Shown: positions 1 to 64,000 of the stretch, in pieces
How the letters are laid out: each line of letters begins with the position of its first letter
How positions within the stretch are numbered: position 1 is the first letter of the stretch
Assembly (NCBI RefSeq): GCF_009745975.1
Contig: NZ_WHOL01000086.1
Coordinates: forward strand, 1 to 64,000
Direction of reading: 5' to 3'
Source: Actinokineospora pegani
GTDB taxonomy: Bacteria > Actinomycetota > Actinomycetes > Mycobacteriales > Pseudonocardiaceae
Length of the DNA: 64,000 nt
Program-made: the position numbers and the translations under genes
Notes under the pieces: model-generated
Told to the model about the DNA's origin: nothing
Seen by the model: the letters and a program-made list of their open reading frames with translations, nothing else
Databases searched by the model: none

Positions 1-59
1 GGTGACGCCCCTCGACCCGGTGGACTGAGCCCCGTCACCGCGTAGCGGCACCGAATCCG

Positions 60-110
60 CCAAATAGGTCCGGACCTACTTGGCGACCGGCCGTCCAGAC
101 CTACTCGGCG
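60..110. repeat. Short repeats, possible left end of a Tn7-like element
   Basis: A 16-base unit, CCGGACCTACTTGGCG, lies at 70-85 and recurs as CCAGACCTACTCGGCG at 95-110. Its reverse complement overlaps the first copy, so 60-83 is a 24-bp palindrome with one mismatch. Clustered direct and inverted short repeats are how TnsB-type transposases mark element ends, and a tnsA/tnsB remnant follows at 637. That these are transposase sites is inference. Confidence 0.4.
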
Positions 111-133
111 GATGTCTTGTTCAACCGAACCTT

Positions 134-188
134 GCGGTGTTCAGGGCTAGTTTGCGGTGCTGGCTGCGGTGTTCGCGCTAGTTTGCGG
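134..188. repeat. Second pair of direct repeats next to the possible transposon end
   Basis: GCGGTGTTC followed by (A)GGGCTAGTTTGCGG occurs at 134-157 and again, with one base less and one substitution, at 166-188. The two copies start 32 bp apart, about three helical turns, and lie just inside the repeats at 60-110. They may be transposase-binding repeats of the same decayed element. Confidence 0.4.
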
Positions 189-246
189 GCCGCTGACCTT
201 GGGACGCGGCTACACGCCTTCTACCGGTTCTGTGACACTGGCTGCC

Positions 247-483
247 GTGAACGATCCTGAGGCATCCGAAGAGTGCATCGAAGACGTCCGTGCCGAACGG
301 GATGCCTTGCGTCAGGAGCTTGCCGACCTGCGGGCGTGGCTGTCGGTGAAACTGGGGTTGATCAAGCATGAACCCGGTCCTGTCGGGCTTACGACGCTCG
401 CGGTCGCGTCCGACAGGGAGATCGTCGCCGCGGTCGAGAGGCTTACGCAGAGGGACAAGGCCGGACCTGCGCCGCGCCAGTGA
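247..483 (+). CDS. Small coiled-coil protein of unknown function
   Basis: The GTG at 247 gives 78 residues. The N-terminal half (about residues 5-35) is rich in Glu, Arg, Leu and Ala in a heptad-like pattern and should form a helix or coiled coil. The frame can be extended upstream to 157, but that part is made of the direct repeats, so the GTG at 247 is preferred. It lies between the putative transposon end and the tnsA remnant and could be a small accessory protein of that element. I do not recognise a family. It may itself be a fragment, since the sequence after the stop does not resolve into a gene. Confidence 0.35.
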   Translation: MNDPEASEECIEDVRAERDALRQELADLRAWLSVKLGLIKHEPGPVGLTTLAVASDREIVAAVERLTQRDKAGPAPRQ

Positions 484-636
484 CTGCATCCGGGCACACG
501 ACACCCTTCTATGCCGCAGACCCGACGTTGAGCACAGGTCCGCGCGGTGCTGGCGAAACTTGCCAACGCCGATGAGAACCTGACGTGGACGGACAGCCGC
601 CGTTGACGGGCGAGGGCCTGCCGGGACAATGCCTCG

Positions 637-1412
637 GTGCCGAAGTTCGATCTTGTCGTCGGGGGCGGGCCGCCGACGCTGGAGGGTGAGTTCGAGGTCG
701 CGTTCGCGACCGAGGCCAGCGAGCAGCGGCTGCCCTCGACCGAGTCGTGGTCGGTGGCGTTTGAGTCCTGCCTGCCGGTGCGCCGCTTCCGCTCCTACAA
801 GGGGCAACGCCACTACATCGGGCAGTGGTGGACCGCGACGACCGGCACGTTGATCGGCTTCGAGTCCTGGTTGGAGCGGGAGCGGCTGATGCTGCTCGAC
901 TTCGACCCGGACACCGTCGGCATCGCCTCGCAGCCGTTCTGACTGATCTGGGCCACTGCGGAAGGCCGGTCGCGATCGCACGCACCCGACTACTTCGCGC
1001 GGCTCGCAGACGGAAACGCGCTGGTCCTCGACTGCCGCCCGCTGGACCGGATCAAGCTCAAAACAAGGTCACCTTCGAGGCCACGCGGGCGGCCTGTGAG
1101 CTGCTGGGCTGGCGCTACGAGATCGTCGGCACGCCACCCGAGGCGCTGCTGGCGAATGTCCGATGGCTGGCCGGATGTCGACACCCGCGCCACGACCTAC
1201 CGGTGATCGCGGAGATCCTGCGCGCGGTGTTCTCCCGGCCGATGCCGCTGCTGGAGGGCGCCGAGGCCGCCAGCGAACCGATCGCGGTGCTACCGGTGCT
1301 GTTTCACCTGCTCTGGCGACAAGAACTGGTCGCGGAACTATCCATACCCCTGACCGTCGAGACCGAGGTGAGGCTTGCGCTCGCCCACACCGCACGGAAG
1401 GCGGCGACTTGA
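637..1412 (+). pseudogene. tnsA: Broken TnsA-like transposase endonuclease subunit
   Basis: In Tn7-like elements TnsA cleaves the 5' ends of the transposon in a heteromeric transposase with TnsB. The first 101 codons contain motifs of the actinobacterial TnsA-like family (VRRFRSYKGQRHY, GFESWLERE, DFDPD, IASQPF). An in-frame TGA at 940 then interrupts the gene. The same frame continues after it with SHAPDYFARLADG and LVLDCRP, which carry the nuclease-core Asp residues. Near 1060 the frame shifts and the C-terminal part (CELLGWRYEIVG, then VLFHLLWRQEL) runs to the TGA at 1410. The start of the tnsB-like gene overlaps this stop as TGATG, an operon-like arrangement. The stop and the shift make the gene non-functional. 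Confidence 0.7.
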
Positions 1413-1850
1413 TGGCCGACACACGAGCGGTCCTCAAGCCCGGGTGACCGCCTCCGCTTCGACGGCGACGAGCACCTGGTCACGGGGCTGGCAGGCACCT
1501 CGGTGCGCCTTCGCTCGGACTCCGGGAGCCACCAGGTCGTGCTGGCTGGAGACCTGATGGCCGCGCCCGACTTCGCGGTGCTGGACGCCACCGAGCTGCC
1601 CGCCCTCGAACCGTTCGGGCTGCTGGAGTCGCTGCCCGCCACCGTCGTCGCCGACGCACAACGGTGGCGTGAGCACCTGGTCGAGGTCGAGACCGGACTA
1701 CCGCCCGACGCTGGCCCGGGGGTCTCACCGCGCGCCGGCTATGACTCGGCCACCACCAGCCTGGCGCAGCGGCAACGGGCCAAGGCGGCCGAGTTGGGTG
1801 TCGCGCTCCGTACGGTCGAGTACAAGCGCGCCCGCTACCTGGCGCAGGGC
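1412..1850 (+). pseudogene. tnsB: 5' fragment of a TnsB-like transposase gene
   Basis: The ATG at 1412 overlaps the tnsA stop. After about ten codons the frame breaks near 1443. It continues with GDRLRFDGDEHLVTGLAG, SPDF/APDFAVLD-type sequence and a helix-turn-helix-like segment (LAQRQRAKAAELGVALRTVEYKRA) typical of the N-terminal region of actinobacterial TnsB/Mu-type transposases. No DDE catalytic domain is present: coding sequence ends at about residue 145, where the first CRISPR repeat begins at 1851. The element therefore cannot encode a working transposase. The family assignment rests on these N-terminal motifs and on the upstream TnsA-like gene. Confidence 0.6.
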
Positions 1851-1939
1851 GGAAGACCCCCGTGTGCGCGGGGACGAGGGCTCGCTCTCGCCGGTGGACA
1901 CCGTGGTCACGGGAAGACCCCCGCGTGCGCGGGGACGGC
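1851..1939 (-). CRISPR. Degenerate two-repeat type I-E CRISPR remnant
   Basis: Two 28-base units at 1851-1878 and 1912-1939 differ at three positions only. They are separated by a 33-base unique spacer, giving the 61-bp period of type I-E arrays. Read on the minus strand each unit has the type I-E form: a CCCCGCGC/GCGGGG hairpin ending in GTCTTCC. The changes lie in the copy at lower coordinates, which would be the leader-distal one on the minus strand, as expected for a terminal repeat. No cas gene lies in the window. The first repeat abuts the tnsB-like fragment with no gap. Confidence 0.65.
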
Positions 1940-2318
1940 CTCAACATTATGAATACCCGGCGGACGCAGGGCAGCCCCGGACCATCGACCAAGTCCACCA
2001 GATACACCCCGCCCAGGCGCGACACCCGCACGTCATGCGTTACCCACTCCACGATGACCATACCGTTGGGGATAACCGCCCACACGAACGAACCGCATCG
2101 AGACCGAACCCGCCCTGCTCCCTTACGCCCACCGCCAGCGCGACACGCCCCACCGCCGACATCGGCATCTGGTCGACGGCGAACTGCTCGACCACCAGCG
2201 CAACCAGTTCCGCGTCGGTATCCAACAGCACCTGTGCCGCGTGCGAGCAGCAACACACCAAGGGGCACGCCAGCATCCCCGCGCCGCCGCCGATGCGCCG
2301 CATCCACTTCCTCACCAC
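1940..2318 (-). pseudogene. Frameshifted hypothetical protein gene
   Basis: On the minus strand the ATG at 2318 opens a frame reading MVRKWMRRIGGG and then DTDAELVALVVEQFAVDQMP. Near 2090 this frame loses protein-like character, and an adjacent frame continues with SFVWAVIPNGMVIVEW, DVRVSRLGGVYLVDL down to about 1945. The two halves together look like one protein of about 120 residues broken by a frameshift. I do not recognise the family. The end fades into the CRISPR repeats, so the 3' boundary is uncertain. Confidence 0.35.
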
Positions 2319-2367
2319 ATGGCTAAGATTCAGGCATGGACACCCGTTTCCAGCGGATGCCCCACCC

Positions 2368-2402
2368 GTGGGGGTTCAAGTCCCCCTCGAACCCCGAACG
2401 TC
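2368..2402 (+). other. tRNA-like T-arm remnant
   Basis: GTGGGGGTTCAAGTCCCCC is a good T-arm: a five-pair G/C stem around TTCAAGT. It is preceded by GATGCCCCACCCG, which resembles the long variable arm of a Ser or Leu tRNA. No matching 5' half or acceptor strand is present. It may mark an old integration site for a mobile element. Confidence 0.35.
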
Positions 2403-2466
2403 AACTGGGCGTTCGCGACCCTGTGCGATCGGCCGATAATTCGGAGCAGCCCATGGTTGCGGTCAC

Positions 2467-2522
2467 CTCCACCAGTAGAAGACACCCTCTCAAGATCGAG
2501 AGGGTGTCTTCTACTGGTGGAG
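2467..2522. repeat. Perfect 25-bp inverted repeat duplicating a tRNA 3' end
   Basis: The arms 2467-2491 and 2498-2522 are exact reverse complements around the six-base loop AAGATC. The outer part of each arm reads CTCCACCAGTAGAAG toward the loop, so the last bases of a tRNA ending in CCA are present at both ends. The inner part (GAAGACACCCTCTC) looks like a tRNA transcription terminator stem. The hairpin would be very stable as RNA or as single-stranded DNA. Confidence 0.7.
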
Positions 2523-2552
2523 CTGAGGGGACTCGAACCCTTGACCCTCACT
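2515..2552 (-). pseudogene. 3' fragment of a tRNA, probably tRNA-Ala
   Basis: Reading down the minus strand, the fragment contains a T-arm (GGGTTCGAGTCCCC with one mismatched stem pair), the acceptor strand CAGCTCC, discriminator A and an encoded CCA. The AGCTCCACCA end is typical of tRNA-Ala. No anticodon arm or 5' half lies upstream. Such 3' fragments are what site-specific integration into a tRNA gene leaves behind, so this is probably an attachment-site relic. No integrase gene is present here. Confidence 0.55.
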
Positions 2553-2916
2553 CTGCCAGCCCGGTCCAGCAAGAGCCCTGACCAGCACAAACAGAGAACT
2601 GGCACGTCAGCCGGTGCCGTTCACCGCCGTTCGAAGCCGTCGCATGTCGTTCAAGTCCACCGCCTGCTCCAGATCTGCTCCACACGCAGCAGCACGAATA
2701 GCGTCAGGGGCTGAACTCAATCAGCGATCACGCGTTCCCCGCATGCGGCGCGAAAATTGGCCCGCACCCTCAGCGCCGCAGCCAACCGCTCGCCCCGCTC
2801 ATACCACACCGAAATCGTCCGCTACCCGCTCAGCCGAGCAATCCACCGGACTCGGATCGCCTCCCCCGCGCGCACCTCCAGCGGATCGGTGGCGAGCTGC
2901 ACAGGATCGCACGCGG
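2553..2916. other. 364 bases without a convincing gene
   Basis: On the minus strand two short protein-like stretches are visible: DPLEVRAGEAIRVRWIARLSG (about 2825-2890), ending at a TAG, and in the next frame ISVWYERGERLAAALRVRANF (about 2750-2815). They may be the 3' remains of one frameshifted gene of unknown family. Nothing else in the stretch can be supported. Confidence 0.3.
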
Positions 2917-3633
2917 TCACAGGCGTGGTAGGTAGGCGGCAACTTCGGCGATGGCATCGAGGGTGTCGTGGTCGAACCGTGCGCCGGGCGCGTTCTCGGC
3001 CTCGGCGACGGTGACCGCCGCGCCGTCGCGGTCGCTGCCATAGCGCAGCCCGGTGAACTCGACGTGCCCCAACTCCAACAACGCACCGCCGAGGGGGGTG
3101 ATGTCGCCGCTGCCGTGGGTCTCCATGAGGCCGTCGAACTCGCGGGCCTCGCGAGCGTCGGTCAGGCCGACCCAGGCCACCGACACCACGGCGGTGTTGC
3201 CCTCCCCGTCGGCCACCGCGAACAGCACCCGATCCAGGTGGGTGCAGCGGTGGGTGGTGAAGAACTGCCGTACTTGTCCGAACGAGGCCGCGACACACTC
3301 GGCCTGCTGCTTGGCGATGCGCTTGACCTGCCGCAGCCCCATCCGCTGCCACGCGCCCTCGACCTCACCGCGCCGAGCGGCCTTCTGCCCCTCACTCTTG
3401 CGGGCCCGCAACTGCCCCGACGAACCACCCAACCGCACCGACCCGACACCTACCTCGGCCGCCGCCGGGGCCCCCGCACCGGCACCGGCACCGGCACCGC
3501 CGAGACCAGCAGCTCCCCCACCACCGGCGAACGCCGCCACCGCAGTCACCCCGGCAACCACCACCCCGACACCGCCCTTCTTCTTCGTGATCGGCCTGAC
3601 GCGGCCTTGGCCATCGGTGAAGAAGTCCGGCAT
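2917..3633 (-). CDS. Membrane-anchored hypothetical protein with Ala/Gly-rich linker
   Basis: The protein has 238 residues. After a charged start (MPDFFTDGQGRVRPITKKKG) there is one hydrophobic segment (residues about 21-45, GVGVVVAGVTAVAAFAGGGG). A low-complexity Gly/Ala stretch, a basic region (residues about 75-110) and a globular C-terminal domain of about 120 residues follow. The C-terminal domain contains FFTTHRCTHLDRVLFAVAD, VAWVGLTDAREAREF and GDITPLGGALLELGHVEFTG. The layout suggests a single-pass membrane protein with its C-terminal domain outside the membrane or held at its inner face. No catalytic motif is seen. Similar proteins occur in related actinomycetes as conserved hypotheticals, to my knowledge without a function. 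Confidence 0.7.
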   Translation of the reverse strand: MPDFFTDGQGRVRPITKKKGGVGVVVAGVTAVAAFAGGGGAAGLGGAGAGAGAGAPAAAEVGVGSVRLGGSSGQLRARKSEGQKAARRGEVEGAWQRMGLRQVKRIAKQQAECVAASFGQVRQFFTTHRCTHLDRVLFAVADGEGNTAVVSVAWVGLTDAREAREFDGLMETHGSGDITPLGGALLELGHVEFTGLRYGSDRDGAAVTVAEAENAPGARFDHDTLDAIAEVAAYLPRL

Positions 3634-3964
3634 GGTCCATCCCTGGATGCATTCGACCGATCAGCCTGGTGACTGATCGCAAACTCAGGGTAGCGACGGG
3701 GTCCGACATCTCCGGGTGTGGCGTGTTGGTCATATACCCATTTCCGCCCCGCGCCCGGCTCGGGAAGCCGTGATGGTGCCGTCCGATCTTGCCCGCCCGG
3801 CGGTTTCATGACCCTGCGCGACATCACAGGCAGGGCGGTCATCGTCGCCTGCTCACCCCGGATGCCGCGCCGGGGCTCAACCGCGCGGTGGACGTGATCA
3901 CCCGCACGGCGCCGAAGCCTTGAGCGGGCCGGAACGGCCGCACCCCGCGGGCGTTCCGGCGCGG
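3634..3964. other. 331 bases without a convincing gene
   Basis: The stretch separates two minus-strand genes and must carry the promoter of the gene ending at 2917. A plus-strand frame ending at the TGA near 3923 reads TPDAAPGLNRAVDVITRTAPKP, which resembles the tail of a protein and may be a gene remnant. No other feature can be supported. Confidence 0.3.
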
Positions 3965-4390
3965 TCAGGACACCCTGATCATGGCTGTCGTTCCGTTCTT
4001 GCGGAGGATGACCACATTCGTCCCGCTCCCCGTGCTGATGTTGCCGATGCCGCCCACCGAGGCCGTCGTGCCGGAGGGCAGTACGAACGTCGTGTCCTGC
4101 GCGTCAACGCTCACCACCTCGAACCGCTCGCCCCTGATGGAAAGCACGTCGCCGGACTTGATCTCCACCTCGCACGTGCCGTCCTCGCACGCCTGGAGGT
4201 TCGTCCCGTCAGCAGCCACCTCGGGCACCGGGACAGTGGTGGCCGTCGTCGTGGTGGTCGTGGTGGTCGGGGCGGTGGTAGTGGTCGGCGTGGTGGTCCC
4301 CGGCGACGTGGTCACCGGTTGATCGTCTGAGCCGCACCCGGTGAGCGCAAGCAGGAGCAGGGCCGCCGTGATGAACATCGTTGAGCGCAT
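3965..4390 (-). CDS. Secreted lipoprotein with Thr-rich linker
   Basis: From the ATG at 4390 the protein has 141 residues. It begins with a lipoprotein signal peptide (MRSTMFITAALLLLALTGC) whose lipobox LTGC predicts cleavage before the Cys and lipidation on the outer face of the membrane. A Thr/Pro-rich linker (about residues 28-55, runs of Thr) extends the domain into the wall. The C-terminal 80 residues form a small beta-rich domain with two Cys (QACEDGTCEVEI) and VLSIRGERFEVVSVD, VVILRKNGTTAMIRVS. The domain family is not recognised. A GTG three codons upstream is an alternative start. No good Shine-Dalgarno is seen for either. Confidence 0.75.
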   Translation of the reverse strand: MRSTMFITAALLLLALTGCGSDDQPVTTSPGTTTPTTTTAPTTTTTTTTATTVPVPEVAADGTNLQACEDGTCEVEIKSGDVLSIRGERFEVVSVDAQDTTFVLPSGTTASVGGIGNISTGSGTNVVILRKNGTTAMIRVS

Positions 4391-4829
4391 GTGCAGCACT
4401 GTGGCAGCGGCGCCGCGGGACAGGTCCCGAGTGACACATATTTGTTAACGCTCGACGGTGAACCCCGGCGAAACCTCCACCGCGAAACCGGGGCGCACTT
4501 CCGGGTGCAAAGTCCGGTGCGACCGACCGGGTGTCCACCGAGGCAGAGGAGCCGCTCTCGCAGCTTCACGGTTAGGCGGACATCAGCCCGGCCGACGCCT
4601 GCCCGTATTGCAGTGCGCCCGCCGTTGGCGGCTTGCTGCGGATATCCCAGTAGCTCCGCGCCGCCTTCTTCAGCGGGGTGATCGTGTACTCGCTGGTGCT
4701 TATCTGTACCTCGACTGGCCGGGCGCGTTGGGGTGCTGCACCGTCGGTGCGGGTGCACGCTTCGTCCGAACGTGTCGAGCGCAACGACTCGTTCAAGTGG
4801 TGCGCTGTTGACGTTGGCACACTGATTGT
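4391..4829. other. Intergenic region, possibly with a small minus-strand gene at 4572-4820
   Basis: Most of this 439-base stretch shows no gene. A minus-strand frame from the GTG at 4820 to the stop at 4572 (82 residues) has a protein-like C-terminal half: VEVQISTSEYTITPLKK, SYWDIRSKPPTAGALQY. Its N-terminal half is low in sequence character. If real it would diverge from the peptidase gene that starts at 4830. The peptidase promoter should lie in this region. Confidence 0.3.
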
Positions 4830-6731
4830 ATGACAGGTTTGACCGCTGAACTCGTGGTTGAGGGTCGCGTCCCGCAGTCTCCGGCTCTCGCTCCGAATGG
4901 GCATCTGCTCTGCTACGTTCTCGCTCCCACCAGCCGAATCGGTGGCCACCTCGACACCACACTCTGGCTCGCCGACATCGAAGGCGACGGTGTGTGGAGT
5001 CGGGCGACGGCCGACACCGCGACGGAGTCCCGGCCCCGCTGGTCCGCGGACTCGCGCACGCTGTACTTCCTGTCTGACCGCGCCGAGCGTGGTATCCCGC
5101 AGGTGCACCGGCTCACATGGGCCGATGACGTGGTGATCGCGTTGACCGGCTGGCGCGCTGGCATCATCGACCACCTGCCGCTCGCCTATCCCAACCTGGT
5201 CGCTCTGCTCGCCGAGGACGAGCCCACCGAGCAGGACACACGCCGCGCCCAGGATCGCGACGACGCCATTGTCGTCGGTGAGCGCGAACGGCGTGCCCGG
5301 TTGCGTCTGCTCGACCTGCGCACCGGCCAGGTCACCACCCCAGACGTGTTCGGCGACCGGCACGTCGTGGAATTGCGGCAACGTCCCGACGGTGGCCCGC
5401 TCGCCGTCCTCACCCAGGCCAGCGCCGACAAGGACTACGGTCCCCGCACCGGTCGACTGCACCTGTTCGACCCCGCAACGGGGACCTCGGAGGACCTCGG
5501 ACCGGTCGAGGCCGACGCACACTCTCTGGCTTGGTGGCTGGCCGAAGACGGTTGGCACCTCGGTTACGTCGCCCTCATCCCACCGGTCCTCCAAGCTGGC
5601 ACCGCCGTGTTCGACCTGACCCTGGACAGCCGCGTCCGACGTAACCGCACCACCGACCTTCCGATGTGTCCCACCGAACTGTGCCAGACCGATGACGCTC
5701 CCTTGGTGGTGTTCGCCGACGGCCTGAACACGACCCTGGCCCGGCTCGACCCCGCTGGCCCCACGCCACTGTCGCAGCACTCCGGCCGCCTCGACGCCCT
5801 CACCTCCACCCCCGCTGGCGAGGCGATCGCGGCACTGATCGGCACCCGTTACCAACCCTCGAACGTTCACCTCGGGCCACCGACCGGGCCGCTGCGGAAG
5901 ATCACGGACACCCGACCCGAACTGGACGGCATCACATTCGGCACCCAGCGACCGCTGGCCTACCGCGCCGCAGACGGCCTCGACCTGGACGGCCTGCTCG
6001 TACTGCCGGTCGGGAAATCCGCTTCGGACGGCCCGTTCCCGCTCGTCACGATCGTGCATGGAGGCCCCTACGACCGTCACGCCGATTGTTGCCAACTGTT
6101 CTGGTTCCCCAGCGCGCAGTGGCTTGCCACCGCCGGCTACGCGGTGTTCCTGCCCAACCCGCGTGGCGGCCAGGGCCACGGCCACACCTTCGCCGCCAGC
6201 GTCGCAAGCCGGGCCGGCCAGGAGGAGTGGACCGACATTCTGACCGGCATCGACCTGCTCATCGCTGAGGGTGTCGCCGACCCCGATCGGCTAGGCATTG
6301 CTGGCTGGAGCCATGGCGGGTTCATGGCCGCCTGGGCCATCGGGCAGACCGACCGATTCCGCGCTGCGCTAGTCGGTGCGGGCGTCGTCGACTGGGGCAT
6401 GCTCGCCGCGACCGGGGAGAACGGCCAGTTCGAGGCCGCGCTCGGCGGCAGCACCGGCTGGTCCGGTATCGGGCCGCACCCCCACGACGCGGTCAGCCCG
6501 ATTTCCTTCGCCAGCCGCATCCGCACCCCGGTGCTCATCCTGCACGGCGCCGAGGACACCAACGTTCCCCTCAGCCAGGGCGTGTACTTCCACCGGGCAC
6601 TGCGCCACTTCGGCACCGAGCACGAGTTCGTGATCTACCCCAGAGCGGGCCACTCGATCCGGGAACGCAACCACCAACTCGACGTCCTGCGCCGGACCCG
6701 CGCCTGGTTCGACCGCTGGCTCCGACCCTGA
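4830..6731 (+). CDS. S9 family prolyl-oligopeptidase-like serine peptidase
   Basis: The 633-residue protein has the two-part architecture of the S9 family: an N-terminal beta-propeller (residues about 1-370, with WSADSRTLYFLSD typical of a WD40-like blade) and a C-terminal alpha/beta hydrolase domain. The catalytic serine is in GWSHGGF (about Ser494), the Asp in HGAEDTNVP (about residue 576) and the His in RAGHSIRE (about 607). The oxyanion region is IVHGGP. The family cleaves short peptides or acyl-peptides. No signal peptide is present, so it is probably cytoplasmic. The length matches acylaminoacyl-peptidase/DPP-like bacterial members (600-680). It is intact, unlike most of its neighbours. 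Confidence 0.9.
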   Translation: MTGLTAELVVEGRVPQSPALAPNGHLLCYVLAPTSRIGGHLDTTLWLADIEGDGVWSRATADTATESRPRWSADSRTLYFLSDRAERGIPQVHRLTWADDVVIALTGWRAGIIDHLPLAYPNLVALLAEDEPTEQDTRRAQDRDDAIVVGERERRARLRLLDLRTGQVTTPDVFGDRHVVELRQRPDGGPLAVLTQASADKDYGPRTGRLHLFDPATGTSEDLGPVEADAHSLAWWLAEDGWHLGYVALIPPVLQAGTAVFDLTLDSRVRRNRTTDLPMCPTELCQTDDAPLVVFADGLNTTLARLDPAGPTPLSQHSGRLDALTSTPAGEAIAALIGTRYQPSNVHLGPPTGPLRKITDTRPELDGITFGTQRPLAYRAADGLDLDGLLVLPVGKSASDGPFPLVTIVHGGPYDRHADCCQLFWFPSAQWLATAGYAVFLPNPRGGQGHGHTFAASVASRAGQEEWTDILTGIDLLIAEGVADPDRLGIAGWSHGGFMAAWAIGQTDRFRAALVGAGVVDWGMLAATGENGQFEAALGGSTGWSGIGPHPHDAVSPISFASRIRTPVLILHGAEDTNVPLSQGVYFHRALRHFGTEHEFVIYPRAGHSIRERNHQLDVLRRTRAWFDRWLRP

Positions 6732-6807
6732 TCGAGCTGCGTAGAAGACTCCAGGTCGAGGGCCTCGTAGAGGTCTCACAGTTCTACCGGATCAACGTTT
6801 GCGTCAC

Positions 6808-7845
6808 TTATGGCAATTCACTGGCAGTCTGCCACGTCCGTGACCGGTCAAACGGCTCTCGGCCGAGGAAAGAGTACATGACAGCGGTCGACGTGTATTC
6901 GAGCAACAATGAACTGAACGATTCGGTGCCCGGGTACTCGAACTGAATAAAATCAGGACTGACGATCACAACACCCCAGAGGTCTGGATCGTTCGAAGAG
7001 ACAGCCCAAGCGCAGAACCACCCGTCTGGAGTGGACCCCCACAGGATGAGGCCGCCGATGTGGTCCCCGAGGACTAACTTGCTGTCGGTCGGAACGGGGC
7101 GATCGTTCAGAGCAGCCATCGACCATCGCCCGGGGGCGAACGGGGACACGATCTCGATGTCCGCTACGCGGCCTGGTCCGAATCTGTCGATGAACCTCCT
7201 GTAATCGCTGGGCAATTGCAAGCCGGTCCAGTCGTGCTTGTTGGCTCCGGTAGGGGCGAAGTCTTCCGTCAGCTCGTCCAGCACGTCACGCGGCGGGCCA
7301 TATTGCAGTGGGTACTGATCCCACAGCGAAGCTGGCACCGCTGCGCGCGCCGCGATATCCAAACTGTCCATGCTAACGAACTTGGGCGAGTCGGAATGAA
7401 CGCTGGTCACTTGGTGCAGAAGATCCAAAAGCCCGCCGTCGAACTCGGACCATTGAGTGAACTCCTCGTCGGTGACGATGAGCCGCCACGTCGCCGCGGG
7501 GCCCACGACCCGCCAGAAGATGAACGCGTTGCCCGCGCCGCGCGCGACCGGGAGCACCCCGTCTTCTTCGGGGTAAATGGGATAAGGGAAACGCCCGGGT
7601 TCTGAAAGACGCCAGTGGCGCATATCGTCGAGTCGGCACCGGAAATACCCCAGGTAGTCGACTCCTTCCGGACGGATCAGCCGAATGTCAGAACGAAAAC
7701 GCCCGTCTGGTAGCGCCTCGACAATCGCCTTGTAGTCGTCTGGAAGCTCCAATCCGAGCCCCGACTCGACGACTGGCCAATCAGGAGAGTTCCCTGATTG
7801 GCCAGTCCAACCAACACTGGCCAGGAATATTTCCCATGGTCGCAC
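6808..7845 (-). CDS. Double SUKH (SMI1/KNR4) domain protein, probable toxin immunity protein
   Basis: The protein has 345 residues with two similar halves. Each contains the SUKH signature: an early LPDDYKAIVEALPDG (about 34-48) or LPSDYRRFIDRFGPG (about 208-223), later WRLIVTDEEFTQW or WGVVIVSPDFIQFEYP. SUKH proteins are the commonest immunity proteins of polymorphic toxin systems and neutralise nuclease toxins. The gene starts 17 bp after the stop of a nuclease-tip fragment (7862-8101), the usual toxin-immunity order. Two fused SUKH domains suggest protection against two related toxins or an internal duplication. It has lower GC than the chromosomal genes further right. Confidence 0.8.
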   Translation of the reverse strand: MRPWEIFLASVGWTGQSGNSPDWPVVESGLGLELPDDYKAIVEALPDGRFRSDIRLIRPEGVDYLGYFRCRLDDMRHWRLSEPGRFPYPIYPEEDGVLPVARGAGNAFIFWRVVGPAATWRLIVTDEEFTQWSEFDGGLLDLLHQVTSVHSDSPKFVSMDSLDIAARAAVPASLWDQYPLQYGPPRDVLDELTEDFAPTGANKHDWTGLQLPSDYRRFIDRFGPGRVADIEIVSPFAPGRWSMAALNDRPVPTDSKLVLGDHIGGLILWGSTPDGWFCAWAVSSNDPDLWGVVIVSPDFIQFEYPGTESFSSLLLEYTSTAVMYSFLGREPFDRSRTWQTASELP

Positions 7846-7861
7846 CGAAGTATCTCCATCT

Positions 7862-8101
7862 CTACCTGTTCGGCACAGGATACCACCGCTCTTTTATGCC
7901 GTCGAAAACGTAGATATTGACCAAGTCCGGGATTGCCAAGGTTGTTTCTGGATTACACTCCGGGCGAACGTAACAATAGAGGCGTTCACCAGCATCCAGA
8001 CGCCGGGCTACCATGTCTTCGATCTGCCTCATCGCCGCCCGATTTGCCCACGGGTACAACGCTACGAAATTTTCCGGCTTGAAATTGCTACCCCCAAACA
8101 T
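7862..8101 (-). pseudogene. C-terminal tip of a nuclease toxin (Endonuclease_NS_2-like), truncated
   Basis: The 79-residue frame reads GGSNFKPENFVALYPWAN, then RRLDAGERLYCYVRPEC and IPDLVNIYVFDG. This pattern matches the end of DNA/RNA non-specific endonuclease tips of RHS and related polymorphic toxins, in which the GGxN...NLVxxxxxxNRxxM segment carries active-site residues. The frame upstream closes at a stop at 8120-8122, close to the IS30 end, so the toxin body has been lost. The ATG at 8101 is probably not a real start. With the SUKH gene just downstream it forms an orphan toxin-immunity module. Confidence 0.6.
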
Positions 8102-8119
8102 TCGCGCTATGAGATGACC

Positions 8120-9140
8120 TCAGTCTATCCCGGCGAGTTCAGGCGGTGGAAGCATCTGCTTCGAGGAGTTCGGTGAATACCTCGTTGGGCTTCTTCCAGT
8201 CGTGGATCTTACGCGGTCGGTCGTTGATCTCCGCGGCGATCGCGGCCAGGTAGGTCGGGTCGCTGGTGATCTCGATGCCCTTGGGCAGGTACTCGCGGAC
8301 GATGCGGTTGAGGTTCTCGTTGCTGCCCCGCTCCCAGGGTGAGTGCGGGTGGGCGAAGTACACCGGCATCCCGGTGGCCGTGACATCCTTGTGCAGGGCC
8401 ATTTCCGATCCGCAGTCCCACGTCAACGACCGCTTCACCGTGGCCGAGAGGGCGCCGACGGCGGCGATGATCGCCTGGGTCACCGTCAACGAGTCCCGCC
8501 CGGTCAGCGGGACCAGGATCAGGAAGCGGCTCGTACGCTCGACCAGGGTAGCCACCGCCGACTTGCCGCCCTTCCCGATCACCAGATCCCCTCCCAATGA
8601 CCAGGCACAGCACGCCCCTCGACCTCCTCGGGACGCTCGTCGATGTACTGGGGGCTCCCGGATCCTCGGGGCCGGAGCAGGACGCGGCCCGGTCCGCCGG
8701 GTCCGGGCGGTGCGCAACGCGATCAACTCCCGGCGCAGAGTCGCGACCGGCTGCGCGTAGACCCACTGATAGATCGCCTCGTGACTCACCCGGCAAGGGT
8801 CCCCGGACGCGTGGTCGCGTGCCAACCGGCCCGCGATCGACCCCGGTGACCAGCCCCGACGCAACAACGACCACACCCGCGTCCTCAGCCGCACCGACCG
8901 GTCGACCGCCATCACTTTCGGCCGGGAACGCCCCGCCGCCGCGGCGGTGTCGGCCGCCACCGCCCGATAACCGTCCCGACCACCATGACGACCCACCTCA
9001 CGCGAGACCACCGACGGATCACGACCGATCCGCACCGCGATGTCCTTGAACCTCAACAACTCCACCAGGCCCCGGGAGATCTCCTCCCGATCAGCCAACG
9101 TCAACATCTCCCGCACGACAGGGATCCTTCCCCACCGAAC
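8120..9140 (-). mobile_element. IS30-family insertion sequence
   Basis: The element holds an IS30-type transposase on the minus strand. Its left side lies within a few bases of the truncated nuclease tip (8101). Its right side abuts the remaining 3' end of an IS5-type transposase gene (from about 9150). It therefore seems to have inserted into, or recombined with, an older IS5-type element next to a toxin gene. I could not identify matching terminal inverted repeats by eye, so the ends are approximate. Confidence 0.6.
8139..9107 (-). CDS. IS30-family transposase with two compensating frameshifts
   Basis: Starting at the ATG at 9107 (MLTLADREEISRGL) the protein has 322 residues. It shows the IS30 N-terminal helix-turn-helix (IAVRIGRDPSVVSREVGRHGG) and the DDE core: GDLVIGKGGKSAVATLVERTSR, LTWDCGSEM and HSPWERGSNENLNRIVREYLPKG. 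Between about 8590 and 8652 some 21 residues are read in the wrong frame. The adjacent frame there reads QYIDERPEEVEG...PGHWEG as expected for IS30. A one-base change near 8650-8654 and an opposite one near 8588-8593 cancel out. The segment just before the first catalytic Asp is scrambled, so the enzyme is probably inactive although the frame stays open. Confidence 0.75.
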   Translation of the reverse strand: MLTLADREEISRGLVELLRFKDIAVRIGRDPSVVSREVGRHGGRDGYRAVAADTAAAAGRSRPKVMAVDRSVRLRTRVWSLLRRGWSPGSIAGRLARDHASGDPCRVSHEAIYQWVYAQPVATLRRELIALRTARTRRTGPRPAPAPRIREPPVHRRASRGGRGACCAWSLGGDLVIGKGGKSAVATLVERTSRFLILVPLTGRDSLTVTQAIIAAVGALSATVKRSLTWDCGSEMALHKDVTATGMPVYFAHPHSPWERGSNENLNRIVREYLPKGIEITSDPTYLAAIAAEINDRPRKIHDWKKPNEVFTELLEADASTA

Positions 9141-9149
9141 ACCAAAATC

Positions 9150-9341
9150 ACATGCTACGACCGTCTGAAGCTGCCGGACGCCAACCGCGCCCACGCCCGT
9201 CTGCGCGGCCCCGGCGAACGCGCCAACGCCCAACTCACAACCTGGCGCATCCTGCGCAAAGTCCGCATCAGCCCACGCCGCGTCGGACGCCTCGCCAAAG
9301 CCATCCACGTACTCCAAAACTACGAAACCATAACAAGATGA
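9150..9341 (+). pseudogene. 3' end of an IS5-type (DDE_Tnp_4) transposase gene
   Basis: The frame reads ANRAHARLRGPGERANAQL, TTWRILRKVRISPRRVGRL, AKAIHVLQNYE and ends at the TGA at 9339. This is the conserved C-terminus of actinobacterial IS5-group transposases. The rest of the gene is missing and IS30 lies on the 5' side. A matching 5' remnant of the same transposase type lies at 13468-13975 in the same orientation. Confidence 0.75.
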
Positions 9342-9493
9342 AAAAGGCTCACTGGAGTCTTAGCCTGCACCCCAGGGTCGATCGCGGTTACCCTGCGCTG
9401 CGCCGAACCGGGGTCAACCACATCCAAACCGCAGCGTAAGCGGACGCTGCGCGGCAAGGCTTGGAAAACTCGATCTGGACTGAGTTCACCTAG

Positions 9494-9961
9494 TCAGGGC
9501 AAGCGTGCGCCCTGAACGTAGATCTCGTACGGTTCAAGATCGTTTTCGCCCACTACGAGCGGATATCCATTCGCCCGGAGGATCTCCGCCAAGGCCCCTG
9601 ACATAGCAGATCTGACGGTATCGCTGTGGACAATGACCCCCGGGTCCGCTGCGGTTCCGCAAACCGCATCCTTGAATCGGCTGCTGAGCTCCGCCGGCAA
9701 TCTCCACAGGACTGAGATGCCCATGCCAGGGTCGACCGCCAAGCAGACGCCCGACTGGGCATCACGACTCATGGGGTCGAAATGATCGACCGGGAAACCT
9801 GCCTCCAGCAACAAGGTCTTGATTTCCTCAGCAACTGGAAAAAGTACGGCTACCCTGGCTTTTGAATCCGCCACCGAGATTGGGTCGTAGTTGAGGAAAT
9901 CTTCTGAACCGCCTTGCAGTGGTGGATATTCGGGGTGGTCTCGAGGTTCTGGTGTGTTCAT
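9494..9961 (-). CDS. Putative immunity protein downstream of the RHS toxin
   Basis: The 155-residue acidic protein starts MNTPEPRDHPEYPPLQGGSE. It contains VAVLFPVAEEIKTLLLEAGF, GMGISVLWRLPAELSSRFKD and SGALAEILRANGYPLVVGEN, and has no signal peptide or membrane segment. The family is not recognised. It starts about 100 bp after the end of the RHS toxin gene on the same strand, the position of an immunity gene, and its size and acidity fit that role. A Shine-Dalgarno GGAAAGGAAG lies just upstream of the ATG. The immunity function is inference. Confidence 0.6.
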   Translation of the reverse strand: MNTPEPRDHPEYPPLQGGSEDFLNYDPISVADSKARVAVLFPVAEEIKTLLLEAGFPVDHFDPMSRDAQSGVCLAVDPGMGISVLWRLPAELSSRFKDAVCGTAADPGVIVHSDTVRSAMSGALAEILRANGYPLVVGENDLEPYEIYVQGARLP

Positions 9962-10061
9962 ATCACTCTTCCTTTCCCTAGCGAAGTCGCTCGACCGGCC
10001 ATCGGGCAGGCAACACCTCGCCCAGCTTTATACCAGAGGGTCACCATTTTGCGCACCTTGG

Positions 10062-11645
10062 TTAGTTGCCCGATCTCCAACGAGCTTTGATATACAGCTC
10101 ATGAAAATGATCGCTAGCCACCTTGCGCAAAATATGGATTTCAGAATGTCTCTTCTCGCCCCTGCCGACGCCGTAGAATATTTCCAATTTTCCGTCTACG
10201 AGAACTTTCGCCACAGCAACATTTCGACCTGTCGGAATATCCCTTTCCAGCCGATATTTGTAGGCGAACTCGGACAGCGTTCCCTTTTCCGCGTAGGGCA
10301 CACGCGTCCAGTCGCAGATCCAGATATTGGTAGATTGCTTACCGTTTTCTTGTTTCTTCCCACCCTGTGCGCACGTTTCGTTCTCGATGATGCGCACGGG
10401 ATCAAGTGGCTGCGGGACGCCTGGGGTGCCGTGTTTGTCGATGTCTTCGGGTACGTACTCGCCTGGTCCGTCGCCGCCGTCCTCCGTGGCGAGGTCGATG
10501 GCCCCCTGGGAGGCGATTTCCTCGATGAGGGCCTTGATCGCATTGGAGATGGTGCTGGTGAGCAGGGGCTTCACGGCCCCGATGAGGGCTCGGCCGAGGA
10601 CTTCCCGGGCCTTGGCCGCCGCAGCGGCGGCTGCGGCAGCGGCTGCGGCAGCGCCGGGCGCGATCGGCGCCGCCAGGCCACCCGTACCGGGTGCCATATA
10701 AACCCATTTGCCCTTGGACCCACGTGCTTTGCCGCCTGCGGAGGCGGGCACGTACACGGGGATGCTGCCGCCCGACGGCCCTCCCGGGGCGAAGGCGTTC
10801 CCGCCGCTGTTTGATCTCAGCGATGTCGACGTGCCGGTCCAGAAGTTGTGGACGTAGCGCGCGTGGTTGCCCGCTGCGCCCCACACCGTCGATGCGTGGT
10901 TGCCGATTCCGTTGAGGAGTGTCCGACCGGCGTTCCACGGGTTGTTGCCGATTGCCTTGGCAGTGTTTACCGCGTTGTTGGCGATGGAGGCGGCGGCCCG
11001 GGTCGCGTTGTTGACGGCGTTGCGTGCCTGGTTTGCGGCGTTATTGAAGAAGCGACCGATGTTGGGTAGGAAGTGGCCGCTGTGGTCGGTGAGGCCGAGG
11101 GGGTTGCCCGCGGCGTAGGTGTGGCGGTTGGCGTTGACCGGGTCCAGTGGGTCGAGGGCGATCGTGTCGCGGGATTGGAAGCCGCCGGTGGCCGGGTCGT
11201 ACCAGCGTGAGCCCATGTTCACTGTGCCCGTGGTGGGGTTGGTGTATTGGCCCTGGTACCCGAGGCCGGGTTGGGCGCCGGTGGAATTGGTTTCGGCGCC
11301 CCAGGGGTCGTAGGCGCGGGAGCCCGCGATGGCGCCGGTGGTCGGGTCGGTGATCGCGATCAGGTCGGTGTGGGTGTTGGTCCAGGCCAGCCCGGTGGCG
11401 TTGCCCTTGCGGATGCCGAGGGGCAGGCCGTTGGGGGTGCGGGTGTATTCGGTGGTGCCGTCGGTGACGATCGCCCGGGAGGCGCCTTGGTAGGTCAGGG
11501 CGAGGTTGCCCGCGTTGGTGAGTCTGCCGAGTGCGTCGTAGGTGTTGGGCGTGGTGCCGTCGTGGACTTGCTGGTCGAAGGCGTCGTAGGTGTAGTTGGT
11601 GGTGGTCGCCCCGGTGGTGGTGGAGGCCAGGGTGCCCCGGGGGGT
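10062..11645 (-). pseudogene. 3' part of an RHS-repeat polymorphic toxin gene
   Basis: The frame is open from the stop at 10062 up to about 11645, where an IS630 fragment replaces the 5' part. It begins in RHS/YD-repeat sequence (TYDALGRLTNAG, YDPWGAETN, GYQGQYTNP). It then passes the conserved RHS core end (GSRWYDPATGGFQSRDTI, HTYAAGNPLGLTDHSG) and about 150 residues of Ala/Asn-rich linker with a run of about 12 Ala. The last 110 residues are the toxic tip, with VVPYAE-like ICDWTRVPYAEKG, VAVAKVLVDGKLEIFYGVGRGEKRHSEIHIL. The HSE motif resembles the zinc-binding HxE of deaminase-fold toxins, but no PCxxC follows. Secretion and core repeats are mostly lost, so it is not a working toxin by itself. 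It could serve as a recombination donor of tips. Confidence 0.75.
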
Positions 11646-12093
11646 CCGCCGAGAGCTTCCAGGTCTGCATCGCGTGCGGCTTGAGCCCGAACGCCCGCCA
11701 GATCCGCGAGACCGCGGACTGCGACATGCCCGTCGCCGCGGCCATCGACCGGGTCGACCAATGCGTGTCCCGACCCGGCGTCGACTCCAACGTCCTGGTC
11801 ACGACCTCCTCCACCCGGTCGTCGGAGATGACGCGGGGCCGACCCGGACGCGGCTCGTCGGACAGCCCGTCGAGCCGGTCGGCCAGGAACCGCGAACGCC
11901 ACTTCGACACCGTCGCCCGCGACAAGCCCAACTCGACGGCGACCTCGCCGATCGTGCCACCCTCCGCGCACCGCAACACGATCCGCGCACGCGACGCCAA
12001 AGCCTGCGCCGTCTTCCGCCGCCACGACCACCCGGTCAACACCGAATGCTCCTCGTCGGACAACACCACTGGGACAAGCTTCGGACTCGGCAC
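11646..12093 (-). pseudogene. 5' fragment of an IS630-family transposase gene
   Basis: From the ATG at 12093 about 147 residues are IS630-like: RARIVLRCAEGGTIGEVAVELGLS, ATVSKWRSRFLADRLDGL, DEPRPGRPRVISDDRVEEVV, DTHWSTRSMAAATGMSQSAV, and HAMQTWKLS. They form the helix-turn-helix and linker domains. The DDE domain that should follow KLSxDP is absent. At about 11646 the sequence switches to RHS repeats. The element inserted into the RHS gene and then lost its 3' part, or the junction is a recombination scar. Confidence 0.75.
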
Positions 12094-12129
12094 AACACCC
12101 AGCCTACCGAGTAGCTGCGAACTAACGAC

Positions 12130-12591
12130 TCAGGACACTAGGCGCTGCAGCACGGGATTCTCCGCAAGGTCAGGCATATACTCGGTCACACGCCGGTAAG
12201 CCTCCCCGGCAAAGTCGCCAAGCGCGGCGACAAGCTCATTACGGTCCACCGAGACCCTCCAGTCGTGGTGCGACGAGGTGATTGCAACCTCCTCCCCCTC
12301 ACCACTCAAGCGGATGACCTCGGCCGACTCCGTGAAATCCAGGGACGCGTCCTGGCTTCGGATAAGAAGGTCTAAGGCATGGCGCGCGACGAGCGCCAAG
12401 TCGATCACCGGAACGTAGTCCCCAGCGGAGATGACTTGCACCCCGTTGGCGATGAACTCCGCCCTGACCAAGAAGAACTTGTACCGAAGACCGGTCTCGT
12501 CAAGAGCGTCGCCGGAAGCCTGGCGCGCCCTGTCCCAGGTGATGGCCGGTGGTTCGCCCGGGCCCGGCATCGGGAAAGTAAAATGGATCAC
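12130..12591 (-). CDS. Putative immunity protein of an orphan toxin module
   Basis: The protein has 153 residues, MIHFTFPMPGPGEPPAITWDRARQ at the start, then LRYKFFLVRAEFIANGVQVIS, VPVIDLALVARHALDLLIRSQD and EEVAITSSHHDWRVSVDRNELVAALGDF. It is acidic and soluble, with no signal peptide. It begins 18 bp after a toxin-tip fragment and ends exactly at the edge of the IS630 remnant. The gene order and size fit an immunity protein, but I recognise no family. Confidence 0.6.
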   Translation of the reverse strand: MIHFTFPMPGPGEPPAITWDRARQASGDALDETGLRYKFFLVRAEFIANGVQVISAGDYVPVIDLALVARHALDLLIRSQDASLDFTESAEVIRLSGEGEEVAITSSHHDWRVSVDRNELVAALGDFAGEAYRRVTEYMPDLAENPVLQRLVS

Positions 12592-12609
12592 AATGTTCCT
12601 CTGCTCTGA

Positions 12610-12945
12610 TCAGTACGGGAGTGCTGTCACAACTTTCCCGTCCTTTACAATGACGCGGATCTTATCGAGCGGAACACCCCCGTTGGCTGGCCTCGCAATT
12701 CCGACGGTGAACCCGAAACCCCACTCGTAGATTTCTCCGGGCCGAGGCTCACCGGTCTTGGGGTCGGGGGTGTTCGGCCTCGGCGTTCCACGATCGATCG
12801 TCTGCCCGATGCGCTCGCGAACCGCCTTCTCCTTGCCTGTGAAGAGCCCACTATCCCGTGTGACCAATGAGCCGCCGGGCCGGTGCCTATCCAGGATATG
12901 CTGCCAGTCACCTTCAGCCAGAGCCGTGGCTCCACAGATGCTGCG
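12610..12945 (-). pseudogene. Displaced toxin tip, possibly a BECR-fold RNase
   Basis: The protein-like part begins at about GATALAEGDWQHILDRHRPGG and continues SLVTRDSGLFTGKEKAVRERI, GQTIDRGTP, YEWGFGFTVGIARPANGGVP and ends IRVIVKDGKVVTALPY. An early His-containing helix, a basic helix, and a final pair of strands ending in a DGKVVTA-P strand are typical of the Barnase/EndoU/ColicinE5-D/RelE fold of polymorphic RNase toxins. This is a fold-level guess. Upstream of about 12945 the frame carries no toxin body, so the tip is an orphan. An immunity-like gene follows 18 bp later. Confidence 0.5.
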
Positions 12946-12991
12946 GCGGTCAACCCAAGGCCGCCGCAGCCAGCAACAAGGAGGAGCCGAA

Positions 12992-13414
12992 GTGGAAGCA
13001 CCGCAGGTGTACGAGGCCGACCTGCCGATCGAGTTCTCCCAGTTCTTCCTCTTCGACCACTTCAGCGACTTCAGCACCATGGACCTGCCGACCGGAGGCC
13101 CCGACCTGGCACGAACCGGCAATGGCGGCGTCGGTTTCAACGCCTACGCCCAGTCCGTCCGGGCAACGATTCGACTCGAGGTCTGGTCACACGAACCCCC
13201 CGAGCTAACCAGCCTCTACACCGGCGTCTTCACAACACCGACCGGCCGCGTGACGCTCTGCGCGACAACCGCGTCTCCGGACGACCTCACAGTCGATCTC
13301 GGTTCACCCGGCCGCTACACCATTAGGATCACCAAGGCCGCCGAACCAATCCCTGGTCGAGAACACCGCACTGAAGCATGGACGTTGGTCGTCCATCCCG
13401 TAGCTGCAGACTAA
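12992..13414 (+). CDS. Hypothetical protein, possible accessory or immunity factor
   Basis: A strong Shine-Dalgarno AAGGAGGAG at 12978-12986 sits five bases before the GTG at 12992, which fixes the start. The 140-residue product reads EAPQVYEADLPIEFSQFFLFD, NGGVGFNAYAQSVRATIRLEVW, TGVFTTPTGRVTLCATTAS, and ends RTEAWTLVVHPVAAD. It looks all-beta and acidic, with no signal peptide or membrane segment. The gene diverges from the toxin-tip fragment and ends where an IS5-type remnant begins. The family is unknown. Its place in a toxin-immunity locus suggests a role against toxins, but nothing in the sequence proves it. Confidence 0.6.
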   Translation: MEAPQVYEADLPIEFSQFFLFDHFSDFSTMDLPTGGPDLARTGNGGVGFNAYAQSVRATIRLEVWSHEPPELTSLYTGVFTTPTGRVTLCATTASPDDLTVDLGSPGRYTIRITKAAEPIPGREHRTEAWTLVVHPVAAD

Positions 13415-13467
13415 CGACCTCGTGCACGGTTGCGGCGGTCGGCTGAGATGATCTTGGTCTGAGTCGT

Positions 13468-13975
13468 ATGGCTGTGGTGCGTCGGGGGTCCAGGCTGTCG
13501 ACGGGGGTGATCGCAGATCTGGTGGCCAAGATCGGCCTGGTCTGAAAGGCGCGTCAGGACGCCCGCTTGGCCGACAGGCCGCGGCGTCGAGCGCCTGGTG
13601 CGAGTGCGAGGTACCGGTTGGTGTTCGTCAACCGGTTGTCGGCGACGCTGGTATGTCTGTCTCACAACGCCACCCGTGATGTGTTGGCAGCGTGGTTTCG
13701 GGTAGACCGCTCAACGGTCACCCGTGCGGTCAACGCAATTCGCCCTCTGCTGGCCGAGCGGGGTTGTCGTATCGAGGGCGGTGTCCGGTTGCGGACCTTG
13801 GCCGGTGTGATTGCCCATCTCGATCACACCGGGTTGACGGGGGTTGATGGACGCTACCGAGATCAGGGTTCGCCGTCCGAGCGCGAAGTGGGCCGGGCGG
13901 CATCGGTTCGTCTCCGGCAAGTCGCGTCAGAACGCCACGAAGGCGTCGTTCATCACCGACGCAGCATGAGCCCCC
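13468..13975 (+). pseudogene. 5' part of an IS5-type (DDE_Tnp_4) transposase gene
   Basis: The ATG at 13468 opens a frame with an in-frame TGA at 13543. After it follow KARQDARLADRPRRRAPGAS, YRLVFVNRLSATLVCLSHNA, TRDVLAAWFRVDRSTVTRAV and NAIRPLLAERGC, the helix-turn-helix region of IS5-group transposases. Near 13850 a frameshift moves the reading to DATEIRVRRPSAKWAGRHRF, SGKSRQNATKASFITDAA, which carries the first catalytic Asp. Homology stops at about 13975. The stop, the frameshift and the missing 3' half make it dead. The 3' half of the same transposase type lies at 9150-9341. Confidence 0.75.
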
Positions 13976-14360
13976 CCAGTACCAAATTGCCCGGCAGTCG
14001 GAGCGCGCGAGCGCCTCCGTCGCCGAGCAAGCCCGCGCCCGTGCCACCGAAGGCTCTACGGCCCGGCACGCCCGAGCGCCACCGCAGGAACCGAGCGTCG
14101 AGCACCGTCACACCCGGCCCGCCCCCGTCCGCGTTGAGCGTCCGACTGCCTGACCTGAGGCTTGATCGCGTCGTGTACAGCACCATGAGAGCGACCTGCC
14201 GCTGCCTGCCAGCCCGGCGCGGGCCAGCCGAAGCTGCCAAACCGCGAGCACTGCGCCTGCAGCAGACCACATCACTAAACCGTCACCCATAGTCACTCCA
14301 AACCAGTCGTTGAAGCCTTCGACGTGGCCTGATACAGTTCGAAACATGATCATCCCAACA
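13976..14360. other. 385 bases, at most one small membrane-peptide gene
   Basis: No homologous gene is visible. On the minus strand a GTG near 14296 opens a frame to 14108 whose start is hydrophobic (VTMGDGLVMWSAAGAVLAVW) and whose remainder is basic. It could encode a single-pass peptide of about 62 residues or be chance. The promoter of the LexA-like gene at 14402 must lie at the right edge. Confidence 0.3.
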
Positions 14361-14377
14361 CGGAGTGTCACACTCCG
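14361..14377. promoter_or_regulatory. Palindrome upstream of the LexA-like gene, possible operator
   Basis: CGGAGTGTCACACTCCG is a perfect 8-1-8 palindrome located 25 bp before the GTG at 14402. It does not match the actinobacterial LexA box (GAAC-N4-GTTC type). It is probably the site of another regulator acting on this gene. Confidence 0.45.
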
Positions 14378-14401
14378 GATGGGGATAGATCCCGTGTTTG
14401 C

Positions 14402-14875
14402 GTGTTGGAGAAGGGTTTCCTGCGCCGCGGCGAGTCGGTGTCGCGGCCGATGGACGTGCGCCTGTTCCTCGACGGCGCCCGCTCACCCGAGCGGGACGAC
14501 GACTCCGTGGCCGTCCCGGTCGTCGGCGACATCGCCGCGGGCGCGCCGATCTCCGCCGAGCAGCACCTCGACGACACGCTCACGCTGCCCCGCGAGCTGA
14601 CCGGGCGCGGCACGGTGTTCGCCCTGCGCGTGCGCGGCGACTCCATGGTCGACGCCGCCATCTGCGACGGCGACACGGTGGTCGTGCGCCAGCAGCCCGA
14701 CGCCCACAGCGGTCAGATCGTGGCCGCCATGATCGACGACGAGGCCACCGTCAAGGTCTTCCAGCGCCGCGGCGGCCACATCCACCTGGAACCGCGCAAC
14801 CCCGCCTACGCCACCATCGACGGCGACAACGCCACCATCCTCGGCGTCGTCGTCTCCGTCCTGCGCAGCGTCTAG
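14402..14875 (+). CDS. LexA/S24-type self-cleaving domain protein without a DNA-binding domain
   Basis: From the GTG at 14402 the protein has 157 residues. It begins in the middle of what is normally the LexA linker (VLEKGFLRRGESVSRPMDVR) and then has a complete S24 peptidase domain. The Ala-Gly cleavage site is in VVGDIAAGAPI, the catalytic Ser in VRGDSMVDAAICDGD and the catalytic Lys in ATVKVFQRRGG. LexA normally has about 220-260 residues, with a winged helix in the first 70. That part is missing and the upstream sequence does not encode it in any frame I can see. The protein could be cleaved or dimerise with true LexA but cannot bind DNA alone. It may be a truncated duplicate, and the window shows no full lexA. 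It converges with the RsbW-like gene at 14893. Confidence 0.75.
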   Translation: MLEKGFLRRGESVSRPMDVRLFLDGARSPERDDDSVAVPVVGDIAAGAPISAEQHLDDTLTLPRELTGRGTVFALRVRGDSMVDAAICDGDTVVVRQQPDAHSGQIVAAMIDDEATVKVFQRRGGHIHLEPRNPAYATIDGDNATILGVVVSVLRSV

Positions 14876-14892
14876 ACCACCACTGTGGACGG

Positions 14893-15366
14893 TCACCCGC
14901 GAGTGGCGCCGGGGGCCTCCGCGAGGGGCAGGACCAAGGTCACCGTGGTGCCGTCGCCGGTGTCGACGGTGACGGTGTCGGCCAGGGCGCGCATGATGTC
15001 GAGGCCCCGGCCCCGGTGCGCGGCGGGGTCGAACCGCGGTGGGCGCCAGCTCCCGTTGTCGCTGATGGTGACGGTCAGATGGGGTCCCCCGACCGTGGCC
15101 GCGACCCGGACGTGCCCCCCGTCGGTGTCGCGGTAGCCGTGTTCGACGCTGTTGGCCATGGCCTCGTCGACGGCGAGCAGGATATCGGTGGCCAGCCCGC
15201 GGGCGATGCCCCGCGCGCTGAGCCAGCCGCCCAGGCAGCGGCGGACCCGGCCCAGCTCGCTGCCGCGGCCGGGCACCTCGACCGAGAACCCGTCCACGCG
15301 GGCGTTGACGAGGTCGTTCACCGGCGGCCGGACCCGGCTGTCCGCGGGTGAGCCACATCTGGGCAT
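14893..15366 (-). CDS. RsbW-like ATP-binding anti-sigma/serine kinase
   Basis: The HATPase_c_2 domain covers most of the 157 residues. The N-box is LLAVDEAMANSVEHGYRD, the G1 box ISDNGSWRPP, and the G2 region HRGRGLDIMRALADTVTV. Such proteins bind a sigma factor or phosphorylate an anti-sigma antagonist in partner switching. The frame is open to 15582 but the first 70 residues there look non-coding. The ATG at 15366 is chosen without a clear Shine-Dalgarno, and a GTG about 13 codons later is possible. The gene diverges from the rsbR operon, with 270 bp between them, and probably belongs to the same stress-signalling network. Confidence 0.75.
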   Translation of the reverse strand: MPRCGSPADSRVRPPVNDLVNARVDGFSVEVPGRGSELGRVRRCLGGWLSARGIARGLATDILLAVDEAMANSVEHGYRDTDGGHVRVAATVGGPHLTVTISDNGSWRPPRFDPAAHRGRGLDIMRALADTVTVDTGDGTTVTLVLPLAEAPGATRG

Positions 15367-15637
15367 AGGGGCACGGAGCAGCGCATACCCAGATTCACCA
15401 CGCCTAATCCCGTTGGTGTGCGGAAACACGGAAGCGTCCGCAAACGGCCACGATGTGTGTCCGGGGGACCGCGCTGTGGCGGACCGGTGGCGACGGCCCG
15501 GACCCGAAGCCGGGTCACCTTGCTGGCGCGCGACCGGGCCAACTAGGTTGACGCGATAACCCAGCTTCGCCCGCCTGGACACAACAAGGGTTCCGCGTGG
15601 ACGAGGCCCGTGTTCTTACCTATTCGAGGAGGCCTGG
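15367..15637. promoter_or_regulatory. Divergent promoter region between the RsbW-like gene and the rsbR operon
   Basis: The 271 bases contain no gene. The rsbR Shine-Dalgarno GAGGAGG lies at 15625-15631, six bases before the GTG at 15638. No consensus promoter can be called with confidence. Confidence 0.4.
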
Positions 15638-16492
15638 GTGACAGCGGACGCTGAGCCCGTTCACCGCCTGGCGGGGTTGCTGCGAGCCAACGGCGACACG
15701 CTGGTCCGCCGTTGGGTGGACACCGCGGTGGAGGAGCTGCGCGGGCGTTCGACGGGCCAGGAGCTCGAGCGCGACTTCCGCGAGTTCTACACGGCCCTCA
15801 CGCCGGTCGTCGAGGAGACCGCCCGGGGCGGGGCGGCGGACCTCGGCGAGCTCAAGTCGCTGTTGGAGGAGTACTCCCGGACGCGGGTCAAGCAGGGTTT
15901 CACCCCGTCGGAGACGGCGGTGAGCGTCTTCTCCCTCAAGCGGGTGGTGTTCGAGCTCACCGAGAGCGACGACGACCCCAAGCTGTTCCGTGAGGTCCTG
16001 GCGTTCTCCAGCCTGCTGGACGGTCTGGGTCTGTTCACGTTCGAGATCTACGCTCGCGCACGCGAGGAGATCATCAACGAGCAGTCGGAGCAGCTGCTCG
16101 AGCTGACCACCCCGGTCGTGAAGATCTGGGAGGGCGTCCTCGCGGTCCCGCTGGTGGGCACGCTGGACTCCGCGCGCACCCAGGTCGTGATGGAGAAGCT
16201 GCTCGAGGCGCTGATCGAGACCGGCTCCGACCAGGCCATCATCGACATCACCGGCGTGCTGGCGGTCGACACCCAGGTCGCCCAGCACCTGCTCAAGACG
16301 GTGGTCGCCGCCCGGCTGATGGGCGCGGAGTGCGTCGTGTCCGGTATCCGGCCGCAGATCGCGCAGACGATCGTGGCGCTGGGCATCGAGTTCGGCGACA
16401 TCGTCACCAAGGCGTCGCTGGCCGACGCGCTGCGGCACGCGCTGCGCCGCGAGGGCGTCGACGTCGTGCGCCAGGCCGGGAGGACCGGCTGA
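15638..16492 (+). CDS. rsbR: RsbR-type stressosome scaffold protein
   Basis: The 284-residue protein has an all-helical N-terminal sensor region (about 1-150, HRLAGLLRANGDTLVRRWVD) and a C-terminal STAS domain (about 165-275, TTPVVKIWEGVLAVPLVGTLD). The STAS domain keeps both regulatory threonines of RsbR: LAVDTQVAQHL (Thr171 equivalent) and SGIRPQIAQTIV (Thr205 equivalent). RsbR co-assembles with RsbS into the stressosome, and RsbT phosphorylates it. The stop overlaps the rsbS start (TGATG), so translation is coupled. GTG start with a good Shine-Dalgarno. Confidence 0.9.
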   Translation: MTADAEPVHRLAGLLRANGDTLVRRWVDTAVEELRGRSTGQELERDFREFYTALTPVVEETARGGAADLGELKSLLEEYSRTRVKQGFTPSETAVSVFSLKRVVFELTESDDDPKLFREVLAFSSLLDGLGLFTFEIYARAREEIINEQSEQLLELTTPVVKIWEGVLAVPLVGTLDSARTQVVMEKLLEALIETGSDQAIIDITGVLAVDTQVAQHLLKTVVAARLMGAECVVSGIRPQIAQTIVALGIEFGDIVTKASLADALRHALRREGVDVVRQAGRTG

Positions 16493-16881
16493 TGGAGCGG
16501 GTGCCGATCCTGAAGATCGGCGGGATCCTCCTCGTCTCCATCCAGGTGGACCTGCACGACCAGAGCGTGTTGGCGCTGCAGGAGGACCTCGCCGAGAAGA
16601 TCTCCGCCACCGGCGCGCACGGCGTGGTCATCGACATCTCGGCGGTGGACATCGTCGACTCGTTCATCGGCCGGATGTTCGCGACCATCGCCTCGCTCTC
16701 ACGCCTGTTCGACGCCGACACCGTCGTCGTCGGCATGCGCCCGGCGGTGGCGATCACGCTGGTCGAGCTCGGGCTCACCCTCGACGGGGTGCGCACGGCC
16801 CTGGACCTGGAACGCGGCATGGAGATCCTGCGCGGGCTCGGCGTCGGCACCGGCGCCACGTTCGACGCGCGGGACGCATGA
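16492..16881 (+). CDS. rsbS: RsbS-type STAS protein, stressosome core
   Basis: The protein has 129 residues, a single STAS domain: VPILKIGGILLVSIQVDLHD, VVIDISAVDIVDSFIGRMFA, and VVGMRPAVAITLVELGL. The serine of DSFIGR is the RsbT phosphorylation site in the family. RsbS holds RsbT in the stressosome and releases it on phosphorylation. The ATG at 16492 overlaps the rsbR stop. The 3' end overlaps the next start as ATGA. Confidence 0.9.
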   Translation: MERVPILKIGGILLVSIQVDLHDQSVLALQEDLAEKISATGAHGVVIDISAVDIVDSFIGRMFATIASLSRLFDADTVVVGMRPAVAITLVELGLTLDGVRTALDLERGMEILRGLGVGTGATFDARDA

Positions 16882-17294
16882 CCACCGCCGGGTCGGCAGG
16901 GCCGGAGGAACTGCGGATCGCCGCCGACGAGGACGTCGTCCGGGTGCGGCAGGCGGTGCGCAACTGCGCGCAGCGGGTCAGGCTCTCGCTGGTCGACCAG
17001 ACCAAGGTGGTCACGGCCGCCAGCGAGCTGGCCCGCAACACGCTGATCCACGGCGGCGGCGGCCTGGCCCGCGTCGAGGAGGTCGTCGACGGCAGGCGCA
17101 GGGGGGTGCGGGCCAGCTTCCACGACGAGGGCCCCGGCATCCCGGACCTGACGCTGGCGCTGGCCGACGGCTGGAGCAGCGGCAGCGGCCTCGGCCTCGG
17201 GCTCAGCGGCTCGCGGCGGCTGGTCGACGTGTTCGAGCTGGACACCGAGCCGGGCGGGGGCACGACGGTGACCGTGGTCAAGTGGACCAGGTGA
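16878..17294 (+). CDS. rsbT: RsbT-type switch kinase
   Basis: The 138-residue HATPase has the N-box VTAASELARNTLIHGGGG, the G1 box FHDEGPGIPDLTLALADG and the G2 box SGSGLGLGLSGSRRLVDVF, in the spacing of RsbT. It phosphorylates RsbR/RsbS and, once free, activates a downstream phosphatase. The order rsbR-rsbS-rsbT with overlapping ends is the standard stressosome module. The next gene begins inside its last codons. Confidence 0.9.
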   Translation: MTTAGSAGPEELRIAADEDVVRVRQAVRNCAQRVRLSLVDQTKVVTAASELARNTLIHGGGGLARVEEVVDGRRRGVRASFHDEGPGIPDLTLALADGWSSGSGLGLGLSGSRRLVDVFELDTEPGGGTTVTVVKWTR

Positions 17295-18322
17295 TCCCGG
17301 CGTCGTGCCACCCGCTGGTGGCCGACGTCGCGTGGCTGGCGGTCGACGAGCGGACCCAGGTCGGCCGCGTGCGCCGGGTGGTGACGGCGCTGGCCGACCA
17401 GCTCGGCTTCTCCGCCACGCGGGCGGCCGAGGTGGGCATCGCGGTCACCGAGATCGGCAGCAACCTGCACAAGCACGCCAAGGAGGGCGTCGTGCTGGTG
17501 CGCTCGGTGCGGGAGTCGGTCACCGAGGTGGCGGTGGAGGTCGTCGCGATCGACAGCGGGCCGGGCATCGGCGACCTCGCGCTGGCCAGGCAGGACGGCC
17601 AGTCGACCTCGGGCACGCTCGGGGTCGGGCTGGGCGCGGTGATCAGGCTGTCCAACGCCTGCTCGATGTCCTCGCAGCCGGGCAGGGGCACCGTCCAGGT
17701 CGCGCGGTTCCACCGCCAGGGCGCGGCGCGACCGGCCCCGCACAGCGACGTCGCCGCGGGCCTCACCAGGGCGATCAGGGACGAGCTGGTCTGCGGCGAC
17801 GCCTACGCCGTGTGCCGCGCCCCCGGCAGGCTCACGCTGATGATGTGCGACGGCTCCGGCCACGGCCACCTGGCGGCCGTCGCGTCGGCGGCGGCGGTGC
17901 GGGTGTTCCACGAGCGCCCCGACCTGCCGCCGGAGGAGCTGGTGCGCCGGTTCCACGCCGCGTTGCGCGGCACCCGCGGCGGCGCGGTCGCGGTCGCGGC
18001 GATCGATCTGGAGACCCGGGCCGTGCGGTTCGCCGGGCTCGGCAACATCGCCGCCGCGGTGCTCAGCCCCGGGCGCAAGCAGGGGATGATCTCGGTGCCC
18101 GGGGTGGCCGGGCACCAGGCGCGCACCATCCGCTCGTTCGACTACGCGGTCCCCGACAACGGGGTGGTCGTGCTGCACTCCGACGGGCTCACCGAGCGCT
18201 GGGACGTCAAGCAGTGCGGCGACGTGGCCGCCGAGCCGCCGGTGCTGGTCGCCGCCACGCTGCTGCGGGAGGCCGGGGTCCGCAAGGACGACGCCTGCGT
18301 GCTGGTCGGCAGGCCGGGATGA
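17282..18322 (+). CDS. ATP-binding SpoIIE-type phosphatase (RsbT-like domain fused to RsbX-like phosphatase)
   Basis: The 346-residue protein is a fusion. Residues about 10-145 are an RsbT-like ATPase (VGIAVTEIGSNLHKHAKEGV, AIDSGPGIGDLAL, GTLGVGLGAVIRLSNAC). Residues about 150-345 are a PP2C/SpoIIE phosphatase of RsbX type (ICGDAYAV-like ELVCGDAYAVCRAPG, LMMCDGSGHGHLAAV, ITLHSDGLTE-like VVLHSDGLTERWD, RKDDACVLV). The metal-binding Asp residues in CGDA, CDGSGHG, HSDG and KDDA are present. RsbX dephosphorylates RsbS/RsbR to reset the stressosome. The fused ATPase may let it compete with RsbT. GTG start within rsbT, operon coupling. Confidence 0.85.
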   Translation: MDQVIPASCHPLVADVAWLAVDERTQVGRVRRVVTALADQLGFSATRAAEVGIAVTEIGSNLHKHAKEGVVLVRSVRESVTEVAVEVVAIDSGPGIGDLALARQDGQSTSGTLGVGLGAVIRLSNACSMSSQPGRGTVQVARFHRQGAARPAPHSDVAAGLTRAIRDELVCGDAYAVCRAPGRLTLMMCDGSGHGHLAAVASAAAVRVFHERPDLPPEELVRRFHAALRGTRGGAVAVAAIDLETRAVRFAGLGNIAAAVLSPGRKQGMISVPGVAGHQARTIRSFDYAVPDNGVVVLHSDGLTERWDVKQCGDVAAEPPVLVAATLLREAGVRKDDACVLVGRPG

Positions 18323-20067
18323 CGGTGGCGAACGGGGAGCTGCTGCGCCTGGTGGTGCGCGAGGAGTCGGACGTGTTCCTGGTCCGCCAGCGCGGCCGCC
18401 AGGTCGCGGCGGTGGTCGGCCTCGACGCGCAGGACCAGATCCGGGTGGCCACGGCGCTCAGCGACCTCGGCCGCGAGCTGGTCCGGAACTCGGTGACGGT
18501 CGCGGTGGCCTTCTGGCTGCGCACCCGCCCCTCCCCCGCGCTCGTCGTCGAGCTGACCTGGCGCGGGGACCCGCCCACCGGCTCCGGCGGCGGGTGGGAC
18601 ACCGCGCGGCGGCTCATGGACGAGGTGCGGCCGACCGAGAACGGGCTCGTCCTGCTCAAGGCCGTCCCCGCGCGCACCGAGCTGATCACCTCCGACGTCG
18701 TGGGCGACCTGCGGGACCGGATCCAGACCAGCGGCGGCGGGAACTCCCTCGACGAGCTGCGCATCCAGAACCAGCAGTTGCTGGAGACCCTGGAGGACCT
18801 GCAGACCAAGACCGTGGGGTTGGAGCGGCTCAACGCCGAGCTGGAGGAGACCAACCAGGGCGTGCTCGCGCTCTACCAGCAGCTCACCGACGAGCTGGAG
18901 CAGACCAACCAGGGCGTGGTCGCCCTCTACGCCGAGCTGGACGAGAAGTCGGCCCGGCTGCGCGAGTCCGCCGAGGCGCGCACCCGGTTCTGGTCCAACA
19001 TCAGCCACGAGCTGCGCGCGCCGATCAACTCCGTGGTGGGCCTCGCCCGGCTGCTCGGCTCGACCCCCGAGACGCTCGACGCCGACCAGCGCCACCAGGT
19101 CCAGCTCATCAACCACTCCGGCGCGACGCTGCTGGCGCTGGTCAACGAGCTGCTCGACACGGCCAAAGCCGAGTCGGGCAGCCTGGTGCCGGTGCCCGCT
19201 CCGGTGGCCCTGGACTACGTGTTCGCGGAGCTGCGGGGGACGCTGCAGCCCACGCTGCGCTCCGCCGAGGTCGAACTCGTCGTCGATCCGCTGCCGCCGC
19301 TGCCGCTGCTGCTCAGCGACGAGACGATCCTGGTCCGGATCCTGCGCAACCTGCTGTCCAACGCCGTGAAGTTCACCGAGCGCGGCGAGGTGCGGCTCTC
19401 GGCGCGGCACGTCCCCGGGTCCGGCGACCTCCGCTTCGTCGTCAGGGACACCGGCATCGGCATCCCCGTCGAGGAGCAGGACAAGGTGTTCGAGGAGTTC
19501 TACCAGGTCCCCGGCCCCGCCCAGGTGGGCACGACGGGCACCGGCTTGGGCCTGCCCTACGCGCGCACGCTCGCCCAGCTCCTCGGCGGCGAGCTGACGC
19601 TGACCAGCGAGCCCGGCGTCGGCACCGAGGTGAGCCTGGTGCTGCCGCTCGGCGGCGGGGAGGTCGTGGAGGACGTCCGGTTCGGCCGCGCGCTCGTGGT
19701 CGACGGCGACGCCGAGGCGCGCGACCGGCTCCGGGAGTCGCTCGACGGGGTGGCCGGGCACGTGCTCGAGGCAGGCGACGGCCGGGCCGCGCTCGCGCTG
19801 GCCAAGCGGGAGCGACCCGACCTGATCTTCTTGAGCGCTAGCACGCCGCTGATGAGCGGCAGCGCGATCCTGTCCGTGCTCCGACTCGACCCCGACCTGC
19901 GGGAGGTACCAGTCGTGGTGGTCTGCGGCGACGACCCCGGCGCACTGGCGCGCACCATGTCCGGGCTGGGCGCGGCCTTGTTGGACAGGTCGAGGACCTC
20001 CGCGCAGACCGTGCGGCGCGCGGTCCGGGAAGCCCGGGTCGCCGTCCGCGCGGCGGTGCCGAGGTGA
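18319..20067 (+). CDS. Hybrid sensor histidine kinase with a receiver lacking its phosphoacceptor
   Basis: The ATG at 18319 overlaps the preceding stop; the frame is open further upstream but that part shadows the phosphatase gene. The 582 residues comprise an RsbT-like N-terminal region (1-125), a coiled coil with repeated LEETNQGVLALYQQL units (about 145-215), HisKA with NISHELRAP (His230), HATPase_c (ILRNLLSNAVKFTERGE, VRDTGIGIPVEEQDKVFEEF, GTGLGLPYARTLAQLLGG) and a C-terminal receiver (about 455-575). In the receiver, PDLIFLSASTPLMSG has Ser506 where the phosphoacceptor Asp should be, so it cannot be phosphorylated in the usual way. It may gate the next gene's product by protein contact. 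No membrane segment: a cytoplasmic sensor. Confidence 0.85.
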   Translation: MTVANGELLRLVVREESDVFLVRQRGRQVAAVVGLDAQDQIRVATALSDLGRELVRNSVTVAVAFWLRTRPSPALVVELTWRGDPPTGSGGGWDTARRLMDEVRPTENGLVLLKAVPARTELITSDVVGDLRDRIQTSGGGNSLDELRIQNQQLLETLEDLQTKTVGLERLNAELEETNQGVLALYQQLTDELEQTNQGVVALYAELDEKSARLRESAEARTRFWSNISHELRAPINSVVGLARLLGSTPETLDADQRHQVQLINHSGATLLALVNELLDTAKAESGSLVPVPAPVALDYVFAELRGTLQPTLRSAEVELVVDPLPPLPLLLSDETILVRILRNLLSNAVKFTERGEVRLSARHVPGSGDLRFVVRDTGIGIPVEEQDKVFEEFYQVPGPAQVGTTGTGLGLPYARTLAQLLGGELTLTSEPGVGTEVSLVLPLGGGEVVEDVRFGRALVVDGDAEARDRLRESLDGVAGHVLEAGDGRAALALAKRERPDLIFLSASTPLMSGSAILSVLRLDPDLREVPVVVVCGDDPGALARTMSGLGAALLDRSRTSAQTVRRAVREARVAVRAAVPR

Positions 20068-21611
20068 CCGCCGGGCGGGCGGCCGAGCCCGCGCGCGTGC
20101 TGGTCGTCAACGACCTGGAGGCCAGCCGGTTCGTCGCCTCGAGCTGGCTGCGCCGCAACGGGCACGACGCGATCGAGGCGGCCACCGGCGGCGAGGCGCT
20201 GGCGCTGCTGGCCAGCACCGAGGTCGACGTGGTCCTGCTGGACGTGCGGCTGCCGGACATGGACGGGTTCGACGTCACCGAGCGGATCAAGGCCGACCCG
20301 CGCACCAGCTCCGTGCCGGTCATCCTGATCTCGGCGGCCTACGTCGAGCCGGGCGACAAGATCGCCGGGCTGACCCGCGGCGCGGACGCCTACCTCACCG
20401 AGCCGGTCGAGCCGGGTGAGCTGATCGCCAACGTCGAGGCCGCCCTGCGCTACCACCGGGCCAGGGCGCTGGCCGAGCACCTGGCCGACCAGCTCACCGA
20501 GCTGACCACCGCCACGCTGGCGATCAACGCCGCGCCGACGTTCGACGAGCTGGTGGCCGCGGCGGCGACCGGGGCCGCCGCGGTTCTCGACTGCGCCGCG
20601 ACCGCGGTCGTCGTGACGCCCGCGGGCGCCGTCCGGGCCGCCGACTGCCGTGACGGGCAGGCCGTGCTGCGCACCGACACGTCGGGGTTGCTGGACCGGG
20701 CGACCACCTCGGTGCGCGGCGCGCACGGCGACGGCCGGATCGCCACCGTGGACCAGGACCCGCCGGTGGTGGTGGCGCTGGCCAGGGCGAAACCCGGCAA
20801 GCCGCCGATCTGCATCGCGGTCGACCCGGCCGCCGCGAGCGGGCCGGACGACCGCAACCTGCTGCTGCAGCTCGCCCAGGCGACCGCGCTGGCGGCGAAC
20901 GCGCTGCGCACGATCACCGAGGAGCACAACCTCGCGCTGACCCTGCAGCGCAGCCTGCTGCCCGCCGCGCTGCCCGACCGGCCCGACCTGCCGATGACCG
21001 CCCGCTACGTGCCCGCCGCCGTCAACGCCGAGATCGGCGGGGACTTCTACGAGGTCGCCGAGCTGGACGACAAGGTGCTGGTCGCCATCGGCGACGTGTG
21101 CGGGCACTCGGTCCAGGCGGCGACGATCATGGGGGCGGCCCGGCACGCGCTGCGCGCCTACGCGCTGGAGGGGCACTCCCCCGCGATGATCCTGCGCAGG
21201 CTCGACGTGATGCTGCAGCGGTTCCACCCCATCGAGGGCATGACCACGATGTGCGTCGTGCTCATCGACCCGCGGGCCGGGACGATGGCCGTGGCCAACG
21301 CGGGCCACATCCCGCCGCTGGTCGTCGACGAGCACGGCGGGCGGTACCTGGACGTCTGGGGGCCGCTGCTCGGCCTCGGGATGCCGAGGCCGGAGGCGAC
21401 CGAGTTCCCGCTGCCCCCGGGCACGACGGTGCTGCTGACCACCGACGGCCTCGTCGAGCGGTCGAACGTCGACCTCGACGAGGGGATGGCGAACCTCAAG
21501 GCGGCGGTGGCCCACACCGACGACCTCGACGAGCTTTGCGACCGCGTGCTGGCGAAGTACGGTCAGGGCCAGCAGGACGACATCGCGCTGCTGGTGCTGC
21601 GCCGGACTTGA
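20064..21611 (+). CDS. Response regulator with GAF and PP2C phosphatase domains (RsbU-like)
   Basis: The 515-residue protein has a receiver (about 8-125; RVLVVNDLEASR, VVLLDVRLPDMDGFDV with the phosphoacceptor Asp, VILISAAY, DAYLTEPVEP), a GAF-like domain (about 160-285) and a SpoIIE phosphatase (about 300-512; LQRSLLPAALPDRPDL, AEIGGDFYEVAEL, AIGDVCGHSVQAATIM, LTTDGLVERSN, QQDDIALLVL). All metal-binding Asps are visible. The histidine kinase encoded immediately upstream (ATGA-type overlap) should phosphorylate it. Its output would be dephosphorylation of an RsbV-type antagonist such as the one at 22152. GTG start. Confidence 0.9.
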   Translation: MTAGRAAEPARVLVVNDLEASRFVASSWLRRNGHDAIEAATGGEALALLASTEVDVVLLDVRLPDMDGFDVTERIKADPRTSSVPVILISAAYVEPGDKIAGLTRGADAYLTEPVEPGELIANVEAALRYHRARALAEHLADQLTELTTATLAINAAPTFDELVAAAATGAAAVLDCAATAVVVTPAGAVRAADCRDGQAVLRTDTSGLLDRATTSVRGAHGDGRIATVDQDPPVVVALARAKPGKPPICIAVDPAAASGPDDRNLLLQLAQATALAANALRTITEEHNLALTLQRSLLPAALPDRPDLPMTARYVPAAVNAEIGGDFYEVAELDDKVLVAIGDVCGHSVQAATIMGAARHALRAYALEGHSPAMILRRLDVMLQRFHPIEGMTTMCVVLIDPRAGTMAVANAGHIPPLVVDEHGGRYLDVWGPLLGLGMPRPEATEFPLPPGTTVLLTTDGLVERSNVDLDEGMANLKAAVAHTDDLDELCDRVLAKYGQGQQDDIALLVLRRT

Positions 21612-21659
21612 TCCCGCACCCGCGGACGCCACCGCTTCCTGCCGGGACGAGGAGGGTTC

Positions 21660-22097
21660 ATGTGCTCGTCGGAGGACACCCCCGACGACGGGCTGACCGT
21701 GCACCTCGACCTGGACCTCACCGCCGCCGTGGCGCCGCTGGCCCTGATCCGGCGGCGGCTGTCGGTCGAGCTGGCGGACCTGGGCGTCGACCGGCTGCGC
21801 GACGTCCAGGTGATCTGCGTCGAACTGGTGAGCAACGCCTACGAGCACGCGGCGGGCCCGCGCCGCGTCCGGGTGCGGCGGTTCCGGGGCAGGGCGGCGC
21901 TGCACGTCGAGGTGCACGACGGGAGCCCGGAGGGGCGGTTGGTCGTGGGGCGGTCCCGGCTGGGCGAGCACCGGGGGCGGGGTCTGGTGCTGGTGCGAGC
22001 CCTCGCCGCGAGCCAGTGGGGTGTCCGGGTCACCCCGGGCGGCAAGGTCGTGTGGGCCGAGGTCCCCCTGCCCGCCGAGCCCGGCGCGGGCGAATAG
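21660..22097 (+). CDS. RsbW-like ATP-binding serine kinase
   Basis: The 145-residue HATPase_c_2 protein has the N-box VICVELVSNAYEHAAGPRRV, the G1-like HDGSPEGRLVVG and the G2 region GEHRGRGLVLVRALAASQWG. Its first 25 residues are acidic. It is the likely kinase partner of the STAS protein encoded 55 bp downstream. A Shine-Dalgarno GAGGAGG precedes the ATG by six bases. Confidence 0.85.
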   Translation: MCSSEDTPDDGLTVHLDLDLTAAVAPLALIRRRLSVELADLGVDRLRDVQVICVELVSNAYEHAAGPRRVRVRRFRGRAALHVEVHDGSPEGRLVVGRSRLGEHRGRGLVLVRALAASQWGVRVTPGGKVVWAEVPLPAEPGAGE

Positions 22098-22151
22098 GAT
22101 GGCAGCAGTCGACCGGCCGCCATCCGGGGGGGCCGTCGCCTGGAGGCGCAC

Positions 22152-22490
22152 ATGAGCGACCTGGTGCAGACCGCCGTGGAGCACAACGGATCGCGGACCA
22201 CCGTGACCGTGACCGGCGACGTCGACATGGCCACGGCGCCCGCGGTGCGCAAGGCGCTCGTCCAGGCCCGGGAGGCCGACCCCCGGCTGCTGGTGGTCGA
22301 GATGACCCAGGTCCGGTTCCTGGCCTCGGCCGGGCTCGCGATCCTCGCCGAGGCCGCCCAGGGCGCCGAGGCGACCGGCGCGCGGATGTGCGTGGTCGCC
22401 CCGCACGGCGGCGCGCCCGCGCGCGCACTGCGGATCACCGGCCTGGACGCCCTGTTCAAGGTGGTCGACACCGCGGCCCAGGCCGCCTGA
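22152..22490 (+). CDS. RsbV-like anti-sigma factor antagonist (STAS)
   Basis: The 112-residue single STAS domain reads TVTVTGDVDMATAPAVRKAL, LLVVEMTQVRFLASAGLAIL, and VAPHGGAPARALRITGLDAL. The serine in FLASAGL is the regulatory phosphosite of RsbV/SpoIIAA proteins. Unphosphorylated it binds and inactivates an RsbW-type kinase, freeing a sigma factor. The SpoIIE phosphatase and the RsbW-like protein upstream would set its phosphorylation. Which sigma factor is released is not shown by the sequence; sigC lies 0.7 kb downstream. Confidence 0.85.
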   Translation: MSDLVQTAVEHNGSRTTVTVTGDVDMATAPAVRKALVQAREADPRLLVVEMTQVRFLASAGLAILAEAAQGAEATGARMCVVAPHGGAPARALRITGLDALFKVVDTAAQAA

Positions 22491-22545
22491 CGCCCAGCAC
22501 CCGGGTGTGATCCCCGGGCGGGCCCGCGTCACTATCATCAGCCGC

Positions 22546-23079
22546 ATGGCCAGCCGCCCCGGTGTCGCGCCGCTCGCCCTGCGGGTGGCGCGCAGTGGAC
22601 TGGTCACCTCCTGCGCGACGGCGTTGGCCGTCTCCGCGCACGCGATCGGCGGTGGTGGCGCGCCGACCAGCGGGGTGGTCCTCCTGCTCGCGGTGCTGAC
22701 CGGCTGGGCGGGCAGTCCGCTCGTCGACCGCGGGACCGCCCTGCCGCGGATGGTGACCGCGCTGGGCGTCACGCAGGTCCTGCAGCACGGGCTGATGACC
22801 ATGACCCCCGGAGCCGCGCACCAGCACGGCGCGCCCGTCGACCCGCGCGCGATGCTGGCCGGGCACGCGCTGGCCGTGCTGTTCACCGCCGTCGTCCTGG
22901 TCCACGCGGACCGGGCGGTGCTCGCCGCCGCCGACGCGGTGACCAGCGCGCTGCCGAGGCGGCCGCTGGTGCTGCCCGCGACCGCGGCGTTGCTGCTGCC
23001 CGCCATCGAGACCTCCGCCAGGACCCCGGCCCTGGCCACATGGGTGCGGGCGCCCGCTCGGCGCGGACCGCCCGCCTGA
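22546..23079 (+). CDS. Multi-pass membrane protein of unknown function
   Basis: From the ATG at 22546 (MASRPGVAPLALRVAR) the 177-residue protein has about four to five hydrophobic segments: GLVTSCATALAVSAHAIGGG, TSGVVLLLAVLTGWAG, ALGVTQVLQHGLMTMTPG, MLAGHALAVLFTAVVLVHA, and PLVLPATAALLLPAI. The His/Met-rich loop HGLMTMTPGAAHQHG could bind a metal such as copper. The gene lies directly upstream of sigC and may be sensor or target of that sigma factor. An earlier GTG at 22507 is in frame but less likely. Confidence 0.65.
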   Translation: MASRPGVAPLALRVARSGLVTSCATALAVSAHAIGGGGAPTSGVVLLLAVLTGWAGSPLVDRGTALPRMVTALGVTQVLQHGLMTMTPGAAHQHGAPVDPRAMLAGHALAVLFTAVVLVHADRAVLAAADAVTSALPRRPLVLPATAALLLPAIETSARTPALATWVRAPARRGPPA

Positions 23080-23225
23080 CCTGTTCTCCCCGCACCGGGT
23101 TCACCCCCGCACCACCTCATCGCCATGCCCGCTGTCGACGCGCCGCGCCGCCCGTGGCTGTCCAGCGCGGTGGCGGACTCTCCGGGGCACAGGTCGATCC
23201 GCCCCCTGAAAGCTTGGATCCCATC

Positions 23226-23774
23226 GTGGCAACCGACAACGAGATCACCGGCTGGGCCCTGCAAGCCCGCGACGGTGACCGAAGGGCGCTGGAACGGTTC
23301 ATCCGCGCCACCCAACGCGACGTGTGGCGGCTGGTGGCGAGCCTGGCCTGCCCCCGCGCCGCCGACGACCTCACCCAGGAGACCTACGCCAGGGCCCTGG
23401 TGAGCATCACCCGCTTCGAGGGCCGGTCCTCTGCCAGGACCTGGCTCATCTCCATCGCCCGCCGGGTCGTGGTCGACACCATCCGGATGGCCCGGTGCAG
23501 GCCCCGGATCGCCGCGACGGCCGACTGGGAGGCCGAGGCCGACCGCAGGCTGCCCCGGGGTCGGTTCGAGGACCTCGTCGAGGTGGACATCATGCTGGCC
23601 GGGCTCGCCGGGGAGCGACGGGAGGCACTGGTGCTGACCCAGGTGCTCGGCCTGCCCTACGCCGAGGCCGCCGAGATCGTGGGCTGCCCCGTCGGCACCA
23701 TCCGGTCCCGGGTCGCGCGGGCGCGGGAAGACCTGCTCGCGGGTGAGCGCTCCCGGTTCGGGGTCACCGGCTGA
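23226..23774 (+). CDS. sigC: ECF RNA polymerase sigma factor, SigC type
   Basis: From the GTG at 23226 the protein has 182 residues. Region 2 is RRALERFIRATQRDVWRLVA, RAADDLTQETYARALVS, SARTWLISIARRVVVDTIRM. Region 4 is ERREALVLTQVLGLPYAEAA and EIVGCPVGTIRSRVARARED. The order of motifs, including FIxATQxDVWR and GCPVGTIRSRVARAR, closely follows mycobacterial SigC, which lacks extra domains and a cognate zinc anti-sigma gene. Here also no anti-sigma gene of the zinc type is adjacent. The partner-switch proteins just upstream might control it, which is inference. The frame is open to 23040 but that part shadows the membrane gene. Confidence 0.85.
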   Translation: MATDNEITGWALQARDGDRRALERFIRATQRDVWRLVASLACPRAADDLTQETYARALVSITRFEGRSSARTWLISIARRVVVDTIRMARCRPRIAATADWEAEADRRLPRGRFEDLVEVDIMLAGLAGERREALVLTQVLGLPYAEAAEIVGCPVGTIRSRVARAREDLLAGERSRFGVTG

Positions 23775-23780
23775 CCGGCG

Positions 23781-23823
23781 CCGGGCGCCGGATCTGGTGC
23801 AGGGAACGAGATCCGGCGCCCGG
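23781..23823 (+). terminator. Strong stem-loop terminator after sigC
   Basis: The arms 23781-23795 (CCGGGCGCCGGATCT) and 23809-23823 are perfect 15-bp complements around a 13-base loop, starting six bases after the sigC stop. No T run follows, as is common in high-GC actinobacteria. Confidence 0.75.
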
Positions 23824-23877
23824 GTGGTGATCTTGCTCGGTATGCTCTGCGGCCCCGACGATCCTCAAGGAGTCTTG

Positions 23878-24678
23878 ATGGCGGACCGCACGGCCTCGGT
23901 CGAATCGGTGGAGCAGCTCGCGGTGGCCTGGCGCGCCCTGGTCCTGGACCGCGACCCGGCCGCTGACGTCCGGGACCTGCCGGGCATCGCCGTGCGCTGG
24001 GCCGATTGCCGTTTCGCGTTCTGGAACGGCGTCACGCTGACCGACGTGGGCCCGGACGCGGCCCTGCTCGAACAGCGCCTGAGCCAGGTCGCGGACATCA
24101 TGCGCGCGAAGCGGCACCCCGGCTTCCTCTGGCTCTTCGAGGACCTCCTCGACGACGGCGCACGCGCCGCCCTGGGCGCGGCCGCGCAACGGGCGGGCCT
24201 GCGGCACGCCTTCCCCGGCACCGGCATGGCGGGCGATGTGCTGCCCCTCCCCGACCCCCGACACCCAGACCTGGTGTTCGTCCGCGTGACCACCGACGAG
24301 CACCTGCTCGCCTACGCGGACCTCAACTCCCGCGCCTACGGCTTCCCGCTGGAGGACGGCCGCGACGGGATCGCGGGCTCCGCCCTGTGGAAGACCGACG
24401 TGCACGCCTACTTGGCCCTGCGCGAGGGTGTCCCGGTCGCCTGCGCCGCGGCGGTCGAGGCCGCGGGCCGCCTGTTCCTCGCCCTCGTCGCCACCGACCC
24501 CCAGTGGCAGCGCCGGGGCTACGGCGAGGCGGTGACCCGCAAGGCCCTGCACGAGGGCGGGCTGGCCACCGGCCTGACCCGCGCCACCCTGCACGCCACC
24601 GCCGCCGGGGCCCCGGTGTACCGGCGGATCGGCTACCAGCCGAACTCGCCGATCCACTTCTACGGGCTGGCGGGCTGA
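23878..24678 (+). CDS. GNAT-family N-acetyltransferase
   Basis: From the ATG at 23878 (AAGGAG four bases before the TTG codon that precedes it) the protein has 266 residues. The C-terminal GNAT fold is visible: VPVACAAAVEAAGRLFLALV (strands 3-4), ATDPQWQRRGYGEAVTRKAL (acetyl-CoA P-loop Q/RxxGxG) and TLHATAAGAPVYRRIGYQPN. The N-terminal 140 residues are a second, degenerate GNAT-like or substrate-binding region. The acceptor is unknown. The gene stands alone after the sigC terminator and converges with the yihY-like gene. Confidence 0.85.
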   Translation: MADRTASVESVEQLAVAWRALVLDRDPAADVRDLPGIAVRWADCRFAFWNGVTLTDVGPDAALLEQRLSQVADIMRAKRHPGFLWLFEDLLDDGARAALGAAAQRAGLRHAFPGTGMAGDVLPLPDPRHPDLVFVRVTTDEHLLAYADLNSRAYGFPLEDGRDGIAGSALWKTDVHAYLALREGVPVACAAAVEAAGRLFLALVATDPQWQRRGYGEAVTRKALHEGGLATGLTRATLHATAAGAPVYRRIGYQPNSPIHFYGLAG

Positions 24679-24689
24679 CCCGGCGCCCG

Positions 24690-25670
24690 TCAGCGGGTGG
24701 GGGCGTCGGGGACCTGGGCGCGGTCCGCGTCGTCGAAGGCCCGGGTGTCGCGGGGCGGGAGGACCGGGTCGTCGTCGTCGATCTCGGCGTCGGTGGTCTT
24801 GCCCTCGGTGACGGCCTTGGCGCGCACCAGCTCGGCGTCGAGTTCGGCGCCGAGGAGGACGGCGATGTTGGAGATCCACAGCCAGACCAGGAAGGCGATG
24901 ATTCCGCCGAGGGAGCCGTAGGTCTTGTTGTACGAGCCGAAGTTGGCGACGTAGAAGGCGAAGCCCGCCGACGCGACCACCCAGAGCACGACGGCGAGGA
25001 TGCCGCCGGGGCTGAGCCAGCGGAACGAGGGGTGGCGGACGTTGGGCGCGGCCCAGTACAGGAACGCGAACACGAGGCTGACGATCAGGGCGATGACCGG
25101 CCACTTGGCGATCTCCCAGATCAGCACGCCGGTCGAGCCGATGCCCAGCGCCGAGCCCAGGCGCTCGGCGACGGCGCCGGTGGCCGCGATGCCCACGACG
25201 CACACCGTCAGCAGCACCACCACGACCGCCGTCAGGCCCACGCGCACCGGGAGCGTCTTCCAGACCGGGCGGCCCTCGGGCATCTCGTAGATGGAGTTCG
25301 AGGCGCGCATGAACGCCGCGACGTACCCGCTCGCCGTCCACAGCGCGCCCAGCAACCCGATGATCGCCAGCGGCCCGGCCACCCCCGAGGTCTCCTGCAG
25401 CCCCGAGATGGCCCCGGTGACGACCTCCGCCGTGTCCGCGGGCAGCAGCTCGTTGATGTTGTCCACCAGCGTCTGGGTGGCCGACGGCCCGAGCATCGCC
25501 AGCAGCGAGGTCACCACGATGATCGCCGGGAACAGCGACAGCACCCCGTAGTAGGTGAGTGCCGCCGCCCAGTCGATCAGGTTGTCGCGGTTGAACTGCC
25601 GCACCGTGCTCTTGAGCACTGTGAACCATGACTGCTTGGGCAGGTCAGTGGGTGTGTCCACGTTCGCCAT
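24690..25670 (-). CDS. YihY/BrkB-family inner membrane protein
   Basis: The ATG at 25670 gives 326 residues; the frame extends upstream through the next gene but only this part is protein-like. Six membrane segments are visible. Family motifs are DNLIDWAAALTYYGVLSLFP, GLLGALWTASGYVAAFMRAS, KTLPVRVGLTAVVVVLLTV, RWLSPGGILAVVLWVVAS and LGGIIAFLVWLWISNIAVLL. The C-terminus is an acidic tail (IDDDDPVLPP). The family was once called RNase BN in error, and its transport role is unclear. The gene may form an operon with the SGNH hydrolase gene upstream (48 bp gap). Confidence 0.9.
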   Translation of the reverse strand: MANVDTPTDLPKQSWFTVLKSTVRQFNRDNLIDWAAALTYYGVLSLFPAIIVVTSLLAMLGPSATQTLVDNINELLPADTAEVVTGAISGLQETSGVAGPLAIIGLLGALWTASGYVAAFMRASNSIYEMPEGRPVWKTLPVRVGLTAVVVVLLTVCVVGIAATGAVAERLGSALGIGSTGVLIWEIAKWPVIALIVSLVFAFLYWAAPNVRHPSFRWLSPGGILAVVLWVVASAGFAFYVANFGSYNKTYGSLGGIIAFLVWLWISNIAVLLGAELDAELVRAKAVTEGKTTDAEIDDDDPVLPPRDTRAFDDADRAQVPDAPTR

Positions 25671-25717
25671 GGATGTCTCCGCCTTCCGGGTCGCCCTTCT
25701 GGTACCCCCGAATCCGC

Positions 25718-26332
25718 TCAGTAATCTCCGACGCTCCGCTTTCGCGCGGCGCTGAGGACGTGCGGGGCGAGGGCGTCGGCGATGAGGGCGTACCCGCGCG
25801 GGGAGGGGTGGAAGCGGTCGGCGGAGAACAGGCCGGGGTCGGCGCGGAAGGTGGTGAACAGCTCGGCCCCGACCGCGGCGACCGAGCCGCCCGCGCGGTC
25901 GACGGCGTCGGCCTGCGCGCCCGCGTAGAGCGCGCTCGCGTGGCGGACCAGCTCGCGGTAGGGCGCCGGGATCGCCGAGACGATGCTGAGGTCCGGGGCG
26001 GTGGCCACGACGACGGCCGCGCCGACACCGGTGAGGGTCGCCACCGCCGCGCCCAGCAGGCCCGCGCCCTCCTGGGGCGGGGTCAGCGACTTCACGTCGT
26101 TGGCCCCGATGACGATGAGGGCCAGGTCGACCGTGGACGCCGTCGCGGCCCGCACCTGGGGCGCGAGGTCGGCGGAACGGGCGCCGGACACCGCGTGGAC
26201 GTGCGACTCGACCGGGTGGCCCGCGCGGCGCAGTGTCTCGGTCAGGCGATGACCGAGTGTCTGGTCGGCGCTGGCACACCCGACGCCGGCGGCGAGCGAG
26301 TCGCCGAGGACGTGGAAGTGGAGGGTGCTCAC
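25718..26332 (-). CDS. SGNH/GDSL-family hydrolase
   Basis: The 204-residue protein has the four SGNH blocks: block I HVLGDSLAAGVGC (nucleophile Ser), block II SGARSADL, block III VIGANDVKSL, and block V FSADRFHPSPRGYALIAD with the catalytic Asp and His. It has no signal peptide, so it is probably a cytoplasmic esterase or lipase. Substrate unknown. Confidence 0.9.
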   Translation of the reverse strand: MSTLHFHVLGDSLAAGVGCASADQTLGHRLTETLRRAGHPVESHVHAVSGARSADLAPQVRAATASTVDLALIVIGANDVKSLTPPQEGAGLLGAAVATLTGVGAAVVVATAPDLSIVSAIPAPYRELVRHASALYAGAQADAVDRAGGSVAAVGAELFTTFRADPGLFSADRFHPSPRGYALIADALAPHVLSAARKRSVGDY

Positions 26333-26431
26333 CCCTGTCCAACGCGGACCGCGCCCCGCTTGCTCCTGTCCGCGCGGAGGGCTTGGTCATAGCCCCGGCG
26401 CGGAGGAGCCCGCGGGGGTGGCCCGGCCGCG

Positions 26432-27430
26432 TCAGGCCGGGGGCGTGCCGTCGCCGAACGGGCGGCCGCCGAGGCGATCGCGGCCGTGCTCGGTGTGCCA
26501 CCCCGACAGGTCGGGGCCCTTCGGGACGATCGCCGTCGGGTTGATGTCGGTGTGCACCACGTAGTAGTGCCGCTTGATCTGGTCGAAGTCGACCGTGTCA
26601 CCGAAGCCGGGGGTCTGGAACAGGTCCCTGGCGTAGGCCCACAGGTTCGGCATCTCGGTCAGCTTCTCGCGGTTGCACTTGAAGTGGCCGTGGTAGACCG
26701 CGTCGAAGCGGACGAGCGTGGTGAACAGGCGCACGTCGGACTCGGTGATGGTGTCGCCGACGAGGAAGCGGCGGTCGGCGAGCAGGTCCTCCAGCCAGTC
26801 CAGGGCGGTCCACAGGCGGTCGTACGCGGCCTCGTAGCTCTCCTGGCTGCCTGCGAACCCACAGCGGTACACGCCGTTGTTGACCTCGGTGTAGACCCGC
26901 TTGTTGATCGTGTCCATCTCGGCGCGGTGGGCCTCGGGCCACAGGTCCGGGGCGCCCTCGCGGTGGTACCGGCGCCACTGGGTGGACAGGTCCTCGGTCA
27001 TCTGCGCGAAGTCGTTGGTGACCACGGCGCCGGTGGTGGTGTCGACGATGGCCGGGACGGTGATGCCGCGCGGGTACTCGGGGTCGCGCTTGAGGTAGGC
27101 CTCCCGCAGCCGCTCGACGCCCAGCACCGGGTCGCGGCCGTCCGGGTCGAGGTCGAACGTCCACGAGCGCGAGTCGTGCACCGGGCCCGCCAGACCCAGC
27201 GACAGCACGTCCTCGAGGCCGAGCAGCCGGTGCACGATGATCGCCCGGTTCGCCCACGGGCAGGCGCGTGCGGCGATCAGCCGGTAGCGGCCCGGCTCGA
27301 CCGGGAAGCCGTCGGCGCCGTCTGCGGTGATCCGGGTCTGGATGTAGCGGGTGTCGCGGGTGAACTCCTTGCCCCGCACCGAGTACTTGCCGCCCTCGGC
27401 GTGCTCGGGGAGCTGCTGGTCCTCACTCAT
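26432..27430 (-). CDS. Glutathionyl-hydroquinone-reductase-like (ECM4/Xi-class GST) protein
   Basis: From the ATG at 27430 the protein has 332 residues. The N-terminal thioredoxin-fold part has the active-site Cys in AARACPWANRAIIVHRLLGL, then TVPAIVDTTTGAVVTNDFAQ. The C-terminal helical GST domain contains FAGSQESYEAAYDRLWTALD, ITESDVRLFTTLVRFDAVYH and RHYYVVHTDINPT, all typical of the Xi class (YqjG/ECM4). These enzymes reduce glutathionyl-hydroquinones. Actinobacteria use mycothiol, so the thiol partner is probably mycothiol (inference). Confidence 0.9.
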   Translation of the reverse strand: MSEDQQLPEHAEGGKYSVRGKEFTRDTRYIQTRITADGADGFPVEPGRYRLIAARACPWANRAIIVHRLLGLEDVLSLGLAGPVHDSRSWTFDLDPDGRDPVLGVERLREAYLKRDPEYPRGITVPAIVDTTTGAVVTNDFAQMTEDLSTQWRRYHREGAPDLWPEAHRAEMDTINKRVYTEVNNGVYRCGFAGSQESYEAAYDRLWTALDWLEDLLADRRFLVGDTITESDVRLFTTLVRFDAVYHGHFKCNREKLTEMPNLWAYARDLFQTPGFGDTVDFDQIKRHYYVVHTDINPTAIVPKGPDLSGWHTEHGRDRLGGRPFGDGTPPA

Positions 27431-27587
27431 GGCACCGACCCTACGGCGTCTCCCCGGGGGGCACACCGTGGCGACGGATGACCGGGGGCGCTGACCGCGG
27501 CCGCCATGTCACCTGGATGCCCAGAGTCACCCGAACGTGACTCGTCGTATGTTGGTCGGTGACCGCACGAGCGTTCGAGGGGTGCAC

Positions 27588-30500
27588 ATGACGCCTGTCC
27601 CACCCGACGTCCAACCCCCGCTGGACTCGGTGACCGCCGTGGTGCGCGCCGGGGACGAGCGGCTGCTGCCGAAGATCCGGGCGATCATGTCCGGGTACGC
27701 CGACCGGCCCGCGATGGCGTGGCGGGAGCGGACCGCCTCCCTGTCGCGCGAGTACACGCGGGCCACCTACGGCGAGCTGTGGTCGGCGAGCGAGGCCCTC
27801 GCGGCGGCCTGGGCGGGCGACAGCCGGACGCGGGCAGGCGCGGGGTCGTTCGTCGCCACGCTGGGCTTCACGAGCCCGGACCACACCCGCGTCGACCTGG
27901 CGGTGGTCCGCCTGGGCGGGGTGGCGGTGCCGTTGCCGTCCGCCGCCCCCGCCGACCAGCTCGTGCCGGTCATCGCGGAGGCCGAGCCGCTGGTGCTGGC
28001 CACGAGCGAGGACCGGTTGCCCGCCGCCGTGGCCGCCGTGCTGGCCACCACCTCGGTCCGCCGCGTGGTCGTGTTCGACACCGACACCGACACCGGTTCG
28101 GCCGCGGTCGAGGAGGCGCGTGCGGCGCTGGCCTGCTCCCCCGTCGTGCTCACCACGCTGGCCGAGGACGTCGCGCTCGGCTCGGACCTGCCGCCCGCGC
28201 CCGAGCCGGAGTGGGACACCGACGACCCGCTGGCGCTGCTGGTGTACACCTCCGGCAGCACCGGGGCGCCCAAGGGCGCGATGTACACCGAGCGGCGGGT
28301 GTCGTCGCTGTGGGCCAACATGTGGGGCGACCCGGACGCCGGGGTCACCAGCCTGGTCTACCTGCCGATGAGCCACGCGCTGGGCCGCACGGGCCTGTTC
28401 AGCGTCTTCACGCGCGGTGGGACCGCCCACTTCGCCGCCAGCGCCGACCAGTCGACGCTGCTCGAGGACCTGTCGCTGACCCGCCCGACGGAGCTGCTGC
28501 TGGTGCCGAGGGTCTGCGAGCTGCTCCACCAGCACCACCGGTCCCTGGTGGACAAGGGCATGTCCGAGGAGGCGGCCGGGGCGGCGCTGCGCGACGACGT
28601 GCTCGGCGGCCGGGTGGCCGGGGCGACCTGCGGGTCGGCCCCGCTGTCGGCCGAGCTGGGCCGGTTCATGACCGAGCTGCTCGGCTTCGACCTGCGCAAC
28701 GGCTACGGCAGCACCGAGGCCGGGATGATCACCGCCGACAACAGGGTTCTGCGCCCGCCCGTGCTCGACTACAAGCTCGTCGACGTCCCCGAGCTGGGCT
28801 ACTACACCACCGACAGCCCGCACCCGCGCGGCGAGCTGCTGCTCAAGTCGCTGACCACCGTGCCGGGCTACTACAAGCGCCCCGAGCTCAACGCCCAGAC
28901 CTTCGACGACGACGGCTTCTACCGCACGGGCGACATCATGGCCGAGGTCGCGCCGGACGAGCTCGTCCACGTCGACCGCCGCAAGAACGTGCTCAAGCTG
29001 GCCCAGGGCGAGTTCGTCGCGGTCGCGCACCTGGAATCGGTCTTCGCGGCCAGCCCGCTGGTCCACCAGGTCTACGTCTACGGGAGCAGCGAGCGCTCCT
29101 TCCTGCTGGCGGTGGTGGTGCCCACCGAGGACGCTCTCGCCAAGCACGGCGCGGGCGTCCGCGAGCGGGTCCTGGACTCCTTCCGGGGTGCCGAGCTGAA
29201 CTCCTACGAGATCCCGCGTGACATCATCATCGAGCCCACGCCGTTCTCCCTCGCGGAGGGCCTGCTCTCCGACTCGAACAAGCAGTTGCGCCCCCGCCTG
29301 CGGGACAAGTACGGCCAGGCGTTGGAGGACCGCTACACCGAGTTGGCCCGAGGCGAGCAGGACGGACTACGCGAGTTGCGCCGCACCGGCCACGAACGCC
29401 CCGTGGTCGAGACCGTCGGTCGCGCCGCGCACGCCCTGCTCGGCACCGCGGGCTCGGAGCCCACCCCCACCGCCCGCTTCATCGAACTCGGCGGCGACTC
29501 CCTGTCAGCCCTCGCGTTCTCCCGCGTCCTGCACGACATCTTCGGCGTCGAGGTTCCCGTCAGCGTCGTCATCAGCCCCGCCAACGACCTGGCCGCCATC
29601 GCCGCCCACATCACCGCGGGCGCGGCCCGCCCCACCGCCTCCGGTGCGCACGGCCCGGGCGGCGTGCACGCCCGCGACCTGACCCTCGACAAGTTCATCG
29701 ACCCCGAGACCCGCACCGCCGCACCCGGCCTCCCGGCCGTCACCGGCCCCCCGAACACGGTGCTGCTCACCGGCGCCAACGGCTACTTGGGACGCTTCCT
29801 CTGCCTGGAGTGGCTGGAACGCTTGGCGCCCACCAACGGAACCCTGCTGTGCGTAGTGCGAGGGACCGACGCCGAGTCAGCCCGCGCCCGTCTGGACACC
29901 GCCTTCGACAGCGGGGACCCCGAACTCCTCCACCACTACCGCGCACTCGCCGACAACCTCACCGTGCTGGCGGGCGACATCGGCGAACACAACCTGGGCC
30001 TGGACCATCCCACGTGGACGCGCCTGGCCGAGACCGTGGACCTCATCGTCCACCCCGCCGCCCTCGTCAACCACATGCTCCCCTACGACCAACTCTTCGG
30101 CCCCAACGTGACAGGCACCGCCGAGCTGATCCGCCTGGCCATCACCACCCGCGTCAAGCCCATCACCTACCTCTCGACCGTAGCCGTCCTGCACCCCGGT
30201 TTCACCGAGGACGCGGACGCACGCACCGCCACCCCGACCCGCCCCGTCGACGAGACTTACGCGAACGGCTACGCGACAAGCAAGTGGGCGGGCGAGGTAC
30301 TGCTGCGCGAGGCCCACGACCTGTGCGGCCTGCCGGTGCGGGTCTTCCGCTCGGACATGATCCTGGCCCACACCCGCTACACCGGCCAACTCAACACCTC
30401 GGACATGATCACCCGCCTCCTGTTCAGCGTGCTGGCCACCGGCCTGGCCCCCGCCTCCTTCTACACAAGCGACAGCCGCGCCCACTACGACGGCCTCCCA

Positions 30501-30902
30501 GTCGATTTCACAGCCAAGGCCATCACCACCCTGGGCAGCGACTTCACCGGCTACCGCTCCTTCAACACCCTCAACCCCCACGCGGACGGCCACTCCCTCG
30601 ACCTCTTCATGACCTGGCTCGCCGACGCGGGCCACCCCATCCACCGGATCCCCGACTACGACGACTGGCTGCGACGGCTGGAGCAGGCCTTGCGCACCCT
30701 CCCGGAGCACAAGCGGCGGCACTCGCTGCTGCCCCTCATGCAAGCCTTCGCCGAACCCGCGACACCGGTCGACGGCCCCTCGGCCGACGCCGACGGGTTC
30801 CGCGCCGCTGTCCTGGAGGCCACGGGCGAGGACGTCCCCCAGATCACCCCGGAGTTGGTGGTCAAGTACGCCAGCGACCTCAAGGCCCTGGAAGTCCTGT
30901 AA
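27588..30902 (+). CDS. car: Carboxylic acid reductase (A-PCP-R)
   Basis: The ATG at 27588 gives 1104 residues, slightly short of the usual 1150-1180. The adenylation domain has LLVYTSGSTGAPKGAMYTER (about 220-240), NGYGSTEAGMI and YRTGDIM, and KNVLKLAQGEFVAVAHLESV. The carrier domain has ELGGDSLSALAFSRVL (about 633-648), whose Ser takes the phosphopantetheine arm. The reductase domain has VLLTGANGYLGRFLCLEWLE (about 725-745) and the Tyr-x3-Lys of YATSKWAGE (about 895). CARs reduce fatty and aromatic acids to aldehydes with ATP and NADPH. No phosphopantetheinyl transferase gene lies in the window. The gene stands alone. Confidence 0.95.
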   Translation: MTPVPPDVQPPLDSVTAVVRAGDERLLPKIRAIMSGYADRPAMAWRERTASLSREYTRATYGELWSASEALAAAWAGDSRTRAGAGSFVATLGFTSPDHTRVDLAVVRLGGVAVPLPSAAPADQLVPVIAEAEPLVLATSEDRLPAAVAAVLATTSVRRVVVFDTDTDTGSAAVEEARAALACSPVVLTTLAEDVALGSDLPPAPEPEWDTDDPLALLVYTSGSTGAPKGAMYTERRVSSLWANMWGDPDAGVTSLVYLPMSHALGRTGLFSVFTRGGTAHFAASADQSTLLEDLSLTRPTELLLVPRVCELLHQHHRSLVDKGMSEEAAGAALRDDVLGGRVAGATCGSAPLSAELGRFMTELLGFDLRNGYGSTEAGMITADNRVLRPPVLDYKLVDVPELGYYTTDSPHPRGELLLKSLTTVPGYYKRPELNAQTFDDDGFYRTGDIMAEVAPDELVHVDRRKNVLKLAQGEFVAVAHLESVFAASPLVHQVYVYGSSERSFLLAVVVPTEDALAKHGAGVRERVLDSFRGAELNSYEIPRDIIIEPTPFSLAEGLLSDSNKQLRPRLRDKYGQALEDRYTELARGEQDGLRELRRTGHERPVVETVGRAAHALLGTAGSEPTPTARFIELGGDSLSALAFSRVLHDIFGVEVPVSVVISPANDLAAIAAHITAGAARPTASGAHGPGGVHARDLTLDKFIDPETRTAAPGLPAVTGPPNTVLLTGANGYLGRFLCLEWLERLAPTNGTLLCVVRGTDAESARARLDTAFDSGDPELLHHYRALADNLTVLAGDIGEHNLGLDHPTWTRLAETVDLIVHPAALVNHMLPYDQLFGPNVTGTAELIRLAITTRVKPITYLSTVAVLHPGFTEDADARTATPTRPVDETYANGYATSKWAGEVLLREAHDLCGLPVRVFRSDMILAHTRYTGQLNTSDMITRLLFSVLATGLAPASFYTSDSRAHYDGLPVDFTAKAITTLGSDFTGYRSFNTLNPHADGHSLDLFMTWLADAGHPIHRIPDYDDWLRRLEQALRTLPEHKRRHSLLPLMQAFAEPATPVDGPSADADGFRAAVLEATGEDVPQITPELVVKYASDLKALEVL

Positions 30903-31056
30903 GGACAGGAGGGCGTCCCGCGATGAACTGGCCGACTCCGCCACATGCGCGTGACCCCGCCCCTTCCCTTCACCCTTACGGCTGCGGCGACCGTGAAACG
31001 TAAGCCGTACGGTGAATTCCCGGGCGCATCCCCGCACTCGAGCACCGGGAGCGTCC

Positions 31057-31287
31057 ATGCGCACCACGTTGTCGCACCGCACCCTGTCTGCCACCACCAT
31101 CGCTCTCACCGTGGCAGGGATCATGGCCACGACGGCACCGACCGCCCAGGCGACGACCTACACCTACTGCTCGACCGGCTCCAGCTTGCAGTGGTCCTCA
31201 TCGCCGACGGGTGCACAGTTCAATACAGCTAACCTCTTATCGCGCCCCGCGCGATCGCAGACGGCATTGCTCACCGCGATCCGATGA
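31057..31287 (+). pseudogene. Truncated small secreted protein
   Basis: From the ATG at 31057 a clear Sec signal peptide is visible (MRTTLSHRTLSATTIALTVA, cleavage probably after TAQA). About 25 residues of mature protein follow (TTYTYCSTGSSLQWSSSPTG). The frame then runs without protein character into an IS5-type transposase fragment at about 31290. The mature part is probably cut off by the insertion event. GAGCACCGGGAGCG before the ATG is a weak Shine-Dalgarno. Confidence 0.5.
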
Positions 31288-31290
31288 CCC

Positions 31291-31416
31291 GTGGAACGCA
31301 CCTTCGCCTGGCTCAAGAATCACCGTCGCCCGCGTATCCGCACCGAACGACGAACCAGCACCCACCAGGTCATCCTCAGCCTCGCCCGCTCGTCTGCCTC
31401 CGCGAACTCGTCCTGA
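31291..31416 (+). pseudogene. 3' end of an IS5-family transposase gene
   Basis: The 41 codons read VERTFAWLKNHRRPRIRTER and end ILSLARSSASANSS at the TGA at 31414. VERTFAWLxxxRRLRIRxER is the conserved C-terminal motif, with the last catalytic Glu, of IS5-group transposases. It differs in type from the fragments at 9.2 and 13.5 kb. Nothing else of the element remains. Confidence 0.7.
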
Positions 31417-31439
31417 ACTGATCTCTGATAGGAGCAGGC

Positions 31440-32693
31440 TCAGGCGGTGGCGAGGCGGGCGCGGGTGCGGGTGCGGGACGTGGTGGTGAGGGCGGCCCAG
31501 GAGACGATGACGCCCGCGGTCATGGTGGCGGACATGGCCAGGGCGTCGTTGCCGAGGACTCCGACGAGGGGGGCGACCAGGGCGCCGATGCCGAACTGGG
31601 TGGCGCCCAGGAGGGCGGCGGCGGTGCCCGCCGCCTCGCCGTGGCGGGACAGGGCCAAGGCCGGGGAGTTGGGGAGGACGAAGCCGACGGCCGCGAGGAG
31701 GAAGGTGAGGGTGGTCAGGAAGCCGATGAGGCCGCCGAAACCGGTGGCGGAGACCAGGACGAACACGGCTCCCGCGACGACCGCGGCGGACAGGGAGCGC
31801 TGGACGATGACCTCGGCCGTCCAGCGGCGCAGGAGCACGACGTTGACCTGGGCGGCGCCGATGATGGCCACCGCGCCGAGGGCGAAGACGAAGCCGAACT
31901 GCTGCTGGTCGAGGCCGTAGCCGCCCTGCAGGACGAACGACGAGCCGGACACGTAGGCCATCAGCGCCGACATGCCCATCGCCGAGGTCAGGGCGAGCAC
32001 GACGAACTCGCGGTCGGCCAGCAGGGTCCGGTAGTTGCCCAGCACCGAGCGGACCGTCGCCGGGGAGCGCCGGTCCTCGGGCAGCGTCTCGGTCAGACCG
32101 ACGACGGCCACCACCGTGAGGATCGCGCCGAGCAGGGCCAGCACGGCGAACACCCAGCGCCACGACCCGGCCAGCAGCACGGCCGCGCCCAGCGACGGGG
32201 CCAGGATCGGGGCCGCGCCCATCACCAGCATCAGCCGGGACATCACCGTCGCGGCGGCGCGCCCGGTGAACAGGTCGCGGACCACGGCCAGCGCGACGAC
32301 CATCGCCGCGGCCGCGCCGACGCCCTGCAGGACCCGCACCAGCCCCAGGATCAGCACGTTCGGCGCGATCAGGCACAGCAGCGACGCCACGACGTGCACC
32401 ACCACCCCCGCGATCAGCGGCTTGCGCCTGCCCAGCGCGTCGGACATCGGGCCGATGAGCAGTTGGCCGATCGCGAGACCGAGCAGGGTGCCGGTCAGGG
32501 TGAGCTGCACCGACGATGACGACGCCGCCAGGTCGGAGCTGAGAGCTGGTAGCGCGGGCAGGTACATATCGATCGTGAGTGGCCCGAGGGCGATCAGCGC
32601 GCCGAGGACGAGGATCACCCGCAGGCGCGCCCGACCGGTCGGCGCGGGCGCGCTGGTGCCGGACGAGGGCGCGGAAAGCGTGGGGTTCTCCAT
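31440..32693 (-). CDS. Bcr/CflA-type MFS drug exporter
   Basis: The 417-residue protein has 12 hydrophobic segments. Signature motifs are LGPLTIDMYLPALPAL in TM1 (typical of Bcr/CflA), GQLLIGPMSDALGRRKPLIA (MFS motif A after TM2), RVLQGVGAAAAMVVALAVVR (TM4), GAAPILAPSLGAAVLLAGSW (motif C, antiporter, TM5) and a C-terminal half with GATQFGIGALVAPLVGVL. The family exports drugs or small metabolites by proton antiport. The substrate is unknown. The gene is followed by IS debris and preceded by a broken regulator. Confidence 0.9.
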   Translation of the reverse strand: MENPTLSAPSSGTSAPAPTGRARLRVILVLGALIALGPLTIDMYLPALPALSSDLAASSSSVQLTLTGTLLGLAIGQLLIGPMSDALGRRKPLIAGVVVHVVASLLCLIAPNVLILGLVRVLQGVGAAAAMVVALAVVRDLFTGRAAATVMSRLMLVMGAAPILAPSLGAAVLLAGSWRWVFAVLALLGAILTVVAVVGLTETLPEDRRSPATVRSVLGNYRTLLADREFVVLALTSAMGMSALMAYVSGSSFVLQGGYGLDQQQFGFVFALGAVAIIGAAQVNVVLLRRWTAEVIVQRSLSAAVVAGAVFVLVSATGFGGLIGFLTTLTFLLAAVGFVLPNSPALALSRHGEAAGTAAALLGATQFGIGALVAPLVGVLGNDALAMSATMTAGVIVSWAALTTTSRTRTRARLATA

Positions 32694-32807
32694 GGGGGCA
32701 CCTTTCGCCGGAATGGGCGTGACAGCAGTGGACAGCTCGTGTGCCGCCGAGGTTATTCCGGGGGTCTGACATTCTTGGTGTTGCTCACACCTGGGGGCAG
32801 ATGTGGT

Positions 32808-33105
32808 TCAGGCGGCAACCATTTCGCCGAGCGAACGCAGGCGCTCAGCCGACTCCGGCCCCTTGGGCGCACAGGTGCAGGCTGGGATCGCTGGGCAATG
32901 CGAGAACCTCGAACGTAACCAGCAATTCACCGATGAACGGGTTGTTGATCCGCTCGCCGCCGTGGCTGTTCTCGGAGAACCGACCGGCCTCCGCACGTGA
33001 CGCGACCACAGTGGACTTCGCGTCCTGCTCACACTCCGGGTGCGGCTCCCGCGCGCCGGGGTGCGGGAACACCAGCTTCGCCGCGGTGCGCTCGGTCAGC
33101 GCACC
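32808..33105 (-). pseudogene. C-terminal remnant of an MmyB-type XRE regulator
   Basis: On the minus strand the first frame reads TERTAAKLVFPHPGAREPHP, ECEQDAKSTVVASRAEAGRF and NPFIGELLVTFEVLALPSDP. It then shifts near 32880 into GPESAERLRSLGEMVAA and ends at 32808. HPxxGELxLxxEVLxLPxDPxxxLxxYxAxPGSxSxExLRLL is the pattern of the MmyB ligand-binding domain. The N-terminal helix-turn-helix is gone, replaced by the 3' end of aftA at 33110. A complete member of the family is encoded at 52116. Confidence 0.65.
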
Positions 33106-33109
33106 GGTC

Positions 33110-35008
33110 TCAGGGTTTGCGGGTGATCACCACGAACGGGGCGTCCAGGGTGTCGTCGACGGTCCAGACGGCGGGGTCGAACTGCGAGCGCTCGAACGTC
33201 TCGTCGAACATCCTCCACCGGTCGGGGTCGTCGGTCTCGCGCAGGAGGAAGACATCGATCGGACCGTACTGCATGGTGTCCACGGCCTCGGTGAACGCGG
33301 CGGGGTCGCGCTCGTCGACCACCTCGGCCAGGGCGGCCCTGCGGTCGTCCCAGCGCGCCAGGGAGGACGCCGAGGTGCGGTCGGAGCCCATGTAGGCCCA
33401 CCACGGCAGGAACGAGTACAGCCGCTCGTCGGGCGACAGGACTGTCGGCAGGCTGTCCGCGCCCCGCACGCTCTCCACGGACTCTTGGATCGCGGTGACC
33501 GGCAAGCACGGTATGCGGCCGTCCGCGGGCGCGAAGCGGGGGTAGCCGCAGTCCGGCTGCGGCTCCAGGTGGGCGAAGGTGGAGTGGTTGCCCCGCTCGG
33601 CGAGCACGCCGGAGCCTGCCAGCCAGGGGCGCGGACGCCACTCGTCCCAGTAGGTGAAGCCCACCCAGACCAGGGCGACGACGACGACGGAGGCCCCGAC
33701 CCGGGTGGGGGTGGCGAACGAGAAGCGGCGTGCCAGGGCGGGGGCGGCCGTGGCCAGGGTGATGACGCCCGCCGCGACGAGCACGGCCCCGACCAGGCGC
33801 GGGACGTAGTGCAGCAGCGTGGTGTGCTCGGTCAGCACGAACCGCACGCCCATGATCACCCAGAACGCGTACGCGCCGATCAGCAGGTAGAGCATCGGCC
33901 AGGCCCAGTCCGAGCGCTTGCGGTACCAGACGAGCCCGGCGATGCCGACGAGCTGCACCGCGCCCAGGATCGTCGGCTCGAGGAAGGGGAAGCCGTTCTC
34001 CGGCAGCTCCCAGGACTGGTACAGGTCGCTGACGCCCTGGCCACCGGTGGTGAGCAGGCCGTGCACGTACGGGATGAGGAACGGCGAGGACACCACCAGC
34101 AGCACGACCCCGGAGAGCAGCACGTGCGTGACGTAGCGGGCCTTGGCGGAGCTGCGCAGCAGGCCCACGACCGCCACCGCGAGCACTCCGAGCAGGCCGA
34201 AGGGGTACCAGCCGAAGTAGGTGATGAAGATGAGGCCGCCGATGGCGCCCGCGGGCAGCCAGTGCAGCCGCCCGCGCGCGGGGTTGGCGAAAGTGCAGAT
34301 GACCCAGGGGATGAACACGAACAGGGCGATGACGGCGAAGGACTTGCGCGGGTCGCCCCAGACCAGCAGCCCGGACGCGCTGATCACCAGTGCCGTGCCC
34401 GCGGGCAGGAGCCTGCGCCACAGCACGAACGCCGCGACCACCGACAGCGACGCCAGCAGCACCTCGGCCACCCCGAGCAGCCGCCAGGCCGGGATGTCGA
34501 GCAGCAGCGATGTGCGGCCGACGACCCAGGGGAACAGCGGCGGGTACTCGGAGGGGACGTCGCGCACGAACGCGTCCGACGACCAGAACGTCGCCGTGTA
34601 GCGGACCGCTGCCGCCGACATCCGCGACATGTCCCCGACCAGCCCCGAGAAGCCGAACGGCGTCCCGTTGAGGGCCGTCTGCAGCGCGAAGGCGAGCCAC
34701 GCCGCGAACAGGCCCGCGCCCAGCCCCGCGACCCACTCCCCCGCGCGCTTCCAGCACGCGACGGCGAAGCCGACGGCCAGCAGGACCCCGCCCGCGGCCA
34801 GCGGCATGAAGGCACCGCGCATCGAGAACGGGTCGATGTCGTTGCCCGCGCGCTCCAGCAGCAGGGCGATCGGGGTGAACACCAGCCAGGCGAGGACCGC
34901 CACGACCGACGGGTTGAGCAGCGCCGAGCGCACCCGCCCCGGCGGCGGGGCCGGGTCCTCGGCGGCGGGGGCCGCAACCGTGGAGTTCTCGGTCGTCGAT
35001 GCAGACAC
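33110..35008 (-). CDS. aftA: Galactan 5-O-arabinofuranosyltransferase AftA
   Basis: The 632-residue protein has 11 or more membrane segments followed by a C-terminal extracellular domain of about 200 residues. The GT85 signature region is near residues 125-170 (GDMSRMSAAAVRYTATFWSS, DVPSEYPPLFPWVVGR), with the conserved Asp in the first outer loop. AftA adds the first arabinofuranose from decaprenyl-phosphoryl-arabinose to the galactan of arabinogalactan, outside the membrane. It marks a cell wall of the mycolata or Pseudonocardiales type. The GT2 gene lies 32 bp upstream on the same strand, so the two are probably one operon. Confidence 0.9.
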   Translation of the reverse strand: MSASTTENSTVAAPAAEDPAPPPGRVRSALLNPSVVAVLAWLVFTPIALLLERAGNDIDPFSMRGAFMPLAAGGVLLAVGFAVACWKRAGEWVAGLGAGLFAAWLAFALQTALNGTPFGFSGLVGDMSRMSAAAVRYTATFWSSDAFVRDVPSEYPPLFPWVVGRTSLLLDIPAWRLLGVAEVLLASLSVVAAFVLWRRLLPAGTALVISASGLLVWGDPRKSFAVIALFVFIPWVICTFANPARGRLHWLPAGAIGGLIFITYFGWYPFGLLGVLAVAVVGLLRSSAKARYVTHVLLSGVVLLVVSSPFLIPYVHGLLTTGGQGVSDLYQSWELPENGFPFLEPTILGAVQLVGIAGLVWYRKRSDWAWPMLYLLIGAYAFWVIMGVRFVLTEHTTLLHYVPRLVGAVLVAAGVITLATAAPALARRFSFATPTRVGASVVVVALVWVGFTYWDEWRPRPWLAGSGVLAERGNHSTFAHLEPQPDCGYPRFAPADGRIPCLPVTAIQESVESVRGADSLPTVLSPDERLYSFLPWWAYMGSDRTSASSLARWDDRRAALAEVVDERDPAAFTEAVDTMQYGPIDVFLLRETDDPDRWRMFDETFERSQFDPAVWTVDDTLDAPFVVITRKP

Positions 35009-35040
35009 TGGGTTCCTACCTGGTGGAAGACGAAGACGGG

Positions 35041-35925
35041 TCAGCGCAGGGCGTGGCGGAGCAGGCCGCGGGTGACGCCCATGTCGCGCGCGCGCAAGGC
35101 CCAGGGCACCTGCACCAGGGCGTTGAGGCGGGAGAACACGCGGTTGCGCGAGGCGCGGGCGGCCTTGGGCCAGCCGAACTCGGCCAGCTCGCGCTGCATG
35201 TCGACGAAGTAGCGGCGTTCCTGGCGGAAGCGGGTGCCGTCGCGGGCGACCGTGCTGGAGTGGCTCGAGCGGTGCCTGCGGTACTTGAAGGCCACCTGGT
35301 CGCCGAGGACGAGGTTGCCGCCGCGCATCAGGATGTCCATGACGATGGCCAGGTCGTGCACGGCGTCGCTGTCCGGGCGCTGGACGAGGTCGCGGCTGAT
35401 GTCGCGGCGGTAGGTCAGCGCGGGGGTGTAGAGCCAGTTGCCGCGCAGCAGGCTGATGGCGGCCGTCTCGCCGCGCAGCTCCATCTCGCCGCCGCGCGGG
35501 CGGGCGAGCGCCTTGGCCTTGTCCGCCAGGGGCAGGTGCGGCCGGTCCTGCTCGTCGATGACCTGGATGCCGGGCTGGACCATGCTGGCGCCGGGGTGGC
35601 GCTCGAGCAGCCGGGCGATCTCACGGCCGTAGTTGGGCAGCATGATGTCGTCGGCGTCGAGCATGACGAAGTAGTCCTGCTTGGCCTCGCGCAGCGCGCG
35701 GTGCTTGTTGCCCGCCACACCGAGGTTCTTGTCGTTGCGCAAGTAGTTGATGCGCTCGTCGCCGATCGCGTTGACCGTCTTCTCGACCGCGGCGCCGTCG
35801 GGGAAGCAGTCCTCGAGGATGGTCAGACGCCAATCGGTGTCCTCAAGCGCGCGCACACTCCCCACGGTGCGCATGAGGTAATCGGGGTTCCCGTAGTACG
35901 GGACCACGATGTCGAGTGAGATCAT
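35041..35925 (-). CDS. Family 2 glycosyltransferase
   Basis: From the ATG at 35925 (MISLDIVVPYYGNPDYLMRT) the 294-residue protein has a GT-A fold: nucleotide-binding DIVVPYYGN, the LEDCFPDG loop, NLGVAGNKHRALREAKQDYF, and the metal-binding VMLDADDIMLPNY (DxD). A C-terminal HDLAIVMDIL segment may hold the catalytic base. No membrane segment. It is adjacent to aftA and probably acts in cell-wall or surface polysaccharide synthesis. The ATG eight codons upstream is possible but lacks support. Confidence 0.85.
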   Translation of the reverse strand: MISLDIVVPYYGNPDYLMRTVGSVRALEDTDWRLTILEDCFPDGAAVEKTVNAIGDERINYLRNDKNLGVAGNKHRALREAKQDYFVMLDADDIMLPNYGREIARLLERHPGASMVQPGIQVIDEQDRPHLPLADKAKALARPRGGEMELRGETAAISLLRGNWLYTPALTYRRDISRDLVQRPDSDAVHDLAIVMDILMRGGNLVLGDQVAFKYRRHRSSHSSTVARDGTRFRQERRYFVDMQRELAEFGWPKAARASRNRVFSRLNALVQVPWALRARDMGVTRGLLRHALR

Positions 35926-36097
35926 CTGCGTTTTCCGCCCCCTGTACACGCCGTTTAATTCGGCGGCAGCATGTTAGCGGGTCGGTGGTGACGGCGTTCG
36001 CGCGAGCCTTGTGAACCGCCGATGACGATCACGCCGGCCCGGTCGCGCGGGTCCGGTCGCGCGTTCGGTCCGCTCGGGGTGGACTGGCCGATCCGCA

Positions 36098-38371
36098 CTA
36101 GAACGCGAAGCCTTGGCCGTGGGCGCGGGGTGCGGGTTCGGGCGGGGCGAGGCTCAGGCGCTCGGTGAGCTGGGTGTTGCGGGGCCGGGACCGGTTGCGC
36201 AACGCGGTGGTGAGCGCGCGCTGGTGGCCCACCACGACCACCAGCTTCCGCGCGCGGGTGATGGCTGTGTAAAGCAGGTTGCGCTGCAACAGCAGGTGGG
36301 GCGTCTCGGCCGTCAGCGGGATGACGACGTAGGGGTACTCGCTGCCCTGGCTGCGGTGGACGGTCAGCGCGTAGGCGTGCGCGAGGGTGTCGAGCTCGTC
36401 GAAGTCGTAGCAGGCGACCTGCCCGTCGTCGAGGGTGAGCTCGACGGTCTGGTTGTCCTTGTCCAGGGCGGTGATCGTGCCCGTGGCCCCGTTGAAGACA
36501 CCGTGCTCGCCCCTGGTCGGGTCGTTGCGGGTGGGGCTGACCTTGTCGCCGAGGCGGAACGGGCGGTCGTCGGCCCAGTGCTGGGGCTTGTCGTCGGACT
36601 CGGGGTTGAGCTGGTCCTGCACGGCGCGGGACAGGGCGAGCGCGCCGGTGGCGCGGGCCTTGCCCGGGCACAGGATCTGCACGTCGGCGACGGCGCAGCC
36701 CTGCTTGGCGGGCAGGCCGCGGGTGGCGATGTCGACGACCAGGGCGGGGATGTCGGCGGGGTCGTCCTCGGCGAGGGCGTGGAACCAGAACTGCGGGCCG
36801 TTGACGGGCGGGTCGCCGTTGACCACGTTGCGGGCGTTGCTGACGATGCCGCTGCCCGCCTCCTGGCGGTAGACGGTGTCCAGCCGGGTCGAGGGGATGT
36901 CGGCGACGCCGAGCAGGTCGTGCAGGACCGCGCCGGGGCCGACGCTGGGCAGTTGGTCGACGTCGCCGACGAGCAGCAGGTGGCTGCCGGTGGGGATGGC
37001 GCGCAGCAGCCGCTCGGCGATGAGGACGTCCAGCATGGACGCCTCGTCGACCACGACGAGGTCCGAGGACAGGCCGTCGTCGGGGTCGAACAGGCCGCCG
37101 TCGTCGAGCGGGTTGTCCCGGCGGTGCACGAGCCGGTGCACGGTGGTGGCGCGCAGGCCGGTCAGGGTGGCCAGCCGCTGCGCGGCCCGGCCGGTCGGGG
37201 CGGCCAGCGCGACCGAGGCGCCCCGGGACCTGGCCGCCCTGGTGATCGCGGCGACGGTGTGGCTCTTGCCGCTGCCCGGGCCGCCGGTGAGGATCGACAG
37301 CGGCTGGGTCAGCGCCATCTCGACGGCCTCGGCCTGCCGGTCGCCGAGCGGGGCGGCCTCGACGAAGCCGGGGCGCGCGGCGGGCATGGCCGAGGTGGAC
37401 GCGAGCAGCCTGCGCACGTGGTCGGCGACCGCCGCCTCCCGCCGGTGCAGCCAGGCCGGGGTCACCAGGTCGCCGTCGGCGCGGACCGGGGAGCGCTCGA
37501 TGACCACCGAGCCCATGTCGAGCAGTTCGTCGAGCGCCTCGCGCAGGAGGTCGAGATCCTGGCGGACCAGGCCCAGCGCGGTGGACAGCAGCTCGCCCCT
37601 GGGCAGGAAGCAGTGCCCGGCCTTGCCCCGGGCGTCGTCGAGGACGTGCAGCAGGGCGGCGCGCATCCGGGCGGCGCTGCGCTCGGGGATGCCCACCGCC
37701 AGCGCGATCCGGTCGGCGATGTGGAAGCCGATGCCGCGCACCCGCTCGATGAGCTGGTAGGGGTGCTGCTCGACGACCTGCCTGGCGTCGGCGCCCAGGT
37801 GCTTGTGGATGCGCACGGCCAGGCCCGGGGTGACGCCGACGCCCTGCAGGAACACCATGACCTCGCGGATGGCCCGCTGCTCGGCCCAGCCCGCCAGGAT
37901 CGTCGCCAGCCGCTTGGCCCCGATGAGCGGCACGCCGAGCAGCAGCTCGGGGGTGGTGTCGATGACGGTGAGGGTGCGCTCGCCGAAGCGGTCGACGATG
38001 GACTGGGCGATGGTCGGCCCGATGCCCTTGATCAGCCCGGAGCCCAGGTAGGCGCGGATGGCGCGGACGGTGGCGGGCATCACCCGCTCGCACTCGGCGG
38101 CCTTGAGCGTGTCGGAGCGCGCGGACCAGCGGCCGGTGACCCGCAGCGTCTCCCCCGGCTGCAACCCGGCCAGCACGACGCCGCCGACCTTGACCTCCAC
38201 GCCGTCCTCACCGGTGCCGAGCACCGCGACCGTGTGGCCGTCGGAGCCCACGTGGATGATGCGCTCGACCACGCCCTCCACCACGTCGCCGCTCTCGGCG
38301 GCGGTGAGCGGCTGCGCCGACACGGCTGGCTCCCTGGGCTGGTCGGAGACATGGGCCTGGCTGTTGATCAC
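36098..38371 (-). CDS. recD2: RecD2-type 5'-3' DNA helicase
   Basis: The 757-residue protein has the RecD2 layout. An N-terminal OB-like region (GDVVEGVVERIIHVGSDGHT) is followed by helix-hairpin-helix repeats (IKGIGPTIAQSIVDRFGERT, VPLIGAKRLATILAGW). SF1B helicase motifs follow: ILTGGPGSGKSHTVAAITRA (Walker A, about residue 355), VVDEASMLDVLIAERLLRAI, LLLVGDVDQLPSVGPGAVLH, LDTVYRQEAGSGIVSNAR, and YALTVHRSQGSEYPYVVIPL. RecD2 acts without RecBC in repair and replication-fork processing. It diverges from the Ski2-like helicase gene with only 20 bp between start codons. Confidence 0.95.
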   Translation of the reverse strand: MINSQAHVSDQPREPAVSAQPLTAAESGDVVEGVVERIIHVGSDGHTVAVLGTGEDGVEVKVGGVVLAGLQPGETLRVTGRWSARSDTLKAAECERVMPATVRAIRAYLGSGLIKGIGPTIAQSIVDRFGERTLTVIDTTPELLLGVPLIGAKRLATILAGWAEQRAIREVMVFLQGVGVTPGLAVRIHKHLGADARQVVEQHPYQLIERVRGIGFHIADRIALAVGIPERSAARMRAALLHVLDDARGKAGHCFLPRGELLSTALGLVRQDLDLLREALDELLDMGSVVIERSPVRADGDLVTPAWLHRREAAVADHVRRLLASTSAMPAARPGFVEAAPLGDRQAEAVEMALTQPLSILTGGPGSGKSHTVAAITRAARSRGASVALAAPTGRAAQRLATLTGLRATTVHRLVHRRDNPLDDGGLFDPDDGLSSDLVVVDEASMLDVLIAERLLRAIPTGSHLLLVGDVDQLPSVGPGAVLHDLLGVADIPSTRLDTVYRQEAGSGIVSNARNVVNGDPPVNGPQFWFHALAEDDPADIPALVVDIATRGLPAKQGCAVADVQILCPGKARATGALALSRAVQDQLNPESDDKPQHWADDRPFRLGDKVSPTRNDPTRGEHGVFNGATGTITALDKDNQTVELTLDDGQVACYDFDELDTLAHAYALTVHRSQGSEYPYVVIPLTAETPHLLLQRNLLYTAITRARKLVVVVGHQRALTTALRNRSRPRNTQLTERLSLAPPEPAPRAHGQGFAF

Positions 38372-38391
38372 ATAGGGTAGCGTCGAGCGCG

Positions 38392-41082
38392 GTGGGGGGC
38401 GAGCACGTGGACGGTGGGGACCAGGGCGTGGCGCCCGCGCTGCACTGGCGCAAGACGACCGACCCCGACCTGCGGCTGCCCCGGTTGCCCGGGGACGCGG
38501 ACTTCCGGGTCCTGCTGCCCGACTCCCCCCGCTTCGACGCCCTGCGCGCCCGCCTGGACGCCGCCGGGGCCCGGCACCGGTCGGTGCGGCACTGGGTCGA
38601 GGACGAGGTCATCACCACGGTCCGCCCGGGCGGGTCGGTGGCGGAGCTGACCGTGGCCACGGCCGTGTCCTCCGGGGGGCGCCGGGACTGGGGCGGTCTG
38701 GCCGCCGACGAGCGGGCCGCGGCCGCCAGGGACGCCTTCGAGCTGGTCTGGCTGGCGCACGAGCCCACCGACGACGACGCCGCCCCGGTGCCCGCCGCCG
38801 ACCTGGTGCCGCCGGAGTGGGTCGACTACCTGCCGTTCCCCACGCTCAACCCGGCCCAGGCGCACGCCGCCCCCGCCGTGCTGGGCGGTGACGAGCACCT
38901 GGTGGTCACCGCGCCCACCGGGGCGGGCAAGACGGTCGTGGGCATGCTGGCGGCGCTGCGGGCCATCCTGGGCGACAAGCGCAAGGCGGCGTGGCTGGTG
39001 CCGCAGCGGTCGCTGACCGACGAGCTGGACCGGGAGCTGGCGGCCTGGCGGGGCAGGGGCCTGCGGGTGGAGCGGCTGTCCGGGGAGCACCTGACCGACG
39101 TGGGGCGGGTGCGCTCGGCGGACCTGTGGGTGGCCACGACGGAGAAGTTCGAGGCGATCTGCCGGGCCGGGTCGCTGCAGGCGGCGCTGGCCGAGGTGGG
39201 CTGCCTGGTGGTCGACGAGGTGCACCTGCTCGGCGCGGCCGAGCGCGGCCCGCTGCTGGAGGCGCTGCTGGCCAGGGTGCGCGGGGCGGGCTCCCCGGTG
39301 CGGATCGTGGGCCTGTCGGCGACGGTGTCGAACGGGGCCGAGATCGCCTCCTGGCTGCAGGGCGCGCTGGTCGCCACGACGTGGCGGCCGACCCGGCTGA
39401 CCTGGCAGCTCCCGCAGGTCCCGGCCTCGTCGGACCGCACGACGGAGAACACGCTGCGCACCAGGGCGGCCGTGGAGCTGGTGGCTCGGGTCAGCGGTGA
39501 CGGCGGCAGCGTGCTGGTGTTCTGCGGCAGCAAGCCGAACGTGCGGGCCACCGCGCTGGCCATCGCCGCGTCGCGGGGCGCGGACACGGCGGGCGTGCGG
39601 GCCGATGACACCGAGCGGCTGCACCGGGTCTGCGCGTCGGTGGGGGTCGGGCTGCACTACAAGGACTGGGAGCACAAGCGCGAGTCCGAGCACCGGTTCC
39701 GCAACCGCGAGTGGGACGTGCTGGTGGCGACCACGACGGTGGCGGCCGGGGTGAACCTGCCCGCGCGGGCGGTGGTCGTGCGCGACACCCGGGTCGGGCT
39801 CGACCCGATCGACACCGCGACCGTGCTGCAGATGTTCGGCCGGGCGGGCCGGGTCGGCGCCGGGGAGCGCGAGGGCTGGGCCTACCTGGTCACCACCGAG
39901 CTGGAGCGGGCGGGCTGGCAGGAGGCGCTGGTCGGCGGGTACACGGTGCGCTCGCGCATCCACGAGGACCTGCCCGACCACGTGCTGGCCGAGGCGGTGC
40001 AGGGCAGGCTCACCACGGTCGAGCACGCGCGGCGCTGGTGGCTGGGCACGCTGTCGCACCACCAGGGCGACTCCGACACCGCGCCGGTGCTCGAGGCGGT
40101 CGGCTTCCTCGTCGCCGAGGGCTTCCTGGCCCGCGACGGCGACCGGCTGCGGGTGACCGAGCTGGGCCTGCTCACCGCCCGGCTCATGGTCGACACCCGG
40201 ACCGGGGCGGCGCTGCGGTCGACGCTGGCGCAGGTCCCGCCGCCGACCGACCCGGACGAGGCCGAGGACACGCTGGTCCTGCTGGTGTCACGGCTGGTGC
40301 CCGAGCTGGCCCAGGCCCCGGTGGCCGAGGCGGTCCGCCCGGCGGTGGCGGCCGTGTTGAAGGCGGGCGGGCGGCGGGAGCGGATCGCGCCGACCACGGC
40401 GGCCACCGGGCCGGGCGCGGGCACCACGAGCTCCCCCGGCGACCTGGCGCGGGCGGCGCTGCTGCTGGTCGCGCACTCCCCCGAGCTGTTCACCAGGGGC
40501 GGGCGCGCGGTGGCCGGGCTGCCCTGGGGCACGCTGCACCCGGTGCTGGACCAGGCGCCGCGCTACCTGGGGTGGCTGGCCGCGCAGGGGTACCTGCGCG
40601 CGGTGCACCCGTGGGTGGCGATCGTGGCGTCCGACCTGGCCCGGCGCGTCCGGTGGCGGGCGCTGGGGCCGCCGCGCGGGGCCGGGCGGCTGCTGTGGAT
40701 GTGCGAGCAGATGGCGCCGTCCCCGCACACCGACGACGTCGTGCCCCGGCTGTGGGAGGCGGCGCGGTCGCGCGGGGTGGCGGCGCCGGACTGGCCGCAC
40801 ACGACGCCGCCGCGCGGCTGTCTGCTCGGCCAGGACGACTACCTGGCGCTGCTGCGCGAGCGGGCGACCGGTGTGTCGATCACGGTGTCCGATGGCGAGG
40901 CGACCGTGTCCGGGCTGGTCTCGGGGGCGGTCGTGGCCTGGTCGGGGCTGAAAATGGTGGGGGCGTCGGACCGAGCCGTGGTGGACTGCCCACCCGGCGC
41001 GACGGACGGGGTCGCGGTGTTCACCCGCCGGGGCGACCACACCGCGATCGGGAAGCTGGGGACGCACTACCTGGGGGTGTGA
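38392..41082 (+). CDS. Ski2-like DEAD/DEAH-box helicase
   Basis: The 896-residue protein has SF2 motifs: APTGAGKTVVGMLAALRA (motif I, about residue 175), CLVVDEVHLLGAAERGPLLE (DEVH box), VGLSATVSNGAEIASWLQGA (motif III), VLVFCGSKPNVRATALAIAA, and TTTVAAGVNLPARAVVVRDT with MFGRAGRVGAGEREG (motifs V and VI). A winged-helix region (about 520-600) and a C-terminal domain of about 150 residues follow. This is the Hel308/Ski2-like class. Its role is probably DNA repair. A GTG at 38407 is an equally possible start. The stop overlaps the ABC transporter start (TGATG). Confidence 0.9.
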   Translation: MGGEHVDGGDQGVAPALHWRKTTDPDLRLPRLPGDADFRVLLPDSPRFDALRARLDAAGARHRSVRHWVEDEVITTVRPGGSVAELTVATAVSSGGRRDWGGLAADERAAAARDAFELVWLAHEPTDDDAAPVPAADLVPPEWVDYLPFPTLNPAQAHAAPAVLGGDEHLVVTAPTGAGKTVVGMLAALRAILGDKRKAAWLVPQRSLTDELDRELAAWRGRGLRVERLSGEHLTDVGRVRSADLWVATTEKFEAICRAGSLQAALAEVGCLVVDEVHLLGAAERGPLLEALLARVRGAGSPVRIVGLSATVSNGAEIASWLQGALVATTWRPTRLTWQLPQVPASSDRTTENTLRTRAAVELVARVSGDGGSVLVFCGSKPNVRATALAIAASRGADTAGVRADDTERLHRVCASVGVGLHYKDWEHKRESEHRFRNREWDVLVATTTVAAGVNLPARAVVVRDTRVGLDPIDTATVLQMFGRAGRVGAGEREGWAYLVTTELERAGWQEALVGGYTVRSRIHEDLPDHVLAEAVQGRLTTVEHARRWWLGTLSHHQGDSDTAPVLEAVGFLVAEGFLARDGDRLRVTELGLLTARLMVDTRTGAALRSTLAQVPPPTDPDEAEDTLVLLVSRLVPELAQAPVAEAVRPAVAAVLKAGGRRERIAPTTAATGPGAGTTSSPGDLARAALLLVAHSPELFTRGGRAVAGLPWGTLHPVLDQAPRYLGWLAAQGYLRAVHPWVAIVASDLARRVRWRALGPPRGAGRLLWMCEQMAPSPHTDDVVPRLWEAARSRGVAAPDWPHTTPPRGCLLGQDDYLALLRERATGVSITVSDGEATVSGLVSGAVVAWSGLKMVGASDRAVVDCPPGATDGVAVFTRRGDHTAIGKLGTHYLGV

Positions 41083-42788
41083 TGGGCGAGCCGAAGCCAT
41101 CGATCAGGACGGGGATGCCGGGGCCGGGGGCGCTGGCCGGGCCCGCCCGGTTCCTGTGGTGGCTGGTGGGCAGGCAGCCCGCCAGGATCGCGGCGGGGGC
41201 GACGCTGAGCTCGCTGTGGCTCGTCGGCCTGGCGGCCGTGCCCTACCTGCTGTCGCGGGCGGTAGACGACGGGCTGCGCACCGGGGACCCCGGGGCGCTG
41301 CTGGCCTGGGCTGGCGTGCTGCTCGGGGCGCTGCTGCTGGTCGAGGCGGTGGCGACGCTGCGGCACCGGACCATGACCCGGCTCAGGATGGCGACCTCGC
41401 TGATGGTGGCCCGGCTGTGCGTGGACCAGTCGACCAGGCTGGGCGGGGCGCTGACCGGGCGCGTGGCGGCGGGCGAGATCGCGACCGTCGGCATGGGCGA
41501 CGTGCAGCCGATCACCCGGTCCATGACGGCCGCCGGGCCGGGGTTCGGGTCGGTGGTGGGCTACCTGGCCGTGGCCGTGCTGATGTTCGACATCTCGCCC
41601 GTGCTGGCGGTCGTGGTGCTGACCGGGGTGCCGGTGCTGGCGCTGGTCGTCGGGCCGCTGCTGTCGCGGCTGCACCGGGTGAGCGCGGGCTACCGGGAGC
41701 GCGAGGGGCAGTTGACCGCGCGGTTGGTGGACATGCTGTCGGGGCTGCGGGTGCTCAACGGGCTGGGCGGCAAGCAGGCGTGCCTGGACACCTACCGGCG
41801 CGAGTCGCACGCCCTGCGCGACGACGGGTACCGGGTGGGCGCGATGACGAGCTGGATCGAGGCCGCGGGGGTCGGGCTGCCCGCGCTGTTCCTGGCCGTG
41901 GTGACCTGGCTCGCCGCCCGGATGACGGCGACCGGGGAGATCACGGCGGGCGAACTGGTGGCGGTGTACGGGTACGCGGCCATGCTGGTGGTGCCGGTGT
42001 TCTTCTTCATCGAGTGCGCGGGCGACATCACCCGGGCGCTGGTGGCCGGACGCCGGGTCACCGCCTTCCTCGGGCTGACCCCGGACCGCCCGGCGCCCGC
42101 GGCGACGGCGCCCGACGGGCCCGCGCCGCTGGTCGACCCGGTGTCGGGCCTGGTGGTCGAGCCGGGCGCGTTCACCGTCGTCGCGTGTGCGGCCCCGACG
42201 GACGCGCTGGCCGCCGTGGACCGGCTCGGGCGCTTCGCCGCACCGGCCGCGCTCTGGGGCGGGGTCGAGGTGGACCGGGTGCCGGACGAGGACTTCCGCG
42301 AGCGCGTCCTGGTCGCCGACAACGACGCGGCCCTGTTCACGGGCACGGTCCGCGAGGTGGTGGCGGGGCGGGGCGCGCCGGATGACGAGCGGGTGCGGGC
42401 GGCGGTGCGGACAGCGGCCGCCACCGAGGTGGTCGACGGTCTGCCCGCGGGCCTGGACACGGTGCTCTCGGCGGGCGGGACGACCCTGTCCGGCGGTCAG
42501 CGGCAGCGGTTGCGGCTGGCCAGGGCGGTGTGCGCGGGGCCGGAGGTGCTGATCGCGGTCGACCCGACCTCGGCGGTGGACACCCACACCGAGGCGCTGG
42601 TGGTGGCGGGGCTGCGCCAGGCGCGGACCGGGCTGGCGACGGTGCTGGTGTCGACCTCGCCGGTCGTGCTGGACCAGGCGGACGTGGTGGCGCACGTGGT
42701 CGACGGGCGGGTCGCCGCCGTGGGCGCGCACCGCGACCTGCTCGCCGACCCGGCCTACCGGGCACTGGTCTCCCGGGAGGACGGGTGA
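41082..42788 (+). CDS. ABC exporter subunit with degenerate Walker A and Walker B
   Basis: The ATG at 41082 overlaps the helicase stop. The 568 residues have six membrane segments (about 25-310) and a nucleotide-binding domain. Where the Walker A P-loop should be there is FTVVACAAPTDALAAVDRLG, with no GxxGxGK. The signature LSGGQRQRLRLARAV is perfect. The Walker B region reads PEVLIAVDPTSAVD and lacks the normal Asp-Glu. It can contribute only the signature half of an ATP site. The partner subunit encoded next has the reciprocal defects, so the two make a heterodimeric exporter with one working site. Substrate unknown. Confidence 0.9.
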   Translation: MGEPKPSIRTGMPGPGALAGPARFLWWLVGRQPARIAAGATLSSLWLVGLAAVPYLLSRAVDDGLRTGDPGALLAWAGVLLGALLLVEAVATLRHRTMTRLRMATSLMVARLCVDQSTRLGGALTGRVAAGEIATVGMGDVQPITRSMTAAGPGFGSVVGYLAVAVLMFDISPVLAVVVLTGVPVLALVVGPLLSRLHRVSAGYREREGQLTARLVDMLSGLRVLNGLGGKQACLDTYRRESHALRDDGYRVGAMTSWIEAAGVGLPALFLAVVTWLAARMTATGEITAGELVAVYGYAAMLVVPVFFFIECAGDITRALVAGRRVTAFLGLTPDRPAPAATAPDGPAPLVDPVSGLVVEPGAFTVVACAAPTDALAAVDRLGRFAAPAALWGGVEVDRVPDEDFRERVLVADNDAALFTGTVREVVAGRGAPDDERVRAAVRTAAATEVVDGLPAGLDTVLSAGGTTLSGGQRQRLRLARAVCAGPEVLIAVDPTSAVDTHTEALVVAGLRQARTGLATVLVSTSPVVLDQADVVAHVVDGRVAAVGAHRDLLADPAYRALVSREDG

Positions 42789-44509
42789 GCGCGCTGCTGC
42801 CGGTCGCCGACCGGGCCGGGGTCCGCCGCGCGGTCGCCGAGGACATCCGGGCCGAGCGCGGCCTGTTCGCCGTGATGCTCGTCCTGACCGCGCTGGCCGC
42901 CGCCGCGGGCCTGGTCGCCCCGCGGCTGGTGGGGCAGATCGTCGACCTGGTGCGCACCAACCCCGGACCCACCGTCTTGTCCACTGTGGACCTGTTCGCC
43001 GCCGTCATCGTGGCGGCGGGCCTCGCGCAGGTCCTGCTCACGCGGCAGGCCCGCTACGCGGCGGCGCGGTTCGGGGAGCGCACGGCGGCGCGCGTCCGCG
43101 AGCGGTTCGCCGGGCGGGCGCTGGACCTGCCCGCCACCACTGTGGACCACACCCCGACCGGCGACCTGGTGGCCAGGGGCACGACCGACGTCGGGTCGGT
43201 GACCACGGCCCTGCGCGACGGCATGCCGGAGGTGTTCGTCAACCTGGTGCAGGTGGCCTTCCTGTACACCGCGCTGCTGACGCTCGACCCGCTGCTGGGG
43301 CTCGTCGGCATGAGCGGCTTGGTCACCTACGGCCTCGCGCTGCGCTGGTACCTCCGACGCGCGCGGGCGGCGTACCTGGCCGAGGCCGGGGCGACGGCCG
43401 CGGTGACGGAGGTGCTGACCGCGACCGCGGGCGGGGCCAGGACGGTGGAGGCGCTGGGCCTGCGCGAGTCGCGGCTGGCGACGGTCGACAGCGCGATCGT
43501 GGCGGCCAGGCGGACCCGGCTGGGCACGCTGCGGCTGCGGTCGGTGCTGTTCCCCAGCATCGGGGTGTCGCACGGGGTGCCACTGGTGATCGCGTTGGTC
43601 GTGGGCGGCGCGCTGCTCTCCGCCGGGTGGACCACGCTGGGCGCGGTGGTCGCCGCGATGCTGTACCTGCGCCAACTCGGCCAGCCACTGGACACGATCA
43701 TGCTGTGGGTCGAGCAGGTCCAGCAGGCGGGCGCCGCCTACGCGCGGGTCGAGGGCCTCGCCGCCGTCCCCGCGGCCCCGGCCCCCGTCGCCGCGGTCCC
43801 CACGTCGGACCGGATCGAGGTCGTCGGCTGCCGGTACGCCTACGGCGGCGGCCGGGAGGTGCTGCGCGGGATCGATCTGGACATCGCGCCGGGCGAACGC
43901 CTGGCCGTGGTGGGGCCCTCCGGCGCGGGCAAGTCGACCCTCGGGCGGCTGCTGGCGGGCCTGGACGAGCCGGGGGCGGGCCGGGTGACCGTCGGCGGGG
44001 TGCCCGTCGCCGCCCTGGGCCCGGACCGGCTGCGCCGCCAGGTCGTGCTGGTCACCCAGGAGCACCACGTGTTCCGCGACTCGGTTCGCGGCAACCTCGC
44101 CCTGGCCGCCCCCGACGCCGACGACGCGCGGATGCTGACGGCGCTGGGGGTCGTGGGCGCCGGGTGGGCGGTGGACCTCGGCCTGGACGCGCGGTTGACC
44201 ACCGTGGACGGTGGGCAGGCCCAGCAGCTCGCCCTCGCCCGCGTCGTGCTCGCCGACCCGCACACGGTGGTGCTCGACGAGGCCACGGCCCTGCTGGACC
44301 CGACGGCGGCCCGCTCGACCGAGCGGGCGCTGTCGGCGGTGCTGTCCGGCCGAACGGTAATCGCCATCGCCCACCGCCTGCACACCGCGCACGACGCCGA
44401 CCGCATCGCGGTCGTGGTGGAAGGCTCCATTGTGGAGCTGGGACCGCACGACGAGCTCCTGCGCCGGGGCGGCGCCTACGCCCGGCTGTGGAAGTCCTGG
44501 CACGGCTGA
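42785..44509 (+). CDS. ABC exporter subunit with intact ATPase site and degenerate signature
   Basis: The GTG at 42785 overlaps the previous stop (GTGA). The 574-residue subunit has six membrane segments, then an NBD with perfect Walker A (GPSGAGKSTLGRLLAGLDEP), Q-loop VTQEHHVFRDSVRGNL, Walker B TVVLDEATALLD with catalytic Glu, and switch His in AIAHRLHTAHDADRI. The signature is degenerate: TTVDGGQAQQLALARV instead of LSGGQ. It pairs with the subunit upstream, which supplies LSGGQ. Such asymmetric exporters resemble TM287/288 and BmrCD. Confidence 0.9.
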   Translation: MSALLPVADRAGVRRAVAEDIRAERGLFAVMLVLTALAAAAGLVAPRLVGQIVDLVRTNPGPTVLSTVDLFAAVIVAAGLAQVLLTRQARYAAARFGERTAARVRERFAGRALDLPATTVDHTPTGDLVARGTTDVGSVTTALRDGMPEVFVNLVQVAFLYTALLTLDPLLGLVGMSGLVTYGLALRWYLRRARAAYLAEAGATAAVTEVLTATAGGARTVEALGLRESRLATVDSAIVAARRTRLGTLRLRSVLFPSIGVSHGVPLVIALVVGGALLSAGWTTLGAVVAAMLYLRQLGQPLDTIMLWVEQVQQAGAAYARVEGLAAVPAAPAPVAAVPTSDRIEVVGCRYAYGGGREVLRGIDLDIAPGERLAVVGPSGAGKSTLGRLLAGLDEPGAGRVTVGGVPVAALGPDRLRRQVVLVTQEHHVFRDSVRGNLALAAPDADDARMLTALGVVGAGWAVDLGLDARLTTVDGGQAQQLALARVVLADPHTVVLDEATALLDPTAARSTERALSAVLSGRTVIAIAHRLHTAHDADRIAVVVEGSIVELGPHDELLRRGGAYARLWKSWHG

Positions 44510-44564
44510 GCGCGCCATGGTGGATCATGTGCGGAACGAGCAGGAAGACCGAGAAGGGACCAGC

Positions 44565-45575
44565 ATGACCCCCACCCCCTCGCTGTGGATCCGGAACGAG
44601 ACCCGTCCGGACGAGCAGCGGACCCCCGTCGTGCCCGAGGACGCGCGCCGCCTCGTCGAGGCCGGTGTCGCGGTCACCGTCGAGGACTCGGCGCAGCGGG
44701 TCTTCGCGCTGTCGGAGTACGTGGCGGCGGGGTGCGCCACCGCCGAGCCCGGGTCCTGGGTGGACGCCCCGGCCGACCAGGTCGTCGTCGGCCTCAAGGA
44801 GCTGCCGGACGAGCCGGACGCGCTCCGGCACCGGCACGTCTTCTTCGGGCACGCCTTCAAGGCCCAGCCCGGCGGGCGCGCCCTGCTCGACCGCTTCGCC
44901 CGCGGCGGCGGCCAGCTCCTCGACCTGGAGTACCTGACCAACGACGCGGGCCGCAGGCTCACCGCCTTCGGCTACTGGGCCGGGTACGCCGGCGCCGCCC
45001 TGGGCGTGTTGCAGGCCAGGGGCGGGCTGAGCGCCCCGCTGGCATCGCTGGAGCTGGCCGAGCTGGAGGCGGCCCTGGCCCGGGGCAGCGGCACGCCGAG
45101 CGCCCTGGTCATCGGGGCGCGGGGCCGCTGCGGGCGGGGCGCGCAGGCCGCGCTCAAGCAGGCGGGCATCACCCCGACCACCTGGGACCGGGCCGAGACC
45201 CTGGTCCTCGACCGGCCCGCCATCCTCGGCCACGACCTCCTGGTCAACGCCGTCTACACCGCCACCGCGACCACCCCCTTCCTCACCCCGGCCGCCCTGG
45301 CGGGCCTGCACCGGCTGAGCACGGTCGTGGACGTCACCTGCGACGCCGGGTCCCCGCAGTCGGTCCTCCCGATCTACGACGAGGTCACCACCTGGACCGC
45401 CCCCGTCGCGCGCAGGCACGGGATCGACCTCATCGCGATCGACAACCTGCCGTCGCTGCTGCCCCGCGAGGCCAGCACCGGGTTCTCCGCGGACCTCACG
45501 CCGCTGCTGACCAACCTGGACTCACCGGAGTGGCGACGTGCCGCGGACCTGTTCGCCGCGAAGGTGGCCGCCTAG
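44565..45575 (+). CDS. Saccharopine dehydrogenase (LYS1 type)
   Basis: From the ATG at 44565 (GAAGGGAC upstream as Shine-Dalgarno) the protein has 336 residues. The alanine-dehydrogenase-like N-terminal domain has LWIRNETRPDEQRTPVVPED, VVVGLKELPDEPDALRHRHV and HVFFGHAFKAQPGGRALLDR. The Rossmann part has ALVIGARGRCGRGAQAALKQ, and the end has TVVDVTCDAGSPQSVLPIYD. This is the NAD-dependent, lysine-forming family (about 370 residues in fungi). Actinobacteria use such enzymes in lysine or pipecolate metabolism. Its direction in vivo is not evident. Confidence 0.85.
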   Translation: MTPTPSLWIRNETRPDEQRTPVVPEDARRLVEAGVAVTVEDSAQRVFALSEYVAAGCATAEPGSWVDAPADQVVVGLKELPDEPDALRHRHVFFGHAFKAQPGGRALLDRFARGGGQLLDLEYLTNDAGRRLTAFGYWAGYAGAALGVLQARGGLSAPLASLELAELEAALARGSGTPSALVIGARGRCGRGAQAALKQAGITPTTWDRAETLVLDRPAILGHDLLVNAVYTATATTPFLTPAALAGLHRLSTVVDVTCDAGSPQSVLPIYDEVTTWTAPVARRHGIDLIAIDNLPSLLPREASTGFSADLTPLLTNLDSPEWRRAADLFAAKVAA

Positions 45576-45579
45576 GGGA

Positions 45580-46130
45580 CGAGGAGCGCCCAGGCCTGCG
45601 GCGGGCCCGCCGCAGGCCGTCTCGGGCAGCCGGGACGAGGTGGGGCAGGCGGGCGACGAGGTAGCTCCTGTCCGAAGGGGACAGTTCGATGAGCCAGGGG
45701 CGGCCGGGCGGGTTGACCGACCAGGTGACCAGGCCCCAGACGAACAGGGCGCTGCCCGCGGTCGTCGTGGCGGTGCGCGGGAGGAGGCTGACGGTGGCGG
45801 CGAGGCAGCCGACGGCCAGGCGACCCACACGGCGGCCGTCGCCAGCGCGGGATCCACGGCCACAGGGCGGAAAGCCGATCGGACCGCCCAGCGGGCTGCC
45901 GGCGGACACGCCCGGGATGAGGGCGGAGGTGAGTCCGCCGAAGCCGGTCGCGTCGGCGCGACCGGGGTGCACGGCGGCGCCGAGGGCGCTCACGACGTGG
46001 GCGACCAGCAGGGTGGCGTTCGGGGCCGGGACGGCGAGCAGGTTGCCCTCGGCGCTGGTGGCCAGCGGCGCCGGACTCGGTCTCGACCGCCCAGGTCCGG
46101 CGCTCGTCGTACTTCGATGAGGATCGAACT
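45580..46130 (-). pseudogene. Decayed MFS transporter fragment
   Basis: The minus strand carries scattered membrane-transporter-like pieces in shifted frames: PNATLLVAHVVSALGAAVHP, FGGLTSALIPGVSAGSPLGG, AVGCLAATVSLLPR, and SALFVWGLVTWSVNPPGRPW followed by LIELSPSDRSYLVA. The last resembles the TM10-TM11 loop of arabinose-efflux-type MFS proteins. No frame is open across the whole stretch and no start is evident. It appears to be the 3' part of a dead transporter gene. Confidence 0.45.
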
Positions 46131-46188
46131 TCGTCCCGGCCACGGCGCGCCGGTGGTCGAACCCGAGGGGCGGTCGTATCATGGGTCG

Positions 46189-46452
46189 GTGACCGAGGAG
46201 TTGCCGCAGGCGCCAGCCGACCCGATGCGGTTGACCAACGTGCGCCACCTGGCGGACTTGGCCGCGGGCGCCGCCCGCGGCACGATCGGCCTCCCCACCA
46301 GCAAGTCGACCCACCCCCGTCCCCACCACGTCCGCACCCCGCGCGAGGCGGGCCGCCCGTCCGGCACCTCCCGCATCACCACGCCGCGCCGCGACGACCT
46401 CGACGCCCGCTACCCCGGCCTGCTCGACGGAATACTGCACGCCGCCCGCTGA
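46189..46452 (+). CDS. Small hypothetical protein
   Basis: The GTG at 46189 gives 87 residues, VTEELPQAPADPMRLTNVRH, LADLAAGAARGTIGLPTSKS, then a Pro/Arg/His-rich middle and YPGLLDGILHAAR. The frame extends upstream to 45538, but that part overlaps the decayed transporter and is not protein-like. The basic, disordered look is common among small actinobacterial proteins. No family is recognised. It ends 16 bp before the hydrolase gene and may be co-transcribed with it. Confidence 0.5.
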   Translation: MTEELPQAPADPMRLTNVRHLADLAAGAARGTIGLPTSKSTHPRPHHVRTPREAGRPSGTSRITTPRRDDLDARYPGLLDGILHAAR

Positions 46453-46468
46453 AACAGGAGTCCCACCT

Positions 46469-47239
46469 GTGCGCCAGGACGGTTTCACCGCCACCGACGG
46501 CACCCCCATCGCGTACTACGACTGGCCTGGCGACGCCGACGCTCCCCCGGTGCTGCTGCACCACGGGTTCGTCGCCGACACCGCCTCGAACTGGGTCGAC
46601 ACCGGCGTCGTGGCCGCGCTGACCGCCGCAGGCCGCCGGGTGGTCGGCATGGACGCGCGCGGCCACGGCGCCTCCGGCAAGTCCGGCGACCCGGCCCGCT
46701 ACGGGGAGGCGACGATGGCCAGGGACCTGATGGGCCTGATCGACGAGTTGTCGGCCCCCGCGGTGCACCTCGTGGGTTACTCCATGGGCGCGGTCGTCGC
46801 GCTGATAGCCGCCACCCGCGACGCCAGGATCACCCGCGTGGTGGCGGGCGGGGTCGGCAGCGGCGTGGTCGAGGTGGGTGGGGTGGACACCCGCGCGGGC
46901 TCCGCCGAGCTGATCACGGCCGCCCTCACCGCCCCCTCGCTCGCCGAGGCGCCGCCCGCGACGCGCCCCTTCCGCGCGCTCGCCGACGCGCTGGGCTCGG
47001 ACCTGCCGTCGCTGGCGGCCCAGGCGTCCGCGCTGCACCGCAAGCCGTTGGACCTGGCGGGGGTGCGCGTCCCGACCCTCGTCCTGGCCGGGGTGGACGA
47101 CCCGCTGGCGACCAGGCCCGGGGTCCTCGCCGAGGCCGTCGCGCAGGGCGCGCTGCGGGTCGTGGCGGGCGATCACCTGACGGCGACGCGCGACCCGCAG
47201 TTCACAGCGGCCATCGTGGACTTCCTCACCGTGGATTGA
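46469..47239 (+). CDS. Alpha/beta hydrolase
   Basis: The 256-residue protein has the fold's key motifs: oxyanion LLHHGFVADTASNW, MDARGHGASGKS, nucleophile elbow LVGYSMGAVVAL (Ser about 102), acidic residue VLAGVDDPLA, and catalytic His VVAGDHLTATRD. It has no signal peptide. GTG start with a nearby ACAGGAG. The substrate cannot be told. Confidence 0.9.
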   Translation: MRQDGFTATDGTPIAYYDWPGDADAPPVLLHHGFVADTASNWVDTGVVAALTAAGRRVVGMDARGHGASGKSGDPARYGEATMARDLMGLIDELSAPAVHLVGYSMGAVVALIAATRDARITRVVAGGVGSGVVEVGGVDTRAGSAELITAALTAPSLAEAPPATRPFRALADALGSDLPSLAAQASALHRKPLDLAGVRVPTLVLAGVDDPLATRPGVLAEAVAQGALRVVAGDHLTATRDPQFTAAIVDFLTVD

Positions 47240-47336
47240 GTCCTACTGGGACTCTTCGGCTGACGGCGTGCTCACTGGCCGCAGGCGGGCGCGTCGCCGG
47301 GCAGGTCGTGGGCGCGAGGCTATTGCGGCGCCTGGC

Positions 47337-47987
47337 TCACGCGGACACCGCCCCGACGGCGAGCCGTTCCAGGACGGACTCGGTCGTCGCGGTCACCGCG
47401 CAGCGGTCGGCCGCGTAGCGCAGCGCCATCTCGTGGTCCGCGCGGGAGAAGTCGGCGACCGCGTCGGCGACGAGAAAGGCCTGGATGTCCTGCATGAACG
47501 CGTCGGCGGCGGTCATCAGGCAGCCGATGTGGGCGTACACGCCGGTGATGACCAACTGGTCGCGGCCGTGCCGGTCGAGCACGTCGCGCAGACCGGTGCG
47601 GTGGAAGGCGTTGTAGCGCCACTTGGTGAGCAGGATGTCGGCGTCGTCGGGGGCCAGCTCGTCGATGATCCCGGCGTCGGCCTCGTCGCCGACGCCCGCG
47701 CCCCACATGTCCCACTGCAGCCCGCGCTGGGCGGCGGTCTGCCCGCCCGGCTGCGCCGAGTACACCACCGGGACACCGAGCTGCCAGGCGCGCTCGCGCA
47801 GCGCGCGGATGTTGCCCACCAGGTCGACTGTGGGCGAGGCTCCCCGCGGGAACACCCGCAGGAAGTGCCGCTGCATGTCGTGGATCAGCAGGACGGCGCG
47901 GTCCGGGCGCGGCACCCAGTCGACGCGGTTGGTCGGCAGCTCGTGCGCCTCGGGCATCGGGTACGGCGGGATGTCGGGCAGGCCCAT
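47337..47987 (-). CDS. dhbB: Isochorismatase DhbB/EntB type, without carrier domain
   Basis: The 216-residue protein has the isochorismatase catalytic residues in [16 protein letters not shown] (Asp), [20 protein letters not shown] (Lys) and [16 protein letters not shown] (Cys). It converts isochorismate to 2,3-dihydro-2,3-dihydroxybenzoate and pyruvate. Bacterial EntB/DhbB often carry a C-terminal aryl carrier domain; here the protein ends after the catalytic domain ([12 protein letters not shown]). Any carrier would have to be a separate protein. It is the last gene of the dhb operon. Confidence 0.9.
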
Positions 47988-47988
47988 G

Positions 47989-48558
47989 TCAGCGGCTGGT
48001 CCTCTCAGGCGAGCCGAACTCGTGCTCGGCGATGGCGCGGCGCAGGTCGGTCTTACCCATCCTTCCGACACCGGTATGCGGGGACGCGGATCGCGCAGGG
48101 GCCCGCAGGCACGTCGACCTGCGGCACCTCGAGGCTGTTCAGCGGCCCGGCGCCGGTGCGCGCGACGGCGTTCTCCAGCGGCGGCACGAGCGAGACCAGG
48201 GTGGCCTTCTCCCGCTGCGCCAACGGGAACGCGTTCTCCGGGCTGCCGTCCTCTGTGGGCACGACCCGCGTGCACAGCCAGGCCACCCGGCGAGCTGTGC
48301 GCCACCAAGTGGCTGGTCTCGAGGCCGCGGGTGCGGACGCTGTGGCGGTAGTCGTCGTGGGTGTGCGGGATGAGCTTGGGCGCCCCGGTGCTGCCGCCGG
48401 ACGACTGCGGGAACGCCACCCGGTCCGGCGTCGTCGCCGAGCACGTGGCGCAGCGACGGGGCCCGCGGGAGCACCTCGTCGGCGACCCCCAGCCGGACGG
48501 CGGCGCGCTCGCCGAACGCGGCGGCGAAGGGGAGGGCGCCGTGGACCGGCGTGGTCAC
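47989..48558 (-). pseudogene. dhbE: Collapsed 2,3-dihydroxybenzoate-AMP ligase gene
   Basis: The gene keeps its operon joints: the GTG at 48558 overlaps the dhbC stop, and its last stop at 47989 is next to the dhbB ATG. Between them only 570 bases remain of about 1,620. Recognisable pieces in at least three frames are LPFAAAFGERAAVRLGV, AFPQSSGGSTGAPKLIPHTHDDY (the AMP-binding P-loop of DhbE), VAWLCTRVVPTEDGSPENAF, KATLVSLVPPLENAV and the C-terminal GKTDLRRAIAEHEF. Most of the N-terminal subdomain and almost all of the second half of the adenylation domain are deleted. It cannot make 2,3-DHB-AMP. Confidence 0.8.
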
Positions 48559-49655
48559 CGGCCGGTCCCCAGCCCGAGCGCGGTGAGCAGGGTGCCGAAC
48601 TTGGCTGTGGTCTCGGCCAGTTCCGCGGCGGGGTCGGAGTCGGCGACCACGCCCGCGCCCGCGTAGAGCCGGGCGGTGGCGCCCTGGATCAGGCCGCAGC
48701 GCAGCGCGATCACCCACGCGCCGTCGCCCGTGGCGTCGGTCCAGCCGACCATGCCGGTGTAGAACCCGCGGTCGACCGGCTCCAGCTCGCCGATGGCCGC
48801 GCGGGCCAGGTCCGTCGGGGTGCCGCAGACGGCGGGGGTGGGGTGCAGGGCGGTGGCCAGGTCGACCGAGGTGATCGCCGGGTCGACCAGGGTGCCCGAG
48901 ACGCGGGTGGACAGGTGCCACATGGCCCTGGTCGACAGCAGCTCGGGGACGTCGGGGACGCGCAGGTCGCGAACGAACGGGCGTAACCGCTCGGCGATGT
49001 CCTCGACGACGAAGCGGTGCTCGGCGCGGTCCTTGGGCGAGCGCAGCAGCGCCGCGGCGGCGCGGCCGTCGGCGACCGCGTCGGCGTCGCGGCGGGCGGA
49101 CCCGGCCAGCGGGTTGGCCAGCACGCGCAGGCCGCGGCGGGAGACGAGCAGCTCCGGGGTGGCGCCGATGAGCGTGCCGTCGCCGGTCTCGACGGCGAAG
49201 GTGTTGCCGCCGGGGTCGCGGGCGGCCAGCGCGGCCAGCGCGGCGGGGATGTCGAAGGGCTCCTCGGCGGTGGCGAGCAGGGTGCGGGCGAGCACGACCT
49301 TCGCCACCCCGCCGGGGGCGCGCAACCGCTCGACGGCGCGGCCGACGGCGGTGAGGTAGCAGTCGCCGGAGGGCTCGGCGGCCACGGTGGCGCGTACCGG
49401 GGCCACGGCCCTGGCCGCGACGGGGGTCGGGGCGGTCAACCGCTCGGGCACGACGAGCCGGGCCGGGCGGCCGGGCAGGAACGGGATCGCGCCGACGACG
49501 ACGGTCCCCGCGCCGTGGGCGCGCAGCGCCTCGGGCAGGTCGGCCAGCGACTCGACCACGGCGCGCTCGCCCCGGCCGAGCAGGGCGCCCTGCGGACCGG
49601 TCAGCAGGAAGTCGCCGGGCCGGTAGGTGGTCTGGGCGGGGGCCGTCAGGCGCAC
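48555..49655 (-). CDS. dhbC: Isochorismate synthase DhbC
   Basis: The GTG at 49655 overlaps the dhbA stop, giving 366 residues. The chorismate-binding fold is clear: KVVLARTLLATAEEPFDIPA, GATPELLVSRRGLRVLANPL, GSARRDADAVADGRAAAALL, LLRSPKDRAEHRFVVEDIAE, ALHPTPAVCGTPTDLARAAI and FYTGMVGWTDATGDGAWVIA, with catalytic Glu residues in ATPELL and AELAE regions. It makes isochorismate from chorismate, the first step to 2,3-dihydroxybenzoate. A long frame on the same strand through this gene is a shadow. Confidence 0.9.
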   Translation of the reverse strand: MRLTAPAQTTYRPGDFLLTGPQGALLGRGERAVVESLADLPEALRAHGAGTVVVGAIPFLPGRPARLVVPERLTAPTPVAARAVAPVRATVAAEPSGDCYLTAVGRAVERLRAPGGVAKVVLARTLLATAEEPFDIPAALAALAARDPGGNTFAVETGDGTLIGATPELLVSRRGLRVLANPLAGSARRDADAVADGRAAAALLRSPKDRAEHRFVVEDIAERLRPFVRDLRVPDVPELLSTRAMWHLSTRVSGTLVDPAITSVDLATALHPTPAVCGTPTDLARAAIGELEPVDRGFYTGMVGWTDATGDGAWVIALRCGLIQGATARLYAGAGVVADSDPAAELAETTAKFGTLLTALGLGTGR

Positions 49656-50398
49656 AGCGAGGCACCGCCGTCCACGTAGATGTTCTGCATGGTGATGTGC
49701 CGGGCCTGGTCGGAGACCAGGAAGAGCACCGCGTCGGCGACGTCGGCGGGCGTGGCGATGCGGCCGAGCGGCACGCCGTTCCAGAACCTCTCGGGGCGGC
49801 CCGCGACGAGCTCGGCGGCCCCGCGCTCCTCGTCGTCCCACATCGAGCGCTGCATGGGGGTGTCGGTGGAGCCGGGTGAGACGATGTTGCAGCGCACGCC
49901 CGAGCCCGCGAGCTCCAGGCCGAGGCAGCGGGTGAACGTCATCGCGGCGGCCTTGGAGGCGGAGTAGGCGGCCAGGCCCATGCGGGGCACGCCCACGGAG
50001 TTGGAGCCGATGGTGACGATGGCGCCGCGCTCGCGCCGCACCATCCGGCGCGCGACCGCCTGGGAGGTGTGGAACACGCCGTCGAGGTTGGTCCGCAGCA
50101 CCTGCGCCCAGTCCTCGGGGGTGATGTCGACGACCGAGCCGGTGCGCAGCACGCCCGCGACGTTGACCAGGATGTCGATCGGCCCGGTGCCCGCCTCCAC
50201 CTCGGCGACCGCGGCCTCGACGGCGTCGCGGTCGCCCACGTCCACCCGGCGCACCCGGTCGGCGCCGCCCGCCCCGGGGTCCACGTCCAGACCGACGACC
50301 ACGCACCCGGCCGCGACCAGGGCGTCGACGACGGCCGCCCCGATGCCCCGGCCCGCCCCCGTGACCAGGGCTACCCTGCCCCCGAGCCCCTCGACCAT
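49646..50398 (-). CDS. dhbA: 2,3-dihydro-2,3-dihydroxybenzoate dehydrogenase DhbA
   Basis: The 250-residue SDR has [20 protein letters not shown] (NAD-binding TGxxxGIG), [44 protein letters not shown] (Ser, Tyr and Lys catalytic residues), and [20 protein letters not shown], which is typical of EntA/DhbA. It oxidises the DhbB product to 2,3-dihydroxybenzoate. It is the first gene of the operon, and an iron box lies 33 bp upstream of its ATG. Confidence 0.9.
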
Positions 50399-50430
50399 CT
50401 TCGTCCTTCCCGCCGCCGACCATGCACCAG

Positions 50431-50449
50431 CGAAGTTAGGCTAACCTAA
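50431..50449. promoter_or_regulatory. IdeR/DmdR-type iron box between dhbA and crcB
   Basis: The 19 bases CGAAGTTAGGCTAACCTAA match the actinobacterial iron-box consensus TTAGGTTAGGCTAACCTAA at 16 positions, including the whole 14-base core TTAGGCTAACCTAA (50436-50449). IdeR-type regulators bind it with Fe2+ and repress. It lies 33 bp before the dhbA start and only 5 bp before the crcB ATG at 50455. Confidence 0.8.
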
Positions 50450-50454
50450 TTCGA

Positions 50455-50853
50455 ATGGCAAGATCTTGGTGGTGCGCACGGCCCGGAGCCGGACCCCTCG
50501 GCGCGATCGCGCTGGGGGGTGGTGTGGGCGCCCTCGCCAGGTACGGGCTGGCAGAGGCGATCCCCGCCACGCCGGGCGGCTTCCCGTGGGCGACCTTCGT
50601 CACCAACGTCTCCGGGTGCCTGCTCATGGGAGTGCTCGTGGTGGTGATCACCGAGCTGCGCGCACCGCACCCGCTCGTCCGCCCGTTCCTCGGCGTCGGC
50701 GTGCTGGGCGGGTTCACCACGTTCTCGACCTACGCCGTGGAGACCACGCAGCGCCCACCCGGGCTCGCCGTCCTCTACGCCGCGGCAACGCTGATGGCGG
50801 CCCTTGTGGCGGTCTTCGTGGGCGCGTGGGCGACCAGGGCGGTGGCCCGGTGA
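50455..50853 (+). CDS. crcB: Fluoride channel FluC/CrcB, first subunit
   Basis: The 132-residue protein has four membrane segments. Family motifs are LGAIALGGGVGALARYGLAE, PWATFVTNVSGCLLMGVLVV (polar track Asn), and GVGVLGGFTTFSTYAVETTQ (GxxGGxTTFSTF motif around the bound Na+). FluC exports fluoride as a dual-topology dimer. Actinobacteria often encode a pair, as here. It overlaps the second gene by four bases. Confidence 0.9.
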   Translation: MARSWWCARPGAGPLGAIALGGGVGALARYGLAEAIPATPGGFPWATFVTNVSGCLLMGVLVVVITELRAPHPLVRPFLGVGVLGGFTTFSTYAVETTQRPPGLAVLYAAATLMAALVAVFVGAWATRAVAR

Positions 50854-51194
50854 CGGCGCTGGCGGTCTTCCTCGGGGCAGCCGTCGGCGCGCCCGTGCGG
50901 TACCTGGTGGACCAGGCGGTGCGCGCCCGGCTGGGTCCGTCGGCGCCGTGGGGCGTCGTGGCGGTCAACGTCGTGGGCAGCGGCGTCCTCGGCGCGCTCG
51001 CGGGCGCGACGGGGACGGTGGCGGCGCTGGTGGGCACCGGGTTCTGCGGCGCGCTGACGACCTACAGCACGTTCGCCGCCGATGTCCTGCGGCTCCTCGA
51101 GGAGCGCAGGGCGGGGCGGGCGGCGCTCACCATCGGGGTGACCATGGGCGCGGGTCTGGCGGCCGCGCTGGGGGGCGCGGCCGTCATGGGCTAG
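50850..51194 (+). CDS. crcB: Fluoride channel FluC/CrcB, second subunit
   Basis: The GTG at 50850 overlaps the previous stop. The 114-residue protein has four membrane segments with VFLGAAVGAPVRYLVDQAVR, PWGVVAVNVVGSGVLGALAG and GTGFCGALTTYSTFAADVLR. Paired CrcB genes probably give a heterodimer with opposite orientations. No fluoride riboswitch is seen upstream of the pair. Confidence 0.9.
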   Translation: MTALAVFLGAAVGAPVRYLVDQAVRARLGPSAPWGVVAVNVVGSGVLGALAGATGTVAALVGTGFCGALTTYSTFAADVLRLLEERRAGRAALTIGVTMGAGLAAALGGAAVMG

Positions 51195-51304
51195 GGAAGT
51201 GAGCTCGGCCCAGTGGCGAAGATCGCGACTGCTCGGGCGGGCGTCTCGGGGGATTCCCGATCCCTGGACAAGCGGTGCCTTCCAGCACCGCCTGGGCGGG
51301 GACA

Positions 51305-51325
51305 ACCTCGAGGTGTCAGGACACC
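51305..51325. promoter_or_regulatory. Overlapping palindromes before the SDR gene, possible MmyB-type operator
   Basis: ACCTCGAGGT (51305-51314) is a perfect 10-bp palindrome flanked by GACA and GTC. GGTGTC-AG-GACACC (51312-51325) overlaps it. They lie 23-43 bp before the SDR start. MmyB-type XRE regulators are usually encoded beside an SDR gene that they control, and one is encoded downstream at 52116. Confidence 0.5.
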
Positions 51326-51347
51326 CCAGGACGGAAGAGGTCCGAGC

Positions 51348-52103
51348 ATGAGCAGGATCGCACTGATCACCGGCGGCAACCGCGGCCTGGGCCGCGCCTC
51401 GGCGCTGGCGCTGGGCGCCGCGGGGACCGATGTCGTCATCACCTACCGCTCGCACGCGGACGAGGCCGCCGAGGTCGTCGCCGAACTGACCGCGATGGGG
51501 CGCCAAGCCGCCGCGCTGCGCCTGGACACGACGGAATTCGGCGCATTCGCGGCCTTCGCCCGGGAGCTGGCGGGCGTGCTGGCCGCCCGGTGGGGCCGCG
51601 ACACGGTCGACGCGCTGGTCAACAACGCGGGCGCCGCGGCCGTGTCGCCGCTGGGCGAGACCTCGGCCGCGACCGTGGACTTCCTGGTCGACGTGCACTT
51701 CAAATCGGTGGTGCTGCTGACCCAGGAGCTGCTGCCGCTGCTGGCCGACGGCGGCCGGGTCCTCAACACCTCCACCGGCCTGGCCCGGTTCACCGGCCCC
51801 GGGTACTCCGTCTACGGCTCGGTCAAGGCCGCCGTGGAGACCTACACCCGCTACCTGGCCCAGGAGCTGGGCCCGCGCGGCATCGCGGTGAACGTGCTGG
51901 CCCCCGGACCGATCGCGACCGACTTCGCGGGCGGCGCCCTGCGCGACGACGAGGGCTACCGGGCGGCGCTCGCGGCGCGGACGGCCATGGGCCGGGTGGG
52001 GTCGCCCGACGACATCGGCGGTGCGGTGGCCGCGATCCTGGCCCCGGGCGCGGGGTGGGTCACCGGCCAGCGGATCGAGGCCTCCGGCGGCTCCCGGCTG
52101 TAG
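51348..52103 (+). CDS. SDR-family oxidoreductase
   Basis: The 251-residue short-chain dehydrogenase has ALITGGNRGLGRASALALGA (NADP-binding TGxxxGLG), ALVNNAGAAAVSPLGETSAA, NTSTGLARFTGPGYSVYGSVKAA (Ser, Tyr, Lys) and VLAPGPIATDFAGGALRDDE. The substrate is unknown. It precedes the MmyB-type regulator gene by 12 bp, the common SDR-MmyB pairing in actinobacteria. Confidence 0.9.
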   Translation: MSRIALITGGNRGLGRASALALGAAGTDVVITYRSHADEAAEVVAELTAMGRQAAALRLDTTEFGAFAAFARELAGVLAARWGRDTVDALVNNAGAAAVSPLGETSAATVDFLVDVHFKSVVLLTQELLPLLADGGRVLNTSTGLARFTGPGYSVYGSVKAAVETYTRYLAQELGPRGIAVNVLAPGPIATDFAGGALRDDEGYRAALAARTAMGRVGSPDDIGGAVAAILAPGAGWVTGQRIEASGGSRL

Positions 52104-52115
52104 GGTCGGCACGCG

Positions 52116-52964
52116 ATGAACACCGTGGACAGGGCCCAGTTGGCCGACTTCCTGCAGACGCGGCGCGACGCGCTGCAGCCGGAGGACGTCGGCCTGCCGC
52201 GCGGGCCGCGCAGGCGGACCGCCGGGCTGCGCCGCGAGGAGGTCGCCGCGCTGTGCGGCATGTCCGCCGACTACTACACCCGGTTGGAGCAGCGGCGCGG
52301 CCCGCAGCCCTCGGAGCAGATGCTGGCCGCCATCGCCAGGGGGCTGCGGCTGTCGCTCGACGAGCGCGACCACCTGTTCCGCCTGGCCGGGCACAACGCG
52401 CCCGGCCGCGGCGCGCTCGGCGACCACATCGGCCCCGGGATGACGCGCATCCTCGACCGGCTGGCCGACACCCCGGCCATGGTGGTCACGACCACCGCGG
52501 AGACGCTGCGCCAGACCGACCTGGCGGTGGCCCTGGTCGGCGACGAGACCCGGCACACCGGGCTGATGCGGAGCATGGTCTACCGGTGGTTCACCGACGC
52601 GGGGACGCGGTCGCTGTTCCCGGAGGAGGACCACCGGGAGCACAGCCGGGTGTTCACCTCGGACCTGCGCGCCGCCTACTCCCGGCTGGGCGGGCGCTCA
52701 CGGGCCGGGGAGCTGGTGGACGCCCTGCTCGACACCAGCGCGGAGTTCCGCGAGCGCTGGGAGGCGCACGAGGTCGGGGTGCACCGCGTGGGCCCCAAGC
52801 GGCTGCTGCACCCGGACCTGGGCCTGCTCGTGGTGCACTGCCAGACCCTGCACGACGCGGACCACTCCCAGGTTCTGCTGGTCTACACCGCCACCCCCGG
52901 CTCGGAGAGCCACGAGAAGCTCCGGCTGCTGCCGGTGCTCGGAGAAAGGCGCACAACCCCATGA
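52116..52964 (+). CDS. XRE-family regulator with MmyB-like ligand-binding domain
   Basis: The 282-residue protein has an N-terminal helix-turn-helix (about 10-80: LADFLQTRRDALQPEDVGLP, RRTAGLRREEVAALCGMSAD, YYTRLEQRRGPQPSEQMLAA) and the MmyB domain (about 110-270: TPAMVVTTTAETLRQTDLAV, FTSDLRAAYSRLGGRSRAGE, WEAHEVGVHRVGPKRLLHPD, LGLLVVHCQTLHDADHSQVL, VYTATPGSESHEKLRLLPVL). The domain may bind a fatty acid. It probably controls the SDR operon via the palindromes at 51305-51325. Its last codon overlaps the hydrolase start. Confidence 0.9.
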   Translation: MNTVDRAQLADFLQTRRDALQPEDVGLPRGPRRRTAGLRREEVAALCGMSADYYTRLEQRRGPQPSEQMLAAIARGLRLSLDERDHLFRLAGHNAPGRGALGDHIGPGMTRILDRLADTPAMVVTTTAETLRQTDLAVALVGDETRHTGLMRSMVYRWFTDAGTRSLFPEEDHREHSRVFTSDLRAAYSRLGGRSRAGELVDALLDTSAEFRERWEAHEVGVHRVGPKRLLHPDLGLLVVHCQTLHDADHSQVLLVYTATPGSESHEKLRLLPVLGERRTTP

Positions 52965-53530
52965 GCCGTGAGGTCCTGCTGTTCCACCACGCCCTGGGAC
53001 TCACCCCCGGTGTGCTCTCCATCGCCGACGACCTGCGCGCCGCCGGGCACACCGTGCACACACCAGACCTGTTCGGGGGCAGGACGTTCGACAGCGTCAT
53101 CGAGGCCGTCACCCACGCCCACGACATCGGGTTGGACGAGATCACCGCGCTCGGGGTGGCCGCGGCGGCCGACCTGCCGCACGACGTGGTCTACGCCGGG
53201 TTCTCGCTGGGTGTGCTGCCCGCGCAGAAGCTGGCGCAGTTGCGGCCGGGCGCGGGCGGGGCGCTGCTGTTCCACTCGTGCCTGCCGCTGGAGACCTTCG
53301 GGCCGTGGCCCGCGGGCGTCCCGGTGCAGGTGCACGCGATGGACGAGGACCCGTTCTTCGTCGACGACGGCGACCTGGCGGCGGCGGAGGCGCTGGTGGC
53401 GGCCGTGCCGGGGGCGGAACTGCACCTGTACCCGGGCAAGGGGCACCTGTTCGCCGACCCCTCGCGCGGCGACCACGACCCGGACGCGGCGGCGCTGCTG
53501 CTGCGGCGGGTGCTGGCGTTCCTCAACTGA
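52961..53530 (+). CDS. Dienelactone-hydrolase-family protein
   Basis: The ATG at 52961 overlaps the regulator stop. The 189-residue alpha/beta hydrolase has LFHHALGLTPGVLSIADDLR, VHTPDLFGGRTFDSVIEAVT, VYAGFSLGVLPAQKLAQLRP, VQVHAMDEDPFFVDDGD (acid) and LYPGKGHLFADPS (His). The nucleophile is Ser in GFSLG, whereas classical dienelactone hydrolases use Cys. Substrate unknown. It converges with the LspA-like gene with an eight-base overlap. Confidence 0.85.
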   Translation: MSREVLLFHHALGLTPGVLSIADDLRAAGHTVHTPDLFGGRTFDSVIEAVTHAHDIGLDEITALGVAAAADLPHDVVYAGFSLGVLPAQKLAQLRPGAGGALLFHSCLPLETFGPWPAGVPVQVHAMDEDPFFVDDGDLAAAEALVAAVPGAELHLYPGKGHLFADPSRGDHDPDAAALLLRRVLAFLN

Positions 53531-54026
53531 GGCGCGCGCGGTCCTCGGCGTCTCGGGCCATGAGCATGCTCACGACCCGGCCCGCGAGGATGAGCACCAC
53601 GCCCACGGCGATCAGGACGTCGTCGAGGTTGAACGTGGGCAGCCAGGGGTGGTGCAGGTAGTCGGTCACCATGCCGTCGTCGGCGCGGTCGATGAAGTTC
53701 GCCGCCGCGCCCGCCACCGCGAGGGCCAGCCCGACCCGGCTGACCGCGTCGAGCCGGGGCGCCGAGAGCAGGCCGAGCACCACCGCGCCCGAGGTCAGGG
53801 CCGTCATCCCGATCCACACGGCGGGACCGGCGCCGACCCCGAAGGCGATGCCGGGGCTGACGTCGAGCCGCAGCACGACCGGGCCCAGCGGCACCGAGCG
53901 GCCGTCGGCGAGGACCGAGGCCAGTGCCGAGTTGGCCATCAGCAGCGCCGCGATCAGCACGACCACCGCGCCCACCAGCGCCATCCTGGTCCACACGCCG
54001 TGTAGGTCCTCAGTCACTGATCCCAC
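53523..54026 (-). CDS. Signal peptidase II (LspA) paralogue
   Basis: The 167-residue protein has four membrane segments. The LspA active-site motifs are GAAANFIDRADDGMVTDYLH (family GGALGNLIDR, first catalytic Asp) and PTFNLDDVLIAVGVVLILAG (family FNxAD, second catalytic Asp). The N-terminal part is shorter and less conserved than in housekeeping LspA. It probably still cleaves prolipoproteins or a special substrate. A main lspA elsewhere in the genome is expected. Confidence 0.75.
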   Translation of the reverse strand: MGSVTEDLHGVWTRMALVGAVVVLIAALLMANSALASVLADGRSVPLGPVVLRLDVSPGIAFGVGAGPAVWIGMTALTSGAVVLGLLSAPRLDAVSRVGLALAVAGAAANFIDRADDGMVTDYLHHPWLPTFNLDDVLIAVGVVLILAGRVVSMLMARDAEDRARLS

Positions 54027-54118
54027 CCTACTGGCGGTCGCGCGGTGTGACGCACGGCCTGTTCGCCGGGTGGGAGGCGAACAGGCAGACTCCGGTGCGA
54101 GCCGAGGGGAGCACGCCC

Positions 54119-54646
54119 GTGTCGATGGGGTTGCGGTTGCTGCGGGTGGCCCTGCCCGCCTACCTGCCCGCCCGGGCGGGGGCCGACGTGCTCGCCCCGG
54201 CGACCACCCGGTTCCTGGTGGTCCCGGGCGACCTGGACGTCCTGCGGCACATGAACAACGGCAGGTACCTGTCCATCATGGACGTGGCGAGGATGGACCT
54301 GTTCACCAAGACCGGCCTGTGGCGCACCGCCGCCGACAACGGCTGGCACCCGGTCGTGGCCGCGCAGACCATCGCCTACCGCCGCTCGCTGCGGCTGTGG
54401 GAGCGGTTCACGGTGCGCACGCGGCTGATCGGCGTCGACAGCCACAACCTCTACTTCGACCAGCGGTTCCGACTGGGCGAGGTGGAGTGCGCGCGGGCGG
54501 TGGTCGGCTGCCGCTTCCTGCGCCGCACGGGCGGGTCGGTCACCCCCGCGGAGCTGGCCGAGGCGTTCGGCGGGTTCGGCGAGCTGCCCGAGCTGCCCGC
54601 GTGGGTGCCGCGGTGGGCGACCGACCTGCGGGCGGCCACGGCCTAG
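54119..54646 (+). CDS. THEM6-like acyl-CoA thioesterase (hotdog fold)
   Basis: The GTG at 54119, after the Shine-Dalgarno GAGGGGAG, gives 175 residues. The start MGLRLLRVALPAYLPARAGA and the hotdog core VVPGDLDVLRHMNNGRYLSI, MDVARMDLFTKTGLWRTAAD, RSLRLWERFTVRTRLIGVDS fit the THEM6/4HBT group, in which HMNNGRYL is the helix-start active site. It hydrolyses an acyl-CoA. It diverges from the LspA-like gene and converges with the DUF1707 gene, with two bases between the stops. Confidence 0.85.
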   Translation: MSMGLRLLRVALPAYLPARAGADVLAPATTRFLVVPGDLDVLRHMNNGRYLSIMDVARMDLFTKTGLWRTAADNGWHPVVAAQTIAYRRSLRLWERFTVRTRLIGVDSHNLYFDQRFRLGEVECARAVVGCRFLRRTGGSVTPAELAEAFGGFGELPELPAWVPRWATDLRAATA

Positions 54647-54648
54647 GC

Positions 54649-55083
54649 TCAGTGCCGCCAGGCCGGGATCTGGCGGCGGTCCTGCCTCTCCCGGTGCGAC
54701 GAGGCGGACTTGTAGGTCACCGCGGCAATGGCGATCGTGGGGATCAGCAGCCACACCGGCCAGAAGTGCACGTCGTCGGAGAACTGGAAGTAGACCAGCC
54801 CCCAGACGAGCAGGTTGATGGCGACGGTGACGATCCACCAGGTCCAGACGACGCGGACCCATTTGGGCACGCGCGAGGGCTTCCGCGCGACCTGACCGGT
54901 GCTGATCGGCAGGTCGGTGAACAGCGCGGAGATGTCGCCGTAGGTGGCGGCGGCGCCGACCTTGGTGAGGCGCTCGTCGTACTCGGTGAGCGTGAGCCTG
55001 CCCTGGGCGTGGGCCGCGCGCAGCTCGTCGGCGGCGATGCGGCGGTCGTCGTCGGAGATGCGGGTGTCGCGGCTGTGCGCCAT
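54649..55083 (-). CDS. DUF1707 and 2TM-domain protein
   Basis: The 144-residue protein begins with a DUF1707 domain (RISDDDRRIAADELRAAHAQ, GRLTLTEYDERLTKVGAAAT, YGDISALFTDLP, residues about 8-62). The C-terminal half has two membrane segments (WWIVTVAINLLVWGLVYFQF, WPVWLLIPTIAIAAVTYKSA). DUF1707 is an actinobacterial N-terminal module of unknown role found in small membrane proteins. The gene is divergent from the tetR-type gene and the shared region holds a strong palindrome. Confidence 0.9.
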   Translation of the reverse strand: MAHSRDTRISDDDRRIAADELRAAHAQGRLTLTEYDERLTKVGAAATYGDISALFTDLPISTGQVARKPSRVPKWVRVVWTWWIVTVAINLLVWGLVYFQFSDDVHFWPVWLLIPTIAIAAVTYKSASSHRERQDRRQIPAWRH

Positions 55084-55107
55084 CGTGACGGGTCCCCTCG
55101 GCCTTGA

Positions 55108-55129
55108 TCTGACACGACATCGTGTCAGA
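55108..55129. promoter_or_regulatory. Perfect palindrome, probable TetR operator
   Basis: TCTGACACGA (55108-55117) and its exact complement TCGTGTCAGA (55120-55129) are separated by CA. A shorter related palindrome, TGACGATGTCA, follows at 55142-55152. Both lie in the 82-bp region between the DUF1707 gene and the tetR-type gene, so the regulator probably controls both genes. Confidence 0.65.
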
Positions 55130-55165
55130 CGTTCTGGACTGTGACGATGTCAGTAGGCTGCGGCC

Positions 55166-55822
55166 ATGGTCAAGAGCGGACAGGCTGTGACTGACGCCAC
55201 TTCAGGCGCCCGCCGCTATGGTGGCCGGGAAGCCAGCGAGCGCCAGGACGAACGCCGGACGCGGCTCGTCGACGCCGCGCTGGACCTGTTCGGCACCCAG
55301 GGCTACGCGGCGTCGTCGGTCAAGCACGTCTGCGACCGCGCCGGGCTGACCCAGCGCTACTTCTACGAGTCCTTCACCGACCGCGAGCAGTTGCTGCGCC
55401 ACGTCTACGACCAGCAGACCGACCGCGCCCGCGCCGCCGTGTCCGACGCGGTCGCCGGGGCGGGTGAGGACATGGCCGACCGCATCCGGGCCGGGTTGAC
55501 CGCGCTGATCGACACGCTCACCGCCGACCCGCGGCGGGGCCGGGTGATGCTCATCGAGATCGTCGGCGTCAGCCCCGAACTGGAGACCCACCGGCGCGGG
55601 GTGATGCACGAGTTCGTCCGCTACATCGCGGGCCTGGTGCCGGACGAGGCCGGGACACTGCCCCCGCACCGGCTCGAGACCGGGGTGATGGTGCTGGTCG
55701 GCGGCGTCACCGAGGTGCTCGTCGACCACATCCTCGGCTACCGCTCCACCCCGGCGCCGGAGCTGGTGGAGATCATCGCCGCGCTGTTCTGGGGCGGCTA
55801 CCGCGCGCTCGGCAAGTGCTGA
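55166..55822 (+). CDS. TetR-family transcriptional regulator
   Basis: The 218-residue protein has a TetR helix-turn-helix (about 28-75: RRTRLVDAALDLFGTQGYAA, SSVKHVCDRAGLTQRYFYES, FTDREQLLRHVYDQQTDRAR) and a helical ligand domain. The C-terminal part LETGVMVLVGGVTEVLVDHI resembles TetR_C_33-type regulators linked to lipid metabolism. It probably binds the palindrome at 55108-55129. Confidence 0.9.
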   Translation: MVKSGQAVTDATSGARRYGGREASERQDERRTRLVDAALDLFGTQGYAASSVKHVCDRAGLTQRYFYESFTDREQLLRHVYDQQTDRARAAVSDAVAGAGEDMADRIRAGLTALIDTLTADPRRGRVMLIEIVGVSPELETHRRGVMHEFVRYIAGLVPDEAGTLPPHRLETGVMVLVGGVTEVLVDHILGYRSTPAPELVEIIAALFWGGYRALGKC

Positions 55823-55877
55823 TCGCGCCCGCTCAGACAGCCCGGCCCCAGGACGGGAACCGGCGTAAAATGGGGAC

Positions 55878-56750
55878 GTGCGGACCAAGCCGACCCTGAG
55901 CTTCACCCCGATCGGACCGCCACTGCCCCGGACCAGGGAGCTGGGCCCGGTGGTGGAACTGGTCGCCGGTGGCGGGGTCCTGGTGCTCAGCGGGGCCGGG
56001 TTGTCGACCGAGTCCGGCATCCCGGACTACCGGGGCCACGCGGGCAGCCTGCGCAAGCACACCCCGATGACCTACGGCGAGTTCGTGGGCTCCGCCGACG
56101 CGCGGCGGCGCTACTGGGCCCGCAGCCACGTCGGCTGGCGCACGATCGCGCGGGCCGATCCCAACGCCGGGCACCGCGCGGTGGCGGAGCTGCGCCGGGG
56201 CGGGCTGGTGGCGGGGGTCATCACGCAGAACGTGGACGGACTGCACCAGGCGGCGGGCACGACGTCGGTCGTGGAACTGCACGGCGGCCTGGACCGCGTG
56301 CTGTGCCTGGATTGCGGGGACGTCACCGCGCGCGCCGAGTTGGACCGGCGGTTGGCCGCGGCCAACCCCGACTTCGCCCACACCACGGCCGAGGTCAACC
56401 CCGACGGCGATGTGGCACTGCCGCAGCACCTGGTTGACCGCTTCCACGTGGTCGACTGCTCAGGCTGCCACGGGACCCTGAAACCGGATGTCGTCTTCTT
56501 CGGCGAGAACGTGCCCCGCCCCCGCGTGGAACTGTGCAACGCCCTGGTCGACCGCGCCCGCGCCGTCCTCGTGCTGGGCAGCTCCCTGACGGTCATGTCC
56601 GGTCTGCGCTTCGTCCGCCGCGCCCACGCCGCGTCGATCCCGGTCGCGATCGTCAACCAGGGCGAGACCCGGGGCGACCCCCACGCGGCGCACCGCGTGG
56701 ACCTGCCCCTGGGTCCCGCGCTCACCGATCTCGCGCGCCTGCTCGCGTGA
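55878..56750 (+). CDS. Sirtuin, NAD-dependent protein deacylase
   Basis: From the GTG at 55878 the protein has 290 residues. Sirtuin motifs are VLVLSGAGLSTESGIPDYRG, VITQNVDGLHQAAG, the catalytic His in VVELHGGLDRV, and PDVVFFGENVPR. The zinc site has LCLDCG and CSGCHG. SSLTVMSGLRFVRRAH and VAIVNQGETRGD complete the NAD pocket. The protein removes acyl groups from lysines, possibly on acyl-CoA synthetases. The gene appears monocistronic and converges with the CsbD gene. Confidence 0.95.
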   Translation: MRTKPTLSFTPIGPPLPRTRELGPVVELVAGGGVLVLSGAGLSTESGIPDYRGHAGSLRKHTPMTYGEFVGSADARRRYWARSHVGWRTIARADPNAGHRAVAELRRGGLVAGVITQNVDGLHQAAGTTSVVELHGGLDRVLCLDCGDVTARAELDRRLAAANPDFAHTTAEVNPDGDVALPQHLVDRFHVVDCSGCHGTLKPDVVFFGENVPRPRVELCNALVDRARAVLVLGSSLTVMSGLRFVRRAHAASIPVAIVNQGETRGDPHAAHRVDLPLGPALTDLARLLA

Positions 56751-56957
56751 TCAGCGCTTGATCGACCTCTTCACCTTGTCCGCGGCGTCGCCCACGGCGT
56801 CCTTGACGTCGTCGGCGGCCTTCTTCAGGCCCGCCTTGGCCTGGTCGTACTTGCCCTCCTGGCGCAGCTCCTCGTCACCGGTGACGGTGCCCGTCGCCTC
56901 CTTGGCCTTGCCGCCCAGGTCCTCGGCCTTGTTCTCGAACTTGTCGCCGACCGACAT
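56751..56957 (-). CDS. CsbD-like stress protein
   Basis: The 68-residue highly charged protein reads MSVGDKFENKAEDLGGKAKE, ATGTVTGDEELRQEGKYDQA, KAGLKKAADDVKDAVGDAAD. It matches the CsbD family (KAEDxxGKxKExxGxxTGDxxLxxEGKxDQ). GAGGAGGGC lies before the ATG at 56957. CsbD proteins are induced by general stress, often through SigB-type sigma factors. Its function is unknown. Confidence 0.9.
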   Translation of the reverse strand: MSVGDKFENKAEDLGGKAKEATGTVTGDEELRQEGKYDQAKAGLKKAADDVKDAVGDAADKVKRSIKR

Positions 56958-57059
56958 CGTGCCCTCCTCGTGAACCACTGTTGCCTACGGCAGGTGAGGT
57001 ACCCAGGAGGGTGCACAATCACTCGCTGGTGTCGTCTTCGTCTCCAAGGGAGCGTGAGT

Positions 57060-57767
57060 GTGAGCACGGACGCGGTGCAGGCCCGGCACGAGCGGGTGGA
57101 CGTCCTCGACCACGTGGTGTGGTCGGCGCTGGCCGGGCCGCTGGCCGGGCTGGCCGTGCGGCGCGGGCGCGCGGCGCGACTGCCCGCCGAGGTGTCGCCG
57201 TTCTGCGCGGTCGAGCCGGGCAGCGGGGCGTGGGACGACCTGGCGCGGCTGATGGGGCCGGGTGGGGAAGTCCTGCTCGCCGACCCGGACCCCGGCATCC
57301 CGCGCGCCTGGGAGCGGTTGGCGACCATCGCGGGCGTGCAGTTGGTCGACGACGGCGTGGTGGGCGAGGTCGCCCCCGAGGTCGTCGCGCTGACCCGCGC
57401 GGACGTGCCGGAGATGCTCGACCTGACCGCCCGCACGCAGCCGGGCCCGTTCCTGGACCGCACCATCGAGATGGGGTCCTACCTGGGCGTTCGGGACGGG
57501 GGCGGGCTGGTGGCGATGGCGGGCGAGCGGATGCGCGTGCCCGGCTGGACCGAGATCAGCGCCGTGTGCACCGCTGACTCGCACCGCGGCCGGGGCTTGG
57601 CCTCGACGCTCGTCCGCGCCGTCGTCGCGGGCATCCGCGAGCGCGGCGACCGCCCGATGCTGCACACCGGGGCCGCCAACACGGGCGCGATCCGGCTCTA
57701 CGAGGAGCTGGGTTTCCGGCTGCGCCGCGAACTCGACTTCGCCTCGTTCCGCGTCCCGGGGCTCTGA
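57060..57767 (+). CDS. FR47-like GNAT acetyltransferase
   Basis: The GTG at 57060 is nine bases after CAAGGGA; a GTG at 57054 is also in frame. The 235-residue protein has its GNAT domain in the C-terminal half: ALTRADVPEMLDLTARTQPG, GGGLVAMAGERMRVPGWTEI, SAVCTADSHRGRGLASTLVR (acetyl-CoA loop) and LHTGAANTGAIRLYEELGFR. Acceptor unknown. Confidence 0.85.
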   Translation: MSTDAVQARHERVDVLDHVVWSALAGPLAGLAVRRGRAARLPAEVSPFCAVEPGSGAWDDLARLMGPGGEVLLADPDPGIPRAWERLATIAGVQLVDDGVVGEVAPEVVALTRADVPEMLDLTARTQPGPFLDRTIEMGSYLGVRDGGGLVAMAGERMRVPGWTEISAVCTADSHRGRGLASTLVRAVVAGIRERGDRPMLHTGAANTGAIRLYEELGFRLRRELDFASFRVPGL

Positions 57768-57777
57768 CCACGCTCGC

Positions 57778-58209
57778 TCAGGGGTGCATCCGCGCCCCCT
57801 TGAGGACCTTGTCGACGGTGTTCTTGGGGCCGTGGACGCCGATGCCCACCAGGTCCAGTCGCGAGCGCGGCACCGCGGCGACGGCCGCCCGGTTGTCCCG
57901 GTCGTTGCCGGTGGCGAACAGGTCCGCGGTGAAGACGGAGATCCGCAGACCCCGGCCGAGGGCGCGCTCGTGCGCGGCGGTCACGGTCTCCTCGCCGCCC
58001 TGGAGCACGAGCACCGGCTGGCCCAGCATCGGCAGGTACTCGGTGCCGTCCGCGTCGAGGTAGGGCTCGCCCACGCGCTCGGGCACGGCGGCGGTGAGCC
58101 CGCTGACCAGGAAGGCGGTGACGTTCAGCTCCTGCCACGGCAGGAGGCCGTCGCGCAGCAGCACGGCGAACTTGGTGTCGAAGCGAACTGGCTCGTTGTC
58201 CTGTGTCAC
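57778..58209 (-). CDS. DUF2000 family protein
   Basis: The GTG at 58209 gives 143 residues: RFDTKFAVLLRDGLLPWQEL, NVTAFLVSGLTAAVPERVGE, YLPMLGQPVLVLQGGEETVT, HERALGRGLRISVFTADLFA, and LVGIGVHGPKNTVDKVLKGA. This is the full DUF2000 fold, related to peptidyl-tRNA hydrolase II but without proven activity. The gene diverges from an AraC-type regulator gene, 49 bp apart, and is probably its target. Confidence 0.9.
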   Translation of the reverse strand: MTQDNEPVRFDTKFAVLLRDGLLPWQELNVTAFLVSGLTAAVPERVGEPYLDADGTEYLPMLGQPVLVLQGGEETVTAAHERALGRGLRISVFTADLFATGNDRDNRAAVAAVPRSRLDLVGIGVHGPKNTVDKVLKGARMHP

Positions 58210-58258
58210 CCCGACAGTCTCAGCGGGTGCGCGGCTCCCGGTCTTGTACGTTCTTAGC

Positions 58259-59077
58259 GTGCCCGACCGCGCCGAGATCTCCGCCTGGCGGCCCTCGCTC
58301 GCGGGCGTGCGGGAGGTGCTGCACGCGCGGTTCACCGAGCACGCCTACCCCGCGCACACGCACGACGCGTGGACGGTGCTGATCATCGATTCCGGGGCCG
58401 TGCGCTACGACCTCGACCACCACGAGCACGGCGCGCTGCGCTCCCAGGTCACGATCCTGCCCCCGCACGTGCCGCACGACGGCCGCAACGCCACCGCCGA
58501 CGGGTTCCGCAAGCGGGTCATCTACCTGGAGCCCGACACCCTCGACCCGGCGCTGGCGGGCGCGGCCGTCGACAACCCGGCGGTCGTCGACCCCGTCCTG
58601 CGCGACCGGGTCGACCAGCTCCACCGGGTGCTGGCCCCGCACCACGAGGACCTCGAGGCCGAGAGCCGCCTGGCCCTGATCCGCGACCGCCTGCTGCGCC
58701 ACCTCGGCCGCCCCGAGCAGCACGCCCCCGACGACGCCACCCTCGCCCACCACCTTCGCGACCTGCTCGACAGCCGCACCGTCGAGGGCCTGCCCCTCGC
58801 CGAGGCGGCCGCGGTCCTGCACGCCCACCCCGCCCATCTCGTCCGCTCGTTCAGCGCCGAGTTCGGCCTGCCGCCGCACCGCTACCTCACCGGCCGCCGC
58901 CTCGACCTGGCCCGCCGCCTGCTGCTCGAGGGCCTGCGCCCCGCCGAGGTCGCCCCGGCCGCGGGTTTCTACGACCAGAGCCACCTCACCCGCCACTTCA
59001 AGCGCCTCTTGGGCGTCCCGCCCCACCGCTTCCGCTCGGTCCCCCGACGCTTTGGCGACACCGCACCCGTGGTCTAA
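58259..59077 (+). CDS. AraC-family regulator with cupin sensor
   Basis: The GTG at 58259 gives 272 residues. The N-terminal cupin (about 15-110) has FTEHAYPAHTHDAWTVLIID and LPPHVPHDGRNATADGFRKR. The C-terminal AraC double helix-turn-helix (about 165-265) has LAEAAAVLHAHPAHLVRSFS and EVAPAAGFYDQSHLTRHFKR, then LLGVPPHRF. It is divergent from the DUF2000 gene, a pairing seen often in actinobacteria. It probably responds to a small molecule. Confidence 0.9.
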   Translation: MPDRAEISAWRPSLAGVREVLHARFTEHAYPAHTHDAWTVLIIDSGAVRYDLDHHEHGALRSQVTILPPHVPHDGRNATADGFRKRVIYLEPDTLDPALAGAAVDNPAVVDPVLRDRVDQLHRVLAPHHEDLEAESRLALIRDRLLRHLGRPEQHAPDDATLAHHLRDLLDSRTVEGLPLAEAAAVLHAHPAHLVRSFSAEFGLPPHRYLTGRRLDLARRLLLEGLRPAEVAPAAGFYDQSHLTRHFKRLLGVPPHRFRSVPRRFGDTAPVV

Positions 59078-59080
59078 AAT
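59052..59080 (+). promoter_or_regulatory. Likely promoter of the HSP18-type regulator gene, leaderless
   Basis: TTGGCG at 59052-59057 and TAAAAT at 59075-59080 are separated by 17 bp. Transcription would start about seven bases after the -10, at the ATG at 59089 or one or two bases before. The mRNA would therefore be leaderless. No Shine-Dalgarno is present, in agreement. Confidence 0.55.
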
Positions 59081-59123
59081 GTCGTCTTATGGACGACGAA
59101 TCTCGAGTCATCGAAAGGACGAC
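59081..59123. promoter_or_regulatory. Paired 6-5-6 palindromes at the start of the HSP18-type regulator gene
   Basis: GTCGTC-TTATG-GACGAC (59081-59097) covers the predicted transcription start and the ATG. GTCATC-GAAAG-GACGAC (59107-59123) lies in the first codons. The two sites start exactly 26 bp apart. The same architecture with the same 26-bp spacing occurs upstream of hsp20 (60687-60729). The sites suggest autorepression. Confidence 0.65.
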
Positions 59124-59736
59124 TTTTGCGGAGAGCCCAGAGGTCGTGCTGCGCGGGGTGCTGCGCGCCCTCGACAAGGCGAGGGCGGGCACCGCGGAGG
59201 TCGAACCGCTGCTCGCGGCCCTGACCGCGCTGCGGGAGCTGCGTGACCGGATGGCGGCGTGGGAGCCGGAGTTGATCGGCGCCGCGCGCGCGGCGGGAGC
59301 CAGTTGGGCGGCGTTGGCCCCCGCGCTGGGCGTGACCAGCAGACAGGCCGCCGAGCGCCGGTACCTGCGGCTGCAGCCGACCGGGGGCGATGAGACCACC
59401 GGGGAGCAGCGCGTCCACACCCGCCGCGACCAGCGCGCGGGCGATCGCGCGGTGAGCAAGTGGGCGCAGGACAACGCGCGCACCCTGCGCACGCTCGCCG
59501 CGCACATCCACGGCCTCGACGACCTGGACGACGCCGCCAGGGAACAGGCCGACCGCATCGGCACGGCACTGGGCGACAACGACCCCGAGCGCTTGCTTCG
59601 GCCCCTGAGCGAGGCCCGTTCGCACCTGGCGGGCCGCCAAGACCTGGTCGACCGGCTGGACTCCATCACCGAGCGGACCGACACGGTCCGCCAGGAGGCC
59701 GCCGACTCGCGTCGCGCCGGGAAGCCCGCTCGCTGA
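59089..59736 (+). CDS. HSP18-type transcriptional regulator
   Basis: The 215-residue protein reads ESRVIERTTFAESPEVVLRG, VLRALDKARAGTAEVEPLLA, AALTALRELRDRMAAWEPEL, IGAARAAGASWAALAPALGV, TSRQAAERRYLRLQPTGGDE, the last two forming a helix-turn-helix (about 65-100). The C-terminal half is helical and charged (NARTLRTLAAHIHGLDDLDD). This is the actinobacterial family found beside small heat-shock protein genes and named after Hsp18 control. Here hsp20 lies 0.5 kb downstream on the other strand. Shared operators at both genes support a direct regulatory link. Confidence 0.8.
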   Translation: MDDESRVIERTTFAESPEVVLRGVLRALDKARAGTAEVEPLLAALTALRELRDRMAAWEPELIGAARAAGASWAALAPALGVTSRQAAERRYLRLQPTGGDETTGEQRVHTRRDQRAGDRAVSKWAQDNARTLRTLAAHIHGLDDLDDAAREQADRIGTALGDNDPERLLRPLSEARSHLAGRQDLVDRLDSITERTDTVRQEAADSRRAGKPAR

Positions 59737-59754
59737 CCCGGGTCGGGTGTGCGC

Positions 59755-60117
59755 TCAGGACAGGAAGCCCTCGGTGACCGAGTCCAGGAACTCCGCCACG
59801 GCCCCGGGTGCGGGCCGGGGCGTGTCCGCGCTGAGACGGGCGACGCGGGTCAGGTCGGTCCCGGCCTCCTGCGCCACCGACCAGCCCTGGTCCTCGTCCC
59901 ACACCAGGGCCAGCGGCCGGTCCGGGTGCGCCGGGCCGCGCACGTCCAGTGCGATGTAGACGGAGACGGGGCTGTCTTGGTCGACCATCACCGATTCGAC
60001 CCCGACGCCCACGGCCTCGGCGACCGCCCGCGCGTAGCGCCAGACCGCGATGTGGTCCACGACGAGGTGCGCGGGCTCGACGATGGGATCAGCGATGGGA
60101 TCAGCGAGCAGGGTCAT
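59755..60117 (-). CDS. DUF6292 family protein
   Basis: The 120-residue protein has HLVVDHIAVWRYARAVAEAV, VYIALDVRGPAHPDRPLALV, WDEDQGWSVAQEAGTDLTRV and ARLSADTPRPAPGAVAEFLD. This pattern, with WxEExGW and an N-terminal YxxAVAxxLG, is that of DUF6292, a common actinobacterial protein of unknown role. It lies downstream of hsp20 on the same strand (75 bp gap) and may be transcribed with it. Confidence 0.75.
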   Translation of the reverse strand: MTLLADPIADPIVEPAHLVVDHIAVWRYARAVAEAVGVGVESVMVDQDSPVSVYIALDVRGPAHPDRPLALVWDEDQGWSVAQEAGTDLTRVARLSADTPRPAPGAVAEFLDSVTEGFLS

Positions 60118-60192
60118 CTCTCCACCTCCCGGATCGAGTGCCGCCGACGCGAGGACAGGCCCGGGACGCGAGCGTCCCGGGCCTGCGCGCCG

Positions 60193-60627
60193 TCAGCCTT
60201 GGATCTCCTGCCTGCGATCGGCGGCCCCCACCGCGATCCGCCTCGGCTTGGCCTGTTCGGCCACGGGAATCCGCAGTGTCAGCACACCCGCGTCGTAGGA
60301 CGCGGCGATGTTGTCGGTGTCGAGGGTGTCGCCCAGGAACAACTGCCGGGAGAACACACCCAGCGGCCGCTCGCTGACCTGGACCTGCACGTCCTGGTCC
60401 GCGATCGGCCTGCGCTCGGCCTTCACGGTCAGCACGTTGCGCTCCACGTCGACCTCGATGGCCTCCGGGGCCACCCCCGGCAGGTCGAAGCTGACCACGA
60501 ACTCCTGACCCGACCGGTAGGCGTCCATCGGCATGGCCGTGGGCTTGGACCACGTCCCGGAACCGCCGCCGAAGAGCTGCTGGGTCAGCCGGTCGAACTC
60601 CCGGAACGGGTCGGTGCGCATCAACAT
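60193..60627 (-). CDS. Hsp20-family small heat-shock protein
   Basis: The ATG at 60627 follows AGGAGGT, which decides this start. The 144-residue protein has a short N-terminal region ([20 protein letters not shown]), the alpha-crystallin domain (about 42-130: [80 protein letters not shown]) and the C-terminal anchoring motif RIAVG (IxV). It is an ATP-independent holdase. Control is probably by the HSP18-type regulator at the operators 60687-60729. Confidence 0.95.
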
Positions 60628-60676
60628 CGTTCCACCTCCTGCTTGGGTCATTCCCTGTTGTCAACACGCAGGAGCA

Positions 60677-60705
60677 GTTATATCAGGTCATCGGAATGAT
60701 GACAA
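60677..60705 (-). promoter_or_regulatory. Promoter of hsp20
   Basis: On the minus strand TTGTCA (60700-60705) and TATAAC (60677-60682) are separated by exactly 17 bp. Transcription would begin near 60670, about 43 bases before the ATG. The proximal palindrome (60687-60703) fills the spacer and overlaps the -35, as expected for a repressor site. Confidence 0.65.
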
Positions 60706-60729
60706 CCAGAGCGTCATCGTGAGGATGAC
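60687..60729. promoter_or_regulatory. Paired 6-5-6 palindromes at the hsp20 promoter
   Basis: GTCATC-GGAAT-GATGAC (60687-60703) and GTCATC-GTGAG-GATGAC (60713-60729) are perfect palindromes starting 26 bp apart. Outside them CCCTGTTGTC (60653-60662) and its exact complement GACAACAGGG (60727-60736) form a longer inverted repeat around the region. The paired sites match those at 59081-59123. They differ from known HAIR and CIRCE sequences. Confidence 0.7.
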
Positions 60730-60756
60730 AACAGGGCGCCCGGGTGGTCCGGGGCA

Positions 60757-61734
60757 TCAGCGGACGAGGCCGGGCAGAGTCCGCGCCATCAGCTCCTCGG
60801 CCTCGCCGACCAAGCGGTCCACCAGCTCGGCCACCGTGGGCACGTCGTGGATGAGCCCCTGCGACTGACCGGCCCACCACATGCCACCGTCCACATCGCC
60901 CGCGGCCAGCACCCGCTCCCGGCCGCGGGCGCCGGAGGCCAGCTCGGCGACGTCGTCGAAGGTGGTCCCCCGCTCGTCCTCGATCCGCCGGATCCGCGCG
61001 CTGACGTCGTTGAGCGCGACCCGCGCGGTGTTGGCGAACTTGCGGAACACCAGGGCGGTCGCCCGCTCGTCGTTGGCCACGATCCGGTCCTTGACCCGCT
61101 GGTGGACCGGAGCCTCGGCGGTCGCGACGAAGCGGGTGCCCATGTTGACCGCCGACGCGCCCAGGGCCAGGGCCGCGACCAGGCCCGCGCCGGTGGCCAG
61201 GCCGCCACTGGCGATGAACGGGATGTCCAGCGCCCGCGCGGCGGCGGCGAACAGCACCAGCCCCGGCACGTCGTCCTCGCCGGGGTGGCCCGCGGCCTCG
61301 AAACCGTCCACGCTGACCGCGTCGACGCCCAGCGACTGGGCCTTCACCGCGTGCCGCACCGACACGGCCTTGTGGATGACCTTGATCCCGGCCGCCCGGA
61401 ACGCGGGCAGGTGCTCGGCCGGGTTGCGCCCGGCCGTCTCCACCACCGGCACGCCCGCCGCGACGATGGCGTCCCGGTACTCGGCGTAGGGCACCGGCCG
61501 GGCGGTCGGCAGGATCGTCAGGTTCACCCCGAAGGGCTGGTCGGTCATCGAGCGGCAGCGCTCGACCTCGGCGACCAGCGCCTCCGGGGTCGGCTGGGTG
61601 AGCGCGGCCAGGAACCCCAGCGCGCCCGCCTCGGCGACCGGGGCGACCAGGTCCGCGGTGCCGACCGCGGTCATCCCGCCGCACACGACCGGGTGCCGCA
61701 CCCCGAACGCCGCCGTGAACCGGGTGCTGATCAC
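60757..61734 (-). CDS. Nitronate-monooxygenase-family FMN enzyme
   Basis: The GTG at 61734 overlaps the acyl-CoA dehydrogenase stop. The 325-residue TIM-barrel protein has HPVVCGGMTAVGTADLVAPV, GALGFLAALTQPTPEALVAE, FGVNLTILPTARPVPYAEYR, VIHKAVSVRHAVKAQSLGVD, DGFEAAGHPGEDDVPGLVLF and FIASGGLATGAGLVAALALG, the FMN-phosphate and active-site motifs. The GFEAGGH-like segment has His as usual for class I NMOs. In this operon it may act on an enone or acyl-CoA intermediate rather than nitronates, as IpdC does in steroid-ring degradation (family knowledge). Confidence 0.85.
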   Translation of the reverse strand: MISTRFTAAFGVRHPVVCGGMTAVGTADLVAPVAEAGALGFLAALTQPTPEALVAEVERCRSMTDQPFGVNLTILPTARPVPYAEYRDAIVAAGVPVVETAGRNPAEHLPAFRAAGIKVIHKAVSVRHAVKAQSLGVDAVSVDGFEAAGHPGEDDVPGLVLFAAAARALDIPFIASGGLATGAGLVAALALGASAVNMGTRFVATAEAPVHQRVKDRIVANDERATALVFRKFANTARVALNDVSARIRRIEDERGTTFDDVAELASGARGRERVLAAGDVDGGMWWAGQSQGLIHDVPTVAELVDRLVGEAEELMARTLPGLVR

Positions 61735-62897
61735 GCGCGCTGGTCGAACTTGCGCCCGAGCAGCTCGGACACGATCCGCACCCGCTGCATGGTGGGCGTG
61801 CCGCCCGCGATGGCCCAGCCGTGGGCGTCGCGGTGCAGCCGCTCGATGCCGTACTCCTCGGAGTAGCCGTTGCCGCCGTGCAGGGTGATCGCGGCGTCGG
61901 AGACGCGCTTGCCCGCCTCGTTGGCCGCCCGCTTGGCGATCGACACCTGCAACGACTGGGGGATGCCGCGCCCGGCCTCCAGCGCGGCCCGGTAGATCAG
62001 CAGCCGGGCGGACTCGACCTGGACCACCATCTCGGCGAGGTCGGCCTGCACCGCCTGGAACTCGATCAGCGGCTTGCCGAACTGCACGCGGGTGGTGCAG
62101 TAATCGATGCTGCGGTCGAGGGCGGCCTGGGCGATGGCCATGCTGACCGTGGAGTTGCCCAGGCGCTCCAGGGAGAAGGCGTTGAACAGCGTGCGGAAGC
62201 CGTCGCCCGCGTCGACGAGCAGGTTCTCCGCGGGCACGAGCACGTCGTCGAAGTGGATGTCGCGCGAGGGGATGCCGCGGAAGCCCATCAGCTTCTCCCG
62301 CGCGCCGAAGGACACGCCGGGGGTGTCCCTCTCGACCAGCAGCGCGCCGATCCCCTTGGCGCCGGGGGCGTCGGACAGCCGCACGTAGAGCAGGTACAGC
62401 TCGGCGTGCCCGGAGTTCGACACCCAGCGCTTCATGCCGTTGACCCGGTAGCAATCCCCCTCGAGGGTGGCCTTGGTGGTCATGTCGGTGGCCGCGGACC
62501 CGGCGTCGGGCTCGGAGATCGCCACGGCCATCGACAGCTCGCCCGCGACGATGCCGGGCAGGTACTTGGCCTTCTGCTCCGGTGTGCCGATCCGGGCGAG
62601 CACGCTGGCCGGGCCGGTGTTGGACTCGAACACCTGGAACGCGGCCGGACGGCAGACCTTGGCCAGCTCCTCGATGACGATCAGCGCGTCGAGGATGGGC
62701 GCGCCGCCGCCGCCGTGCTCCTCGGGCAGCGCGATGCCCAGGTACCCCAGCTCGCCGAGCAGGCGGCGCTCCTCGATCGGGAACTCGACCCGGTCGCGGT
62801 CCCACTCCTCGGCCTTGGGCGCGTAGCGCTCGCGGGCGACCTTGGCCGCGGTCTCGCGCAGGGCCACCTGCTCATCGGTCAGCGTGAAGCCGGTCAT
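61731..62897 (-). CDS. Acyl-CoA dehydrogenase
   Basis: The 388-residue flavoprotein has LPEEHGGGGAPILDALIVIE, LSMAVAISEPDAGSAATDMT, CYRVNGMKRWVSNSGHAELY, FRGIPSRDIHFDDVLVPAEN, DYCTTRVQFGKPLIEFQAVQ and ITLHGGNGYSEEYGIERLHR. The catalytic base is the Glu of GYSEEYGIER. The substrate is unknown; the neighbours suggest a CoA-thioester catabolic pathway. Transcription starts in the region shared with the hydratase gene. Confidence 0.9.
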   Translation of the reverse strand: MTGFTLTDEQVALRETAAKVARERYAPKAEEWDRDRVEFPIEERRLLGELGYLGIALPEEHGGGGAPILDALIVIEELAKVCRPAAFQVFESNTGPASVLARIGTPEQKAKYLPGIVAGELSMAVAISEPDAGSAATDMTTKATLEGDCYRVNGMKRWVSNSGHAELYLLYVRLSDAPGAKGIGALLVERDTPGVSFGAREKLMGFRGIPSRDIHFDDVLVPAENLLVDAGDGFRTLFNAFSLERLGNSTVSMAIAQAALDRSIDYCTTRVQFGKPLIEFQAVQADLAEMVVQVESARLLIYRAALEAGRGIPQSLQVSIAKRAANEAGKRVSDAAITLHGGNGYSEEYGIERLHRDAHGWAIAGGTPTMQRVRIVSELLGRKFDQRA

Positions 62898-62940
62898 CGG
62901 CCCGTCCTCTCCGGTCTGCTGTCTATCGTCGTACCGACGC

Positions 62941-62953
62941 GCTAATGATTAGC
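62941..62953. promoter_or_regulatory. Palindrome between divergent catabolic operons, possible operator
   Basis: GCTAATGATTAGC is a perfect 13-bp palindrome 44 bp before the acyl-CoA dehydrogenase start. It lies in the 160-bp divergent region. It is AT-rich against a high-GC background, typical of regulator sites. The regulator is not encoded in the window. Confidence 0.5.
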
Positions 62954-63020
62954 ATGGTTTCGCGAAGCTGGTCAAGATGGACAGCGCTTCTCCTGCGGAA
63001 ACACCGGCACGAACGAGGTC

Positions 63021-63050
63021 TTGACTTGTATCAATGCTCATAATTAGCCT
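63021..63050 (+). promoter_or_regulatory. Likely promoter of the enoyl-CoA hydratase operon, leaderless
   Basis: TTGACT at 63021-63026 and TAGCCT at 63045-63050 are 18 bp apart. Transcription would start near 63057, at the GTG at 63058. No Shine-Dalgarno precedes that GTG, so the mRNA is probably leaderless. Confidence 0.5.
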
Positions 63051-63057
63051 CTGTTGC

Positions 63058-63858
63058 GTGCTCACATCCGACAGTGCTGTCCAGGTCGACGAGCGCGGTG
63101 AGACCCGGTGGATCACCCTGTCCGCGCCCGCCCGTCGCAACGCCTACGACGAGGAGATGGCCGAGGCCGTCGCCCTCGCCATCGAAGCCAGCAGCGACGT
63201 CCGCGTCGTGGTGCTGACCGGCGCCCCCGGCGCCTTCTGCGCGGGTGGCGCGCTCGCGGGCATGGCCGAGCCGACCACCGGCGCGATGCGCAAGCTCTAC
63301 CGCTCCTCGCTGCGCATGTTCGACGCCATCCGCACCTGCCCCCGGCCGGTCATCGCGGCGGTCAACGGCGCCGCCGCGGGCGGTGGCAACGAGCTGGTGG
63401 TGGCCTGCGACTTGGCGATCGCCGCCGAGTCGGCCACCTTCGGCCAGACCGGCCCCCGGGTCGGCTCCGCCCCCGTCACCGGCGCCACGAACGTCATGGG
63501 CGTGCAGATCGGGGAGAAGCGGGCCAAGGAGCTGGCGATGCTCTGCCGCCGCTACTCCGCCGCGCAGGCCCTCGACCTGGGGCTGGTCAACGCCGTGGTC
63601 CCGGACGCCGAACTGGAGGGCGCGGTGATGTCGTGGGCTGACGAGCTGTGCGCGCTCAGCCCGCGCTACCTGGAGATCACCAAGATCAGCTCCAACGTGT
63701 GGTGGAACGCGGCCCGCGACTCGTTCTCCTCCGGCCTCGGGATGCTCGTGCAGGCGGTCGGCAGCCCCGACATGGTCGAGGGCGCGCAGGCGTTCCTGGA
63801 GAAGCGCCCGGCCAGGTTCACCCTCGACCCCGGCGATCAGCGAAAGGGAGACTCATGA
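63058..63858 (+). CDS. Enoyl-CoA hydratase/isomerase-family protein, MenB/BadI-like
   Basis: From the GTG at 63058 the protein has 266 residues; an ATG at 63034 is in frame but lies within the promoter. Crotonase motifs are VVVLTGAPGAFCAGGALAGM (oxyanion hole) and VIAAVNGAAAGGGNELVVAC. FGQTGPRVGSAPVTGATNVM, KRAKELAMLCRRYSAAQALD and LGLVNAVVPDAELEGAVMSW are close to the MenB and BadI (ring-opening) branch. It may open or hydrate a cyclic acyl-CoA. The stop overlaps the ligase start as ATGA. Confidence 0.85.
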   Translation: MLTSDSAVQVDERGETRWITLSAPARRNAYDEEMAEAVALAIEASSDVRVVVLTGAPGAFCAGGALAGMAEPTTGAMRKLYRSSLRMFDAIRTCPRPVIAAVNGAAAGGGNELVVACDLAIAAESATFGQTGPRVGSAPVTGATNVMGVQIGEKRAKELAMLCRRYSAAQALDLGLVNAVVPDAELEGAVMSWADELCALSPRYLEITKISSNVWWNAARDSFSSGLGMLVQAVGSPDMVEGAQAFLEKRPARFTLDPGDQRKGDS

Positions 63859-64000
63859 TCGAGTACCCGCCGTTCACGCTGAACTTCCCCGAGTGGACCG
63901 ACTGGCGCCTCGACCACGTGCTGCGCCACCACGCGGGCGCCACCCCGGACAAGGTGTTCCTCGACGTGATCGACGAGGACCGGGTGTGGACCTACGGCGA
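63855..64000 (+). CDS. Acyl-CoA ligase (AMP-forming), 5' end only
   Basis: The ATG at 63855 opens a frame that leaves the window: MIEYPPFTLNFPEWTDWRLD, HVLRHHAGATPDKVFLDVID, EDRVWTYGE. The xxxPDKxFLxxxDxxxxWTYGE pattern is the N-terminus of AMP-dependent acyl-CoA synthetases. GGGAG lies nine bases upstream. It is translationally coupled to the hydratase and is the probable entry step of the pathway. Confidence 0.8.
   Translation, partial: MIEYPPFTLNFPEWTDWRLDHVLRHHAGATPDKVFLDVIDEDRVWTYG

Follow-up and report, generated by a model that had tools for sequence, protein, structure and literature searches.

In Actinokineospora pegani, the regulator and hsp20 genes described here very probably form a RheA-type heat-shock switch, in which a regulator with a predicted HTH would act on a double operator of two 17-bp inverted repeats. 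We analysed a 64,000-nt stretch of its genome (GCF_009745975.1, contig NZ_WHOL01000086.1, positions 1–64,000 of the forward strand; hereafter called the window). The regulator gene and the hsp20 gene are convergent, with a DUF6292 gene in between, and each has its own operator pair. In most of the relatives that we examined there is a single pair, which lies between divergent hsp20 and regulator genes. The double operator is conserved over three family-level actinobacterial groups (f1, f21 and f22).

Operator sites and promoters in the window

A pattern search of the window found the four exact GTCRTC-N5-GAYGAC sites reported in a preliminary description of this DNA. Two belong to the regulator gene: site 1 (59081..59097, GTCGTC-TTATG-GACGAC), which has an ATG inside it at 59089, and site 2 (59107..59123, GTCATC-GAAAG-GACGAC). 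The other two are the proximal (60687..60703, GTCATC-GGAAT-GATGAC) and distal (60713..60729, GTCATC-GTGAG-GATGAC) sites of hsp20. Within each pair the starts are 26 bp apart, as described.

The window has no exact match to the pattern beyond these four. At two mismatches it has 27 matches against a shuffle mean of 18.7, and 27 was reached in 3 of 100 shuffles. This enrichment is only mild, so that the signal resides in the exact sites and their pairing. Across the whole genome (6,438,191 bases) the single pattern occurs exactly at 11 places, four of which are the window sites (reversed-pattern control, 1); the seven elsewhere correspond to a density of about 0.07 per 64 kb. For the 43-bp double pattern, with up to three mismatches allowed, the genome has two places, both of them in the window (reversed control, 0). 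None of the seven other single sites has an exact partner within its 3-kb locus, and a crude reading-frame test gave no clear split between sites inside and outside genes. With pairs at only the two window places, we rejected a wider regulon in the A. pegani genome. A chance origin of the sites was likewise rejected, on the genome counts together with the family-wide and random-sequence controls given below.

The hsp20 gene (60193..60627, minus strand; PF00011, E 1.7e-21) is the sole Hsp20 gene found in the genome. Its reading frame is open to 60651, and the likely start is the ATG at 60627 behind AGGAGG (60640-60635) rather than the frame start at 60651. The sequence, aligned in relatives, gives a −35 TTGTCA (60705-60700) and a −10 TATAAC (60682-60677), both on the minus strand, and the −35 overlaps the proximal operator site. 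This site had been said to fill the spacer between the two hexamers. Indeed, 13 of the 17 spacer bases fall within it, as do four bases of the −35. The DUF6292 gene (59755..60117, minus strand; PF19809, E 2.4e-25) lies downstream of hsp20 on the same strand.

The hsp20 leader (60660-60672, minus strand; GCGTGTTGACAAC) carries a GTTGRC/GTCGRC element 20–22 bp past the proximal operator. In the window's family, 26 of 27 hsp20 promoters have this element, the window's own included; among Streptomyces-like hsp20 promoters, its GTTGAC form is found in just 3 of 67. We found no explanation for it.

The regulator gene (59089..59736, plus strand) encodes a protein of 215 residues belonging to the RheA or 'HSP18 transcriptional regulator' family. 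Its promoter is a prediction, and a weak one: a putative −35 TTGGCG (59052..59057, plus strand), weak alone, stands 17 bp before a putative −10 TAAAAT (59075..59080, plus strand), at which position many relatives have TAACAT or TAGCAT. Site 1 abuts this hexamer and covers the expected transcription start of the predicted promoter. The start codon is uncertain. In the closest relative (G045) and in many divergent relatives, the likely regulator start is just 3′ of the second site. The window codon that matches it is TTT, so that the window start should be either the ATG at 59089, inside site 1, or the GTG at 59146. The earlier placing of the pair on the start codon stands only for the ATG. If the start is ATG 59089 and TAAAAT is the −10, then the regulator message would be nearly leaderless.

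The simplest reading of this arrangement is that the regulator would repress both promoters sterically. At normal temperature, the regulator on the proximal site would block the hsp20 promoter between −35 and −10, with part of the −35 covered. It would also block its own promoter, where the first site abuts the predicted −10 and covers the expected start. Heat would then free the regulator from the DNA, a thermosensor step that we borrow from Streptomyces albus RheA. After release, hsp20 and the regulator would be made, and probably the product of the DUF6292 gene behind hsp20 as well. In most of the relatives examined a single operator pair would serve both genes back to back; in the lineage of the window the operator would have been copied, and the separated genes would each keep a pair.

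Conservation and spacing of the double operator

The check named in the preliminary description, a search of hsp20 and regulator promoters in relatives, found the pair conserved in 93 of 93 distinct hsp20 promoters. These promoters come from loci fetched by the regulator alone and were delimited by a start-codon rule; hsp20 genes that escape the rule are left out, and the window's own promoter is excluded. Some regulator loci had no hsp20 gene inside the fetched flank (L015, L031, L039, L050, L072, L179 and L185). Both sites are exact in 61 of the 93, and the spacing is 26 bp in 75, 27 bp in 17 and 28 bp in one. Among 1638 random 160-mers with no exact site, which served as the control, 3 had the pair. 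Moreover, the promoter fit is conserved: TT precedes the proximal site and a TA.... hexamer follows it at −10 distance in 91 of the 93, the hexamer being mostly TACAAC (60) or TAGAAC (12). The preceding TT yields a −35 of TTGTCA or similar, and the −35 therefore overlaps an operator half-site.

Adding loci fetched by the pattern or by Hsp20 gave 117 hsp20 promoters, only one of which lacks the pair (L212, in the regulator-less genome G190). By eye, this promoter contains a stretch, CTTGAGTCAAG, that resembles HAIR halves. A pattern-independent sample, taken from 10 genomes of the window's genus, comprised 16 Hsp20 places. Nine have the pair, namely the place in the window and eight of the 15 loci examined besides it; one has only a weak 25-bp pair and six have none, so that hsp20 is not always accompanied by a pair.

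The pairs are tied to the regulator gene. Among 200 genomes of the family, 99 have regulator homologues (89 strong, 10 weak). The 26-bp double pattern, at up to two mismatches, occurs at 62 places in 39 of these genomes, and its reversed control at none in all 200. The regulator is present in 38 of the 39 (Fisher p = 4e-15, kinship ignored); the exception, G011, is a 74% complete genome with hsp20 at its pair. Conversely, 51 of the 89 genomes with a strong homologue have no 26-bp pair at two mismatches. We sampled one locus from each of 20 of these, and found a pair at 27 bp in 14 and at 28 bp in five, with at most two mismatches in total. The sole locus without a pair belongs to the second regulator copy of G110; the first copy (L032) has a pair at 27 bp. 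With longer pairs in 19 of 20 sampled loci, 26 is one value of a 26–28 range. The exact 26-bp spacing of the preliminary description holds for the window and some clades, but not for the family. The proposal that the regulator acts on itself and on hsp20 is well supported by the comparison, because pairs travel with the regulator and overlap both promoters.

By arithmetic, centre distances of 26–28 bp correspond to about 2.5–2.7 helical turns, which would put two dimers on roughly opposite faces of the DNA; this gives no evidence of wrapping, which had also been suggested. The relatives with spacings of 27 and 28 bp speak against a single, strict helical phase.

It is unlikely that each pair holds a single real operator, with the second site minor or auxiliary. 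For S. albus RheA, the main text of PMC11754652 gives one rheO and a single shifted band on a native probe, which argues against two independently filled sites in that species. The distal site is also the less strict of the two, with zero, one or two mismatches in 64, 21 and 8 of the 93 promoters; the proximal site has zero or one in 90 and 3. Nevertheless, the spacing is held at 26–28 bp in every one of the 93. With the proximal site fixed, itself chosen as part of the best pair, the best second site among spacings of 18 to 44 bp always falls at 26, 27 or 28 bp, and the distal site therefore looks selected.

The regulator and its relation to RheA

The regulator (P0001, 23.6 kDa) has no Pfam or NCBIfam match at E ≤ 0.001, and neither do 50 of its homologues against NCBIfam at that threshold. 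Searching Pfam with 51 homologues at E ≤ 0.1 gave weak matches, most commonly to a Myb-like DNA-binding model (19 of 51). The predicted structure is all-helical and confident (pLDDT 91.5), and helices 73–80 and 85–95, which are rich in invariant residues, are the likely HTH of the model. Residues 1–10 have low confidence (53), as expected where an operator shapes the codons.

Against solved structures, the family profile matched Tako8 chains best (E 1.6e-5, residues 113–142), and no stretch passes by itself. The HTH region of the regulator is weakly similar to RelI (profile E 5.9e-4; P0001 alone 0.0042), and that of the profile to Rv2667 (E 0.065). These matches are weak or partial, and we do not accept any of the three as a proven relative. 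A Foldseek search with the regulator fold gave no match at E ≤ 0.001, an absence that shows nothing, and the best VIA Z of 5.6 is low for a helical protein. Sequence-profile and fold searches thus found no clear structural relative of the family.

The regulator is also present in 158 of 295 genomes of one large Streptomyces-like genus; in a sample of 394 genomes spread over the class it occurs in 29 (4 of 137 genera). Some genomes have two to four copies. Named Streptomyces plasmid records contain the same divergent unit, annotated 'HSP18 transcriptional regulator' and 'Hsp20/alpha crystallin'. Among plasmid homologues, some carry the label 'HSP18 transcriptional regulator', some 'type III effector protein', and others are called hypothetical. 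The second of these labels (records H1, H3, H4, H8 and others) looks like a mislabel, as suggested by the HTH-like sequence and, in H1, also by an operator pair and an hsp20 neighbour. With many relatives under another product name, annotation is weak evidence.

RheA is among the few repressors reported as thermometers. Its operator in S. albus, rheO, is reportedly TGTCATC-N5-GATGACA, and the window sites fit this sequence. The preliminary description knew of no described operator of this shape, and was probably mistaken, because the shape equals that reported for the RheA operator. In the literature searched, which covered few subscription journals, we met neither the operator sequence in print nor the double site as a conserved rule.

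We regard the system as a probable member of the RheA–hsp18 kind; our grounds for homology to RheA itself are the name that NCBI gives the product, the order of the genes and the size of the protein. According to the main text of PMC11754652, RheA is a reversible thermosensor that represses the divergent hsp18 and binds a region that includes the −10 and start point of rheA, and a native probe gives a single shifted band with it; RheA has also been applied as a heat switch in Streptomyces. The system shares several features with RheA–hsp18 of S. albus/S. albidoflavus. A small heat-shock gene is the target, by sequence here, and the regulator adjoins hsp20 in relatives of the window. The regulator promoter, a predicted one in the window, has the operator at its −10 and start. 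The proteins are of similar size (23.6 kDa for P0001, ~25.4 kDa for recombinant RheA in PMC11754652). Finally, the inverted repeat GTCATC-N5-GATGAC is probably shared with rheO.

There are also differences. In the window each of the two genes has an operator pair of its own, and the genes are convergent around DUF6292 in place of the divergent order, which is usual though not defining. Site pairs are the rule in the loci examined, whereas the main text of PMC11754652 gives one rheO. The 959-bp rheA-plus-intergenic length stated in that text is matched by none of the regulator loci that we examined.

We also think it improbable that the regulator is a paralogue that uses the same operator grammar to answer another signal, such as oxidative or envelope stress, and not temperature. 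Thermosensing is not readable from sequence, some genomes have two to four regulator copies, and in G045 the regulator sits with its operator beside a catalase-like gene (by eye). However, hsp20 is the commonest target, as it is for RheA, and both sequence and operator are continuous with the Streptomyces family, some members of which NCBI names for HSP18.

Two other systems place heat-shock genes under inverted-repeat or negative control. HspR exerts negative heat-shock control in actinobacteria through HAIR (CTTGAGT-N7-ACTCAAG), and HrcA acts on heat-shock genes through the inverted-repeat operator CIRCE (TTAGCACTC-N9-GAGTGCTAA). The window operator differs from HAIR in sequence and from CIRCE in sequence and spacing, and the window has no match to either consensus at up to three mismatches, in agreement with the preliminary description. 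It is very improbable that the sites serve one of these regulators or some other factor, with the regulator gene a passenger: HspR can control small heat-shock genes in other actinobacteria (acr2, in a passage of PMC2687793) and the HAIR-like stretch of regulator-less G190 lies upstream of hsp20, but HAIR and CIRCE are absent from the window, the pairs track regulator presence over 200 genomes, and one pair sits at the regulator's own 5′ end.

Locus history and targets in relatives

The probable RheA-type switch of the window has an unusual layout. In the closest relative, G045, the regulator and hsp20 also have separate pairs, on different contigs; in G167 the two genes are in tandem, with a single pair before hsp20. 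The G045 regulator and its pair are divergent to a gene that, by eye, reads like a large catalase (L188, G045:C20). The window locus has the look of a divergent unit that was duplicated and then reciprocally pruned. At the place where divergent relatives carry GTTCTAACAT (the hsp20 −10 in reverse), the window's regulator copy still has GGTCTAAAAT. Similarly, the hsp20 copy in G045 still has an ATG at the regulator start of the relatives. Both relics are short matches seen by eye, and are compatible with the copying of a divergent operator. A transposed regulator that carried its operator along, instead of a duplicated unit, would look much the same. We did not meet operator copying in this lineage in the literature searched, which covered few subscription journals.

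The regulon may be wider than hsp18, since pairs in relatives also precede extra hsp20, DUF6292 and DivIVA-like genes. We fetched 20 of the 62 places with a 26-bp pair, a choice aimed at places beyond the one closest to each regulator, although L276 and L277 are at regulators and L269 and L272 near one. This target list was picked by pattern and is a lead, not a frequency. Sixteen of the 20 pairs face an hsp20 gene (L264, L271 and L277 included). At L274 and L261 the pair faces DUF6292 genes, of which L261 has two divergent copies. Of the remaining two, L273 faces a DivIVA-like gene (Pfam E 1.6e-4, which does not reach the cut-off of the model) and L276 is at a regulator.

The pairs immediately before DUF6292 genes are those of L231/L274 (G167) and L261 (G141). 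At L234/L273 (G045:C51:22366-22408), an exact pair lies between a gene that looks MBL-fold-like by eye and the DivIVA-like gene, and no hsp20 was found in the 4-kb stretch.

DUF6292 is present in the short fetched flank of 15 of 29 regulator loci of the family (L015–L043). In 14 it lies beyond hsp20; in L031 DUF6292 takes the divergent position opposite the regulator. With DUF6292 beside hsp20 in so many relatives, the hsp20–DUF6292 order of the window is a common one. In the literature searched, which covered few subscription journals, we met no paper naming DUF6292, and neither DUF6292 nor DivIVA-like genes as targets.

More tentatively, and with rather less than even confidence, we propose that the functional RheA operator is a 43–45-bp double site for two dimers, that it governs a small heat-stress module, and that this module evolves by operator copying, the duplicated unit here being reciprocally pruned. 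If this is true, two dimers reading the double site together would give a sharper temperature response, and the regulon would be a module of hsp20 copies, DUF6292 and DivIVA-like proteins. The module would evolve by copying of the double operator, and each half of the window locus would have lost the other's gene to leave two separately controlled genes. The conserved, strictly spaced double operator offers an inexpensive means of testing how the switch recognizes DNA, and DUF6292 and DivIVA-like genes, with pairs in front of them, are candidate heat-response genes that are as yet unstudied.
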